A DNA stretch of 64,000 nucleotides, from contig OZ024927.1 of assembly GCA_964017235.1 (NCBI GenBank), positions 23,331,160 to 23,395,159 on the forward strand. The letters are read 5' to 3'. The notes beneath the pieces are model-generated. The model was not told where the DNA came from and searched no databases. It saw nothing but the letters and a program-made list of their open reading frames with translations. Source of the stretch: Sabellastarte sp. h YS-2021. Taxonomy: Eukaryota; Annelida; Polychaeta; Sabellida; Sabellidae. Below are positions 1 to 64,000 of this stretch, piece after piece. Within the stretch, counting starts at the first letter, position 1, and every line of letters starts with the position of its first letter. The translations under genes were made by a program, and so were the position numbers.

Positions 1-702
1 CTTCTGTCCAAGGAAGGAGGTTGTCTAGTGACTGAGGATATCTCCAGGCTCTTTGAGGTGAAACTGAAAGGGCCTCATGTGAAGGCGTACCTCCAGGACC
101 ATTTTCTCCGTTGAGGCAAGCAACCCAATAGCGGCATCAAACATCTTGCAGTCAAAACATGTTTTGACTTGAGTCGTAGAATCAAATCCTGAAGTTTGAG
201 CCATCTCTCTTGAATGGATTTTACAAGGGCTAAATCTAGATGGATTCGTAGCCCACGAACGAAAACACCTGAGTAGGTTTTAGTTCTGATTTTTCCTGCT
301 TTATTATCCACCCCAAGGACTGGGTTAGGTAATTCCTTGAGTTGGGTGGATGGGGATGTGAAGGTAAGCGTCCGATAGGTCTATCGACGATACCCATTCC
401 CCTAGAATCAGGGAGGTCCTGATGGACTCAGGAGATTCCATAGAACTTTTCTACGTGTAGAAAAGTGATGAGCCTGTTTTAGTCTATTACTGCCCTCAAC
501 CTGGGTGAGGCTTAGGGGCTAGAAACAGGCGACTGTAAAACCCGAGAGATTTTTCATTTTCCACCCGTTCTATTGCATTCTTAACAGAAGTGATTGGATA
601 CAAGTGGTCAGAGCTTGATATTTTGAAGGGCCTTGTATTCTGACCGAATCAGAAGGAATCTGACCAGACTTGGTGTAAAAAGAATGACAGGATGTAGCCA
701 TT

Positions 703-872
703 GGTGATACTGTTTAACACGTTGGATGAACAGTTATTTGTTTGCCAGTCTCTTCTGAAAGAATGGAGGCGACCTCCTACTGGTGGAGGTGATACTGTTT
801 AACACGTTGGATGAACAATTATTTGTTCGCCAGTCTCTTATGAAACAACGGAGGCGACCTCCTACTGGTGGA
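703..872. repeat. 85-bp tandem duplication inside DIRS copy 1
   Basis: Two adjacent copies (703-787 and 788-872) both begin ggtgatactgtttaacacg. Copy 2 of the element has a single version of this stretch, around 29435-29490. Confidence 0.85.
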
Positions 873-1884
873 CTGAGGGAGGCTTGGAGGAGTCATCAGG
901 GGGAGGGGTTTTCATGCCCTCGTCCCCTGGAGTGGAGTCGAAAAACCACCTTTGGAGCCTCTGCTATTCGATTTCCCCCTACCTGGGGAAAACGATGGAT
1001 ACTGCTTGGAATGGAATGAACCCCATTGGGCTGTTTCCCGTAGGCGCCTCTAGATTGTGGGGAATGTGAAAGGGCTGATTTGATACGGCCTAAACCCTAA
1101 GTGTTATAACAGGTGCCTGATGAGAAACTTCTGTTCCTCATAAACTAGTTGTGAATGGGGAACTTAAAGTTCTTAAGATCCGGTATCTCAGCTGGATTCC
1201 CCATACCCTTTCTGACTACTTATATGCACTATGAAATTGAGTTTAACCTGTCTGGAAGTAGCCCTGCTTCTGTCTTAGCAGAAATCCATAACCAGGTTGC
1301 ATTCAGAAAAACCTAGTGAAGAGCAGCCTGAAGCTCAACGTTTGATGACCAGAAGGGGGGGTGGGGGGCTTACCCAAAGAGGCCCCTAGGGAGATACAGA
1401 TTTGAAAACTTAAAATTTGTCCTCAAAACAAGTTTGTCCCAAATGTACCCCCTAGTAAAACCAGGGGTTTATTATTATTTCAGGGAAATTTGCAGCCTAA
1501 AAGTCCTGATAAAATTTAACAAAGCATCTTTAGTTGAGGACCGCATGGGAGCATGGCTGAAGGGCCCCTTTGCCTAGGTTCCTGTTGGCCTTCTAAATCA
1601 TTCAGAGTCCAGATTGTGGAGGGCCTAGGCATAAATTCCCTGGGGTCAGTGAGATTCCAAAATTGCCTAAGTTTCAATGTCCTCGGAATATGGTTAGGGT
1701 TAAGTCAGGCAACCTACATCCCTATAAAATACAGAGTCCAGAAAGACTGAAGGACCTTGTTTAGAAGAAGCCCTCTTGAGCTTGAGGACTTTGGACTTGC
1801 ACCGAAGCCTCCAATAAGTGATATTTACTACCAGGCTTGTGTACTATTAGTCCAAGTGTGTGTTAGGATTGTTCAGAGTTCTGA

Positions 1885-2110
1885 TCTGGAATCATCCGAT
1901 CTTAGATGCAATCATCAGATCATTGGATTTTGGATCAGATCATCCGAGCATAGGATGGTAGCTGCAAACATCTGATCAGCGGATCTTAGATCCTAGATAC
2001 AGACATCCGATCATCGGATCTTAGATCTAGATGCAATGAAAATCCGAGCATCAAACCATACTCGGATGGATAGAACTTGGGATAATGCATCCGATTCTCG
2101 GATGGATAAG
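1885..2110. repeat. ATCCGA/TCGGAT palindromic cluster, DIRS copy 1
   Basis: About a dozen short, mutually complementary words (catccgatc, atcggatc, atccgagcat) are packed into ~225 bp. The same cluster is at 30355-30640 in copy 2. It lies between the ITR and the RT region and could fold into local hairpins. Confidence 0.7.
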
Positions 2111-2205
2111 AAATCGGATGAACTAAGTTCAGATCTAGCTTCAGATTCAAGCAGGGATCTGATCCACCCTGGTTTAGAAAGAAGTTGGATACTATTATTT
2201 CCATG

Positions 2206-2714
2206 TAGTGCTGGGACGATGTTTGCAAACTTCGGTATTATCGCTCACTGGCTCACTGCCGATCAATGACCGGTAAAAATTTAAGTACAACCGATGTTTG
2301 CTACATTCATTTCTTTGTAGACTTTTGGTCACAATAAAACATGAACCGTATTAGTATTTTTTAGTAATCTGGAATATTCATCAGTTAAAATGACAAAACT
2401 AGCCGTGGATGCAATAAATATAACGTAAATAGAAACACCTTGGGGTTTTCCCACTGTTGTCAAGGTAATCATAAAATTAGCCAGTCACAAGTGGAGATAC
2501 ATAAAGCATGGTCTGTTAGTGAGGGAGACGTCTGTGAATGGCTTTTAGATTATATTTTGGTTATATTTGTGTGTATTTTACTTGTTATTATTTAATATTT
2601 GATTTTTCTGTCTGGTTTACAATTTTAACTCCATGATCGGAAATGTTCGAAGATTGCTCTCAAATTTCCGATACAAACATCGACAGGTAAAGTCATGGCG
2701 ATCTCCCAGCACTA
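2206..2714. mobile_element. hAT-type MITE, copy 1 (nested in DIRS)
   Basis: This 509-bp element has TIRs TAGTGCTGGGA...TCCCAGCACTA and a perfect 8-bp target duplication, TTTCCATG, at 2198-2205 and 2715-2722. The TIR start fits the hAT consensus YARNG, and 8-bp duplications are typical of hAT. The uninterrupted site, one TTTCCATG followed by taagctttcc, is present in DIRS copy 2 near 30710-30725. No transposase ORF is present, so it is non-autonomous. Confidence 0.93.
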
Positions 2715-3103
2715 TTTCCATGTAAGCTTTCCTTTAATAGTTCTTGAAAAGAACTACACAACTGGGTTTATTGAAATCGAGGGTGACACAAGGTCATCTC
2801 CTCCACCTGCCTCACTGCAGGTAGGCCTAGTTGTGAGATAAGGAAAGCAATAATTACACAGAATTTTACTAAATAACATAGAACCTAAAATGCAAAATAT
2901 ATTTTTTATATTATAAAATTGGATGACTTAAAATAATGCCAAAATATGCTAAAAATACTTAATATCTGATCTATGAAAAGTCACCAAATTATGATTCTAT
3001 GTATTAAAATAAGGAAACTGATGTAGTTTCAATATCCAACGACAAGTATATCCTTGTAAAATTGAGATCTATTCCTTCCCAAATAAAAAATATGTTATAA
3101 TCA

Positions 3104-3265
3104 CGCGGCCAACGAGAAAAGGAGACGAATCTCAGAGTGTACCGCGAGACGACAACCTGAGGCTACGGCAAACTATAGTATAAATGTCTATTTTTCTTAG
3201 ACGTTGACCTGATGCCTTGCGGCCATCTGAGAACAGCAATCAGTCCCACATGGTAAGCTATTGTA
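3104..3265 (-). repeat. DIRS copy 1 terminal repeat
   Basis: This segment matches 31732-31890 and, inverted, 25881-26030. It contains the blocks ggccaacgagaaaaggagac, ctgaggctacggc and cagtcccacatggtaagct. It marks the 5' end of the element when read on the minus strand. Confidence 0.85.
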
Positions 3266-3572
3266 GCGTAATAAAATTAACCTTTAAACTAGGTCTTACA
3301 TGCACACATTAATACACTTCAATTCACTTGGTTGTGAGAGGTGGGGGGACCTTGAGGCATCTCCACCACATACTGTTATGAGAGATTATGCCTGCCCAGG
3401 GACTTATTCCCACTGCCTTTGGATTACACACAGAAATAAACACAAGTCTAGCTCTTTAACTAGCTGAGAAAAAGGGGTATCTCCGGAAGCTCAGGTGCAT
3501 ATATTTTTTCCATATTTCAGTGAAATGGTCTCCATACCAATAACTAGAGGAATGCTTTTGCTAACAAAAGCG

Positions 3573-5010
3573 AAGCGTCCCTGAAAGTTAAAAATGCTTT
3601 GTGGTTTTAATAAGCATGCTGTAAAGCTAAGAATGCACAAAGCTACACCGTATGATTTCCCAATACCTCTTAATACATTCTGATGCTATAAAAGCAACAA
3701 TAAAGGAGATATAAGGCAAAAACTCCAAAGCAGCTATTTATGACCCCAGTTTGGCCCATAAGGGGTCGGGGGTAAAACTGACCAGCTATTTAGACTCTCC
3801 ACATATGCTTTCCCAATACCTCTTAATACATTCTGAAGCTATAAAAGCAACGAAAAAGGAGATATAAGGCAAAAACTCCAAAGCAACTATTTTATGACCC
3901 CAGTTTGACCCATAAAGAGGGGTCGGGGATAAAACTGACCAGCTATTTAGATTCTCCACATATGCCTTCCCAATACCTCTTAATACATTCTGAAGCTATA
4001 AAAGCAACAATAAAGGAGATATAAGGCAAAAACTCCAAAGCAGCTATTTATGACCCCAGTTTGGCCCATAAGGGGGGTCGGGGGTAAAACTGACCGGCTA
4101 TTTAGACTCTCCACATATGATTTCCCAATACCTCTTAATACATTCTGAAGTTATAAAAGCAACAATAAAGGAGATATAAGGCAAAAACTCAAAATCAGCT
4201 ATTTTGTGACCCCAGTTTGACCCATAAGGGGGGGTAAAACTGACTGGCGATTTAGACTCTCCACATATGCTTTCCAAATACCTCTTAATACATTCTGAAG
4301 GTATAAAAGCAACAATAAAGGAGATATAAGGCAAAACTCCAAAGCAACTATTTTATGACCCCAGTTTGACCCATAAGGGCGGGGGGGGAGATCGGGGCAT
4401 AAAACTGACCGACTATTTAGATTCTCCACATATGCTTTCCCAATACCTCTTAATACATTGTGAAGCTATAAAAGCAACGATAAAGGAGATATAAGACAAA
4501 AACTCCAAAGCAGCTATTTATGACCCCAGTTTGGCCCATAAGGAGGGGTCGGGGGGTAAAACTGACCAGCTATTTAGATTCTCCACATACGGTTTCCTAT
4601 TACCTCCCAGTACATTTTATGGCTCTAAATACAATACTTAAGAAGATAATAGGGGGGTTGACCTAAATTTAAGGCTTTCAGATTGGAAGGTGTCAGAAAA
4701 TCCCTCATAAATGAGACATTTTTCAAGGGATTGCTCCCAAAATCTAATCAGCTCGCGTTTTCGATAGTATGAACACGTGTGTCAAATTATAAGGCTGTGT
4801 AGCAAGTAGTTTTTCCTGAACTGCGATCATGTGACCTTCATAAAGGTCAAATTTAAGCATGCAGAAAAATTTTCCCACGCCTAAGGTATATAACTGCCAA
4901 ATATGGTTTGAAACCTTCTAATAATAAGGGAGATATTCAAGGGAGACCATAATGCGGCGGCGGCGAGGAAACTGAGGCGAAAACAAATAAGCGCCCTTTC
5001 AGGGACGCTT
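3573..5010. mobile_element. Putative TIR element containing a 155-bp minisatellite
   Basis: A perfect 15-bp inverted repeat, aagcgtccctgaaag (3573-3587) and its complement (4996-5010), brackets six tandem repeat copies. No convincing target duplication was seen and there is no transposase ORF. The superfamily is undetermined. The element ends 44 bp from the last dynein exon in the window. Confidence 0.6.
3651..4650. repeat. Minisatellite, six ~155-bp units plus a degenerate end
   Basis: Unit starts are at 3651, 3804, 3961, 4116, 4266 and 4431, each beginning tatg(a/c)tttcccaatacctc; a decayed seventh begins near 4588. Units are 150-165 bp and contain aaaggagatataaggc and a G-run of variable length (ggggtcggggg). 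Stop-free stretches on the minus strand here are artefacts of the repeat. Confidence 0.95.
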
Positions 5011-5053
5011 AATTACAAGTAACCCTTCCTAAGTATCCAGGCACATAACTCAC

Positions 5054-5172
5054 TCGGTATCATAGTGATCATAGAACTCCTTGGTGTCTGTCTTGAACTG
5101 CTCCACTTTCTGCATGAGGTCAGCCTTGTACTCAGGCTGGATGGACAGAAGGTGACTCTGTGTGGTAACCAC
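5054..5172 (-). CDS. DNAH5/8: Dynein heavy chain exon 28 in window
   Basis: A 119-bp exon from acceptor ttgcag to donor gtgagt, ending after two bases of a codon, so the reading frame continues below position 1. It encodes [20 protein letters not shown] and [14 protein letters not shown], matching L...QP.FK..L......F......F..DY. The rest of the gene is outside the window. Confidence 0.97.
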
Positions 5173-8100
5173 CTGCAAAACATTTCAATAGATAATTAAA
5201 CTGTGTGAATTTGAATCGCACGATTCCTACTTAATGAGATTTAACTGGATCTGATTTTACCTTAATGGTTAAACAAAAATCTTTGTAAATTACAATGTTG
5301 ATGCATAAACAAATGATATCAGGAAATATCATAAAAGATTAATTCTTGCTGAGGCATAGTTGATTATACATATGACAAAGCTGATGCACTCTTTTTCTGA
5401 GCTAAAAATGGTGTAAGTCCCAAAGGCACTTTATTACTAAAAAATGATGAAGTTATAAAACACTTTTAAATTTTGCTATCCTTGTTAGACCTTGAAGGAG
5501 GGGCCCAAGGTCAAGTCTGAACATATGAGAAGATTCCTAGCCCATGATTTCCTATAGGTTGGTTTCACATTGCAAACCTTTAGGACCAATAATAAGCGAG
5601 TTATAAGCACTTTTCAGTTTGCTTATCCTTGTTTGACCTTGAAGGAGGGGCCCAAGGTCAAATCTGAACACATCAGAAGATTCCTAGCCCATGATTTCCT
5701 GTAGGTTGGTTTCACACTGCAAACATCTAGGACCAACAATAAGGGAGCTATAAGCACTCATGACTGAAAGGAAACACACGTGGTGGCTATCTTGTTTTTC
5801 AAAATGGGGCCAAATATAATTCCAGATTTTGTAATGATGAAGATATCCTGCGAATTTGAGATTTCTACCTATAATACCCTTGCCTCTAGGCCAACAAAAC
5901 TCCTTGTTGAAAGTCAAAAGACGCCTGTGGCGGCCATGTTGTTTTTTAAAATGAGCCCCAAAATATACCCAGGCAAGATTTTATGGTTATGAATATATCC
6001 TGCAAATTTGAGAAGTCTACCTATAATACCCTTATATCCAGACCCATGCAGGTGGTATTCATTTTCTGCCATCACTTTTTGAAAAATATAACATGATGAT
6101 ATGCATTCCATGTTACTGTAAAATAATTAACAACATTAAATCTATAAGAGTGCTCATTGCAGAAAATACTACCCGCACTATATAAAACATGTTGGGTCTG
6201 CAATTAATAGGTTGTACAATAGCCTAGTCAATACCTGCCCTCTACTTCAAATTTGAACAATACCTACCCTCTGTTTCAGCAGATTCCACTGGTAGGACAA
6301 GGTATCCACTTTCTCTGCATTTCCATCATTGAAGAACAGGTTGTATCTGCCTAGCATGGTGTAGGCCTCTTCTATGGGCTGGATGGTCATATCTGTCTTG
6401 ATCTCATTTTCCCGAATTTCCTGTAGCGCCCCCATGTGGCTGCGGACATCATCCAAGTCCTTGATGGGGCGAGTCAGTCGCTTCTCCATGTTTTCAAAGA
6501 AGTCCAGCATCTCATCCATCTCAGTAGCGCACTTGGAATTAAGATTCCTGGAAAAGTAAATGTTTAATAATGTAAGGCATTTAATTGCATAGTTTACTCT
6601 TATATATTACAGTTAAAAATGTTAGTGATAATACTTATTAATGTTTTATGAAGATTTGGCTAAATTTGTATGACATACAAGATCCCGAACAAAAAATAGC
6701 ATCAGAGATGCCCATACCCCACAGCCTGGGGAAATAGTTTTCAACGACATGAGATATACAAGTAGTGAAACAGTACAAAGATCGGGATACTTTCAGAACA
6801 GTGTCAGTTATATAAATCTCCAAATAATGTTTAAGTAGAGAAAATAACATCTAAGAGAAAGAAAATATATGTAAAGATGAAGTATTAAAACAAGGTAATC
6901 CAACAGCAAGATGACAGCATTAATCAGTAAACTAAAAATTATGAAAATGTAAAACTTATTATTTGGAGAATAGCTATCAATGGAAATAACACAATTATGT
7001 TAAACTGTATATAATAATCAGTTGTAGCAATCCATATATCTTTGTCATAAGAGAAAGATGTCTACCTACACCCCTTAACCAATTGCACTACCAAGTGTCA
7101 AGCTTCTACACCTTATGGAATCCAAGAAATAGTACAGGCAAGTTTTTAAAACTCATGGTCACCATGACAAAGCAAAGGTCAAATCAAGATCTCACAGTGA
7201 TGTTGCACACCTACAACCCCTAACCAATGTCCCTACCAAGTATAAACTTCCTACACCTTACACTTTCTGAGATATAGCCCAGACAAAATTTTAGAGGTCA
7301 AGGTCACCACAGCAAGGTCAAATGTCAAATCAAGGTCTCACGATGACGTTGCACACCTACGATACAGCCCTGACAAACTTTTTCCCGTGGCCCGACCATC
7401 CCGCCACCATGGGTGAAAACAATACCCTGACAGTCCTTAAGGACTGTGGGGTTAAAACACGTGAAATTAAATACTGATCTTTAAATGGGTTCAGTAGTGT
7501 TACTTTTGTTTGGCTACTAAGATCGTAATAGAAAGTATGGGAGGCTATCATTAGAGACAGGGTGTTTATTATTGATATTATATTACTTTGAAATTGCAGG
7601 AACTGTAAATTGTAGTTACTGTAACCATTACAACATAAATGAAATATGCTGGAAACATTATTTTCTACTGCCTCTGAAGGTTTTAAATCTTCTCCTCCAA
7701 CTAAAAAGTGAGTATACTTAATGTATTTCGCCCATTGCATAGGTTACATGTGAGACAGTTTATTGATGAAGGAAAGCAATGCATCCTCCTTGGTCAATAT
7801 ACTGCACTGTAAACCCAGTGGGCATTGGCTTAGATTTTATGAACAATGACAATCTTAAAATGGCTAGGTTTTAACTTGTGCATACAAATTTGAAATTCAA
7901 TCAAAGAAAAACTAGGCATGTAGAAATGCTAATAATACCTTCAACAAGCCACAAAGTAATCAGTGACCACAGAAAGACATAAAAAATTGTGGAGCAGTTT
8001 TTTTTTCTCATTCTGTTTGAAGAGGAGGAATAGCACTGAATTCAATGTACATTAAATTTACAAGAAAAATAAGTTTCCCCTAATCAGTTTGAACACTGGG

Positions 8101-11100
8101 TTAACAAGATCTCTTTGCATCTCCACAGTTCACTAATGATGCGTATGCCTGTATAAATTTGGTTTGATAGACTTTGTTTTGTGTTTTGTTCACCCTAAAA
8201 TATGCCTGACCAGAAATAGCTGGAGAATGGGACGTAAACTCTTTTAATTTTAACCTTTGACCAGAACAGAGACTAAGCAAATTCAATGTAATAATATCCT
8301 CATTTAGAAAGGTACCGTATTTCACTGTGTAAGTGTCTCGGGTCAATATATTTTTCAAAAGAGGAGGGCTGCTACTACATTTTAAAAAACCCTCAAAAGT
8401 AGAAGAGAGGGGGAAATGAGCATTTAATAGGGAGGAGTTGTTTATACTGTAAAAAAACACGGTTTATCGATGTTGAGAAAGGTTTAAGGGAAAAAACAAC
8501 AGAGCACTCACTTTCCATAACAAAGTTTCCATGCCTGACATTCCAGGGAAAGGGCCAGCTTGAGAGGATCTGTCAAAAACAGGATTGGTCCCACACGCTG
8601 AGTTGGATGCATCTCCTGAATACGTTCCTCCATTTGCTGGAAATCAAAAGGTCAAACTTGGCTTTAATGCCACTTTTAACAGTGTGACTTGCATTAAGAT
8701 AGGATATCAATATTTCAGATATGTCCTGATTTAGATTGGAAACCACAATCATAGAGGTGAGATCTATTAGATTAATTGCAAAAAATTGACATCCAGTATG
8801 CGGTGGAGATCCTTTGGCCAGTTTTGAAGCCTGTTAAGCAAGAAACATCTACTTCTCCAGGAAATGGAGGTAACAGGATAAGGATCAGTAAATAACTTCT
8901 GCTTGACAGGGAGTTTTACTTTAAAGGACCATTTAAACCAATATGCATCAAATTAATACATGGTAGTTTACTTACACTGTAATATCTTAGCTTGAATTCA
9001 AATTCTGACATAATGGGTTTGCTCTCCATGAATTCTTTCACCTTGGCCTCAATTTCCTGAAAAAAAGGGAAAACAATAATTATTGACAATCTGTATCATA
9101 TTATGAAAATGGATGCATACATGTGCAGGTTTATTTACTTGAGCATTTTCGTAAATTTCTAAGTAAAGATTACTTAATACATACAGATGACAAAAGATGG
9201 AAGATCAAATAGCTGTCAGTTTTGAAAGCTACGTTATTGTTGGGATGTGTTGCTCTATGTAGTACTTATGGCATTTGTTAAAATATTACTGATTATCGCT
9301 AACCAGGACCTCTAGGCTTCAAATATCTGGTTGACATGTCTTAGGGTCGGTTAATTCAGAGATTCAGTTGAATGGAGGCCGGATAAATGGGGTTCTACTG
9401 TACATCGTTACATTTTAACTCACCTCAGTCCAGAGTTCATCATACTTGGTGTACTGATTGAGTACAGTGGTGACCTCTGGTTTGATGGTGGCAACAATGC
9501 CATTCAGCTGTTGTGCAATCTTCACCACATCCTTGTGTTCAGCCACGATCTTGTGGAGCGGCTTGATCACGGATTGAGGATTGATCTTCACTTCATCTGC
9601 CTTTTCATCATCTCCACGATCCAGATCCTGTGACCATAGAACAAAGTCAAATTTGGAATTTTATGTTCCCATTCACCCTAAGGATCCCATCAGGAGAGGC
9701 CCTTTAGGAACCCCCTATATTTCTTAATGAGCTCGACTTGAGTCCACAACTTATTGTAAAGAACAAAGTGTTTAAATCACAAACTGAAGCCTTTGTAATG
9801 ATAACTTTGATGGTTTTAAATAAAATGAAGATTAAATTGAGGGGATTACAACAAATTTATATGTTTTTGAGATTTGAAGAATAATGGGCTTTAGTGTAAT
9901 GACAGTTTAAAGTGGCATTAAAAAGTATCACCACTGGCCCAATACTGTTTTATAAACAATACAAAATGACCGCATATTTAAAAAGACATCTCAGCTTTTT
10001 CACTTTTTTCACTCGTTTGCATGTAGATACACATAATAATACAATTTATACAGGACAATGCCAAATCATATCACACAAATACATTCTACTAATTGGCTTT
10101 AGCCATTACACTACAACAACTGATGGTCTATATTTATCATCTTCTGGTCTCTTGAAACGCTGGAGTTAGGAGACATTGTTCATGTTCATCAGTTTCAGTT
10201 ATCAAATTGAATATACAATTTTCAAATAATTCATAATTCAATTGTTCTAAGGCAATTAAGGTTATAACTGGGCCTCATGCTCTTCTCAGTATTCATTCGT
10301 GTCCATATCAGCCAATAGATTCTTTGTATAACCTGTGGAGACACATACTAATTTATGACAAAGTAACTTGTCATGGGAAACAACATTTATGTTTATACAA
10401 CTGAAGTGCTTTTAATGAAATTCAATAAATTAAGTCCCCATATGAGAAATTATTTTCTCTTCAAATTAAATAATTTCATCTTGGGACAATGTTTAAGTTC
10501 CAATATGAAACTGGAGAACATTTATACAACTGAAGTAGAAATCACAAGTATTTACAAGGATTTAATTTTTTTCTTTTATTTGTAACAAAAGAAGAATGTA
10601 ACACTCAAGAGGAGAACAGGTCAATGAAATTAACACTCAAGTAAGTTTAGTATTACTATGCTGTACTAAACAAATCACACCTCCACCAAAGAAACTACTG
10701 GCCTGAAGAACATCAACTACTTCTTGTGCCAACCATCCAACTTCACAGAAAGTCTCTGGTTTAGAATAATACTTAATGCTTTGTCCTCATTGCAATGACA
10801 AAGCAACAAATGTTTAAAGATGCCTAAAATAATTTTAATGCTGAGATTGATTTATCCATAACTGTCCATTTTTGCCTTTTAATTTTATGGGTTTTTTTTA
10901 AACTTAAATCATTTCCATTATACTGAATGGGAAATATTCAGTGAAATAACTAGTTCTTAGTTCTGAGGTTATCTGAAGCAAATTGCCAACACATTGGGGA
11001 GTTATCAAAGGGAACAGAAACGCTGCACTTTGTAAAAATAGCCAGCCTTGGCAGGCAAGAACCCCAGCCCACAGGTACAACTAAATGGGTAACAACATTG

Positions 11101-14100
11101 AGATTTGGGAGAATCTTAGGAAAAACTTGAATTGTAAGAAGTATACAGGACCAACTAGATATTGTAAGATAAAATAACTATCACGTAGTTGAAGAAGAGG
11201 GGAAATTTCCATAAAATCTGGGCATATTTTAAACATTCTTCTTGAAGACATCATCAGAAATCAGTATTCATATTTGTCTATATATAGAAAACATATAAAT
11301 AATTTTCTAACTAAAAATAGGATTACAGTTTTATAAAATACATGTAATTTTACAAACGTAGGGGAAAAAAGAGACCTTATTTATGTATCCAGCATAATTA
11401 GAATTTTGAAACCATAGAATGAATGTTACGAACATCTGATAAATTTCAGAATAGCAGATGTATCACATAAACATTAAATAATTAAAATAGAAGGTTGATT
11501 ATCATTTTGAAAATCAAAAGAATACACATTGTTATGACCAGACAGATGATTATTGAAATAAGATGTCATTAAAATACTGAATATATATAAGGCCTGACAT
11601 TGAATAAACAAATGAAAATAACATAACACATATATCTGAGTGCTGTAAATATTTCTACTGTAGAATACAATCCTGTTTTATATATATATATATATGTGCA
11701 CAGATATGGGCCCTCCAGGTATGTAAATTCCAAATATCAAAACGATCAAAGATCTACATGTATATCATGGCTGAAGCCTCTCACATCTTAAGCCTTTGAA
11801 ATATACTCTTACTTAACCAGGAATCCTTGATAACAATTAAAATTTTATTGAAAAAGGCCATTTAAGTATAGATTTATCTCTAATTATTAGGAAATTCTGC
11901 TTAACACTTTTTATAGCAACAAGATTCCAATCTATAATTATAGTTTATTTTTATTCTGAAGAATATTTACAGCAAGATAAAATTACAGAGGCAGAATTTA
12001 CACAAATATACATGTCAATACCTTGTTTTTCCTTCTGTTTATTTCCCTTGTTATATGCTTAAATGTCAGTGCAAAACATGGAAAAAATCACAGATTAGTG
12101 CAGGGAAAATGGTTTGTACTGCCTCGCTCCAAATCAGACCAGTGAGATTCAAGGTTTACTCACCAAAACTATTTTTGGAAACAAATCAACTGTTATTTTA
12201 TTTTGAAGTATACTGTGGTAGATTATACTGTAGCATATACTAATTTATAGCCGAATTCTACATATTTTTCGCTACAGATCCAGGCCTTATATTAAGGAAA
12301 TCACAAACCGCTTATATTTCAAAATATTTTAGAAACCATAAACTCGATAAACTTGTATGCATTTTACAGCAGTCATCAGACGGGAAGGTGACTGCTTAAA
12401 TCATGCACTGTTAAGAGTTAAACACCAACACACAAAACATAGATTCTCCTGAAATCAAGTTATGACAGAAGAATTATTCACCAGTACATTTTCTTACAAT
12501 TAAGAGAAAAAAAAAGACATGTCACACTCTGGCAATGTACTAGTATAAGAGATGTAAAACTGTGCATCAACAAAAAGTACTTGTTTAACATGAAACTTGA
12601 AACATTTAAACTGTGTTTCCATGTGTGCAATCAGCGATCACAGAATGTGTTGTCACCTTTTTAAAACAATAGCAAATATTTTGACAAATTTTAATGTTAC
12701 TTTCAAATTGCAACCACAATAAATTCTCCTCAGCAGCACTGAGCTGCTAAGCATAGGCAATTTTTATGGTTTTGTGAATATTTTGGAATAATTATTCAAA
12801 CTAATGGTGATTTAGTGTTTATTAATGAAGAAAGCATTCTAAAAATTAGCCAAAGTGGGTAGTATACTGGGATATTTGCTGGGACCCTTAATTACAAACA
12901 TGGAAATTTATACTTTTATGTAAAAATCAATGTGTGCTAATTGATACACATCAAGTGCAGCTGAATAAAACAAGTCACTTCGATAAAATTTTCTATTTCT
13001 TTTTATTCACTAAATAAATCTCTTCACTTAAGTGAAAAATACGGGTATGTACTGACATATAAAGGTATAAATTGAACACCACTTACTCAACTGCTGAATT
13101 ACAATTGATAGTAATATATTTACAGATTCAAATAGTTCCAAAGAATCTCTTGTCAAGTTTTTTACAGTTTTCTTATGAAGATAAATGTAGCAGGTTTTTC
13201 TCCTCTATCTGAAATGGATCAAACTAGCTCAGTTAAAAATATAAAATTTGGCAATACAAACATATTTGGAAGCAAAAATCAGTACAATCATTACCGGTAC
13301 TTACTCTGGAAATAAGACTTTTTAAAACGGTCTTAAAAATTTAATGTCAGGGGGCTGGGAAATTTGCTATTCTTTTCTCATCTGATGGAGCTCTGGGAAG
13401 TGGGAAGTCTCTGTATATTAGGGATGACAGTCTACACTGCTTTAACAAAGTCCATCTGATACATTGGTGGGGAATCATAAACATAGTTTATTCTTGTGTA
13501 TTAGTTCATTGTAAGTTTATGGTGTTACTTCATTTCTGTACTGCAGTTCAAAAAACAGAAACTATATTAGCCCTTAGTTTGTGCTTTCACTACTAAGAAC
13601 AGAAAATAATAAAACTTAAACTGTGAAAAGTGTTTGAAATTTCAAACCTTCTTCTTCTGCTAAATAATAAGAAAGAAAGAACACATTCAATTAACATGAG
13701 TTGCTTATTTTAATGTTATTGTAAGGGACATAATAAACATTTACACACTGTTTTACTACAACTCTTTGTCCTTGATAGAGTTCAAACTTTAAGTAGTAAA
13801 TTAAGTAAACTTCTCCCATTTAGCCTGGTGTACAGAAGAATACCCATCAGGTACCATACCCATCAAAACAATGCCCTTCAGGAACTTAGCCCATCACAAA
13901 TTTTTCAGGAACGGAATTTTGCCCGGCACCCATCAATTTTTTCTTTTAACTTAAGCTTTACTTATTTAAATCTTTACTAACTTTTAAAGTAAAGAAGCCC
14001 TACTTAGTGAGCTGCTGATAATGCAGATAAAGTCACTCAGTAGGCACTTTAAATAAGTAAGGTTTAAGTTTTAAAAAGATTATGGATAAAATACTGATGG

Positions 14101-17100
14101 GCAAAATTGAACCCCAGAAAATTTGTGATGGGAAAAGTTCCTGATGGACATTGTTCTGATGAGCATAGTACCTGATGGGCTTTCTTCATGGATTCTTACA
14201 GCCCAAACTGGAGGTCGAACAGCATGTAAAATCACTCTTTCCTCGGTCAAATGGGATGCCTAGGATCAATTGTCTGCTGAATATTTGGGTGCTAATATTG
14301 CCAATTTTATGCATATATATTGTGCTATCACCTTAGTTGTTTGATAAATTCATTTCATAATAAATTCAATTTGTGTCGATGTATAATTTACTCAAAGAAA
14401 CCCAGTTGGGTGGACATGAAATAAGCTTAAATAAAAAGATTTTGTTCCAGTTATATTTTACTGTGAAAAGCACTTTTAAAACTGCTGCTGTTTTTACCGA
14501 AATGAAAAGTCACCTCAGTGGAAAGAATATACATAAATCTAGCAATAGTTCTTTTAATTATCCACACAAAACAAGCACACCATTTGTGCTAAAATAATTC
14601 TGCACCTCAGACATATCAAATGCACAATTATTCATCAAAATAGCCAAATATGTACAAGCATGCCACTATCTGAAAATCTTACTTGAAAAAGACATGTAGT
14701 ACTGACTCTAGAAATACCCACAGGTGGATGTGAATACTCTACCATTTGAACACAAGTGGGAGGAATTAAAAATGTAGGCCATGGTTTCAAAAATGCCTTC
14801 ATTTTTCCCACCATGTTTGATGTCATGATCCATCATACACTTCATTTTATATAGTTACAGATTATACACCTAAATTACATTTGAAGTACATAACATATAC
14901 CATTTCTTCCATAAATATACAAACCATTTTCAGCAAGTACAACTCAAAGTACATATTTGTTTAAGTGAAAAATCTTCCATTGAGCGCTCGTTCTGTGCAA
15001 TGTTTCAATTTCTAAGAAAACATTCAAAACTCTAAAAGTTTTTTTCTGTTTTCTAACATTCTCAAAAATCTGCATTTGTTGGCGAAGAAAATGTATGATC
15101 CCACAAAAAAAAAATGCATTCCAGAAACAACATCAATATGTTCACCTCAAACATACATAATAATGCACACATGTAACTCAGGTCACCCATATAATGTACA
15201 CATACAAGTCAAGTGAGTTATAAGGGCACACCATACCTTCTGTTGCTGTTTCTGCTGGTGTATGAGATGTGCCCACTGAGGGATCTCTTCCGACATCTTC
15301 AGGATCATCTGCACACACTTGTTCATCATATTCTGAATCTCCTCCAGACTTGGCTACAGGTAGAACACAATAATATCACTTGGAAGAAATTATGCCCCAT
15401 TCATACTGTTAATTTATTTGGTGTTTTATGTCAAAGCACATTTGTTCGAACGACAAAAAAAAACTCTGATCACAAATGAGAAAGGCAAGTGTGTTACCAC
15501 AAACCCATGGCCCACTTTGGCACCACAAACAATTAATAGATTATTATTGGCTAGTGTTAAGGGCAGTTTACTTAGTTGCTATATCCATGGCCTTTATTTA
15601 ATACTGTTCTCTTTGGTGTTGTTGGGGCCACGGTGGCAGAGTGATAACACTCTTGCCTCCCACCTCTGCGGCCGGGGTTCGATCCCCGTCATGGCCGCAA
15701 GTGGGAAAGCTGGTAGTTGCTTACCGTTGGTCGGCAGTTTACAGTACAGAACCCTAGCGAACTATATGTACTGGTTTCCTCTGCCCTTCCAACTACCCGT
15801 CGTGATATGACCTGTACAGTGTTGAAATCGACGTAAAAAAAAACCCAAATAAACAAATAAACTTTGGTGTTGTCAGTTTGTAATGCTGAATAACCACAGT
15901 TTTCAGTTACTCTTTTCAATCATTTGTATTGCAATGCTTTGAATATGTTTACAGCAGAACCGAGTAAGAATCCGCAGCAATATCCGATAGTTCAATACTT
16001 CTATTTTACAGGCAAGTTAAAATGAAGGAGATAAATCTCTACTGAAAAGGCCCTCAAAAGACCATATATTTATTATTTATACTTAATCTGGGATTTGAAC
16101 TAGTTAAAATAGTTTGACTCTCCACAAAGAACAGATTAACAGGTAATATTCTGGATTTTCCTGTAATGTCATAAACTTTCAGACCTGCATGACAATGTTA
16201 GGTATGGCGAGCACAATGTCTGCCTTAAACAGTGGCTGTTTCTTGTCATCTGCTTCCCCGGGCTTGGCGTAACGTGTGGACATCTGCACACGTCTCTTGA
16301 TGCCATCCAAAGTGAGACGGGTACCTAGAGGATTCAATAACACGCCCAAGTAGAGGAAAATAAAAAGTATTAATGCTTGATTTATGAACTGATTTAAGGA
16401 GTAGCCGGTCCTACTTATAACTGTCCATTTTAACTAATGCACATGTTTTCCAATTAAATTTGACCAGTCTAATCATAGTATCTGTTTACATCTTACATTT
16501 GACCAATCAATCTATTAATTACATACACCTGACCAATTTATTTGTTTAATACTTAAATTTCAGTCATCTGGCTTTTTATCGATCATTATTGACCAGTTTA
16601 TGTGTTTATGACTTACATTTGACCAGTTTACATGTTTAGTAAGTAAGTAAGTAAGAAACACTTATATAGCGCCAAATTTGATGTAAACATCCTCTATGAC
16701 TTGTATTTGACCAGTTCACGTGCTCATAAATTACATTTGACCAGTTTATGTGTTGATGACTTATATTTGACCTGTTTATGACTTTTATGTGTTTGTGACT
16801 TATATTTGACCAATTTATGTGTTTAGGACTTACACTGGACCAGTTTATGACTTACATTTGACCAGGGCCTCAGTGTTTCTCTGTGTGAATGCATTCAGCA
16901 CTGTAGTGTATGCATCTGGCTCTACAGGCTGGCTGGGACTTTCCTGAATTGGGATCATCTTGGCCTGTTCTTCTGGAGTGAGTGGGTCCTTCAACATCTG
17001 CACCAAATCATCCACAGAGGACTCGACCAACTGACTGGACCTAAAACAAGAACTTTCAGGTCCAGATATCTCTGAAGCTAATTTATGTTCGGTTTACATA

Positions 17101-20100
17101 CAGCTACACAATCTATGTGAGAAAAAATACAAAGCAAAGTTTTTTTTCAGTATGCCATGTATTTTAACTTTTTTTGTCTTTCCCAGGGAAAATCTTTAAA
17201 AAGATCTTCCCCCTGAAAGAAATAGAGTGGGAAAAGATAATGCTACACACTAACTGGATAGGCAATCATCACTGAACATGACTGGGCATGATCCATTGTA
17301 ACGTCTGAAAATATAGTCCACCCTCTTTCTGGGGTCTTCCAAAACCTATCCCAGTGATGATTCCAGTGGTCACACTGTGTTAATGTTATTTACCTTTATT
17401 TCCTTGTATTCTATGAAAGAATTTACACCAAATTATTTCACTTTTCACTTACATTTTAACTACTTCAAGTTTTCATTTTCGCAAATTGGTTTATAGATTC
17501 TTGTCTGAAAATTTTTGAAATTTTGTCAATAAACTTCAAGATGGTAACTGATAGGGGCAGATTCTGAGAGGCCTCAGAATCTACCCTGGTGTATACTCTG
17601 GATTCTACCAGAGTGACTCCAATTCAACAAGATTTGCAGGTAGCTCTAGTTACACTTAACTTCCCATTATGCTTAAAATTACAGCATTTTCTCTTGTTCA
17701 GACCTCAGAATTGGTTCGACTTATGTCTAACTTACTTACACTGATTCTTGTTATATAAAATCTATAATTTATCATTCGGCTTTCCTTAGTGTTCAACAAA
17801 TCAAAGAAGTCACTTGCCATAATATACTGGAAATGTCTAAAGTTTTGGTTTGTTTATAATCATTTCTGCCATACTCACTTTGCTAAGACGACCGCTGCCT
17901 CGGCACAGGTTTGCTCAGTAATCTTCAGGAACTCCTCCACACTCACAGCAGTATCTTCTGGAATTTCACACAGAGGGGTCAAGGACATGTCTTCCAGTAC
18001 AGCCTCAATGCGACAGTCCAGGATGTCACAGGCACGCTTGTTGAGAAGCTCCAGGTTCCTCATACTCTCATAGCAATCATCAATGACTGAAATGTAAAGG
18101 GGGATGATAGTATTACAGTTTTAACAGCATTCATTATCAATGAAATTAAGTTCCTCTCGTGAAAATTTATAACAAATATTCATTTTTGTCATGGTTACAG
18201 AATAGGAAAAAAAATCTCAATTATTATTGTGGTGTCTTATGTATAGGAATATAATTTAGGGTCATAATAAATGCTTTTATTGTGAATAAAATGACATAAC
18301 TTTGTATGGACTTTATGTTTGCTGATTTATTGGCCTCAAAATTTATAGGCAAAAATATGCTCTCCATGAACTACACATATGCAAATTTTAACCAAAATGC
18401 ACGGTAAAGCAGTGCCTACTACAACAGACTTACATTCACGGACATTCAGTGAAGCCCAGGAGAGTTTGCTAAGCCCTGGAGCGAGTGCATCATCCACCCT
18501 GTGGATGAAAGGCTTCATCATAGGTGCAATGGTTGCAGGAACCTCCTGCTTGATACGTTCATACTCATCCAGCATCTCTGTCAGGCTATAAGTTAACAAC
18601 ATTTAACATTTAGATTTATTGTAAAACCCGATATTCAGCTACATTCTTGGCATAGAATATATTATTATTTTCAAAATTAATGTAGGTATCAGGTTCAAAT
18701 CAACCTCTATTCAGGTGATGGTTAAAAATGCTGCCTCAGCTATATAGATCAGAAAATAATAAACTGGTAATAGAAACCAGTATTAAATATATATATGTAT
18801 ATCTTGTATTCTGACCTTATGATACCAGATATAAAGATATTAGTAGCAGGTACAATCATTTGTGTGTTTTTAACTAGAACTGCTATATCTTCTGTGGGAA
18901 AGATGATATGCCTGTAAAGCAGTAGAAATTTGTTTTGGCAAACTTGAGTCCAACTGTTACAGTTGCGGATATGCTAGGACAAATTTTCGGTATCCCTGAC
19001 TGGGAATTTATTTTATTTTCAGCAGACAATATTACCATCACAATCCTACCCCCCACCCCTACTACCAGACATCATATAACAATGAATTGTCCACATAAGT
19101 TATAACTAGAGTAAGTAAGCTAAAACCTAAACTATTCCCTAAAATGACTACTGGTAGTTACAACCTTCCATTAATCCAAATGAAATCTTGGCCGGTTCCC
19201 TTTCAGCTTTTAAACATATCTCACCAAATTTCCATTATTCATCTGCTAAAATGTTCGGACAAAACAGTTTGTTACTCACTCCACATGGTACTCCTTGATC
19301 CGTTCCTCCTGTATACACAGATCCATGGCAGAATCTGGAATCTCCAGATGCAGCTTGTGAAGGTACCTGGCTTCAGCAATCAGCTCAAAAACCACTGGGT
19401 CAAAGTTCACAAACAGTTTCTTAGTCTCTGGTTGACTGACCAGCAGAGAGGCATACATTCCTGGAAGAAAAGCAGAGGGAGATTTGGGGTTGTTAATGGA
19501 AACCTAGTTCATCAGGTTATTGGTTAATTTTATTACAAAAACCCAAAACTGGTTATAAGCTTTCAATCCAGGTTGTTATTTTCAGTATTCAAAATACATA
19601 ATTTTGCAAAGCATCTTTCAAATTATCAAAGACTAGCTATCTGATATAATGCCATGTCCTGAAATGGTAGGCTTGCGCAGTAACCGTGGACATGTGTTTT
19701 GTACAATTATGGAATAGCGAATGCAGAATGGTAAATAAAATAACGCTGTTGAATTCTGCATGCATCATGATCCCTTCACGTACAAATGCAAACAAACAGA
19801 CCGTGGTAAAACAAGTAGTTTAAATATTCATAAGATTGTCATTTCTTGCTAGATTTTTATAAATAGCATATTGTTTTAAATATTACAACAAATTGAAAGC
19901 CTCTACAATAACAATCTCTCAAAATTTCATAACAAATTCTATGAAATAGAGTAAAAAAAATTTTTTTAACCCAAGATATCACCATGTATTTTTCATTGAT
20001 GGAACAGCCAACATGGTCTTGAATTTTTTATATTTTTATTACTAAAATATTAATGTAATCATTATAGGGTAGGCCCTGTGGGCTTCATGGCTTTAATATT

Positions 20101-23100
20101 CAGCCGATCGTTTAAAACCATTCCATGATTTATCAGCTTGATGCTATACACTCCATCTGTATTTTTCTATGACTGGGTTTTTAAATGGATATCAATTGTT
20201 TTTCTACACCACAAACCAGTTTTAAAAATTAAATTCAACTGCAGCTCTAAGGTGTTGACTCTCTCCAATTTCATACAAGAACGAGACCCTGAGTGACATG
20301 CTATAGGATATAACAGTAGGGGTTACAGTATATTCTCACACCAGGGTCGGCATCAAAAATGTGTAGATCGGGAGGTCACCAATGAAAAACTGTACCGATT
20401 TCGGGACTTTGCATTTTTAGTACACCCCAACCAAACATGGACATTTCCTCTAATGACATCACAATAAAAGTCCTCAAATGCACAAAATATGGGTTAAAAG
20501 TGAAGGATTTCTTCAGATTTCTGATTTGTTTCCAACATTTTAAGTTTTCCTTCAATTATGTGTTTACAAGCAACATTAAGGTTATAAAGTATCGTTACCA
20601 AAACATAGCAGTTCTTCTCAACATAATCGCTATAAAAGTCTGCAAAATGCACAAAAATATGGGATAACAAGGCCACTGCCGCAGCGGTTATCTCCCGCCT
20701 TAGAATCAGTAATAATGGAAAACTAAAGGAGATATAAGGCCTTTGTTGTAAGACAACCCAACTTGACACTGAAGAAGGACTCAAAGGTAAAAGTCAGCAA
20801 TTGAAAAAGAGTCTCAGGCCTTGACGTCCTTTAAGTTGTTTTCACATTTGGAACGCCTAGTAGCAATGATAAGGGAGATATAAGGCTTTTTAATAGGATA
20901 ATCCCATTTAACATGTGATATAATGGCCATTTTGTTTTCAAAACTAGGCCATATTACAATCAGGCTAACTTTCCTAGCCATATATATTTTGCGCATATTT
21001 GATGAACCTAGCTGCAATATTTCAAGTTTTAAAGCATCTTAATGATTTTTAAATAATTGGCTATGGCGGCCATTTTGTTTTTCAAAATAAGGCTAAAATT
21101 TTTCTCAGGCAAAACATTGAAGGCCAGGACTTTTGATGGTCTGTCTTTATATTCTGAAGCCATAGCACCAATAATAAGGGTAAAGTAAGGACATTTTAGT
21201 GTGACGACCCCATTTAACCTTGAAGCAGGGGTCATGGGTCAAATTCAACACCTGGAAAAGATTTCCAGGCCATGACTTCCTACAAGTTGTTTTCACATTC
21301 TGAACCTCTAAGAGCAATATTAGGGGAGATATAAGTCCTTTTTAATAGAATAACCTCATTTGATATTAAACATGTGATATGGCAGCCATTTTCTTTTTAG
21401 GACTAGGTCAAAATTACTATCAGGCTAGTTTTTCTAGCCATATATCTTTTGTGCAAATTTGATAAAGCTAGCTGGAATATTTCGAGATTTAGAACAACTT
21501 TATGATTTTTAAACAATTGGGTAAGGTGGCCAAAATTTTGCAGAGACAGGTGTTTGTAGCCATAAACATTCCCTGCAAAATTGACGAAGATATCTTTATA
21601 AATGAATGAGATGTTAAGGTTTTTGTTAAAACCTGACGAACGGACACACAGATGGAAGGCGTTTACAATCTCTCGACCACGGCCTTTGCTTTTCATGGTC
21701 TGTCTTTACAATCTGAAGCCATAGCACCAATAATAAGGGAGAAATAAGGAGGTGTTAGTGTGATTACCTCATTTAATCTTGAAGCAGGGGTCAAAGGTCA
21801 AATTCAACACCTGGAAAAGATTCCCAGGCCATGACTTCCTACAAGTTGTTTTCACATTCCGAACCTTTAGGAGCAATATTTCGGGAGATATTAGGCCTTT
21901 TTAATAGGATAACGCCGTTTGACATTAAACATGTGATATGGCGGCCATTTTGTTTTTTGATCTAGGCCAAACTTACTATCAATCTAGCTTTTCTATCCAT
22001 ATAGATTTTGTGCAAATTTGATGAAGCTAGCTGGAATATTTCAAGATTTAGAGCACCTTTATGATTTTCCAACAATTAGCTATGGTGGCCATTTTGTTTT
22101 TCAAAATGAGGCTAAAATTTTGCAGAGACAGGTTTTTATAGCCATAAACATTCCCTGCAAATTTGGTAAAGATATCTTTATAAATGAATGAGATATTAAG
22201 GTTTATGCAAAAATGTGACGAACGGACGCACACATGTACAGAAGGCGTTTTATAATCTCCCGACAACGGCCCTCGGCCGCAGGCGGAAGATAAAAAGATA
22301 TTTTTTCAGATTTGGGGTTTGCTCCCAATATTTTGCGTTTTCCTTCCATTATATGTGCTGACAAGCGAAGTGCCAGTTTTTAAATTTTATCACGGTATTT
22401 CAGCAAAATGCTCTCGATACTAGGCATACCGTCCAATCCCTAGTGCTTACCACTCTTGGCAGTCTCCACAGCTCTGAACCAGCCCCTGTGGTACAGCATC
22501 TCAAACTCAAGCAGCACACCTGCCATCTTGTTATAGTTCCTCACAACTTTCTTTCCTTCTTCAGTCTACAACAAGCAGAGCCAGTGCTAGTCAAACATGC
22601 TGGGATCATTGAGTTTAACCATCAATAAATACTGTGGCTGTGTAGGGAAAAAATATAGAACCCAATCCTGTGGATATGGTATCCAGTGTCTGCTGTACTG
22701 ATATTGTATTGCAGTTGAAACCTCTGTAACAGAATTCCGTCAAGTACAACTGCCTGTTAATTATAAATAAATTTCAGGCTTCCACTATATTTGAATGGCT
22801 TGGGCAATTATTGCTGGTACAACAGCAAATCTGCAACCCCACCCACCCTCCCAAAAAATTCCTCATCTATGGGAAAAATTAACTGAATTTGTTCAGCACC
22901 AAACTTTATACGAACTACACTATTTTAAAATAATACTAAATTGCACACTATTACCATAAATAAGCACTGAAATAAATACAGAATATACAGTTATAACATA
23001 ATTTGATGAAACAACCACAGAAAAATGATGAAGATGAAATAATTCCTACCCTGAGAATTTCTTGCTTCTTGTTGAACATCTTCATTGGTCCTTCAATCCT

Positions 23101-26100
23101 CCGGTACAGCTGTCTGGCCCAGGCAATTTTACCTAGAAAGCACACATCATTTCATGTTACTGCAAATCCTTAAGAGGATTCTTAAATAGAACATTTAATC
23201 TATTAAATAAAAAAAACCATGTGTTGAGTCTTCAAGCATCCTATAAATTAAAACTTACAGTTATCAAAATAGCTGAGCATAGTTCAGAATATTTCTGATC
23301 CCCTAGTGTGGTTCATTAACAGGCCTAGATATACTTTTAGTGTGATAATGTTGGATGAAAATCAGGATATACACCGAGAATTTAAGCTAACAATCCTAAT
23401 GAACTTAAGATCTGATAACTATCAAGGAATCATTTACGGTTTCGAAAGACTGGAGGAATGTTTCTGGCTACAATGGGGTCACTCTTGTCTGTGTATCAGT
23501 GTTTTCCCCAACTACTCCAGCACAAATAATCTTATTGTAAGCGGATATTCACCAAGAAGATTACCAAGGCATCATGCACATTGTGTCACTTGGAATTGGA
23601 GGCATGTTTCTGATTACTATGAGATTACTATTGTTTCCATACCAGTTTTTCCCCCCAACTACTCCAGTTCCAATTTTTTTTTTAATAAATGGACATTCAC
23701 GAAAAAAGTCACACAGATACCATGTACATAGTGTCACTAGAGATTAATGATGGATTCATTCTGTCTTGTACTTACTGCTTTGTCAAACTACTCCAGGACG
23801 AATAATCCTATTATACCAGATACTCAGTACAAAGGCTACCAAGGCATCATGTACAAAGTGTCCCCTAAGAATGTTTTTCTTGCTTCAGCCGTCACATTCT
23901 GTCTTCTTAATGCTGTCACTAAATCTTGTCCCCCTGATTTTTGTTATGATCTTTCATGACACAATTTAGGCATCCTTTTTACATAGTCACCTGAGATTGG
24001 AGGCAGGTTCCTGGGGACGATGGGGTCATTTTTCTGCTTCTGGTAGAGTTTTCTCACAGTTTCCAGGTCGCGGGAGTAGTTGGCTAGCAGCATAGCATAC
24101 TTGTCACGCAACTCCAGTTCTGGTCCACTGATGTTTTCCACCTTCAGCATCAAAGCCATGGCCTGCTCAGTCTGTAAATAATTAAGGACAAAGCGTTATT
24201 TCATGTGTGCAAATTATTCATAAGTAGCTTTCATAATATGACAAGATTTTATGCTAAAGTCGTAGTCTCACCTTACTATATTTAAATTTTTCTACAGTGC
24301 CTGTCTGTATCTGTATTTATGTTAAATTTATATTAAAATGTAAATAAAAGCAAACAATGACATATCAAAACAGAAGTAAAATACTGAAGATATATAAATA
24401 AATGTTTTATGCTGAACAATTATCTAAAGAAATTTTGTTTTTATATAACAAATACAGCTTCATTTCAGCATCAACTTGAAAACATAGCACATTGTGTTAA
24501 TCCATAGAGAAATCTGGTACAACAGTTGTAAATCAATGTTCTGGACTCAGATATATTTGGAAAATTCTATCAATATTTTGAAATGTGGACCAGTGAGACT
24601 GGCTCTTAAAGGCTAATCATTAGCAAAAATATATGTTAATGTATATTTCATGCTCATTCAAATGTCTTTACATTTACAAGAAAACTATAAATTAGCACAT
24701 ATCGGGGCATATACTTTAGGCTGTATTACACTGATAATACTACATACTGTGAGCTGTTTTTCAAACCAGGAGTCCACAAAAGCCTGAATCTGCTGCCTCA
24801 AGCCATCAAACTGGTTCCTGAATTCCAGGTAATCCACATCAAACTGAAACATCACATAGACTGGTAAGAATATTGTATCCATAATAAATGTACACGAAGA
24901 AATTTTAATGGACCTAGACTTGCTCCAAGTGTTTGTATTTGTATCCATCAGTAAGCAGAACAGTTAAATTTAAAGTGGAAACTTACATGAATTCATTATA
25001 CCACAAGCATTCTGGAGCATTGGTGATAGTCTCTGATAAAACTTTTGTCAGGTCTGTTTTTTTTCTCCAAAAGTCATCCAGTACGAATATATTACACAAA
25101 AGACAAAAGGACTTGGTGAAAGAATACAATGGACCCTATATTGTCTGAAATTATATTACCTTTTTATCCAACTTCACTTATTTGAAATTTTACAAAATCA
25201 CTGTTTTTATGCTCTTTTATATGGAGCTAGATGACAATATAACACAAAGACACATCAATATTTTAAATATCACAACAATACCTCTCCTTTCCTATGGTCC
25301 AGAATATCATATGTCTTCTTGCGAGTCTGGTCAACAATGGTCTTGTACCTCACCGCAATGACCTCAATCCCTTCAATCCTCACGTCACCCAGGCCAGAGT
25401 ATGCTTCTATGGTGGTGATCATGTGGGCGATTTTCTCCAGACGCTTACAGAACGTGTCAAACTTCCCAAAGATATAGTTCTCGCTATAATGAGTAGGATG
25501 AAAAATATTAATGCACAAAAATACCAAACTTGTCAATAGTTTCCATATAGTTGTCCCTAATATATGAAGAAAAATAACAATTTGTTCAAATACAGAATGT
25601 ATTAATGTTTCTGTAAATGCAATTCTCACAAGAATGTGTTCACATAGAAAATACTAATAATTTAAATACAGAATGTGTTAATTATCTGAAGACTGATATA
25701 GTTCTCACTAGAGTATGCTAAATAGAAAATACTTGTGTAAGTGTAGTGAAGTGTTGAAATTCTTCAAGATATAAATCTCACTAGAATTAGAGGCATAAAC
25801 CCAGGACCTCTTTTATTTTACAAACATTCTAATAAGATCGAAAATTTTAATTACTTAAATGTAGCTTTTATAAGCTACAAGCTTACCATGTGGGACTGAT
25901 TGCTGTACTTGGATGGCCGCAAGGCATCATGGCCAACGTCTAAGAAAAAATAGACATTTATAGTTGGCCGTAGCCTCAGGTTGTCGTCTCGCGGTACACT
26001 CGGACATTCGTCTCCCTTTTCTCGTTGCAATGTTAAACCATACCCCCTCAGCTGTAATACAGCGGGGAGGCAGGGTGGGACTCTTCTCAGTCCCACATGG

Positions 26101-29100
26101 TAAGCTTGTAGCTTATAAAAGCTACATTTAAGTAATTAAAATTTTCAATGTTATTACGCTGCAATAGCTTACCATGTGGGACTGATTGCTGAATCCAACC
26201 GCATGGTGGAGGGATTACAGCTGAGACTGGAAGATATGTCAAATTTTCTTAGATTTTGAAGTAATAGATGAGAATGGATGTTTAGAATTACCAGTCTGAG
26301 TCCCGTTTACAGTGCCCCAATCCCGAAGATCGGGCCTGTAAAGAGCCAAAAACCTGAATAGAATGGATGACAGTGCTACAACTGTCAAGATGTTTTGATT
26401 GTAGGAGAGAAGTGCAGCTGTGCTCACTTAAGGAGTGTAAGGGCCCTTAGGGACCATCCACGAGTGAAAAACCAGCCCAATGGTTGGTATTCTCATAAAT
26501 TTTTGCCACCGAACATGAGATTAATGACAACCTTGATACATAGTCCTTAATACATAGTATACTTGATAAACTAAAAATAAAAAATGACCTTACCCGTAAC
26601 ATCTTGAGAGGTAAAGCTATACCTGGACCCTGGGATTAGACTCCTGAAGACTTGGCTGCAGCGTATATGCCCCCCCCCCCCCCCTTCTTTTCTTTCCGAG
26701 GATGACGGTCTGAGGGGAAGGGTCTAGGACTTGTGTCGCTACCATGCACTGGTCCCAGATACATATTGTTGTCGTTGTCTGACCAAGTAAGGTCATTTAG
26801 GTAAAAATCAGTAAATGTGTCGTGAGCTTTCTGGTGACAGTTTGCATGGTTTGGTCCACCGATACCCCACCGTAAAAGACCTTAGAGGCCGCAAAGGCCC
26901 TATTGTCATGCGCTTTAACTTGGACCAAGTCCAAGGCTTGCTTGTCTGCTTGTTTATAACAAAGTAGGATAGTTTGTTTCAACTAGAGAGGGTAGCGGGT
27001 CTGATGTTTGAGGTATGTCCTTTCTTGAAGGAGATGAAAAGGAGAATCGAGACCCTCTCAGGTCTTTGGTTTGATGCAATAGGACCTCAGGGCCTGTACC
27101 GGACACAGGGTCCTGTCTTCTTAGAATTGTCTATCTACAATGGTAGTCAAAGCAGGAATAGTCACTGGAGACACACTTGAGAACCTTCTCTTGCTAGTTG
27201 GTTTTTGGCTATGAAGACAGAAGAAGGGAACAAGGCAACCTTTTCCCATTGGCCTAGATTAGATACTTTGTTTGCAACCCAGGCATGGATTTCGCTGCGG
27301 CGCGTGCCGGAGGCCAAAGCTAGCAAGAAAGCAGTCTTGAGAGTAAGATGTTTGAGGTCTGTGTCTTTCATAGGCTCAAAGGGTGCTTTTGTGAGCTCAT
27401 TAAGAACAACAGAAAGGTTCCACTTAGGAAGATTCCTGGAACTTTTGGGACGATCCCTATGAAAGCTGGAGAGTAACCTATTGGGGTCTGAACTTTGAGA
27501 GATATGGTGGCCCACTGGGCCCAAAGTGTCAACAATGGCCGTCCTGTAACCATTGATGGTCGAGGGGCGCCTGTTTAGATCTTGGTACAGGTACATGAAA
27601 GGTCTGAGACTTGTTTCACAGATGGAGTGGAGAAATCCACCGAAATTTCTCTGCACATTTCTCAAATAAGGCCCACTTTGACTGGTAGATGGTTCTTGTT
27701 GATGACCTCTGAGGTGCAGCAATTCTCTCTGCCACCTCCACAGAGAAGCCTTGTTCTTGGAGCTGTCCACTCCTAGACACCAGGTGTGGAGGTTGAGATG
27801 CTGTGGATTGCTGTGGAACACATAATTGTGGGACTGTTTGAGAAGAGTCGTTGACACTGGAAGTTGTAGTGGGATCTCTGTTGAGAGCTGCACTAGGTCC
27901 CAAAACTAGGGCATCCCTGGCCAGCCTGGGGCTATTACGATGATCAGGCAATGCTACTGCCTGATTTTGGATCACCCTGTGAAGGACAGCCGTCGGAAGG
28001 TAAACGTAGGCAGTGAGAGCCGTCCAGTTTATGTTCAGAGCATCTATGTCCAAAGCATTTGGGTTTGGGACAGGAGATACGTACAGTGGAAGGTTGTGGT
28101 TCAGATGAGTGGCAAATAAGTGGCCATTCTGTTGAATGCCCTTGGTTCAACCTGGACAGAATGTCAGCCATCACATTCAGGCACCCTGGAATGTGTCTGC
28201 CGGTTAATGTTATAGTGATGGCACCAGGTCATGATGTTCCACAGGAGAGCACACATCTCTGCTGAGTGAGTTCCTCCTTGTTTGTTTAAGTAGGGTACCA
28301 CTGTTGAGTTGTCCGTTGCAACTAGCGCTGTTTGGTTCTGGCACTGGGCCAGGGAGAGCGCCTTCAATTCTAGGATGTTTATGTGTAGCCTTTTTTCCTG
28401 ATCTGACCACAGACCCTTGTAGAACTTGATCTAAGTGAGCGTCCCAACCTTCGTTGAGGCGTCTGTAAAGGGTTGGATACTGTGGTCTTGGTATGAAGGT
28501 CTGCACCTTTCATCACTTTTGAGGGATTTTGCCACCAGTCTAAGTGTGCTGCAATGGCTTCTGTCCAAGGAAGGAGGCTGTCCAGTGACTGAGGATATCT
28601 CCAGTGCTCCTTGAGATGAAACTGAAAGGGCCTTATGTAAAGGCGTCCCTCCAGGACCATTTTCTCCGTTGGGCAAGCAACCCAATTAGCGACATCAAAC
28701 ATCTTGCAGTCAAAACAAGTTTTGACTTGAGTCTTAGGATCAAATCCTGAAGTTGAGCCATCTCTCTTGAGTGGGTTTTACAAGGGCTGAATCTAGATGG
28801 TATTCGTAGCCCACAAACCAAAAACACCTGAGTAGGTTTCAGTTCTGATTTTTTCTGATTTATGATCCACCCCAAGGACTGGGTTAGGTCTACTACTGCC
28901 TGAGTGTTCACTTGGGCTTCCTCCTGAGACTGGGACCTGATCAGCCAGTCGACCAGGTATAGGTGAAGCCTGAGTCCTCTAGAGAGGGCCATTAGCTTCA
29001 CATCCTTTACAATCATTGTAAAGACCTGGGGGCTGTGGCTAGACCGAAATGAAGGGAGGTGAACTGGAACACCTGTGACCTGAGGCAAAACCTTAGGTAT

Positions 29101-32100
29101 TTCCTTGAGTTCGGGTGGACGGGGAGGGAAGGTAAGCGTGCGATAGGTCTATCGACGATACCCATTCCCCTGGAGTCAGGGAGGTCCTGATGGACTCGTG
29201 TAGAAAAGTGTTGAGCCTGCTTAAATCTATTACTGGCCTCCACCTTAAGGTGAGGCTTGGGGATTAGAAAACAGGTGACTGTAAAACCCGAGAGATTTTA
29301 CCTTTCCCCACCCTTTCTATTACGTCCTTTAACAGAAGAGACTGGATACAAGAGGCCAGAGCTTGGTCTTTTGAAGGGCCTTGTATTCTGGCTGAATCAG
29401 AGGGAATCTGACCGGACTTGGATTTGAAAAGAATGACAGGATTTGTTTGCCAGTCTTTTCTGAAAGAACGGAGGTGACCTCCTACTGGTGGACTGAGGCA
29501 GGCTTTGGAGGAGTCATTGGGGAAGGGTTTTCATGCCCTCGTCCCCTGGAGTGGGGTCAAAAACGACCTTGAAGCCTCTGTTACTCAATTTCCCCCTCCC
29601 TGGGGAAAACGATGGATACTGCTTGGAATGGAATGACCCCCATTGGGGTGGTTCCTGTAGGAGCCTCAAGATTGTGGGGAATGGAAAGGGCTGAGTAATA
29701 GGGCCTAAACCATGAGTGTTATTACAGGTGCCTTGATGAGGAACTCCTGTCCCTCCTAAACTAGTTGTGAATGGGGGACTTTAAGATCTAAAGATCCAGT
29801 ATCTCACCTGAATTCACCATACCCCTTCTGACTACTTATATGCACCAAGAAATGAGTTTGACTTGTCTGGTAGTAGCCTTGCTACTGTCTTAACAGATAT
29901 CCATAACCAGGTTGTATTCAGAGGAACCTAGTGAAGAGCAGCCTGAAGCTCAACTCTTGATAACCAGAAGGGGGAGGGGGGCTTACCCAAGGAGGCCCCT
30001 AGGGAGATACAGATTTGAAAACTTGTAATTTGTGTTCAAAACAAGGTTGTTCCATTTTAAGGGAAATTAACAGCCTAAGTTCCTGTTGGCCTGGAAAATC
30101 ATTCAGAGTCCAGACTGTGGAGGATCTAGGCATAAATTCCCTGGGGGCAGGGAGGTTCAAAACTGCCTAAGTTTCAATGTCCTCAGAAAATGGTTAGGGT
30201 TAAGTCAGGCAACCTACTTTCCTAAAAGTACAGAGTCAGGACTGAAAGGCTGGAGGACTTGGACTTGCACCGAAGCCTCCAATAAGGGATATTTACTGCC
30301 AGGCTTGTGAACTATTAGTCCAAGTGTGTGTTAGGATTGTTCAGAGTTCTGATCTGGAACCATCATCCGAACATCAGATTTAAAATCTGATCATCCGAGG
30401 ATCAGATCTAGATACAATCATCCGAGCATCGGATTTTAGATTAGATCATCCGAGCATTGGAACTTAGTGTAACATCCGATCATAGGATGGGAGTAGCAGA
30501 CATCGGATCATCGGATCTGATATCTGAGCATCGGGTCTAGATGCAATGAAAATCCGAGTATCAAATCATACTCGGGTGGATTGAAGTTGGGAATAATGCA
30601 TCCGATTCTCGGGTGAATTAAAAACTCGGATGAACTAAGATCGGATCTGGCTTCAGATTCAAGCAGGGATCTGATCCACCCTGGCTAGAAAGAAGTTGGA
30701 TATTATAATTTCCATGTAAGCTTTCCTTAAATGGTTCTTTGAAGAGAACTACACAACTGGATTTACGTATGTAAATCAAGAGTGACACAAGGTCATCTGC
30801 CCCACCCGCCTCACTGCAGGTAGGGCTAGTTGTGAGATAAGGAAAGCAATAATTACACAGAATTTATTAAATAACATAGAATCTAAAAAGCAAGTATAAT
30901 ATTTCTTATATTATAAAATTGGATGAATTAAAATAAGGACAAACCAAATTTACCTTAGTTTGAAGAAGTACGTACTGTCTAGACGATTTGAGGAAGGATT
31001 CTATTCCTGTTTATTTAAGAATTAACATTTTAAATGGTCAATAATACAGGAAAGAAGGGATAAAATATTTTATTTTATTTATTCAATTTTATTTTATTTT
31101 ATTGGTAAACGTACTGTAAGAAACACGTGTCTCTCAGCACATGCTGTCTAGACGTGACGTCATCACAGGGGTTTCCCCGAGGATTCCCCAAGTTAGTTTC
31201 GAGCTTTATATCATATTTTAACCCTTAAAATGGACAAATACTGTTGAAGAACGGGGATAAACCATGAAGAAATTTATGTTATTTGATTTCAACAGGCATA
31301 TATTCCTGTATATAAACTACCTACACGAGACGTGCATTACAAGAAATTGCTGTCTCGACAAAAAAAACGGAACTTGTTTCCGATGATTTCACTCAACAAG
31401 GGTTAAATTTATATATTTTTAAAACCTAAAAATGGTCCAATAATGAAGCAGATAGAGGTTAAATATTTTATTTTATTTGTACTGACAGGCATATATATAT
31501 ATATATCCTGTATTAGAAACCACATAAACGAGTCGCTGTTTCTTTACAACGTGAACCTGGAAGTGGACTTCAGTTGTAAAATATGTTAAAAATACTTATC
31601 TGAACTATGAAAAGACACCGAATTATGATTCTATGTAATAAAATTAAGAAACTGATGTAGTTTCCATATCCAACGACAAGTATATCCTTGTAAAAAATAA
31701 AGAAACTTTCCTTCTAAAATAAAGCATTGCTAAATCACGCGGCCAACGAGAAAAGGAGACGAATGTCAGAGTGTACCGCAAGACAACAACCTGAGGCTAC
31801 GGCCAACAATAAATGTCTATTTTTCTTAGACGTTGGCCATGATGCCTTGCGGCCATCCGAGTACAGCAATCAGTCCCACATGGTAAGCTATTGTAGCGCA
31901 ATAAAATAGAACCTTTTTAGCTGACCTAGCATTATCCGAAAATGTGAACCCTTAAAATTTATCATTAACAGTATATTCAAGAATATGACTTTATAACAAT
32001 CCATTTCTTTCAGTGTGCAAAAGCATCTGAACTGTTTCAAGGATGATAAACTCCACATTTCCTAAACATGAAGCCATGTCCAGTGCATTAATTTTGTTAA

Positions 32101-35100
32101 AAGTAATTAAAGGGTTCCCAGGACACACGAGTCATATAAAAATGTATAATATCATTTGGTTTCCTATCCTAAACATTTCATAGTGATTTTTACTACTTTC
32201 CCAAAAATCAAACAAAATACTACCAGTGTTCAGATTGTTAGTGAGTTACATTGTAATCACATAACATGCTGAGATACTCTATGCAAGTGCAAAAAATTTC
32301 TTGACAAACATTCCCAGCAATGTATTTTCTCTCACCTGAACTCAAACTGCCTCTCACTGGGGTTTTCCCGGAGTTTCTCTTTGGTCTTTTGGAAAGCTTG
32401 TTGATACTCTTTGTTGAGCTGGATAGACTCTTCAATACGTACCAACAGTGTGTCTCTGTATGAAAGGGAAAATATAAACTAAAGTATTTGTACAGAATCG
32501 CAAACAGTCATCTTTAAAGTATAGTTGTACATGGCAGACTTTTCATGTAACAGAAATGTTTATTTAATTAGTACTTATTTATTTCTCACACATAAGGTGT
32601 ACAAATAGATCAAACATATAAATACACACAGATGAAACATCACACACTTTTCAACTATTTATAGACGCACCAGTAAACAACATTCTTCAAGTGAAACTAT
32701 TACATTTTTGTGTGCAAAACAATGAAAGTTCAAATTACAAATCTTTGGATCACTGACTGAATGCAATGACCCCACCAGTATATTGGGGAGATGGAGAAAA
32801 GCCCTCACCAGAATCACTCTTTGGAGAAAAGTCCTCAGGAGAAACCCCTCAAATTTCTCCTATGGAGAAAACACCTCACCCAGTTTTGCAGCCTGTGGAG
32901 AAAAGCCCTCACACTTTTTGGGGTCATGTGGAGAAAAGCCCACGACATTATGGAATACTTTTGCATTTTTCTCTAAACTGCAGAGTATTAATAAACGGGC
33001 ATTTTTGTATTTTGCTTGTGAATTGTTAAATGTTATTCACTGACAATAACTACAACTAATATTAAATGCTTAAACAAAACTATCAATAAATACCACTTCA
33101 ACACAAATATTGCACTGGAAGTGTCAATCAGTTCCAAATGAATACTGGGGGTGATACATTATTACCTGAAGGGTCTCCTGATGAAAATTTTCACAACTTT
33201 CTTGGGTTTTTTGCTCCAAAGCCACCTCATTTTCACTTACCTGGGAATGTCCCAGATCCTGGTAACACCCTGGGAAATGTAGGCTTTGCATGTGGTGATC
33301 ATCTGATTGGTGACCTTGACAAAGAGTGAGGTCATCCTTTCTCCAGTGTTGTAGTAGCTGGAGATGCTGTAGATCATGCGGATGGCATTCATCAGGCTAG
33401 GAATGTGTTCTACCATGGTCGACTAAAACAAAAGCAACAGACAGGAGCTTAAAATCTGGTCAACCACTTTAAAGCATCGTAAAGTTTCATCAAAAAATGC
33501 TAATATTTGCCAAGCTTTCTGTATTCTTGCACACAATAACATCAATGTGACTTGTCTTATATTAAAGAGTTTTGTGTTCCAAAATATGGACACGTGATAG
33601 CCAGGTGGGAAACTAAGGAGCTTTCAAAAACATAAAATACATATACATAGTCTTTATTTTACTAATTACCATACTAGATCTGATAATAACAATATCCTAA
33701 TAAAAAAGAAATCTGATAAGACCATGAAGAAATTGTATGAGTTTGGAGAAATAAAAGTGCATCAGAAGATGAATATCAGTTTGGTGCTTTATGGTTGTAC
33801 CAATCATAAAGATACATCATAGTGCGAAAAACAAAGTTGAGCAAGTTACAAATGGCAATTGTCAGCCTCAATAATCCTTTCAGATAATTTTACTTTGTGA
33901 CTCACTCACTGGATTTACTCCAATGCAATGCAATGTGACACCATTCCTTTTATATCATAAAATATTTATCTTCATTTTCTTACCTGATTTGATTCTTTAT
34001 GATTCACTGCCTGTGAATCTACTTATACAGAAATTAACAACTACAAAAGTCTGTATTAGATTAAAAAGTCAGATTGGTCAGAAATTTAGATTTCAGGGGT
34101 GTTCAGTAGTGTAGTTACAAATATTTAGCTCACTCACAGGATTGCACTTGGCCAGAGGTCCAAAGAACTTGTCCAGTGTGTAAAGGTATTTCACATTGTC
34201 CTTGGCTTCATTGGCAGCATCTGTGATACGAGCATCCTACAACAGGCAATTCACCTTTCATGTATGTGATATTTTAAATCAGGTGTTTGAAAATTAAACA
34301 TATTTGCTGAGCTTTGAGTGACATTATAAACTGCTTAGCATGCTGATGAAACCTATGTCACAAACAGATCTGTACATAAGCTCAGTTACTGACTTATAAC
34401 TAATGTTGTCGCTAACATCAACTCACCTTCAGTAGTCATCAGAAGAACATGTGATACCAAAACATGACTGAGTCACAACCTTATGTACACCGTCGACCAC
34501 ACCTTCAGTAACCATATGAAAAGTACATCTGTTCATGCTCACGGTGAGACAGTCAGAGGCGGAAATTTAAAACTTTTCAAAACTTCTGTAGGACGTGCAA
34601 GGAATTGGACGTTTCTCCACTATGTCACAAGTTCGCATACAGGGGTCAGATGGCAGTTGAAGGACTATGGCATTTTGATCAATACATACTACCGCGGGAC
34701 ATACTGGGGTATTAGGATGTTCATTTCCCCATTCACAAAAGTAATGTTGCATACATCTGCATTTGCCATGCAGCCAACTGGTAAAAACAGTAAGTGTCAA
34801 ATATAGCTGAACCCCTTTATCCCCTTAAAGACCTCATCTTGGCTAACAGTAAGCAGTAAACCTTATTAGTAAGCGCCATGTCTGTGAATTATCGGTTGAC
34901 GGTCCTATATGGTTATGTTAGTTTGACGGTCCTATATGGTTATGTTAGTTTTCTTCGGCATTACTGAACATCTCTTGATATAATGGAATGCATTCCACAA
35001 AATATTATGGACAAGGGCATTATGGTCGATGAAGATAGCTTGTGGCATCTGTTCCTGCAATGTATGCTCTGCAAATTTTGACTTAAACAGTGTTAAACTG

Positions 35101-38100
35101 TACAACAGATAATACTAGTCAGGAAGAATGCCAGCACTGGGAAAACATTAGATACTTCTGTCATTCCTGTTTGTGGTCTCTGTTTTGAGTGATAATCACT
35201 TTTTAAATCTAGTTGAAATGATCAAATAGTACATATTTACAAGGTATTTGCAATTTTCACAGCGTTATGTGTGATGACTTTTGAAGAACACATCTTTATC
35301 ATAACTGACTGATAATATTAACTCAGCTTTTTTCATCTGTTAACCGGGAACTACTAAAGAGAACCACCTTAAGCGTTGGGAATGTACCAAAATCATCCTC
35401 AGTAACACCCCCTGTGCAATAAGTTGAGAAAAATATAAATCTGGGGATGGGCCTTTGTGTGAGCATGAATGATAAAGTGAACCTGGGTGATTATGTGAGC
35501 ATGGGCAATAATATGAGACACATATAAAACATCAAGAACATATCTCACAATATTCCACAATAATATTTTCAATTTAACAATTTATGTGTGAAATCGCAGT
35601 ATTTGTCCTAAACTAAAAACATGACTCACAAACGGACAACCAACCAAATTATTTGTACTCTGCCTGATACATTTGTTCTCAGCCAATCAAATTGTTATGT
35701 GGTTACATACATTTTTGACCAAAAGAAGGTAATTTTTGGAGAAGCTTATCCAGTGAAATATGTACAAAAATTAATTTACCAATCTGAAATCTGCATTTTG
35801 TTGGAAAAACTGGTTATTTGTGCACATTTACATGTTTTGGTGTTGGGTGATAATGCAATTATGACCAAGATCATGGATAAACTTTGGAATGTTATTTCTT
35901 GAGAGACGAAATGTACTTCAAAACATGTCAGTAATCAGTTGGTTAAAGTGGGTGATATCTGGTTCAAATTTGTACAGAGTCAGTTATAAATAGCATGAAT
36001 ACACTACCAGCTGTCTCCACTTGATAAGAGACTTGGATTTGACCACATTCAGCACACCAACTACTGCCTTGCATCTTGGACTCTTTATCTGCTCCAGCAG
36101 TCTGTTCAAATACAAACACATGGGTCATTAGACTATATAAAAATACAGTGAACTCTGCATATGTACAACCAGTGTAAGTATAATATACATGCAAGTAGAA
36201 CCAGGTTTCGATGTCCCAATGTCAGAAAATACTGTACATTAGTTGGTACGGGTGGACGTTAGCTTTGCATAGAACCACAACCTGTGAATAATGGAGGTTC
36301 TAGGTAAATAGAGTCTACTATGTGTGACATTAGCCATACCATGTGAAACTCATCAGTGGAGACACTGCTAATTATAAAGCAATAAGAAACAAAATACACA
36401 CAACGTGTGGGTTAGATCAATGTTAGGCTAAATGCAAATACCTGATATTTGTCATTGGCTCCCTAGCAGGTGTCTTTATTTATGTTTTTATATTAAAATG
36501 CAAATGTCATATTTATATATGAATTTCTTGGGTTGTATTCCTAGCTTTAAAGTTTTAAGAGCTCTCATTCATTTAGAAAGTAACATGCATACCAAAATTT
36601 ATGTTTAGTCATAAATTTTTGCATATGAAGTTCTTGGGTTGTATTCCTAGCTTTAAAGTTTCAAAAGCTCTCATTCATGTAGAAAGTAAAATGCATATCA
36701 AAATTTATGTTTAGTGATGAATTCTTAAAAGTAGTGCAAAAGGTATATAGCTCTGTATAAGGCACTAGGTAAGTTATATATGTTGTAGACCAGACAATAT
36801 TCAATGATTATTCAAAATACAATGATCTCAAATTCAAATTGTGGATTCGCCATTCATTGTCACTTTACTGCCCTGATTAATAGCTTATAATCGTCAAAAA
36901 TTGATGTCCTATAATTTAAAGCAAAATGGGATGAGTTCCTGAGTGAAAAAGTAAAGATATACTGCCGCAAATTTTATAGATCTTACTCTACCAAGGTCAG
37001 ACACTGTAATGACCCTTATTTTAGGTCATTAGATGAAATATTATATAACGAATGTAGCACTTAATTTTTTCATCCCCTGCACTGTATAAAAGTGTGGTAC
37101 TGTATGTTTCCTTTTAGTCAGACATGGTTAAAAAAATTGTTATGACAAAAAGTAATGCAACAGAAATTGTCTTTTCAATACTGGCATACTGTGGAACTCT
37201 AATAAATTGAATCTCAATGGAGCACAAAATACTTCTATTTTCGCAAAGAATTCCAGACAAAAATGTCTTTTTTTTCAATGGAAAAAGGACCTGTCCCCCG
37301 AGGACCTGTTTTAGTTCTACCTGAAACAAAGTTCTACTGTTCAAATTTCTGCTAAAGCTGCATGGACAAAGACAAACTTTACATCTGACAAATGATATTC
37401 TAAAACTTTAACAGAATTTCAAAAGACAGGCATCAATTATTTCTTTGCATCTGTTCCTTTGTGTTAAAAAAGTAAGCTATGTTGAGCATGACCTGTTATT
37501 ATGGAGGATATCTGTGTATTAATATCATGTTTCCACTAGATTAATTAAACCAACTGCAATAGAGCTCCATCAAGATCAAAAACAAAGTATTCACAAAAAT
37601 ATAGAAGAATTGACATGGTGGCTCTATCCAAGGAGATATAGATTTTAAACCGTCATGACGAATCAATACTAAAAACATAAATCTATGGCTTATACAAATA
37701 AACTCAATATTCTTGTAATGCAGTACTTGAACCCAAATATTGATGAATGAGTAACGTATGCAAATAAGCATGAAAATAACCCACAAATATAAGCCTATCT
37801 AAATACCACTGTCAACTCATTATCTCTCCTAGATATCTTTCATACAGAAAATTGATCTCATTCTTTTCTTTCAGAAAACCCTTCGAAGCAGAAAACAAAT
37901 GTGGTGAATACATAGATTATTTTGGGATGGACGGATTTATTGAACAGCTTACACCATAAAATAAATGACAATGCTAAGGTGATTAGACATGGGTAATTTA
38001 AAGACTTATATTGTAACTAACATAAATGACACAAAAGCCTTAATTTACAGCATATTTACCAAAACATTGATCCAAGTTTAAAGTGTTTTTGTACAGCGAA

Positions 38101-41100
38101 TGATCTTGTATATTTTGTTAGTAATTTAACAGGAGACTGAAAGTTTACATATTTCCTATTCCATTGCCTTTTCACAAAATCTTTTGTAACCAAAGTAGTA
38201 GAGTAATTTCACTTTTTGTATATTTATAGATAATATATGCAAGAATAAACAAACCAAAATGAGATATTGCAAATTATTAGTTTTCTTACTATAAAAATCT
38301 TTAGTATTCTTTACTGTGATAGTTAAATCATTATTTACAATTATTACAAACTAATAATGAAACAGATCACATAAATGGTCGAATAAAATAATTCTTAAAG
38401 TTGGCTTGTCCAATCTTGAATAAAGTTTACTGTAGAAAAGTGCAGTTTTGTTAGCAAACATTCAATGCAGCTTTTGCGGTAGAATAACTGTACACAAAAG
38501 GTATTACCCTGTTGCTATGCCAAATATAAATACATTATGCTGACCCATCTAAATATTAGTATGTATAAGCATTTCTTCTATATGACACTTACGCCCTTAT
38601 AAGTAAGAAGTAGACGATAATAAACCTTGTTGTTAAAGTTGTTAATCCAAGATGTACAATATAAGAGTTATTTCCAGTAAACAGGTACCATGAATATAGA
38701 CCCTGTAATTCAAAACAAAACACATCTCTACAGATTTAAAACATATATTGTTGTCAGCTAAGGGACTGAGTGGGGAAAGAAAATTGGGCTGGCCATCCAT
38801 TTTGCAACAAATGATCCTAATCACGAGTATCCATATTTTTGTGTGAGTTATGAATTAAAAAGGACATACCGGAAATATAGATACTGCAGTTGAAGAAGTT
38901 TGTTGAAAATGTCAAATATGTCTGAAAATAAGGAAAATGTTATGTAAAAAGGCCAAAAGGGGTTTCGGCCTACTAGCATGAGCCGCGAAGCCATGAGAGA
39001 CATGAGTAGTGCACTGAGGCGGTCACCCATCCAAGTACTAACATAGCCCAATGCTGCTTAACTTCAGTGAAGAAAGAGGTACGCATCACGCTACACCACA
39101 ATTTATTAAAGTCCAGAGACCGAAAAAAAAAAAGAAAAAAAAGTGATCTCTAGAAGCGTGAGCCTCACTAGAGCCCATGTTTAAAAATCAAAACTCAGAC
39201 AACATGACTTACAATGTCCAGTTTTACCCAGGCATGTCATTTATGGATACAAATAATATTTTGATAGGTTCACAAGTACCAAGTTGCCCTAGCTTCTACT
39301 CAGTTTCAACAACGTCTGCTCATTTTTTGGATATCTGGTTACTTCCCCACAATTCTGGTTATTGGTTTACAAGACACTGCTTTTCATAATGTTCACAACG
39401 CTATTCTCTCACCTATGATTTCTAACGATAAAACATAATTTTTGAGAATGCAAAATACTTAGAAAAATAATTAATTAAAGTAACCTTTATACCTTTGATG
39501 ACAGGACTAAAATCCTTGGAAATTTACAATAATTTGGACTAACAGTCTACACTGCTGAATAACCATGTAGCCACAAACGGTGATTACCCAAAATGTAAAG
39601 AAAATCATAGACAGGAAATGGTTCTCTGATTTATGTACAAGCTTAAAAGCTATATTCTGTGCTGATCATTATGGTTTTTTTCAAACTAGTCTAAACTTTT
39701 GCATTTTTTATTAATATAGGTGTGAGTTATTGGAATTGATTTATAATTGGTAAAATATACACAAAGGTATAGGTTCACAAAATAAAACAAATATATACCT
39801 CTGTAAACAATTTGTCTAATTACACACATTTTTATTGTTTATTAAACCCATCATCAAGTATTACCCAAACCTTTGATGTGACATTTCATAATTACCATAC
39901 AATTTTTGACTCCAACAATGACAACCCCTTCACATTTTTGCTATTTGTTTTAAGCCTAGTTGATTTATGAGTGGAAAGTACTTCTCATTTTTAGTATCAA
40001 TAAATAATTCTCCCTAGCTGGCATGTTTAAGAACTACAGAGCGTTATTGGAAGAAATATCAAACACTCATTTCACCACCTGAACCTTAGTCATACAATCA
40101 GTTAAGCTTGCCACATGGAAATACAATTAATCCTTCCTTTCATAGAAGCCTCAAATTTGCTGAAAAATGCAAATGAATAGAAACATTTTATATTAAAACA
40201 CACAGTATATGCAAATAATCACCTTCTTAAATTTCCCTGCATTAGTTACTAAAGCAGTTTAAGGTCTACCCTTAGTATTGCAGCAGCACCAAAACGACTT
40301 GGTTTACCTTAGAAACTGCCTTGTTAAAAGCTACAAGGAAAAATGCAATTACGGCGTCTTTAATGGAATGAGTAAATACAATACAGGTCTCATGCTTACA
40401 GAACTGGCTGCCATTAAATACAAACCTATTCATCAATAGTCATCAAAATGTGGATTATCGCCATCGGAATTACAGTTTATTGTGACACTGGGCTCTTATG
40501 GCACTTAGTGCCTGTGTTCATAGGTTTTTTTATGCAACTGAGATTTTTTTTGTTAAGGAAGAGGGGGAACAGAATTAATTGCCATATTGCCTTGTGTAAT
40601 TACACTGAGGAATATTTCATTGTATTCTGTGCTTTTTGTGGCATTCGTTAAGGGGAACCATAATCCCTGAAGAGACTCATGAACAGTTGCCTATCATAAC
40701 TCAATTCAAGAGGCAATTCAAAAGAGAGTCAAATATTTAGCAAAACAGTTAAAACTTGATTCCAATACCCTACTCTAAAGGTTGAAATTTTTGGGATATA
40801 TGTTGCTACAGAGAAATTTGTACAGGTGTGTTAAGTCAAAACTTCTTTTGAAGGAACAATAAATGTCTGGTACTTAAAGGTCCTATTCCACTGAAATGTA
40901 CCCCCCATTATCTGGAATTTCTGCTCAAACAGAAACATTTTTGCTGTTCCCTCCATATTTGACTTGAAAGGGTGTGAACTTTAGGTGGTCCACAAGCACA
41001 AAGTTAAACACTTTGGAATTAATCCAGGTCTACAGTCAAATTAAACCTGACTTTTATGCCATATCTAGGAGTATCTACTTACGTGTTGAACTTAGCCATT

Positions 41101-44100
41101 CTGCTCTTCCAGTAGTTGAGTTCAGCTGATGGCCCAATGTTGTCAGCTTCTCTGCGGATCTGTTCACTCTCCACTAGTACCTGCTCAATCTGCTTGGACC
41201 AGGTCATGATCAGCTCTTCCAGCTTCTCCATCAGTTCACTGTTGTTGGCTGAAGTTTTCAAATTTAGAAATAATTAGCCCTAGAGTCTAATGAAATGTAA
41301 TTTAATCAGGTTTATAACACTTAATCTGTGTTATACCACATGATATCTTCAGGTGCAGTAGATGCTCGTTTATCCCAACATGCAGGGAGACAAAGGTGTA
41401 GTTCACATAATATCAGGTTCATGAAAGAGAATCGAGATACAGAAGCATTGGGAAACATAAACATGGAAGAGTGGAAAAGAGTTAAATTAAATGAAAACTG
41501 AATATTTGGAATTTAAAACTTGAAAAAAAAACAGATTATAAACTATACATCAGCATTTTAAGTCAATGGATATGGAACTATGGAAAAAGGACTTTCATGT
41601 TACATTTTGCTCTTTAGCTCAACAGTTAAAACATTCTATTCTTTATTTATTCTGTGCATATTAGAGTGGCCTCTGGATCATCTCTAGTCACTTCTTTGCT
41701 TTCTTTGCATCTCCTTCCCTATCTTAATTTGCCCGAGAATATTAACCCTTACCTGCAACCTGGTAGTCAGATGGTCCTTTCATCTGGTCCAGCTGGTGTC
41801 CATAGTCTGACTCCTTCAGATGAACATGCCCCTCCATGTTTTGTCTGGCTCCAGTCAGGATGTTCACAAATTTTTCTAACTGCTCCATGAACTCAGAGAT
41901 ACGGTTATTTTGGCCATCCAGTTCAGGACCCCAGCTCTGAAGTACAAGCAAACAAACTGTTCTATCAAATGGGCATTAGTCTATTGTGGGTAAAGGTTTG
42001 TTAAGATTTGCCAAGCTTCCCATAAATTTGGTTATAGACACATAAAAGCACCATGCTTTTGTTTACATGCTATGTTTTGTATTACTTTTATGCACACTTA
42101 GATTGAATAAACAGTACTTTATCATAGATCCTGAGGCATAACTTTTTGTTAATGTATGCAATAAGCTAGAAAATAAATTTAACACTTCATGTTAAGGCAT
42201 TGTTTTAGTGAGCTGCCTACTTTATTTTATTTCATTAATATGAACTTCACTTTGTAACTAACAATCTATTTTCTGCTGTTTGGATGTAACACAGAAGTAC
42301 TAATTGGTGAAGGGAAAAATATACTTGCAATGTAAACTGGAAATATAATGATCACTTCAGTTGGGTTTGGCAGTAATAGCTAGAATTTTAAAAAGGGAAA
42401 ATGATGCAAGTTTATGAGAATTCCTGAAAGTGGTTGAAGGCATATACATGCTAAAATATGGATTTCTTTCATGAAAAAAATTACAGATAATCTCCTTAAT
42501 TTCCTTCTACTTCTGACAACAAAATCATTATCTTAGATAGTTTGATTATTTGACTATTTTCATTTGAAAGGTTTCCAACTGTAGTAAGTAAGTAAGTAAG
42601 TAAGAAACACTTATATAGCGCCAACTTTGATGTAAACATCCTCTAAGGCGCTGATGTGCAAAAAGGGATAGTCCAGTTCCAGAAAGATGTCTGTTTCCAT
42701 ATTAGCGTCCGGTCGGGGAGATAGGCTATGGTGAAGGATAAGCCAATCTAAAAAGGTATGTTTTCAACTGTTTCCTTAAACCAGAAATGCTTTCTATGGT
42801 TCTGATGGCTTGAGGAAGCTTGTTCCACTCTGTGGGAGCCCCTGCTATGAAACTGCGTAGCCCTGAGCGTTTATTTGGTTTAGATGAGGAAATTGATAGG
42901 CGATTGCCCCGTGTGAGATCACTCCGCCTAATTAGAGCGCAGAGAGATGGAGGTTGGCTCAAATGTATTGCTTTATAAATGAGGAGATTATATTTGAACA
43001 GTATACGGTAATGAATGGGGAGCCAGTGTAGTTTGTGCAGGAAGGGTGTAACATGACAGTATTTATTTAGCTTGCACACCGTCCGACATAAGGCATTTTT
43101 GTGTTGTAAAGCAGTGAGTTACAGTAATCCAGACGACTGCTTACCAAGGCATTTGCCCCCTTTACAGCTGTTTCATGATTTAAGTACCTGCAGACCCTTC
43201 GTAGTTCCCGGAGATGGTAGTAACTTATGCGACATAGATTAGCCACGTGTCTTTGCATTGAATTTTCAGCATCGAGGATGACACCAAGGTTTTTTACCGA
43301 TTCAGCTGGTTCCATGGTGTTGCCAAGCAAACTCACTGGGAAAGATGACTTCAGGGAACTTCTAATTTGATCATCACCAATCACTATGAATTCTGTCTTG
43401 TCAGGATTTAATTTAAGCTTATTATTTCCCATCCAAGCCTGGACCGCCTCAAGGCAATTTGTTAATTCAGTGATACTGGAATCGAAGTTCCTAGAGTCGA
43501 GTTCCAAGTAAATTTGTGTGTCATCTGCATATAAGTGGTGGGTGACATTGAATTTAGATATGACTGAACTGAGAGGGGTTGTGTATAGGGTAAAAAGGAG
43601 TGGCCCTAGAACTGAGCCCTGGGGAACCCCGTAAGGGAGTTGAAAAGCATCTGAAAGATGTCCATCTATTTTGATGCGCTGCTTGCGTGAGTTGAGGTAT
43701 GACTGGACCCACTTAAGCACTACCCCACCAATGCCATACCAGTGCTGAAGGCAGTTGAATAGGATTGAGTGGTCTATTGTATCGAAAGCTGCAGATAAGT
43801 CCAAAAGGACTAATCCAACAGCTGCACCCTTGTCCATTGATGTGGCAATGTCATTTTGTATTTTGAGCAACGCCGTTTCAGTTGAGTGAAAAGCTCTATA
43901 TGCGGACTGGTTTTCGTTAGATATACCCTCGTGAGCAATATGCTCATTTATCTGCTTAGCCACAGCTTTCTCTATGAGTTTGGAGATGTAGCTGAGGTTG
44001 GACACTGGTCGATAATTCTTGAGAATATTCTTGTCAAGACCAGCTTTTTTCAACAAGGGTGTAACATGTGCAGTCTTAAAGCAGGAAGGGAAACTGCCCT

Positions 44101-47100
44101 CCTGTAGAGAGTAGTTCACAATATTTGTCATAGGAGTCAGGAGCACACTGATACATTCAAGGACCAATGATGTTGGGATGGGATCCAAGTCACATGATTT
44201 ATTTGGTGTGGAATTTATGATTTTAAGGACTTCTTCCTCTGACATGGTCCGGAAAGAAACAAACTTGTTTTTGTAGGAACCTGAGACAGGGGGATCGGCA
44301 TCAGTAGACAGTAATCCAGATCTTAATTTAGCAATGTACTGAAATCAAATTAGAAAATTTGAAAACAGAAGGCATGCATCTTCTTATACCATCCCTCCCT
44401 TCAATCCTCTTGCAAAAGGATTCTTTTTTTTTCAAGAAATTCATATGATGTAAATGAAGGATAAACATTTTAATACAAGGTGAAAGCTCTGCCTCACCTC
44501 TTGAGATTGTAGAGCTGGCATCATGATCTTGGAGAAGACGTTCTGGAAGCTTTCCAGCATCTTGCCATTGTTGCAGTCCATCATACCAAAGTTCACCTCT
44601 GATGCAATGTTACCACTGGAGACAGCTTTCTCATTACTGATACGCAGGAAGTACAGACAGATACCTGTCAAACCCTACAATGAAACAAATAATAGACTTG
44701 AGTTGTCCTGTGGTCAAGTGGGCCTCTAGAATTTTTGTATTAATAAGGGACGTATATGCCAGTTGACACCTGGCACCATTACACTGATAAAATATAATAA
44801 GATTACAAGACCAGATACAGAATGCTTTACTGACAACTTAAGCTTCCCATCTCATGAAGATTTCTTGTAATGTGAATAACAGTTTGTATAAAAATAAGGC
44901 TCTAGCAAACATTGAGGCAAAAATATGACTGTCAGAGTACTCAATAGCTATGATGTGTCTGTTATGGGAAATACTAAGGCTGACATTGGTGAGGATGAAT
45001 GGGTCAAGGCATTATATGGCAAAAGCTGAGCTGAATCCAGGTATTAGCATTTTAATATAACCAACTGGAAGTACCAGTGAAGCAATATATGACAAAACAA
45101 ATTGATTGAAAATAACATGTTATCTAATAGAAAGAGGACAACTCTGACTGAAGCATACCTGGACTTGCCCCTATGATTTAATGACTTAAAGTATACTTTA
45201 ATTGTTTTCGAACTACCCGGTTCAATACTATGTACTCGGTTTTTCAACAATATTAGAATGTTTTCAACTAGGTAACTCATCACAGCCTTAGGATAAAGGA
45301 AACTGAACGACTAAAGTATTCTCAGCACTTATCAAAGCATCATGTGAGTGATATTGTCACTTTTAAGTCCCTTCCTTCCCATGTTGATACACTGTCTAAA
45401 AATGGGTGCAATTTTAAACAATAGTACTCAAAGAGTGCCGATCTCTGCCAAGGAACATAATAATAACTAAATGGGGAAATCCGAATTATTTTTTTGTATT
45501 CATACGGTGATCCAGATCATTCTCAACATTTAATGGGACCTAAGTTAAACAGAGACCCATCTTCTGATTTTATTTCATGAAATTCCTACCACTAGTATTT
45601 GTGTAATCCTGCTAACAAACAGACAAATGGACAAAAATACAGTCATAACAATAATACCTCCATGGCGGAGACAATAACACACAAAGTATGTCATGTCTCT
45701 TCATGTGTATGGAATAGCAAATTTTGTGATACAAAATATATTAAAAAATAATCATGGTGTCACACGATATATTTTTTTACTCAATATATTTTCTGCAAAA
45801 ATTTCCTTCTTCTTCTAATTATGTTAAATTCTTGCTCTTTACAGATTTGCTGCATAATTCATGAAATAAATGATGTAAAACTTTCAAAGTTTATATTTTT
45901 AACATTCCATGCATACCTCAGCAGCCCCAGTAGTGATGAAAAGTTTCTTGCTTGGATGTGTTTCAGTTCGGGAATAATGGGTCACATGTTCTTTCTGTAA
46001 AACACAAACAAGAAAGTCTTATTTTACCTATTACAACCGAGAAAACACTTTATGAAAAAAATGGGAATACAGAGTAACCTCTAATGTCCAAAAAGGTTTG
46101 GAGAGTGAGACTGTGTTCAGACAATAGGTTAATAAAAGAGAAGAAGCATTTTAGTACAGAACAATAGAAGAGTACAAATTTAGGAGAGTGAAACTGACTT
46201 CATAAAATTGAATACTGGATAACAGGACTGATAATAAAGGTTATACTGTGCTGGTACAGGCAAGTTACAGACATTGTAAGTACTAGTGCTGGGAGATTGA
46301 CATGATTTTACCTGTCGATGTTCGTATCGGACATTTGTGACCAAACTTCGAACATTTCCGATTATGGAGTCAAAAGTGTAAACCAGACAGAAAAATCAAA
46401 TATTAAATGATAGCAAGTAAAATACACACACATTACTACAAGTATGACCTAAATATAATCTAAAAGCCATTCACAGACGACTCCCTCACTAACAGACCAT
46501 GCTTGATGTATCCTCACTTGTGATTGGCTGATTTTAAGATTACCTTGACAACAGTTGGAAAACCCCAAGGTGTTCCTATTTACGTTATTTTTTTTGCATT
46601 CAAGGCTAGTTTTGTGATTTTAACTAATGAGTATTTCAGATTTTTACAAAATAATATTCCAATTAGTGTTTTATTGTGACCAAAAGGCTACAAAGAATTG
46701 AATTCAGCAAATATCGGTTGCACTTAAATTTTACCGATCATTGATCGGCAATGAGCCAACAAACAAACATCGTCCCAGCATTAGTAAGTACATTATAAAA
46801 AGTCATACACACATGGTTTCCAAAACATTTGTACAGCCCTCATACATACCCCTGATGAAAGAAAGCAAAACAAGAGCACTCAGAGAGCACCTACCTCCAC
46901 CAAGGCACGTAATCATCAGTAAATAAGAAAATCCAGATTATTTATTTATCCATATCACTCTCAACATTTAATGGGATCTAAGTTGTACTAAAACTCAAAT
47001 TTAGATTTTTTTGAAGCGTGAGCTCTAACGTGACTCACGCTTCTAGAGATCACTTTTTTTTTTTAATTTTTTTGGTCTTTTTTTTTGTCTCCAGTTTTTT

Positions 47101-50100
47101 ATGGAGTGTAGCGTGATGAGTACCAGTCTCATCACTAGGGTTAAGCAGCAATGGGCCGTGTTAGTATTTAAATGTGTGACCGCCTCTGATGGCTTTGCAG
47201 CTCATGCTAGTAGAATGAAACCCCTTTCGGACTTGTTTTCAGGAAGATCTAAACAGTAGTATTTGCATAATCCTGCTAACAAACAAATAGACAGTCATGA
47301 AAGTAATACATCCTTTTCATAGGTAATAAGCACATCAAGACTGTTGGTGGAAACATGGCCATCATGAAATTTGAAAATACATACTGCAGTCAACTGGCCA
47401 ACAATTAAGGTGACTATGACAAGTCAGTGGATCAGGGTCAATGTATGCCTAGTGACAAGATGGACAAAAAGAGCTTTAATATTGTCTTTTCCAAGGGACA
47501 ACTTCTTTTAAACTGTTTAAAATTTCTGCCTCTGATTTCGGTACCCTGAGCAAGCAGACGATTTTGCGCATGTGCATATTAATTTCTGACTACGGTAACC
47601 GAAGGTGTGGTCCATGGTGTACATAAGGTTGTGATTTGGTTGTCTTTTGGTGAAATACGGTGACATAAGGTGAGTTAAGGTATTGGTCATGTTTCCCACG
47701 GCTACCGAAAGTGAGTTGAGGTTGCTACATGGTGACGATTGTTTATAGCACTGTCATTCTACTGTTATTGACAGTTAAAAAACACCATGTCCAATCAGTG
47801 GCCATTCGCCTGTAGTGTGAACATCTCGGACGAAATAAGACGACCTATTCTCCGCTGCCGAGAAAAACTTCTAACCACGGGACGACCGCCTGTAGTAGGA
47901 AAGGGGCATCAATGGCATGCAACAAGTGCTAAATAATTCTAACAAAAATTAATGATTTTATGTTTTCAATTTTATTTAATGGAACATCCTGTGGTGAAAG
48001 AGAGCTTTCTCTCGAGTAATGGGATATTTCATAGAAATGTAGAGATCTTTGATATATTCCAAATTGCTGTCCTAGAGACTGGAGATATATACATGTATAT
48101 ATATAGTATATACAGCCAAATAAATAAGAGAATCAAAAAGCTAACCAGTTATTAACATAAATGTGCACAGATTCGCCTTAATAGAATTATGTTAACATTA
48201 CCCCATTGATGGTCTGACCTTTTCAGTATTTGTTTGTCCTATAAATTTGTCTCATTTTGCCTCAGGAATATAAATTGCCATATATGTATTTGCATAATTA
48301 CCAATTGGCTTGGTTCATAACCTGGTAAGAACACAATGCAGTAGCTTACACAATGAACAGGGTAACCATACATTATTCCTGGGCAATGGTTCAAACAGAA
48401 TTCGTGTGCATGTCATTTATACTACAACAAATTTATAATTTCCATGTTTTCATACGGATTAATGCTCTCAGCTGAGCTCCAAAATGAGCAATTCAACAAA
48501 ATATATCTCAAACTGAGTATGAACTTCTGTGATAACAGGTTAAATTTTGTTCTAAGGTCTGTAAATGTAGTTCTAGTTCAAACTTGTTTAAAGGTTTGTA
48601 CCAAGGTGGACTCTGCCATGTGTGATCATTTTTTAGAATTTATCTGAATAACTTTAAGACGGGCTGATTGATACAGTATTAGACACTTAATCTGTAATGT
48701 TTTTCGGCAATAAGATAGCTTATAAATAATGAACAGTTTTTGCTTACTTTTAGAATACATTCCATTCATACAACTCAAAGTTTAAATAACAAAGTATATA
48801 TATAAAGGGTGGAACTAATGTAGGCACTATCAAATTCACTGAAGTCCAAAAAGGATACTCTCCAATTGCTAGCATCCAATAGAGAAGACTATGGGTGGGA
48901 TAGGCTAGTTGGAAATGGTGAAACAAATCCTTTATTAAGAAAGTCAAGGCAACAACTGGCTAGGAATGGTATTGTTTATCAATATTGAAATATTTATCAT
49001 TTCTTGCTAAATATGCCGATATCGATAATGTAGGGTACAATATCAATATCGGAACATATTATTTAATAGATGCAATTAAGTCATTTTCCATTCAAATAAA
49101 ATACAAAAATGGAGGAATATCTTGGTTTTCATATCATTTTTGTCAACTTTCACTTACCGCTAAAGCGGAAAGGCCATGCGGAAAGGCCATATTTGTTTAC
49201 GTTCCGGGAAACTACTAAAACTTGCGAAAGAGTTTGGAAGGTCTCTCTCAGAAAACATCTATGACCCGATATTTCAATATCGATTGATAGAGAAGGTGAA
49301 AATATGGTTTGATATCGATATATATTTTATTATTCAATACCAACACTACAACTGGCACATGCTAAAACTTTTAGTGTTAAATCAATGTACTCCAGAGTCA
49401 AAGATAATAAATCTTGGGTTAATTATAATAGCTTATAGTATGTCCCATACAGCAAAGTTTTGTAGAAATATTCTCAACAGGGATTTGAAAGGATTAGTAA
49501 ACATTGAAATGTAACCATAACCTAAGAGTTTTAAGGGATTATCCATTTCTTATAGAATTTTAATACCAACTGAAAATGTCAAGTCCAGAATTCACAATGA
49601 ATATTGAGTTCTATAAAATAGGCTTAAATAAAGATTACAGGCTTCAGATCCATTGATCCATTTGACTCAGATTAGTAACATACTAAGCTGTTCAATGTAT
49701 TAACACTATTTATATATAAATTACAGCGAACAAAAAAAAAATGATATAAAAAGGTCTCAATCCATAAATCCAATGGAAGCCAACTCGTAAAGAGGAAACA
49801 TACTGGAGTCAATGGCAAAGTATGGATCCTAACAACACTTCCGCTCAATTAGGAAGCACATACTTGCACATAAATGGATCATTAGATAGGGAGGGGAGAG
49901 CAGGGGTGAGGTGAGGAGGAGGGGGAGGAATTAGACAGATTTCCATTTATTAAAAAAGAAGTCGTATAAATCACTATGCAATACATCAGAGTAGTACCCA
50001 TAACTTTGTAAGGTATCACAAATTTTTGTGTTTAACCCAAAGCTTTATCTATATTTCTTCAGTGTTCTTCTTTTCAACTTAGTTATTTATTCAAATGTCA

Positions 50101-53100
50101 TTTTAATCCGTTAGACATATCCTTGTTTTGCCCAATTTTAAGTAACACTGTAAATATTAGTTAAGTATTTGTGTCTCACTAAATCTGGATTTTACTTTAT
50201 TTCTAAATCTGGATTTTACTTTATTTCTATATTTACTTCATTAGTTTAAATAAAAAGCTTAACTCTGTTCAAAATACGACTTTCCTATTTACCAACTTGG
50301 TAATGCATTCCAGGACAGACCCCCTTACAGCTATATTAATATATATAAAAGAAACACTTATACAACCTATGTTGATCTGGAACTGATATCATTCACAGAG
50401 ACTGAATGGTATTTAATCAAATACCAAATGTATCAGCTCTAATACTCAGTCTAGACTTAAATACTCATTACAATACATTATACATCTTACAGGAATATTT
50501 ACATTGATTTTTTAAGTCAAAATAATTTCAATACTGCAAAACTAAAATGTGTAAAAACATTTTCTCCAATGAAGACCTGGGGGCATTTAAAAGATTTCCT
50601 TCATTATTATATTTTTATTATCTCCTTAATCTGGGATTCTGACTGTATCAATGGGTATGTATGGGTCTATGTATTGCTGTTTGTGTGGCTACATGTATAA
50701 CCGTGCATTCAGGTCTTGTGAATTAAATGTCTGTCAAGAAGCTGTTTGTACATGTTTATAATGTCATTAAGGGTAGGACTGCAAACAAGAGTATCAAGAT
50801 ACACATACTTCAGTGAGACATTCAGTGGACATTTTGTAAACACTAAATCTCTAGGATTACACCACTCCCTACATAAACATATATATTCATATTTCATTTA
50901 TATCCTCAATTTAAATAAAAAAAGGCCCCTTAGTGTGACAGGTAAATCGCCTGAGTATTAAATATCAATTTGTTATTCCTTCCAAAGACTTTAAAGGGCA
51001 AGGACTTGAAAAATCATCTTTTGTGTGAAAGCTATTTGTATTCATTGGAGTTCTGGAGAAATATTGTAAACACCACTGAAGGGGGACTGTGACTTATAAG
51101 TTTTCTACTTATTAAGATCGGGTTTAAATGTTGGATAAAATATATACATACCGGTCCTTCCTGGTAGAAAAACATGATCTTTCTGGAGCCATTAGCACGG
51201 AAGAAGTCCTCCATCAGGTCAAACTGAGGCAAATATATTAAGAGGTACAGCTTAGTGTTAACAGTCAAGTGGTGAGTAGTCGTCCTAGTGAAAGTGTTCA
51301 CTATTTTATACCCCTGTCCCACTGTGACAAGTTTGCCTCCCACCCACTCTGATCATGCAGTTTTAGCATTATCTTGTATCTAGTTCACACTTGTCTGTGC
51401 TGGGATCACAAGCTACAACTGAAAAGGCACCTGTCTTCAGCTTTCGACAGTAATGCTGTTCCCCTGGTCCATGTCCGGTAGAATTTTCTGAGGATTGCAT
51501 AGTTTAAAAGTTACTGGCCCCTTTTGCCAGTAGATTTTATTAAACACTTTCGCTTGAGATTTTGAATGAAATAGTGTGCTTTTATTTCTTGTAATTAATG
51601 ACCACCACAAAATCGAAAGGACCAGTAGATATGGAGCGTTTCTAGCCCAATGGTCCAGTGTACATTTGTTGTCAGTGTTGAACACTGCCTGTCTTTGAAT
51701 TTGTGAAGGTTGGAAGCATAATCACAGTGTTCACAGATGCCCCATAAAAATATTCAACATGCTTAAAAGCCTTAAGGTTGATTCACATTGCACCAAAACC
51801 GCTGTGTCAATTAACTTTATTTTTCACTCTATCTCAATCATTTGACAACAACTTAATCTTCCATGGTCTAACAACACTGACCAGTCCTCTAAGCAAGCAT
51901 AATTCACCTTGCATAGGGGGATTAATTTCACAAACGCAATCAGATGACCTACTGGTTCACTTTGAAATGACAAAAAGTAGTCACACTTCATGTACATGAA
52001 GCATATATGAATTATTTGTTTCAAAAATGGGGGTGGAAATTAGAAAAAAGTTTTGTGTAATTTTAGAATTTTAGATCCTGAGCAAATTTCTGGACAAATA
52101 TGGGATAGAATAGAATATCCTGATTTGGTGCAATGTGAACAACCCTGTTGATTTATACCACCAACGAGCCATTTTGATCAATCTTTTGGATGTTACAACC
52201 TGTCTTTTCAGTGCTATGACCTATCTTCCAGCTCTTTTGATAATACAGACAATGTTTGTGGTTAAACAAAGCTGAGCGGCCTTGTTCCAACAGAAGATCA
52301 GATGTTCATAGTTGTACATTCCAGATTTTAGGGACTTTGTAAAATGAGTGATCTTTATGAATTATGAAAGTTCAGATCAGGTTATAAGGCTGATCTTACT
52401 GGTCATATGACTGATCTTTTCACAGATTTTGTCAATGTCACACCATTGTATTTTCTCACAGGATCAGTTGTACCCTTTCGACTCCTTTAAAATATGCCAG
52501 GTCATTATTTTAAGAAATTAAAGCATTACAATTATTATTACATTATCAGTTGGACTAAATTACTGGTAACTTTTCAAGTAATAAGCATGACCGAACATAA
52601 GTTGAAGGGCCCAGAAAAATGATTCTACTTAACCTAAAATTCTGCATAATAGGGTCGAATTCAATAGAAAGGACCCTCTACTGATGTGATACCGAGTTCT
52701 ACTCAGCGGGAGTTTGATTGTACGGTAAAACATCTCTTATCCGACCATCCTGGGACAATAAGATTGTGTTTGAATAATAATACAAGGGCAGTAAAAAAGA
52801 GAAATGAATTCTAGCATAAAACAAATACAAATTGGGATATTGGAGCTGAATTTCAACAGTGCTGGCAATCTGATCCACATATATGGAATCCCTAGTAATC
52901 CTAGTAAAATACACGCAAAGCCAAACTTCTACGTTTTATGCATTTTGAAATAAACTTGCTTTAAGTGGAAGCAATGGCCAGGCTATTTGGGCTTCTAAGT
53001 TCAAAACATCAATTTAAGAGAATTTTGCTCATTAGATCAGATACTCAGATTACAGATGATTGGACAACACAGATTCTTCTGTACCTACATATTCATGCAT

Positions 53101-56100
53101 ATGCTCATTTATAACAAAATTACTACTATCTCCAGTCTATTGCTCAAATCAGTACAGGATGATATTAAAATGCAGCTTACCCTCTCATCTCCCAATAAAG
53201 TGTCCTCTACTTGACTTGTTTCCATGCCCAAAGCATCAGCCAGACTAGCAAACAGGAACCCATATCTTGCATCCAGCTTTAATATAAAAAACAAATCACT
53301 TATGATTACTATACAGTACAATAGGTGAAACCAAGTCCTGGATGGCCTTGTGGTTTTAAGCATGTAATCACATGCTATCATTGTCTGTGTGGGTTTTACT
53401 CTCACCCCGGCAATGCCCACAGGAACTGTCCAAAAGTGACCCCAAAGAAGTCATGTAACTAAGCTGGTGTCTTATCAAGAACCTTCTATGAATTTCCACT
53501 GTTCATATAAATCAGAAAATGTATCTGGAAACATAACATTGACTTTTATTTTAATGTCTACATGAGTGAGAGCCCTGTTACAGTTCTACCACCAAGTCCT
53601 ATTTTAGTTTCAATCTAAGACTGGAGATGGTAATTACCCGAAATGGAAAAAAAATTGAAGAAAAGCACCATGGATGTGTAAAAGTTACACGCAAGAAACA
53701 TTTATCATATATCCTGTCAAATGATCTTCTAATAGTAGTATTGGTGAATAAACAATGAATATATGGTGTGTTGCTTTCAGCCCTAACAATCACAAGTATA
53801 GTAATCTTATCAGCCTTCTGCAACATATTATATTTATTGTACAAATGTACCACCCACCCTTTTCTTCCTTGTCAGAGTCATCACATCTTTCTTGGAGTGA
53901 GCAAAATATTCCATAGCCATTTTTGATACTGCTGGAAACTTTTTCCGCCCACTCATAATATACTTATAATGCTATTTTGCTATTTTTTTTTCATCAATAT
54001 CTTATTTCCTTTACAAATGTACCTCCTAAAGTTTATACTGGATCATTTACAACCTGATTTCTTATTAACACTGTTATTACTAGCAAACGTTACCATATCC
54101 TTCACAAATATATCTTTGGAAGATTTCACATAGTTTATACTTATAATGTTATATCTTGGATAACAGCTGTATAGTTATAGTGGAAAAAAAATGTCACTTG
54201 CTTCAATTCTACAAAATAAATAAATCATTCTGCTTTTCCACCATTAACACGGAGCAGCCTGCAGTAATTATTTCAAAGCTTTGTTTTGTTTTTGCTCAAT
54301 AACTGTAAATCAGATTTAATCTGTTGGGATTTACCAGTTATCAATAGCCTGTAATAAGGTTAACAATCTGTCACACAATGTAGAATACAACCCCACATGT
54401 AAGGTTTGCAGAATTGGTTAGCCTGAGCTCCACAAATCTCTACATTTAATTGTATTCTTTTATTTTTTGATTTATAAACAATAAGAACCCACAAAATAGT
54501 ACTCTTTGTTTGAAGAATCACGTAAAAAAATGAACATATTCATAGAGAACTGGGTACCTGTAAAACTGTTGAATTATTTTTTATATTACAGATGGGTCGG
54601 TATCAAAAACATGTACATCGAGTGGTCCCTGACACAAAAATGTCCCAATTCTTGGGCTTGGCATTTTAGTACACCCCAAATCAAACAGGTCACTGACAGA
54701 AGCCCAACTTGTGGAACAAAAACATGGACATTTCCTCCCAAAGAAATCACAATAAATATCCCAAATGTACAAAAACATGGGGTAAAAGTGTACAATTTCT
54801 TCAGATTTCTGGTTTGTTTCCAATACTTTAAGTTTTCCTTTAATTATACGTCTTGACAAGCAAAATAAAGGTTATAAAGTGTCGTAACTTGTTTCCCAAA
54901 ACGTGGCAGTTCTGCTGAATCAAATCGTTATAAAAGCCTCAAATGTACAAAAATATGGGACAAAAGTTTGTTCAATTTTTCCAAAACGAATACCTCACCC
55001 CATTTTTGACCTTGCATCACAGTCCTCTTTCTGAGATATGGTACCATTCTGTACCATACACAAAAGAAGCAAAATAGTATTGCAGTCTATTTTGATGTAA
55101 CCTATGGGGTTCAAATGCAAACACTGTGCACTCACCAACATACGTCTTTCATCCTTCAAGGCTTTGGCTTGTTTCTGCATCTCTTTAACAGCTTCTGATG
55201 ACATGATGACACTTTTCTTAGGAGCCTATGGATTTATAATAACACACAATATACAGTAGAAAAACTATGCTGCATTTAAATAGAATCTACAAAATTATTC
55301 AAATAACTATTTGGAACGTCATTTAAATGAAATCGGCAATGACCTAGATATAAGACATGGTCGGGAGGTAAATTTAGGTCAAATTATGTAAAAACAAGGA
55401 ATGAAAATCTCAAATACCTTAAAATCAAAAATTATGTACATATTCATTATTTAAGCAAGTCATGGAAACTGAACCACATACCAAAAACAATACATTTTGT
55501 ATGTGTTTGTCCAGCTTTAGAGCCAATTCAAAAAAAAAATTTTGAAATTCCAAACATATCTGGTAAAGAAATCTTAAGTATTAATGGACCAATTATCAAA
55601 TGACTCATGTAAATGGCAAATTGGTTATTAATTTTAAGTATGATTTCTAAAAAGAAAGAAAAGTAAAATATATTGTTAATCTTTATGTGTTACATTGTTA
55701 CACTTATTCATTGTTTTTTATCTCAAAGCATGTTTTCTTTGCTATTTACTATGGATTTAAAGTGACCATATAAAGTCCACATAGAGCTGGGTATTACTTT
55801 CATACTTTCTTTATAATCCTTGTCAATATAATACATCTCACTATGATAAACTAATAAAATAAAAACAAAAAATAATAATAAAAATTCTAATTCTAACTGG
55901 ACTTTTATACTGCTTAATCTCCCCATACAAGAAGACTCTAAGGCACAACAAAACCACAAGAGCAGTAGACCAAATTTCAGTATCCAGAGACAGAAGAGGG
56001 GTCAAGCACCACGGAGAACACTAGGGGATGATCCAGACTAAGGTGGGCACACTTTGGTGTACAGGTAGGTTTTAAGCTGCTTTCTGAAAGAGGCCAAGGA

Positions 56101-59100
56101 TGGAGAGGCACAAATCTCATCTAGAAGAGCATTCCACACAGTGGGACCATCAAAGCCAAAACTATTACCAAACTACTTGATAGATTTATGAACAGAAGGC
56201 TAGAACTGTGGAATGACAAGGAAATTGCCACCACTTTGGCTGCGCCTGGTGCTGTAGGAACTGCTGTAGGAAGAAAGATATGGAGCAAAATACCTAGGAA
56301 AACCTGTGTGAAGAAACTTGTAAACAAGTGTGACTGTCTTAAACACCATACACTGTTCAACAGGAAGCCAATGTAATAGCTAAGCACAGGAGTTATACTG
56401 GTGTATCAACTGGTGTTAGATAAAATTCCGGCTGCATTATTTTGGATGCACTGTAATTTGTGTAGATTGATCTTGGAGAGGCTCCTGAAAAGTGAGTTGC
56501 AGTAATCCAACTGACTACTAACAAAAGCATTAGCCACAAGTACAGAAACATTATGAGTAAGAAACCACCTGACATGTCTGAAATCATGGAGTTTGACAAA
56601 ACAACTTTTGCAGACATTCTAAACATGCTTGGACAAGGAAAAATCTGAATCGAACCACACACCCTAATTCCTGACCGAGTCAACAGGGCAGAGTGGACTG
56701 CCCCAGATATCAATTGGAAAACAAGCTTTCAACTTGTCCCTCTGTCTCTTCGAACCAAAGATGATAAACTCAGTCTTGTCAGGATTCAGTTTGAGCCTCC
56801 TAGTAGCCTTTAAATTACCTCACTGGGCTAAATTTATAGTGTATACAGCACCTGGTGATTTAATGCTTAGACAAAAATACAAACCAAAGAAAAAAATTTC
56901 AGTTAAATGGGTTTTATTTCAACACCTCATTAACTGCCATTTAATCTCTGAATTATAAACGCAAGAACATTAATTGAAAGTAACACAAATGTGTTCTTCC
57001 AAGTAATCTGAGAGAACAAACTTTGTTAGCACTTAGCACAATTTGCTTTGTCTAGTTTTACTGATTGCAAAGGTAAAAGTATTTGAAATGCAATAACATA
57101 AACATGGCTTTGACCTTTAGTCAATGGGCTGGAAATATATCAATCAGACTTTTGCCTTCTGCACAGATTGTCAATTGTGAACAGGTCTTATGATTAATTC
57201 ACAAAATGAATGCCAAAAGCATTAGGTATATGTGACTAGATTACAAAAGAACTGCTAAAACACTTATTTTTTTATATTTTGTAGTGTAATACACACAAAC
57301 TTGATCAATGGAAGCATAATGTCACTTTTAATGTTACTAAATATCAACTTGTGCATTTTAGCAATAACAAGGATGAAAAATTTAATGGTATTAAACACTG
57401 CAGTAATTTCATTCAAAAGTCTGATTTTGCCTGTCATTTGGGAAACATTATTGGTCCTAATCCAAATAAACTGTATGATGTTGTCATTAATAAATTTGTC
57501 ACCTGTTTTAATGGATTAAATGTAATATTCAGAAAAGCCTCTTTGAATGTGAAATATCACTTATTTAAAACTTTTTGTATGAACCTCTATGGCAGTCTAT
57601 TTTGGGATCTAAGTAGTGAGAAAGTGAATCGGTTTTATATGCTGTGGCGTAAATGTCTGAGGATGTTACTAGATCTTCCATATTGTACTCATTCTAGATT
57701 TCTACATCTAATTGTTGATGATATCCCTGTTCAAGTACAGTTGTTTAAAAGAGTCAATAACTTTATGTGTAAACTAATGTCTAGCTCTAATTCCACTGTT
57801 CAACTGTGCGCTAATCTAGTTACCAAAGGCAGTTGTTCCAATGTATGCAAAACTTTAAATTATATTGTTTTTCATACCAAAATGTCCTTGAAAATTTTAT
57901 GTAATTCAAAAAGTCAGTTCATGAATGCCATTCGAGATGTAATGATAAGTAGTGAAGAAGATTTTAAAAAGGTTGGGAATATTAAAGATCTGTTGACTAT
58001 GAGGGTTCAAAAAAATGGGTTTTCCTTACACGAGATTAATGAAATTTTAAAATCTGTATGTACTGAATGATGGTATTGTTCCACTGCTTTTTTTTTTTTT
58101 TTTTTTTTTTTTTTTTCTTATGTTCTGTGTAGTTCCCTTTTTTTTTTTTTTTTAAAGTAACATTGTACATGACTGTATATATCTTGTATGTACGAGAAAT
58201 AAAAAAATAAAATAAATAAAATAATATTTAGGGCCACCATATGACCAGTAATATTTTGATTTGCTCACTAAATGTTTACTGTTACTCTTGTATTTACTAC
58301 AAACTTGTGGTTATGAAGTAGTCATGAGGTATTAGACATGGCTGAAACATGTCAGGATATGTACTTTGTCCAAAATATGGTCCATATTTTACTGTACCTT
58401 ACACAGAAGGTATGTCACTTAAAAAATCAATTCAATCAACTGCATTATAATAAATTTTATGCAACATTTGGATAATTTAATTTACATAATAAAGGCGAAT
58501 ATTGGTATGTAGCACTGTGAAACAATTGTCACAATTTCACCAAATGTTAAATACATCATTAAATAAATATTAAATTACTTTCACTATTTAAATTTCTTTG
58601 GAGATTTATGGTGATTTTGTATAATTCATATGATGTGAAAGAAATTCTGTATTATAGTTCTCTAAAACAATGGTATGTAACATTTATGTCAGTTGCACCA
58701 GTAATCATGCTACTTAATAAAAAATATCAATAAAGTATGTGATAAAACAAGTTTACATTAAGTTCTCCACAACTATAAAATACTTCAGGCATTATTTATG
58801 CTGAATTATGAAGAAAATATCCACTAAAATGCTGAAAAATATTTGTTGCATTCATTTAATTTTGAATGTCAAAGGTTATATGTCACAGGGTTACTGATCC
58901 AGTTTTCATGCTATCTGTTGGCTATTTCATAAACTTTAAAATTAAACAATTTTTGCACAATATTATACACAAACAAAGACAGACTGTTGAACTCTACACA
59001 ATAAACTTTCCAATGGTGTTTTAATTGTAAAAATTGGTTATGTATTGGCAGATTTACAAGCAATTAAAGATTAACAAAATTTCACATTGCATTGATAAAA

Positions 59101-60211
59101 ATTTATTGGCAAACAAACTATTGCATGAACCCAAAATAAGGACTAAAAGAGTTTAACAAGTGATATCCAAGTACCTGATTCAACTACAAAAACGATAAAA
59201 GTATCATTTTAAAGAAAAATACCAGTAGATTTTGTCAGTTTTTAATTGAAGAAATTTCGTTTTATATTGGCTGAGATATTGTTAAATATGCTGCAAACAC
59301 ACGAAAACTAGTGCTAGCACGAAAACTGGACCGTCGACCATAAGCTGTTAAGAATTCCAAGTTGTCCCTTGGTTTAATAATTTTTGAAAAATGAACTAAA
59401 CTGGGTCGTATAATGGCCCAAGGAACTGTTACTGCAGAGATGAAGTACTATAATATGATGCGTTTTATAATCTCCCGCCCGGCGGGAGATAATAAAAGTT
59501 TAACAATATAAAAATTTACTCCATTATGAACAAACATTTGGTGAATTGTTATTATAGTGGATTGACAGTGCAAGAATACTGTATTCCCCATCCTAGAAAA
59601 TGTTGTATACATATTTCTGATGATGCACTTTAAAAATTGGAAATCCAAGTTAAATGCAAGGTTTTTAATGTGCAAATCTTAATTATTCATTTGAGAAATT
59701 AGGACAATGACAAAAAAAAAGCTAAAAGGAACTGTCAAAAAGGAGATGGTTCCAAATATGTTGGGAAATAAAAAACTGTTTGGTGTGTATAATTATTAAT
59801 TATAAAATCAAGGATGGCCATCGGCCATAATTGACTCATAAGTACTATAGGCTTCTGTAAAGTCATCTTTCATTTGCAAACTAAGTATATACACAATCTC
59901 CATGACACAATTATATCAGACCATGGAACTTTATCATGAAATAGTTTGAAATTGTATTCAAATGCAAGTAATTTAACTTAATTCAAATTGCACTAACATA
60001 ACTTATTCAAATTATCGCTCACTAATAACCCATTTATATTATATATAACCGTTGACGGATATGCATATAGACTTCTTGGTTACCGGTTATCGGATATGTA
60101 GCCACAGAGTGAATTATATAATCAGTTATAGTCTTCTAATACATACAGCTTTGGCCTGAGACTTTCCATCTCTCCTGGCTGCCGGTTTGCTCTCTTCTTT
60201 CTTGGCTTCAG
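5054..60211 (-). CDS. DNAH5/8: Axonemal outer-arm dynein heavy chain (DNAH5/8 type), N-terminal part, 28 exons
   Basis: This gene encodes the force-generating heavy chain of the ciliary outer dynein arm; the part seen is the tail that binds intermediate chains, pairs with partner heavy chains and docks to the doublet. Exons joined 60211 to 5054 give one frame of about 1,297 codons with no stop, and phases agree at all 27 junctions. Collinear family blocks include [75 protein letters not shown] and [24 protein letters not shown]1 covers roughly residues 195-800; DHC_N2 and the AAA motor lie past the low-coordinate edge. The start Met was not found; a Met in exon 2 ([10 protein letters not shown]) is an alternative start. 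Choosing DNAH5 over DNAH8 is not possible, because invertebrates often keep one co-orthologue. Introns reach about 6.8 kb and are filled with transposons. Confidence 0.96.
5450..6060. repeat. Dispersed repeat with two internal tandem duplications
   Basis: Two copies of a ~147-bp unit begin at gaccttgaaggagggg (5488 and 5635). They are followed by two copies of a block with ggc(g)gccat...ttgtttttcaaaatg (from about 5780 and 5930). The wording resembles 20690-22285, so they are probably one family. No coding content. Confidence 0.7.
6268..6547 (-). CDS. DNAH5/8: Dynein heavy chain exon 27
   Basis: A 280-bp exon, the largest in the window, with donor gtaggt. It encodes [40 protein letters not shown] and [15 protein letters not shown]. 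This is the most conserved stretch seen and the best evidence for the DNAH5/DNAH8 assignment. Confidence 0.99.
6691..7457. mobile_element. TIR element with internal tandem repeats, copy 1
   Basis: It is homologous to 60726-61707. Near its ends are taccccacagcc (6715-6726) and an imperfect complement at 7441-7454. Inside are about two copies of a ~145-bp unit (accaatgtccctaccaag, cctacacctta, gagatatagcc). The 127-codon open stretch at 7357-7740 crosses its end and has no family resemblance. Confidence 0.75.
8512..8636 (-). CDS. DNAH5/8: Dynein heavy chain exon 26
   Basis: A 125-bp exon with donor gtgagt. It encodes [20 protein letters not shown] then QAWKLCYG, matching the VG.I.L.T..LK.AL..E..AW...YG block. 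Confidence 0.96.
8976..9056 (-). CDS. DNAH5/8: Dynein heavy chain exon 25
   Basis: An 81-bp exon, phase 0/0, with donor gtaagt. It encodes [20 protein letters not shown] then FKLRYYS, matching I..F....P..SEFE..I.YY. Confidence 0.96.
9424..9627 (-). CDS. DNAH5/8: Dynein heavy chain exon 24
   Basis: A 204-bp exon, phase 0/0, with donor gtgagt. It encodes an acidic linker ([20 protein letters not shown]), then [20 protein letters not shown] and [12 protein letters not shown]-like coding ([12 protein letters not shown]). The family shows the same ..V..F..Y..LW block here. Confidence 0.96.
9628..15236. other. 5.6-kb AT-rich intron between exons 23 and 24
   Basis: I see no coding exon, RNA gene or recognisable retroelement here, apart from the foldback at 13835-14187 and a short TA microsatellite near 11675-11694. 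Stop-free stretches are under 90 codons and lack splice context or family similarity. Confidence 0.6.
13835..14187. repeat. Foldback palindrome of ~353 bp
   Basis: The left arm reads gaagaa..cccatcaggtacc and the right arm returns the complement (cctgatgggc..ttcttc). Complementarity runs almost to the centre near 14011-14020 (ctgctgataatgcag). Each arm holds four spaced copies of the word cccatca and a cttaa..tttacttatttaaa block. It looks like a foldback MITE; no clear target duplication was identified. Confidence 0.88.
15237..15353 (-). CDS. DNAH5/8: Dynein heavy chain exon 23
   Basis: A 117-bp exon, phase 0/0, with donor gtatgg. It encodes [20 protein letters not shown] then [18 protein letters not shown], matching P.LE..Q...NK.V..I......V.QW. 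The Gln/Lys tail marks a variable, probably flexible loop. Confidence 0.96.
15622..15861 (+). mobile_element. Full-length tRNA-derived SINE with 11-bp target duplication
   Basis: The head is tRNA-like, with an A box around gtggcagagtgataa and a B box ggttcgatccc (15676-15686). A conserved body follows (gtggtagttgcttaccgttgg-like sequence near 15702-15729) and an A-rich tail (cccaaataaacaaataaa). Perfect duplications ctttggtgttg flank it at 15611-15621 and 15862-15872. The body resembles mollusc V/Meta-domain SINEs. It lies in the intron between exons 22 and 23, antisense to the gene. Confidence 0.9.
16185..16324 (-). CDS. DNAH5/8: Dynein heavy chain exon 22
   Basis: A 140-bp exon encoding [15 protein letters not shown] and [16 protein letters not shown]. 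The last block is conserved in DNAH5/DNAH8 ([10 protein letters not shown]). The donor gtctga departs from consensus. Confidence 0.96.
16440..16866 (-). repeat. Splice-donor minisatellite, about 11 units of ~30 bp
   Basis: On the minus strand the unit is about ctggtcaaatgtaagtcata + aacacataaa. The first unit is the real 3' end and donor of exon 21. Units occur near 16858, 16838, 16806, 16767, 16736, 16707, 16619, 16589, 16528, 16498 and 16460. At least three besides the authentic one retain GTAAG. A LINE 3' fragment (16639-16696) splits the array. Confidence 0.88.
16639..16696 (-). mobile_element. Severely 5'-truncated LINE, 3' tail only
   Basis: These 58 bp are nearly identical to the 3' end of the LINE at 42585-44340: a (taag)n run, then aaacacttatatagcgccaa and tgatgtaaacatcctct. 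It is a very short insertion inside the minisatellite. Confidence 0.85.
16856..17040 (-). CDS. DNAH5/8: Dynein heavy chain exon 21, 3' edge inside a minisatellite
   Basis: A 185-bp exon encoding [15 protein letters not shown]... and ending ...EALVK plus one base. The donor is GGTCAAAT|gtaagt. The neighbouring gtcaaa is also a GT, but only the gtaagt choice restores the codon (C) and phase of exon 22. The last ~10 coding bases and the donor are the first unit of a degenerate tandem repeat running through the next 400 bp of intron. Confidence 0.95.
17879..18086 (-). CDS. DNAH5/8: Dynein heavy chain exon 20
   Basis: A 208-bp exon with donor gtgagt. It encodes [35 protein letters not shown] and [15 protein letters not shown]. 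The family motif I...RI..IL..M..T.LC is clear. Confidence 0.97.
18434..18585 (-). CDS. DNAH5/8: Dynein heavy chain exon 19
   Basis: A 152-bp exon with donor gtaagt. It encodes [20 protein letters not shown] and [19 protein letters not shown], the end of DHC_N1 where the family shows ..ALQPGL..L.W.SLNI. Confidence 0.97.
19280..19460 (-). CDS. DNAH5/8: Dynein heavy chain exon 18
   Basis: A 181-bp exon with donor gtgagt. It encodes [20 protein letters not shown] then [20 protein letters not shown], the A.LLV......L.VNFD..........E...M..LGL..P segment. Confidence 0.97.
20341..20665. repeat. Dispersed repeat, family shared with 54588-54965 (left part)
   Basis: It matches 54588-54965 over its length: gggtcgg(c/t)atcaaaaa, tagtacaccccaa, aacatggacatttcctc, ttcttcagatttctg, ttaaggttataaagt. 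It is interrupted at its right by the element at 20666-22285 and resumes at 22286. Confidence 0.8.
20666..22285. mobile_element. Nested dispersed element with hairpin-like ends
   Basis: It splits another repeat at gggataa|aaagat. The left end holds ttatctcccgcc and the right end the complement-like ggcggaagataa; GATAA at both borders may be a target duplication. The interior has three degenerate units with ggccattttgtttttc, gagatataaggc and gaacggac. Class unknown; no transposase ORF. Confidence 0.6.
22286..22440. repeat. Dispersed repeat (right part), up to exon 17
   Basis: It resumes the 20341 family (tcagatttggggtttgctcc, ttttccttccattatatgtg, gacaagcgaa) and ends in gcataccgtccaatccctag. 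Only 10 bp separate it from the exon 17 donor boundary. Confidence 0.7.
22451..22565 (-). CDS. DNAH5/8: Dynein heavy chain exon 17
   Basis: A 115-bp exon with donor gtaagc and acceptor ttgtag. It encodes [20 protein letters not shown] then [13 protein letters not shown], matching the YN.M..VL.EFE.L.H..W block. It sits next to the nested repeats at 20341-22440. Confidence 0.97.
23050..23132 (-). CDS. DNAH5/8: Dynein heavy chain exon 16
   Basis: An 83-bp exon with donor gtagga. It encodes [19 protein letters not shown] then NKKQEILR, the near-invariant WARQL..RI..PM motif. Confidence 0.98.
23991..24171 (-). CDS. DNAH5/8: Dynein heavy chain exon 15
   Basis: A 181-bp exon with donor gtgact. It encodes [20 protein letters not shown] and [20 protein letters not shown]. 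The second block, 'Y...K.DP...RN.PP.aG', is a hallmark of axonemal dynein tails. Confidence 0.98.
24748..24843 (-). CDS. DNAH5/8: Dynein heavy chain exon 14
   Basis: A 96-bp exon, phase 0/0, with donor gtatgt. It encodes [20 protein letters not shown] then [12 protein letters not shown], the FD.DY.EF....L...L..F.D..F family segment. Confidence 0.97.
25282..25483 (-). CDS. DNAH5/8: Dynein heavy chain exon 13
   Basis: A 202-bp exon with donor gtattg. It encodes [20 protein letters not shown], the [13 protein letters not shown] segment and [10 protein letters not shown]. The FGKFD.FC.RL.K block is diagnostic for the middle of DHC_N1. Joining to exon 12 recreates a Ser codon. Confidence 0.98.
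25843..26030 (+). repeat. DIRS copy 2 right inverted terminal repeat
   Basis: Inverted relative to 31732-31890 over about 150 bp. It has its own outer extension (aaaattttaattacttaaat, then gcttttataagctac) that is not in the left ITR but is present inverted in the ICR at 26100-26146. Confidence 0.9.
26086..26205. repeat. DIRS copy 2 internal complementary region
   Basis: The part 26088-26146 is the inverse of the right terminus (25840-25892), and 26150-26203 is the inverse of the left terminus (cagcaatcagtcccacatgg then taagctattg). The two outer ends are thus fused head to head inside the element. In DIRS1 this arrangement is thought to template completion of the ends during circular replication. 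Confidence 0.85.
26669..26686. repeat. Poly-C run
   Basis: An uninterrupted C run within DIRS copy 2, just past the recombinase region. A similar run lies at about 62536-62552. Such runs are error-prone in assembly. Confidence 0.8.
26770..27893 (-). pseudogene. DIRS tyrosine recombinase remnant
   Basis: A 243-codon open segment (27162-27893) carries the core-binding half and the first catalytic Arg in [14 protein letters not shown]. After a frameshift [11 protein letters not shown] is recognisable. At 26797-26982 [17 protein letters not shown] gives the H-x-x-R box, and the nucleophile Tyr ([11 protein letters not shown]) follows in another frame near 26800. All catalytic positions can be located but not in one frame. 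Confidence 0.9.
28120..28620 (-). pseudogene. DIRS RNase H remnant
   Basis: Blocks [53 protein letters not shown] and [10 protein letters not shown] are collinear with the RNase H region that follows RT in DIRS elements. They fall in different frames. Confidence 0.85.
28620..29490 (-). pseudogene. DIRS reverse transcriptase remnant
   Basis: Readable blocks, in shifting frames, are [25 protein letters not shown] (motif A Asp retained), [35 protein letters not shown] and [24 protein letters not shown] elements have LYLDDWL, so the first catalytic Asp of YxDD has become Val here (GAC to GTC). Stops and frameshifts also interrupt it. Confidence 0.9.
30355..30640. repeat. ATCCGA/TCGGAT palindromic cluster, DIRS copy 2
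   Basis: This is the counterpart of 1885-2110. The words atccgagcatcgga and catcggatcatcggatctg recur and pair with each other. The cluster is retained in both copies though individual units differ. Confidence 0.7.
30943..31577. repeat. ~635-bp segment present only in DIRS copy 2
   Basis: Copy 1 passes directly from aaataatgcc to aaaatatgctaaaaatac, while copy 2 has this extra block. It holds about three diverged ~200-bp sub-repeats sharing gaca(gg)catata, tctaga/ctcgac and a ttttattttattt stretch. Insertion in copy 2 or deletion in copy 1 cannot be distinguished here. Confidence 0.75.
31732..31890 (-). repeat. DIRS copy 2 left inverted terminal repeat
   Basis: It begins near atcacgcggccaacgagaaa and runs to cagtcccacatggtaagct. 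It is the inverted counterpart of 25881-26030 with only scattered differences, and is also nearly identical to 3104-3265. Confidence 0.92.
32336..32455 (-). CDS. DNAH5/8: Dynein heavy chain exon 12
   Basis: A 120-bp exon, split codons at both ends, with donor gtgaga. It encodes [20 protein letters not shown] then SERQFEFS, matching L..EYQ..F..TK.KL...P..K.F.FSE. The ~6.8-kb intron below it received DIRS copy 2. Confidence 0.97.
32792..32950 (+). repeat. ~33-bp degenerate tandem repeat (TGGAGAAAAGCCCTCA)
   Basis: The word tggagaaaagccctca recurs, with changes, at 32792, 32822, 32863, 32896 and 32929 in the intron between exons 11 and 12. Spacing near multiples of three leaves three forward frames open (32766-33043). 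I read these as repeat artefacts, not genes. Confidence 0.8.
33241..33422 (-). CDS. DNAH5/8: Dynein heavy chain exon 11
   Basis: A 182-bp exon with donor gtaagt. It encodes [40 protein letters not shown] and TRIWDIP. This is the I..I..IYSIS.YYNT..R.TSLF.KV.NQ.I..CK.YI signature of dynein tails. Confidence 0.98.
34138..34236 (-). CDS. DNAH5/8: Dynein heavy chain exon 10
   Basis: A 99-bp exon, phase 0/0, with donor gtgagt. It encodes [20 protein letters not shown] then [13 protein letters not shown], one of the most recognisable blocks of axonemal DHC_N1 ([14 protein letters not shown]). Confidence 0.98.
34898..34951. repeat. Exact 27-bp tandem duplication
   Basis: Two adjacent identical copies begin gacggtcctatatggttatg (34898 and 34925). 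It is intronic and presumably recent, since there are no differences. Confidence 0.9.
36008..36101 (-). CDS. DNAH5/8: Dynein heavy chain exon 9
   Basis: A 94-bp exon with donor gtagtg, which is weaker than its neighbours, and acceptor aacag. It encodes [20 protein letters not shown] then [11 protein letters not shown], which follows directly from the F-N-x-LLEQLKSP family motif. Confidence 0.95.
36515..36722. repeat. ~106-bp tandem duplication
   Basis: Both units contain ttcttgggttgtattcctag, ctctcattcat and aaaatttatgtttagt. The starts are near 36521 and 36627. Intronic, no coding content. Confidence 0.9.
38950..39178 (-). mobile_element. 5S-rRNA-derived SINE, copy 1
   Basis: On the minus strand it contains gaagttaagcagcattgggc and ttagtacttggatgggtgac + cgcct, the internal-promoter region (A box to C box) of 5S rRNA. 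It is preceded by a T-rich leader with tcacgcttctagagatcac and followed by a shared 3' body (ctcatgctagtagg..gaaacccc). The 5S part is too altered elsewhere for a working rRNA gene. A sister copy is at 47016-47236. Confidence 0.85.
41083..41248 (-). CDS. DNAH5/8: Dynein heavy chain exon 8
   Basis: A 166-bp exon with acceptor cttcag and donor gtaagt, ending after two bases of a codon. It encodes [19 protein letters not shown] and [17 protein letters not shown], the W.KQ.EQVL and GP.AEL..W..R...FN motifs of DHC_N1. Confidence 0.98.
41753..41936 (-). CDS. DNAH5/8: Dynein heavy chain exon 7 (start of DHC_N1)
   Basis: A 184-bp exon, in at phase 0 and out after one base, with donor gtaagg. It encodes [30 protein letters not shown] and KGPSDYQVA, matching the beginning of the DHC_N1 tail domain. 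Confidence 0.97.
42585..44340 (-). mobile_element. LINE, 5'-truncated, with (CTTA)n tail
   Basis: A non-LTR retrotransposon of jockey/CR1/L2 type in the intron between exons 6 and 7. The 3' end (low coordinate) is a (taag)n run as seen on the plus strand at 42585-42604. The 5' end stops inside the RT domain, so no endonuclease is present. A 58-bp copy of the same 3' end is at 16639-16696. Confidence 0.92.
42726..44245 (-). pseudogene. LINE reverse transcriptase, broken near 43075
   Basis: A 392-codon frame (43067-44245) carries [36 protein letters not shown] (motif A), [16 protein letters not shown] (motif B) and [13 protein letters not shown] (motif C, intact YADD), then NPDKTEF. The C-terminal part ([40 protein letters not shown]) follows in another frame at 42726-43079. 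The stretch that normally joins them (RLQ..QN.AAR) is missing, so there is probably an internal deletion as well as a frameshift. Confidence 0.92.
44498..44674 (-). CDS. DNAH5/8: Dynein heavy chain exon 6
   Basis: A 177-bp exon, phase 0/0, with donor gtgagg. It encodes [18 protein letters not shown], then an EVNFGMMD block and [13 protein letters not shown]. All three are collinear with the DNAH5 N-terminal region ahead of DHC_N1. Confidence 0.97.
45420..45680. repeat. Dispersed repeat, family of 46862 and 63630
   Basis: It shares gatccagatcattctcaaca, ttaatgggacctaagtt and aatacctccatggcgga-type words with 46862-46995 and in part with 63630-63990. No coding content; class unknown. Confidence 0.55.
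45917..45994 (-). CDS. DNAH5/8: Dynein heavy chain exon 5
   Basis: A 78-bp exon, phase 0/0, with donor gtatgc. It encodes [17 protein letters not shown] then LFITTGAAE, matching the family strand 'kvFvTeG' that precedes the LTG.C.FF block. Confidence 0.93.
46284..46783. mobile_element. hAT-type MITE, copy 2
   Basis: A 500-bp element, inverted relative to 2206-2714. The TIRs are tagtgctggga and tcccagcatta (one mismatch), with a perfect 8-bp target duplication, GTAAGTAC, at 46276-46283 and 46784-46791. Shared interior includes ttccgat(t/c)atggagt-like words and the tggggttttccaactgttgt region. It lies upstream of exon 5 in the intron. Confidence 0.93.
46862..46995. repeat. Dispersed repeat fragment
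   Basis: It contains gagcactcagagagcaccta + cctccacca, and atcactctcaacatttaatg + ggatctaagtt. These match 45420-45560 and the start of 63630-63990. It lies between the hAT MITE and the 5S SINE. Confidence 0.6.
47016..47236 (+). mobile_element. 5S-rRNA-derived SINE, copy 2
   Basis: Plus-strand copy of the 38950-39178 element: leader tcacgcttctagagatcact, a long T-run, ggagtgtagcgtgatgagta, then gggttaagcagcaatgggcc + gtgttagta and tgtgaccgcct, and the body ctcatgctagtag..gaaacccc. It is more diverged in the C box (ttaaatgtgtgacc) than copy 1. Confidence 0.83.
47237..51151. other. Intron between exons 4 and 5, mostly unassigned
   Basis: This AT-rich sequence has no exon or recognised transposon. 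A ~45-bp word near 47590-47640 recurs inverted at 34470-34520, and there is an exact 24-bp tandem duplication at 50181-50228 (aaatctggattttactttat start). Confidence 0.55.
51152..51223 (-). CDS. DNAH5/8: Dynein heavy chain exon 4
   Basis: A 72-bp exon, phase 0/0, from acceptor cctcag to donor gtatgt. It encodes [15 protein letters not shown] followed by IMFFYQEGP, the ..LMFYYQ block of the DNAH5 family N terminus. Confidence 0.95.
53181..53276 (-). CDS. DNAH5/8: Dynein heavy chain exon 3
   Basis: A 96-bp exon, phase 0/0, with donor gtaagc. It encodes [18 protein letters not shown] followed by [10 protein letters not shown]. This is the N-terminal LDAR..YLF block characteristic of DNAH5/DNAH8 proteins. 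Confidence 0.95.
53340..53440 (+). mobile_element. Decayed tRNA-derived SINE head
   Basis: The sequence ggccttgtggttttaagc, then gtgtgggttttactctcacc and cggcaatgccca, parallels the A-box and B-box regions of the SINE at 63340-63494. Too diverged to be a tRNA gene. Confidence 0.5.
54588..54965. repeat. Dispersed repeat, family shared with 20341-20665
   Basis: Uninterrupted relative of 20341-20665 and 22286-22440. Within it the motif caaaaacatgggg...caaatgtacaaaaatatggg occurs twice, so the family has internal duplication. The 116-codon frame here is not conserved in the sister copy. Confidence 0.8.
55136..55225 (-). CDS. DNAH5/8: Dynein heavy chain exon 2
   Basis: A 90-bp exon, phase 0 at both ends, from acceptor ccatag to donor gtgagt. 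It encodes a charged helix ([20 protein letters not shown]) just before the conserved LDAR motif. It contains an internal Met that could start a shorter isoform. Confidence 0.9.
55975..56830 (-). mobile_element. LINE relic (CR1/L2-like), C-terminal RT part
   Basis: On the minus strand, in broken frames: [11 protein letters not shown]-like coding at the high end, then [47 protein letters not shown] and [20 protein letters not shown] + QLKTYLY at the low end. This order (NPDKTE.. to LDYCNSL to FK..LKTYLF) is typical of the C-terminal half of jockey/CR1-type ORF2. Several stops; inactive. Confidence 0.85.
57283..58230 (+). mobile_element. LINE fragment, plus strand, 5'-truncated
   Basis: A 239-codon frame (57351-58070) reads as the C-terminal part of a LINE ORF2: [14 protein letters not shown]-like start, [60 protein letters not shown], ending in a stop at 58070. 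Then come long T-runs and a terminal aataaaaaaataaaataaat. It is antisense to the host gene. It is a different family from the two other LINEs here. Confidence 0.85.
58231..60146. other. Intronic AT-rich sequence with a small inverted motif
   Basis: No exon or transposon coding is seen. At 59461-59493 atctcccgcc is followed directly by ggcgggagat, a tight palindrome with the same flanking words (cgttttataatctcccg) as the right end of the element at 20666-22285. It is probably a minimal relic of that family. Confidence 0.5.
60147..60211 (-). CDS. DNAH5/8: Dynein heavy chain exon 1 in window
   Basis: A 65-bp exon with acceptor tttcag and donor gtatgt. It encodes a Lys/Ala/Glu-rich, probably disordered stretch ([20 protein letters not shown]). 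Its first two bases complete a codon from an upstream exon, so at least one more coding exon lies above 60211. The assignment rests on clean splice sites and phase agreement with exon 2, as the sequence is low complexity and not conserved. Confidence 0.75.
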
Positions 60212-60725
60212 CTGAAACAAATATCGGAAATCTGTCACTTATCTGAACTTATGCCACATAGATACCCCCGATATAAGTAAATTTCAGTAAACTCAGTTGT
60301 AGCAACTGACTGTGTTTGTAATGTCTGTATCCACAAAACAGTAGCTGGAGTTTTGCAAGTGCTATGCCATCTTTTCTAGCGGATACCAATTTGGTTGCTC
60401 TGTGTTACTACATTATTATGGGTTGTTGAACAACTTTGCTTTAAGAAAATGTTTCACATAAATTTGGTGTTACGTAAATTCTACAAGCAAATCAAGATCA
60501 AAGTTACAATAATAATACTTCTACAATTATACATAAATGTGTCAGTTGGTTTAAAAATAGGTTCATTAAATCATTAACAAAGACAAATGTTGCAAGGAAA
60601 GACCATCATTTCTAAAAGGCATAAAGTACTCTGTGAGTTTTTAACAAGGAGTATCAATGGACAAAATGGAATAAACTCTCTGATTTAATCTTATCTCTTG
60701 CATATATTCAATGTCAAACTTTAAA

Positions 60726-61707
60726 AATAGCATTAGAGATGCCCGTACCCCACAGCCTGGGGAAATAGTTTTCAACACCATGAGATATAGAAGTAGTGAA
60801 ACAGTACAAAGATCGGATACTTTCAGAGCAGTGTCAGTTATATTAAGGTCAAAATGATGTCTAAGTAGAGAAAATAACATCTAAGAGAAGGAAAATGTAT
60901 GTAAAGATAAAGTATTAAAACAAGACAATTCAGTAGCAAGATGACCGCATTAATCAGTAAACTGAAAATTATGATGCACACCTACAACCCCTAACCAATG
61001 TCCCTACCAAGTATAAACTTCCTACACCTTACAGTTTCCGAGATATAGCCCGGATAAGATTTTATAGGTCAAGGTCACTACAGCAAGGTCAAAGGTCAAA
61101 TCAAGGTCACATCATGACGTTGCACACCTACACCACCTAACCAATGTCCCTACCAAGTAGCAACTTCCTACACCTTACGGTTTCCGAGATATAGCCCGGA
61201 CAAGATTTTATAGGTCAAGGTCACTACGGCAAGGTCAAACCATGACGTTGCACACCTACACCCCCTATCCAATGTCCCTACCAAGTATCAACTTCCTACA
61301 CCTTATGGTTTCCGAGATATAGCCCAGACAAGATTTTATAGGTCAAGGTCACTACGGCAAGGCTAAAAGTCAAATCAAGGTCACACCATGACGTTGCACA
61401 TGTACACCCCCTAACCAATGTCCCTACCAAGTATCAACTTCCTACACCTTACAGTTTCTGAGATATAGCCCGAACAAGATTTTCAAACTCAAGGTCACTG
61501 CGGCAAGGTCAAATCAAGGTCACATCATGACGTTGCACACCTACACCCCCTAACCAATGTCCCTACCAAGTATCAACTTCCTACACCTCACGGTTTCTGA
61601 GATACAGCCTGGACAAACTTTTTCCTGTCGCCCGCCCACCCACCCATCTGGACACTATGGGTGAAAACAATACCACAACAGCCCTTAAGGGCTGTGGGGT
61701 AAAAACT
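60726..61707. mobile_element. TIR element with internal tandem repeats, copy 2
   Basis: Sister of 6691-7457. Near the ends, taccccacagcc (60746-60757) and ggctgtggggta (61690-61701) form a perfect 12-bp inverted repeat. The interior has five units of 128-146 bp (anchor cctacacc at 61021, 61167, 61295, 61441 and 61580), each with ccaatgtccctaccaagta and gagatatagcc. Copy 1 has only about two units, so repeat number differs between copies. Confidence 0.82.
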
Positions 61708-63339
61708 GGTATTCAGAGATGGGTACGTGTGTACCCAATATCTTATAATTTAACAGTGTGCCACGATGTAATCTACTTTGATTTAAATAAGGGTAAATCC
61801 AAACACTGTAACTCAGTAATGAAAGTTGGTTAAATTTCTTACAGAATCTTAACAATTTTGTTTGCTGATCCTGATTATTCCTGATTGCAAGAATTTTATA
61901 ATTTTATATTTATCAAAATACAACATTACTAAACATATATAGAGGTGAAATTACGCATTCTTTTTCAACTGTTTACAGCTATGGTAAATTAAATTGTTTT
62001 CACAAGTCACTTACTGTCAATGGTAAAGAACAAAAATATATATGTAAGAAGCTATAGTTTTTCCATTCAAAGCTGCCTTGAAATACTTACCTCAAATACA
62101 TTTGAATACGTTTATTGGGTTTTTTTTAAAATTAGTTATGTACAAATGATAGAACTCTTTGGGGCACCATTAAGCATAAATGGAAAATTAAGGAGCCTTA
62201 AGTTTAATAATTTTTATATATCTGGCTGCAAAAACTTTACAACCAGTGATGTAGTTCAAAGCGATTCAAAAAAAAATTATCATATTTTATTAAGAGTGCC
62301 TATTTTTAGAGATCCTGTAATGCATTACTTCTGTACCTTATGCAATAATTGATCTGACATGTGGCACCCTTCAAAAAATCACTACAAAAACGCTACCGCC
62401 TCCTTATATAAACTACTACTAGATTTTTTTAATAATACACACTCAGAAGTAGTGTTTATTTGCAGTGTCCTTAACAGTGGCTGTTATTAGCACATGATAT
62501 ATCAATAATTTACTGAAGTGCAAATTAAACCTAACCCCCCCCCCCCCCCCCCTTCCCCACCGACTCTTCAATCTCTAATTGATTTTTGAATCAGCCACTT
62601 TAGTGGGGGCAGTATCAACAGTAATTAAGATCATACAATGACATGGTCATGCAGTTTGAAAGAAGAGATTTCTTTTCACTAGTTTATCATTGATATTTAA
62701 ATCTAAAACTTTTCATGAAGTATTTATTTGTCTTATATACATAAGTGAACTAGAGTTAACCAACCACAATACTGATTTATTTATGTTGGGGTTAAATTTC
62801 ATGTTCAACGCATTCTAAAGAATACATGACAACAGATGATTTAGGGAAGTGGAGTAAAATGATGCACACTAGTTGTAATTCTGTATTATGACTTGCTTTG
62901 GAAGGAACTAGAGCTGCAGGGATGTAACTGGAATGTAATCTTGATTTCAATTACATTACAATAGCATTCTGTTTCTATGTGACAGAAACATACAAAATAC
63001 AGAAATTCATCTTACTAAAATAAAACCCATACTCCATTGGATACTATTAGCTGAAATGTTGTTCATGTAAAACAATTCATCCTTTTTTATACTATATATT
63101 TTTACAGGTTCCATATCTGTTTATGCTATTAAAGCATGACACTTCAATTTTATGTCACAAAATAAATGAATAAACAAAGTAATAAATTATAAATGTGTAA
63201 GAAAAATAAATTTTACCTTCCTTTAGTAAAGGGACCTTAAAACCGAGGTATGATGAATAGAGACGGTGGTCCCAAGGGGAAATATTGTTAGTGCTTGTCA
63301 ATGCTCTGGTTTAAAGTTTAGAAATTTGACCAACTTGTA
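61708..63339. other. Upstream/intronic sequence without recognised genes
   Basis: Contains a poly-C run (about 62536-62552) and AT-rich DNA. The 110-codon frame at 62020-62352 has no recognisable domain and no splice context. A possible exon was considered just below 63310 but not accepted. Confidence 0.5.
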
Positions 63340-63494
63340 TGCAGAGGTCTAGTGGTTAGCAATGAAGTTTGGCATCTAATCACAGGCAGTCACCTCAGTG
63401 TGGGTTCAACTCCCACCAATGGCAATGCCTTAGACCTGTTCCAATATGACACTGGCTGTTGAACGGGATGTAAAACATCACCTTTGACTTTGAT
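63340..63494 (+). mobile_element. tRNA-derived SINE
   Basis: A tRNA-like head with A box ggtctagtggttagcaatg and B box gtgggttcaactcccac (63400-63416), then atggcaatgcc and gaacgggatgtaaaacatca, which resembles the 3' Meta-type domain of mollusc SINEs. Related to the decayed copy at 53340-53440 and of a different family from 15622-15861. Confidence 0.7.
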
Positions 63495-63629
63495 AAAACT
63501 GGAATGCACTACACTTTCCTCCGTCCTCACAACTATGTCATTATTGGAACTATGTTAACCTTAAATAAATCAAATCACACAGAACTCTATAACATATTTT
63601 AATAGCAAATACACCTTAAAGTAGAAAGC

Positions 63630-63990
63630 ACTCAGTGAGTGCATACCTCCACCACGGAAGACTTTCCCGAGAATTCAGGATTTTTTTTGTATCCTAAATA
63701 TATGATCCAGATCTTTCCCAAAATGTAATAACTTTTTCCCTTTGACCAGACCCAATTACCTAATTAAAAAATTTCATGAAGATCTGTTCATTACTTTTGA
63801 AATAATGTCACTTAGAAATACAAATTTAAACTCAATTCTTCCTTTGATCTGGCCAACCACATAAAAAGATTCATAAAGATCAGTTCATTGCTTTTGGGGT
63901 TATCACAAAAACTGACTGACAGACAAGCAGACAGACAGACGAACACACCCAAAAACATAACCTGGCTGTTGGTAGGTAATTATAACAGTA
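63630..63990. repeat. Dispersed repeat fragment at window edge
   Basis: It contains gcactcagtgagtgcatacc + tccacca, atccagatctttcccaaaat, and two parallel blocks (ttcatgaagatctgttcatt and ttcataaagatcagttcatt), ending with a gacagacagac run. Partly shared with 45420 and 46862. Unknown class. Confidence 0.6.
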
Positions 63991-64000
63991 CACTCCAAAA

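Follow-up and report, generated by a model that had tools for sequence, protein, structure and literature searches.

The window analysed here, a stretch of 64,000 nucleotides from the polychaete Sabellastarte sp. h YS-2021 (contig OZ024927.1), carries on its minus strand a gene that, judging by the protein it encodes, appears to be a DNAH5-like axonemal dynein heavy chain. Two neighbouring exons of this gene taken together matched PDB chain 8j07_n0, dynein axonemal heavy chain 5, over residues 957-1023 (E 7.9e-07), and the downstream one, at 16185..16324, also matches both dynein axonemal heavy chain 5 and the paralogue, a second dynein gene on C2. A Pfam search with the 108 residues of both exons returned no family, and a PDB search with 15 kb of the window, stops being read as X, gave no match. 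The upstream exon (17040-16856) is, by a hand count, about the 19th recognisable coding exon, versus 'exon 21' in an earlier sequence-only reading of this DNA; its edge reads CTGGTCAAAT/GTAAGTCATAAAC, where the slash marks the exon-intron boundary. The intron that separates it from the next exon (16324-16185) is 531 nt long and is mostly occupied by a degenerate tandem array. The window has two further tandem arrays, at 3651-4606 and 60975-61616, whose units measure about 128-157 bp, and a long open frame on the minus strand (44344-43070) that looks, by eye only, reverse transcriptase-like. The features of the locus are listed below; scores in bits were obtained with a matrix derived from 136 donors in the two dynein genes.

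16856..17040, minus strand: dynein heavy-chain exon, recognised by its reading frame; its last 10 nt are part of the repeat unit.
16856..16865, minus strand: exonic portion of the first unit, CTGGTCAAAT, with 10/10 identity to the consensus of ten intronic units.
16854..16855, minus strand: true donor GT, at the same position and phase in the paralogue; at 9.5 bits it outscores 84/136 donors of both genes.
16428..16855, minus strand: intronic array of ten clear degenerate units, at steps of 22-39 nt and one step of 60 nt, with an inserted element inside.
16832..16833, minus strand: decoy donor, cagt/GTAAGTCC, 6.6 bits, above 24/136 real donors.
16733..16734, minus strand: decoy donor, aaat/GTAATTTA, 6.4 bits, above 23/136 real donors.
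16635..16696, minus strand: dispersed element within the array, shortened and with (TTAC)n as its tail; places elsewhere are 88-100% identical.
16615..16616, minus strand: decoy donor, a perfect match to the true one along 23 nt and of the same score (9.5 bits).
16525..16526, minus strand: weak decoy donor, aggt/GTATGTAA, 3.5 bits, above 3/136 real donors.
16495..16496, minus strand: decoy donor, aaat/GTAAGATG, 8.5 bits, above 56/136 real donors.
16185..16324, minus strand: next dynein exon, reading (T)GT ACC CGT CTC and onwards, recognised by its reading frame, with the acceptor ctctag/gtaccc.

Twelve unit cores can be placed in register, namely that of the exon edge, those of ten clear intronic units and that of a weak unit at 16427, which matches the exon edge at 12/23 positions; a further degenerate stretch lies at 16565. 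When a consensus was built from the ten clear intronic units, with the exon and the weak twelfth unit excluded, it equalled the exon edge at 23/23 positions, 10/10 on the exonic side and 13/13 on the intronic side, which confirms the proposal of the sequence-only reading that the end of this dynein exon is the first unit of the intronic repeat array. The exonic share of the unit is 10 nt long: the preceding ten exonic positions match the consensus at 3/10, and homology farther upstream in the exon did not rise above background in a gapped comparison, in which 784/2084 exon 30-mers scored equally well. Successive units are separated by steps of 22, 30, 39, 30, 30, 88 (with the inserted element), 30, 60, 30, 39 and 39 nt, the first intronic unit thus lying 22 nt after the exon unit in an array that runs head-to-tail beside the boundary. 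The spacer ACACATAAA of the units is absent from the exon, so that a further rearrangement is needed.

The repeat is confined to this place as far as the searches reach. The pattern GGTCAAATGTAAGTCAT, allowing up to three mismatches, occurs eight times in the 64-kb window, at the exon edge and in seven intronic copies, all of them on the minus strand and all at this locus, versus 0.41 occurrences expected, and none of 100 shuffles reached eight. When 19 donors of the gene were each compared with the next 600 nt, at most six mismatches being allowed, seven copies of the exon's own edge were found here and none at the other 18, the score of one of them (exon 34236) being void since its string was off by one base. 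A genome search with both array halves found no locus besides this one; very common words were skipped in it, so that the result is not absolute. Two findings that would have spoken against the sequence-only reading, intronic units unrelated to the exon edge and a minisatellite widespread away from this exon, thus did not come true.

The element inside the array (16635-16696) has at least 39 further matching places at 88-100% identity, a figure obtained by scoring 40 of 883 candidates. An exact-string scan provided seven further copies, and the five readable ones continue beyond 16696 into shared sequence that is absent here. The array units that flank the element would be older than its insertion. 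In the window itself, a second copy of the (TTAC)n-tailed element is found on the gene strand near 42.6 kb (42608-42621) and extends farther than the copy in the array.

The direction in which the array grew is indicated by the paralogue. It has the same exon at 70% identity, with the same QRNTEALVK residues and the same intron position and phase, and is without the 30-nt array. Because residues and intron position are shared and that array is missing there, the exon edge predates the array; the 23/23 match and the single locus in the genome likewise support the view, already put forward from the sequence, that the array grew outward from the exon edge. The base at -8 is G in the window gene and in 10/10 clear intronic units, and T in the paralogue, and the A that the window gene has at -2 is found in 7/10 intronic units. 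On the simplest reading, the array would have arisen after the two genes split, the ancestral base at -8 being possibly either of the two.

Several of the intronic units resemble working donors. GTAAG is kept in three of them (16833, 16616 and 16496), as the sequence-only reading had expected of at least three, and a weaker GT in two others (16734 and 16526); GT is thus kept in 5/10 clear intronic units, and the +1 G is lost in the other 5/10. The further claim that these decoys match the true donor holds for one that is identical to it and, more loosely, for three others that score above at least 23/136 real donors, but not for the 5/10 clear units without the +1 G. Predicted pairing against the start of U1 amounts to -8.3 at 16833, -5.5 at 16526 and -5.4 both at 16616 and at the true donor. 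This order differs from that of the matrix scores, and the decoys are therefore not clearly inferior. Reading past the end of the exon gives LVK-C-K-S-stop (TGT AAG TCA TAA), just as had been predicted, with the stop ending 11 bases into the intron, so that use of any decoy donor would truncate the frame. The suggestion that the array might affect recursive splicing, on the other hand, found no support. A recursive splice site would combine a pyrimidine tract with an AG directly before GT within the intron; among the listed sites, AG directly precedes GT only at 16771 and 16528, and by eye neither of the two is preceded by a pyrimidine tract.

An exon-by-exon alignment of the two dynein genes allowed a comparison of donor edges with the intronic background. 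It gave 88 chained matches, 12 of which looked transposon-like or doubtful by eye and were discarded (one of these, at index 12717, is possibly a true exon). Of the 76 that were kept, 7 yielded no shared donor, and the alignment thus provided 69 shared donors, or 138 donors. Edge copies were found at three other donors, those of the same exon in the paralogue and of one later exon in each gene. For the later donor of the window gene (G000:C1:23270677), the edge recurs about 83 nt downstream (score 41), with the copied donor destroyed. At the later donor of the paralogue (G000:C2:139219904), the copy lies 102 nt downstream (score 40) and its donor reaches 7.6 bits versus 6.9 for the real one, with read-through again hitting a stop. 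Under a rule that required a score of at least 34, a lag above 60 and a spanned junction, 3/138 donors have a copy versus 25/864 random intron positions; eight such positions were taken in each intron that measured 400 nt or more, and none lay closer than 100 nt to an exon end. These 25 hits fall in 17/161 one-kb bins and are not independent because eight positions come from each intron; with the random positions clustered in this way, the copy rates are rough. The window array stands outside the 3/138 because its best alignment starts at +2, and it is counted instead by the consensus and ungapped comparisons; a Fisher test of 4/138 versus 25/864 gave P 1.0. The ungapped comparison found at least 16/22 matches for 7/138 donors versus 49/518 intronic GT sites, and at least 19/22 for 2/138 versus 26/518. 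Edges compared with the introns after other donors gave 3 spanning matches in 5417, and these are not chance, since the target stretch includes, by coordinates, the paralogous exon edge. For acceptor edges (63 pairs), the best boundary-spanning match scores 39, the control being one for donors only. In these two genes, then, donor edges are copied at a rate no higher than that of random intron positions, and the notion that a donor is special as a source of copies is not supported; such edges have no advantage and are perhaps even copied more rarely than positions elsewhere in the intron. It is conceivable, and we put it forward with considerable doubt, that boundary copies in this animal arise at the rate usual for tandem duplication in introns, in which case a few per cent of the donors in long genes would have been copied in this manner, sometimes into a better donor, and would form a standing stock of latent donors, with loss of the +1 G as a main way of silencing them.

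Ordinary tandem duplication accounts for the origin of the array. A short tandem duplication would have covered 10 nt at the end of the exon and about a dozen at the start of the intron, and slippage or unequal exchange would then have raised the unit to ten or more copies within the intron, in a growth whose time and order we infer. The intronic copies would drift freely, with the exon edge constrained by two things, the protein (ALVK) and the donor, and the array as such would be a side effect of tandem duplication, which is common in introns of both genes. Splicing probably relies on the first donor, the later ones being probably mostly silent, as each of these would bring in the stop that is completed 11 bases beyond the exon. 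Against such silence speaks the predicted U1 pairing, which is stronger at 16833 than at the true donor and about equal to it at 16526. Taken as a whole, an edge-spanning tandem duplication that was amplified in the intron, with the first donor probably in use, is in our judgement very probably the correct account.

It might be argued that selection has been at work on the intronic units, the +1 G being lost more than other positions since a working decoy harms the transcript. The +1 column does have 5/10 mismatches, with P 0.016 by per-unit permutation and P 0.032 by a binomial test, or P 0.018 when the binomial is taken over 16 core columns. However, the +7 column likewise has five mismatches, the effect weakens to P 0.14 when +1 and +2 are combined, and it stands at P 0.06-0.09 if two adjacent ATAAGT units share one loss. 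The +1 column was moreover chosen for its meaning, from ten units in all, and the true donor still has one exact copy. We therefore regard selective removal of decoys as unlikely.

A different history is suggested by the paralogue, in which the exon edge has a duplication of its own. There, a stretch of 12 exonic and 71 intronic bases is repeated a single time at a lag of 96 nt, scoring 66 versus a maximum of 30 in 500 shuffles; the copy of the same exon edge thus lies 96 nt into the intron of that donor (G000:C2:139250141), and its GT is lost. The paralogue can accordingly not be taken as free of any edge copy: the 30-nt array is missing, yet one copy of longer period is present. If placement were random, the chance that the same exon should be copied in both genes would be about 0.06, a hint of either shared origin or a local hotspot. 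The edge duplication could then have preceded the separation of the two dynein genes, with amplification later in one of them, the more so as the starting points of the copies in the exon, -10 and -12, nearly coincide. Yet the lag of 96 nt differs from the 22-39 nt seen here, the intronic similarity between the genes is, by eye, limited to the donor, and the array has the window gene's own base at -8. For these reasons, a duplication before the split seems to us quite unlikely, and growth of the array from the exon edge after the split is preferred.

A still stronger proposal would make the array functional: its row of donor-like sites would bind U1 and modulate the choice of donor, the retention of the intron or premature polyadenylation, and the output of dynein would follow copy number. 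It can point to the decoy that equals the true donor, to the three more that outscore at least 23/136 real donors, and to the site at 16833, whose predicted U1 pairing beats that of the true donor. There is also a possible precedent: Turri, Cuin and Porter reportedly described in 1995 a minisatellite that gives multiple splice donors in a human interferon-induced transcript, and this minisatellite is said to be linked to IFI6/6-16. As far as that title tells, the two arrays are alike in carrying repeated splice donors, and differ in that the repeat sites of the interferon-induced transcript serve as donors, whereas the window copies are candidate donors whose use would add a stop. The proposal is opposed by the loss of the +1 G in 5/10 intronic units, by the inserted element that breaks the array, by the in-frame stop past which all decoys lead, and by a paralogue that is without the 30-nt array. 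In addition, RT-PCR and Adh3 data from amphioxus suggest, in the words of the authors of the globin paper, no interference of comparable arrays with regular splicing. A regulatory role for the array is thus highly improbable. The idea that the exon edge and the intronic repeat resemble each other by chance can be dismissed almost entirely: the exonic part is indeed short (10 nt) and tandem repeats are common in these introns, but the pattern count (eight copies, 0.41 expected, no shuffle in 100 reaching eight), the 23/23 consensus match and the comparison of 19 donors, of which only this one is copied (seven versus none at the other 18, one string off by one), already refute it.

Arrays of this kind are already known from another animal group. 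To judge from its sequence, the one described here appears to be a case of the amphioxus-type 'mirage', with which it shares three of the five listed features: a unit that straddles a real boundary, with 10 exonic and 13 intronic positions (the boundary being conserved in the paralogue), a head-to-tail arrangement beside that boundary, and AG/GT splice signals in some of the copies (5/10 units keep GT). In cephalochordates, mirages have been described at Adh3, at the globins BflGb6 and BflGb9, at troponin C and at PGBD5; the passages devoted to them report length instability, with somatic instability at Adh3, and state that regular splicing is not disturbed (PMC3087553, PMC3902484). According to the same passages, they too are minisatellite-like tandem copies of an exon-intron boundary, of which many but not all keep the splice signals. 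Their units are 10-72 bp (Adh3) or about 150-160 bp (globins) long, and their instability and splicing have been studied, whereas the window array is known from the sequence of a single assembly. In human genes located in segmental duplications, half of the internal tandem repeats detected lie in coding sequence and most have expanded in primates, and a route to new introns has been proposed from them (PMC2812944). In the sections of that paper that deal with them, such repeats resemble the present one in having units of about 30 bp on average, some at an exon-intron boundary, and differ from it in that the window copies lie in an intron and no sign of a new one is found. Among the papers listed for mirages and for bivalve minisatellites (10 of 44 in the latter case) there was no mollusc case, which is not proof of absence from print.

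The array in this dynein gene extends boundary-spanning minisatellites to an animal other than the cephalochordates, in which mirages were described. It also comes with a first rough rate, from two genes, according to which copies of donor edges are no commoner than copies of random intron positions. If this holds in general, edge copies would be raw material for shifted or new introns, and the array itself is a natural test of how the spliceosome chooses the first among near-equal donors.
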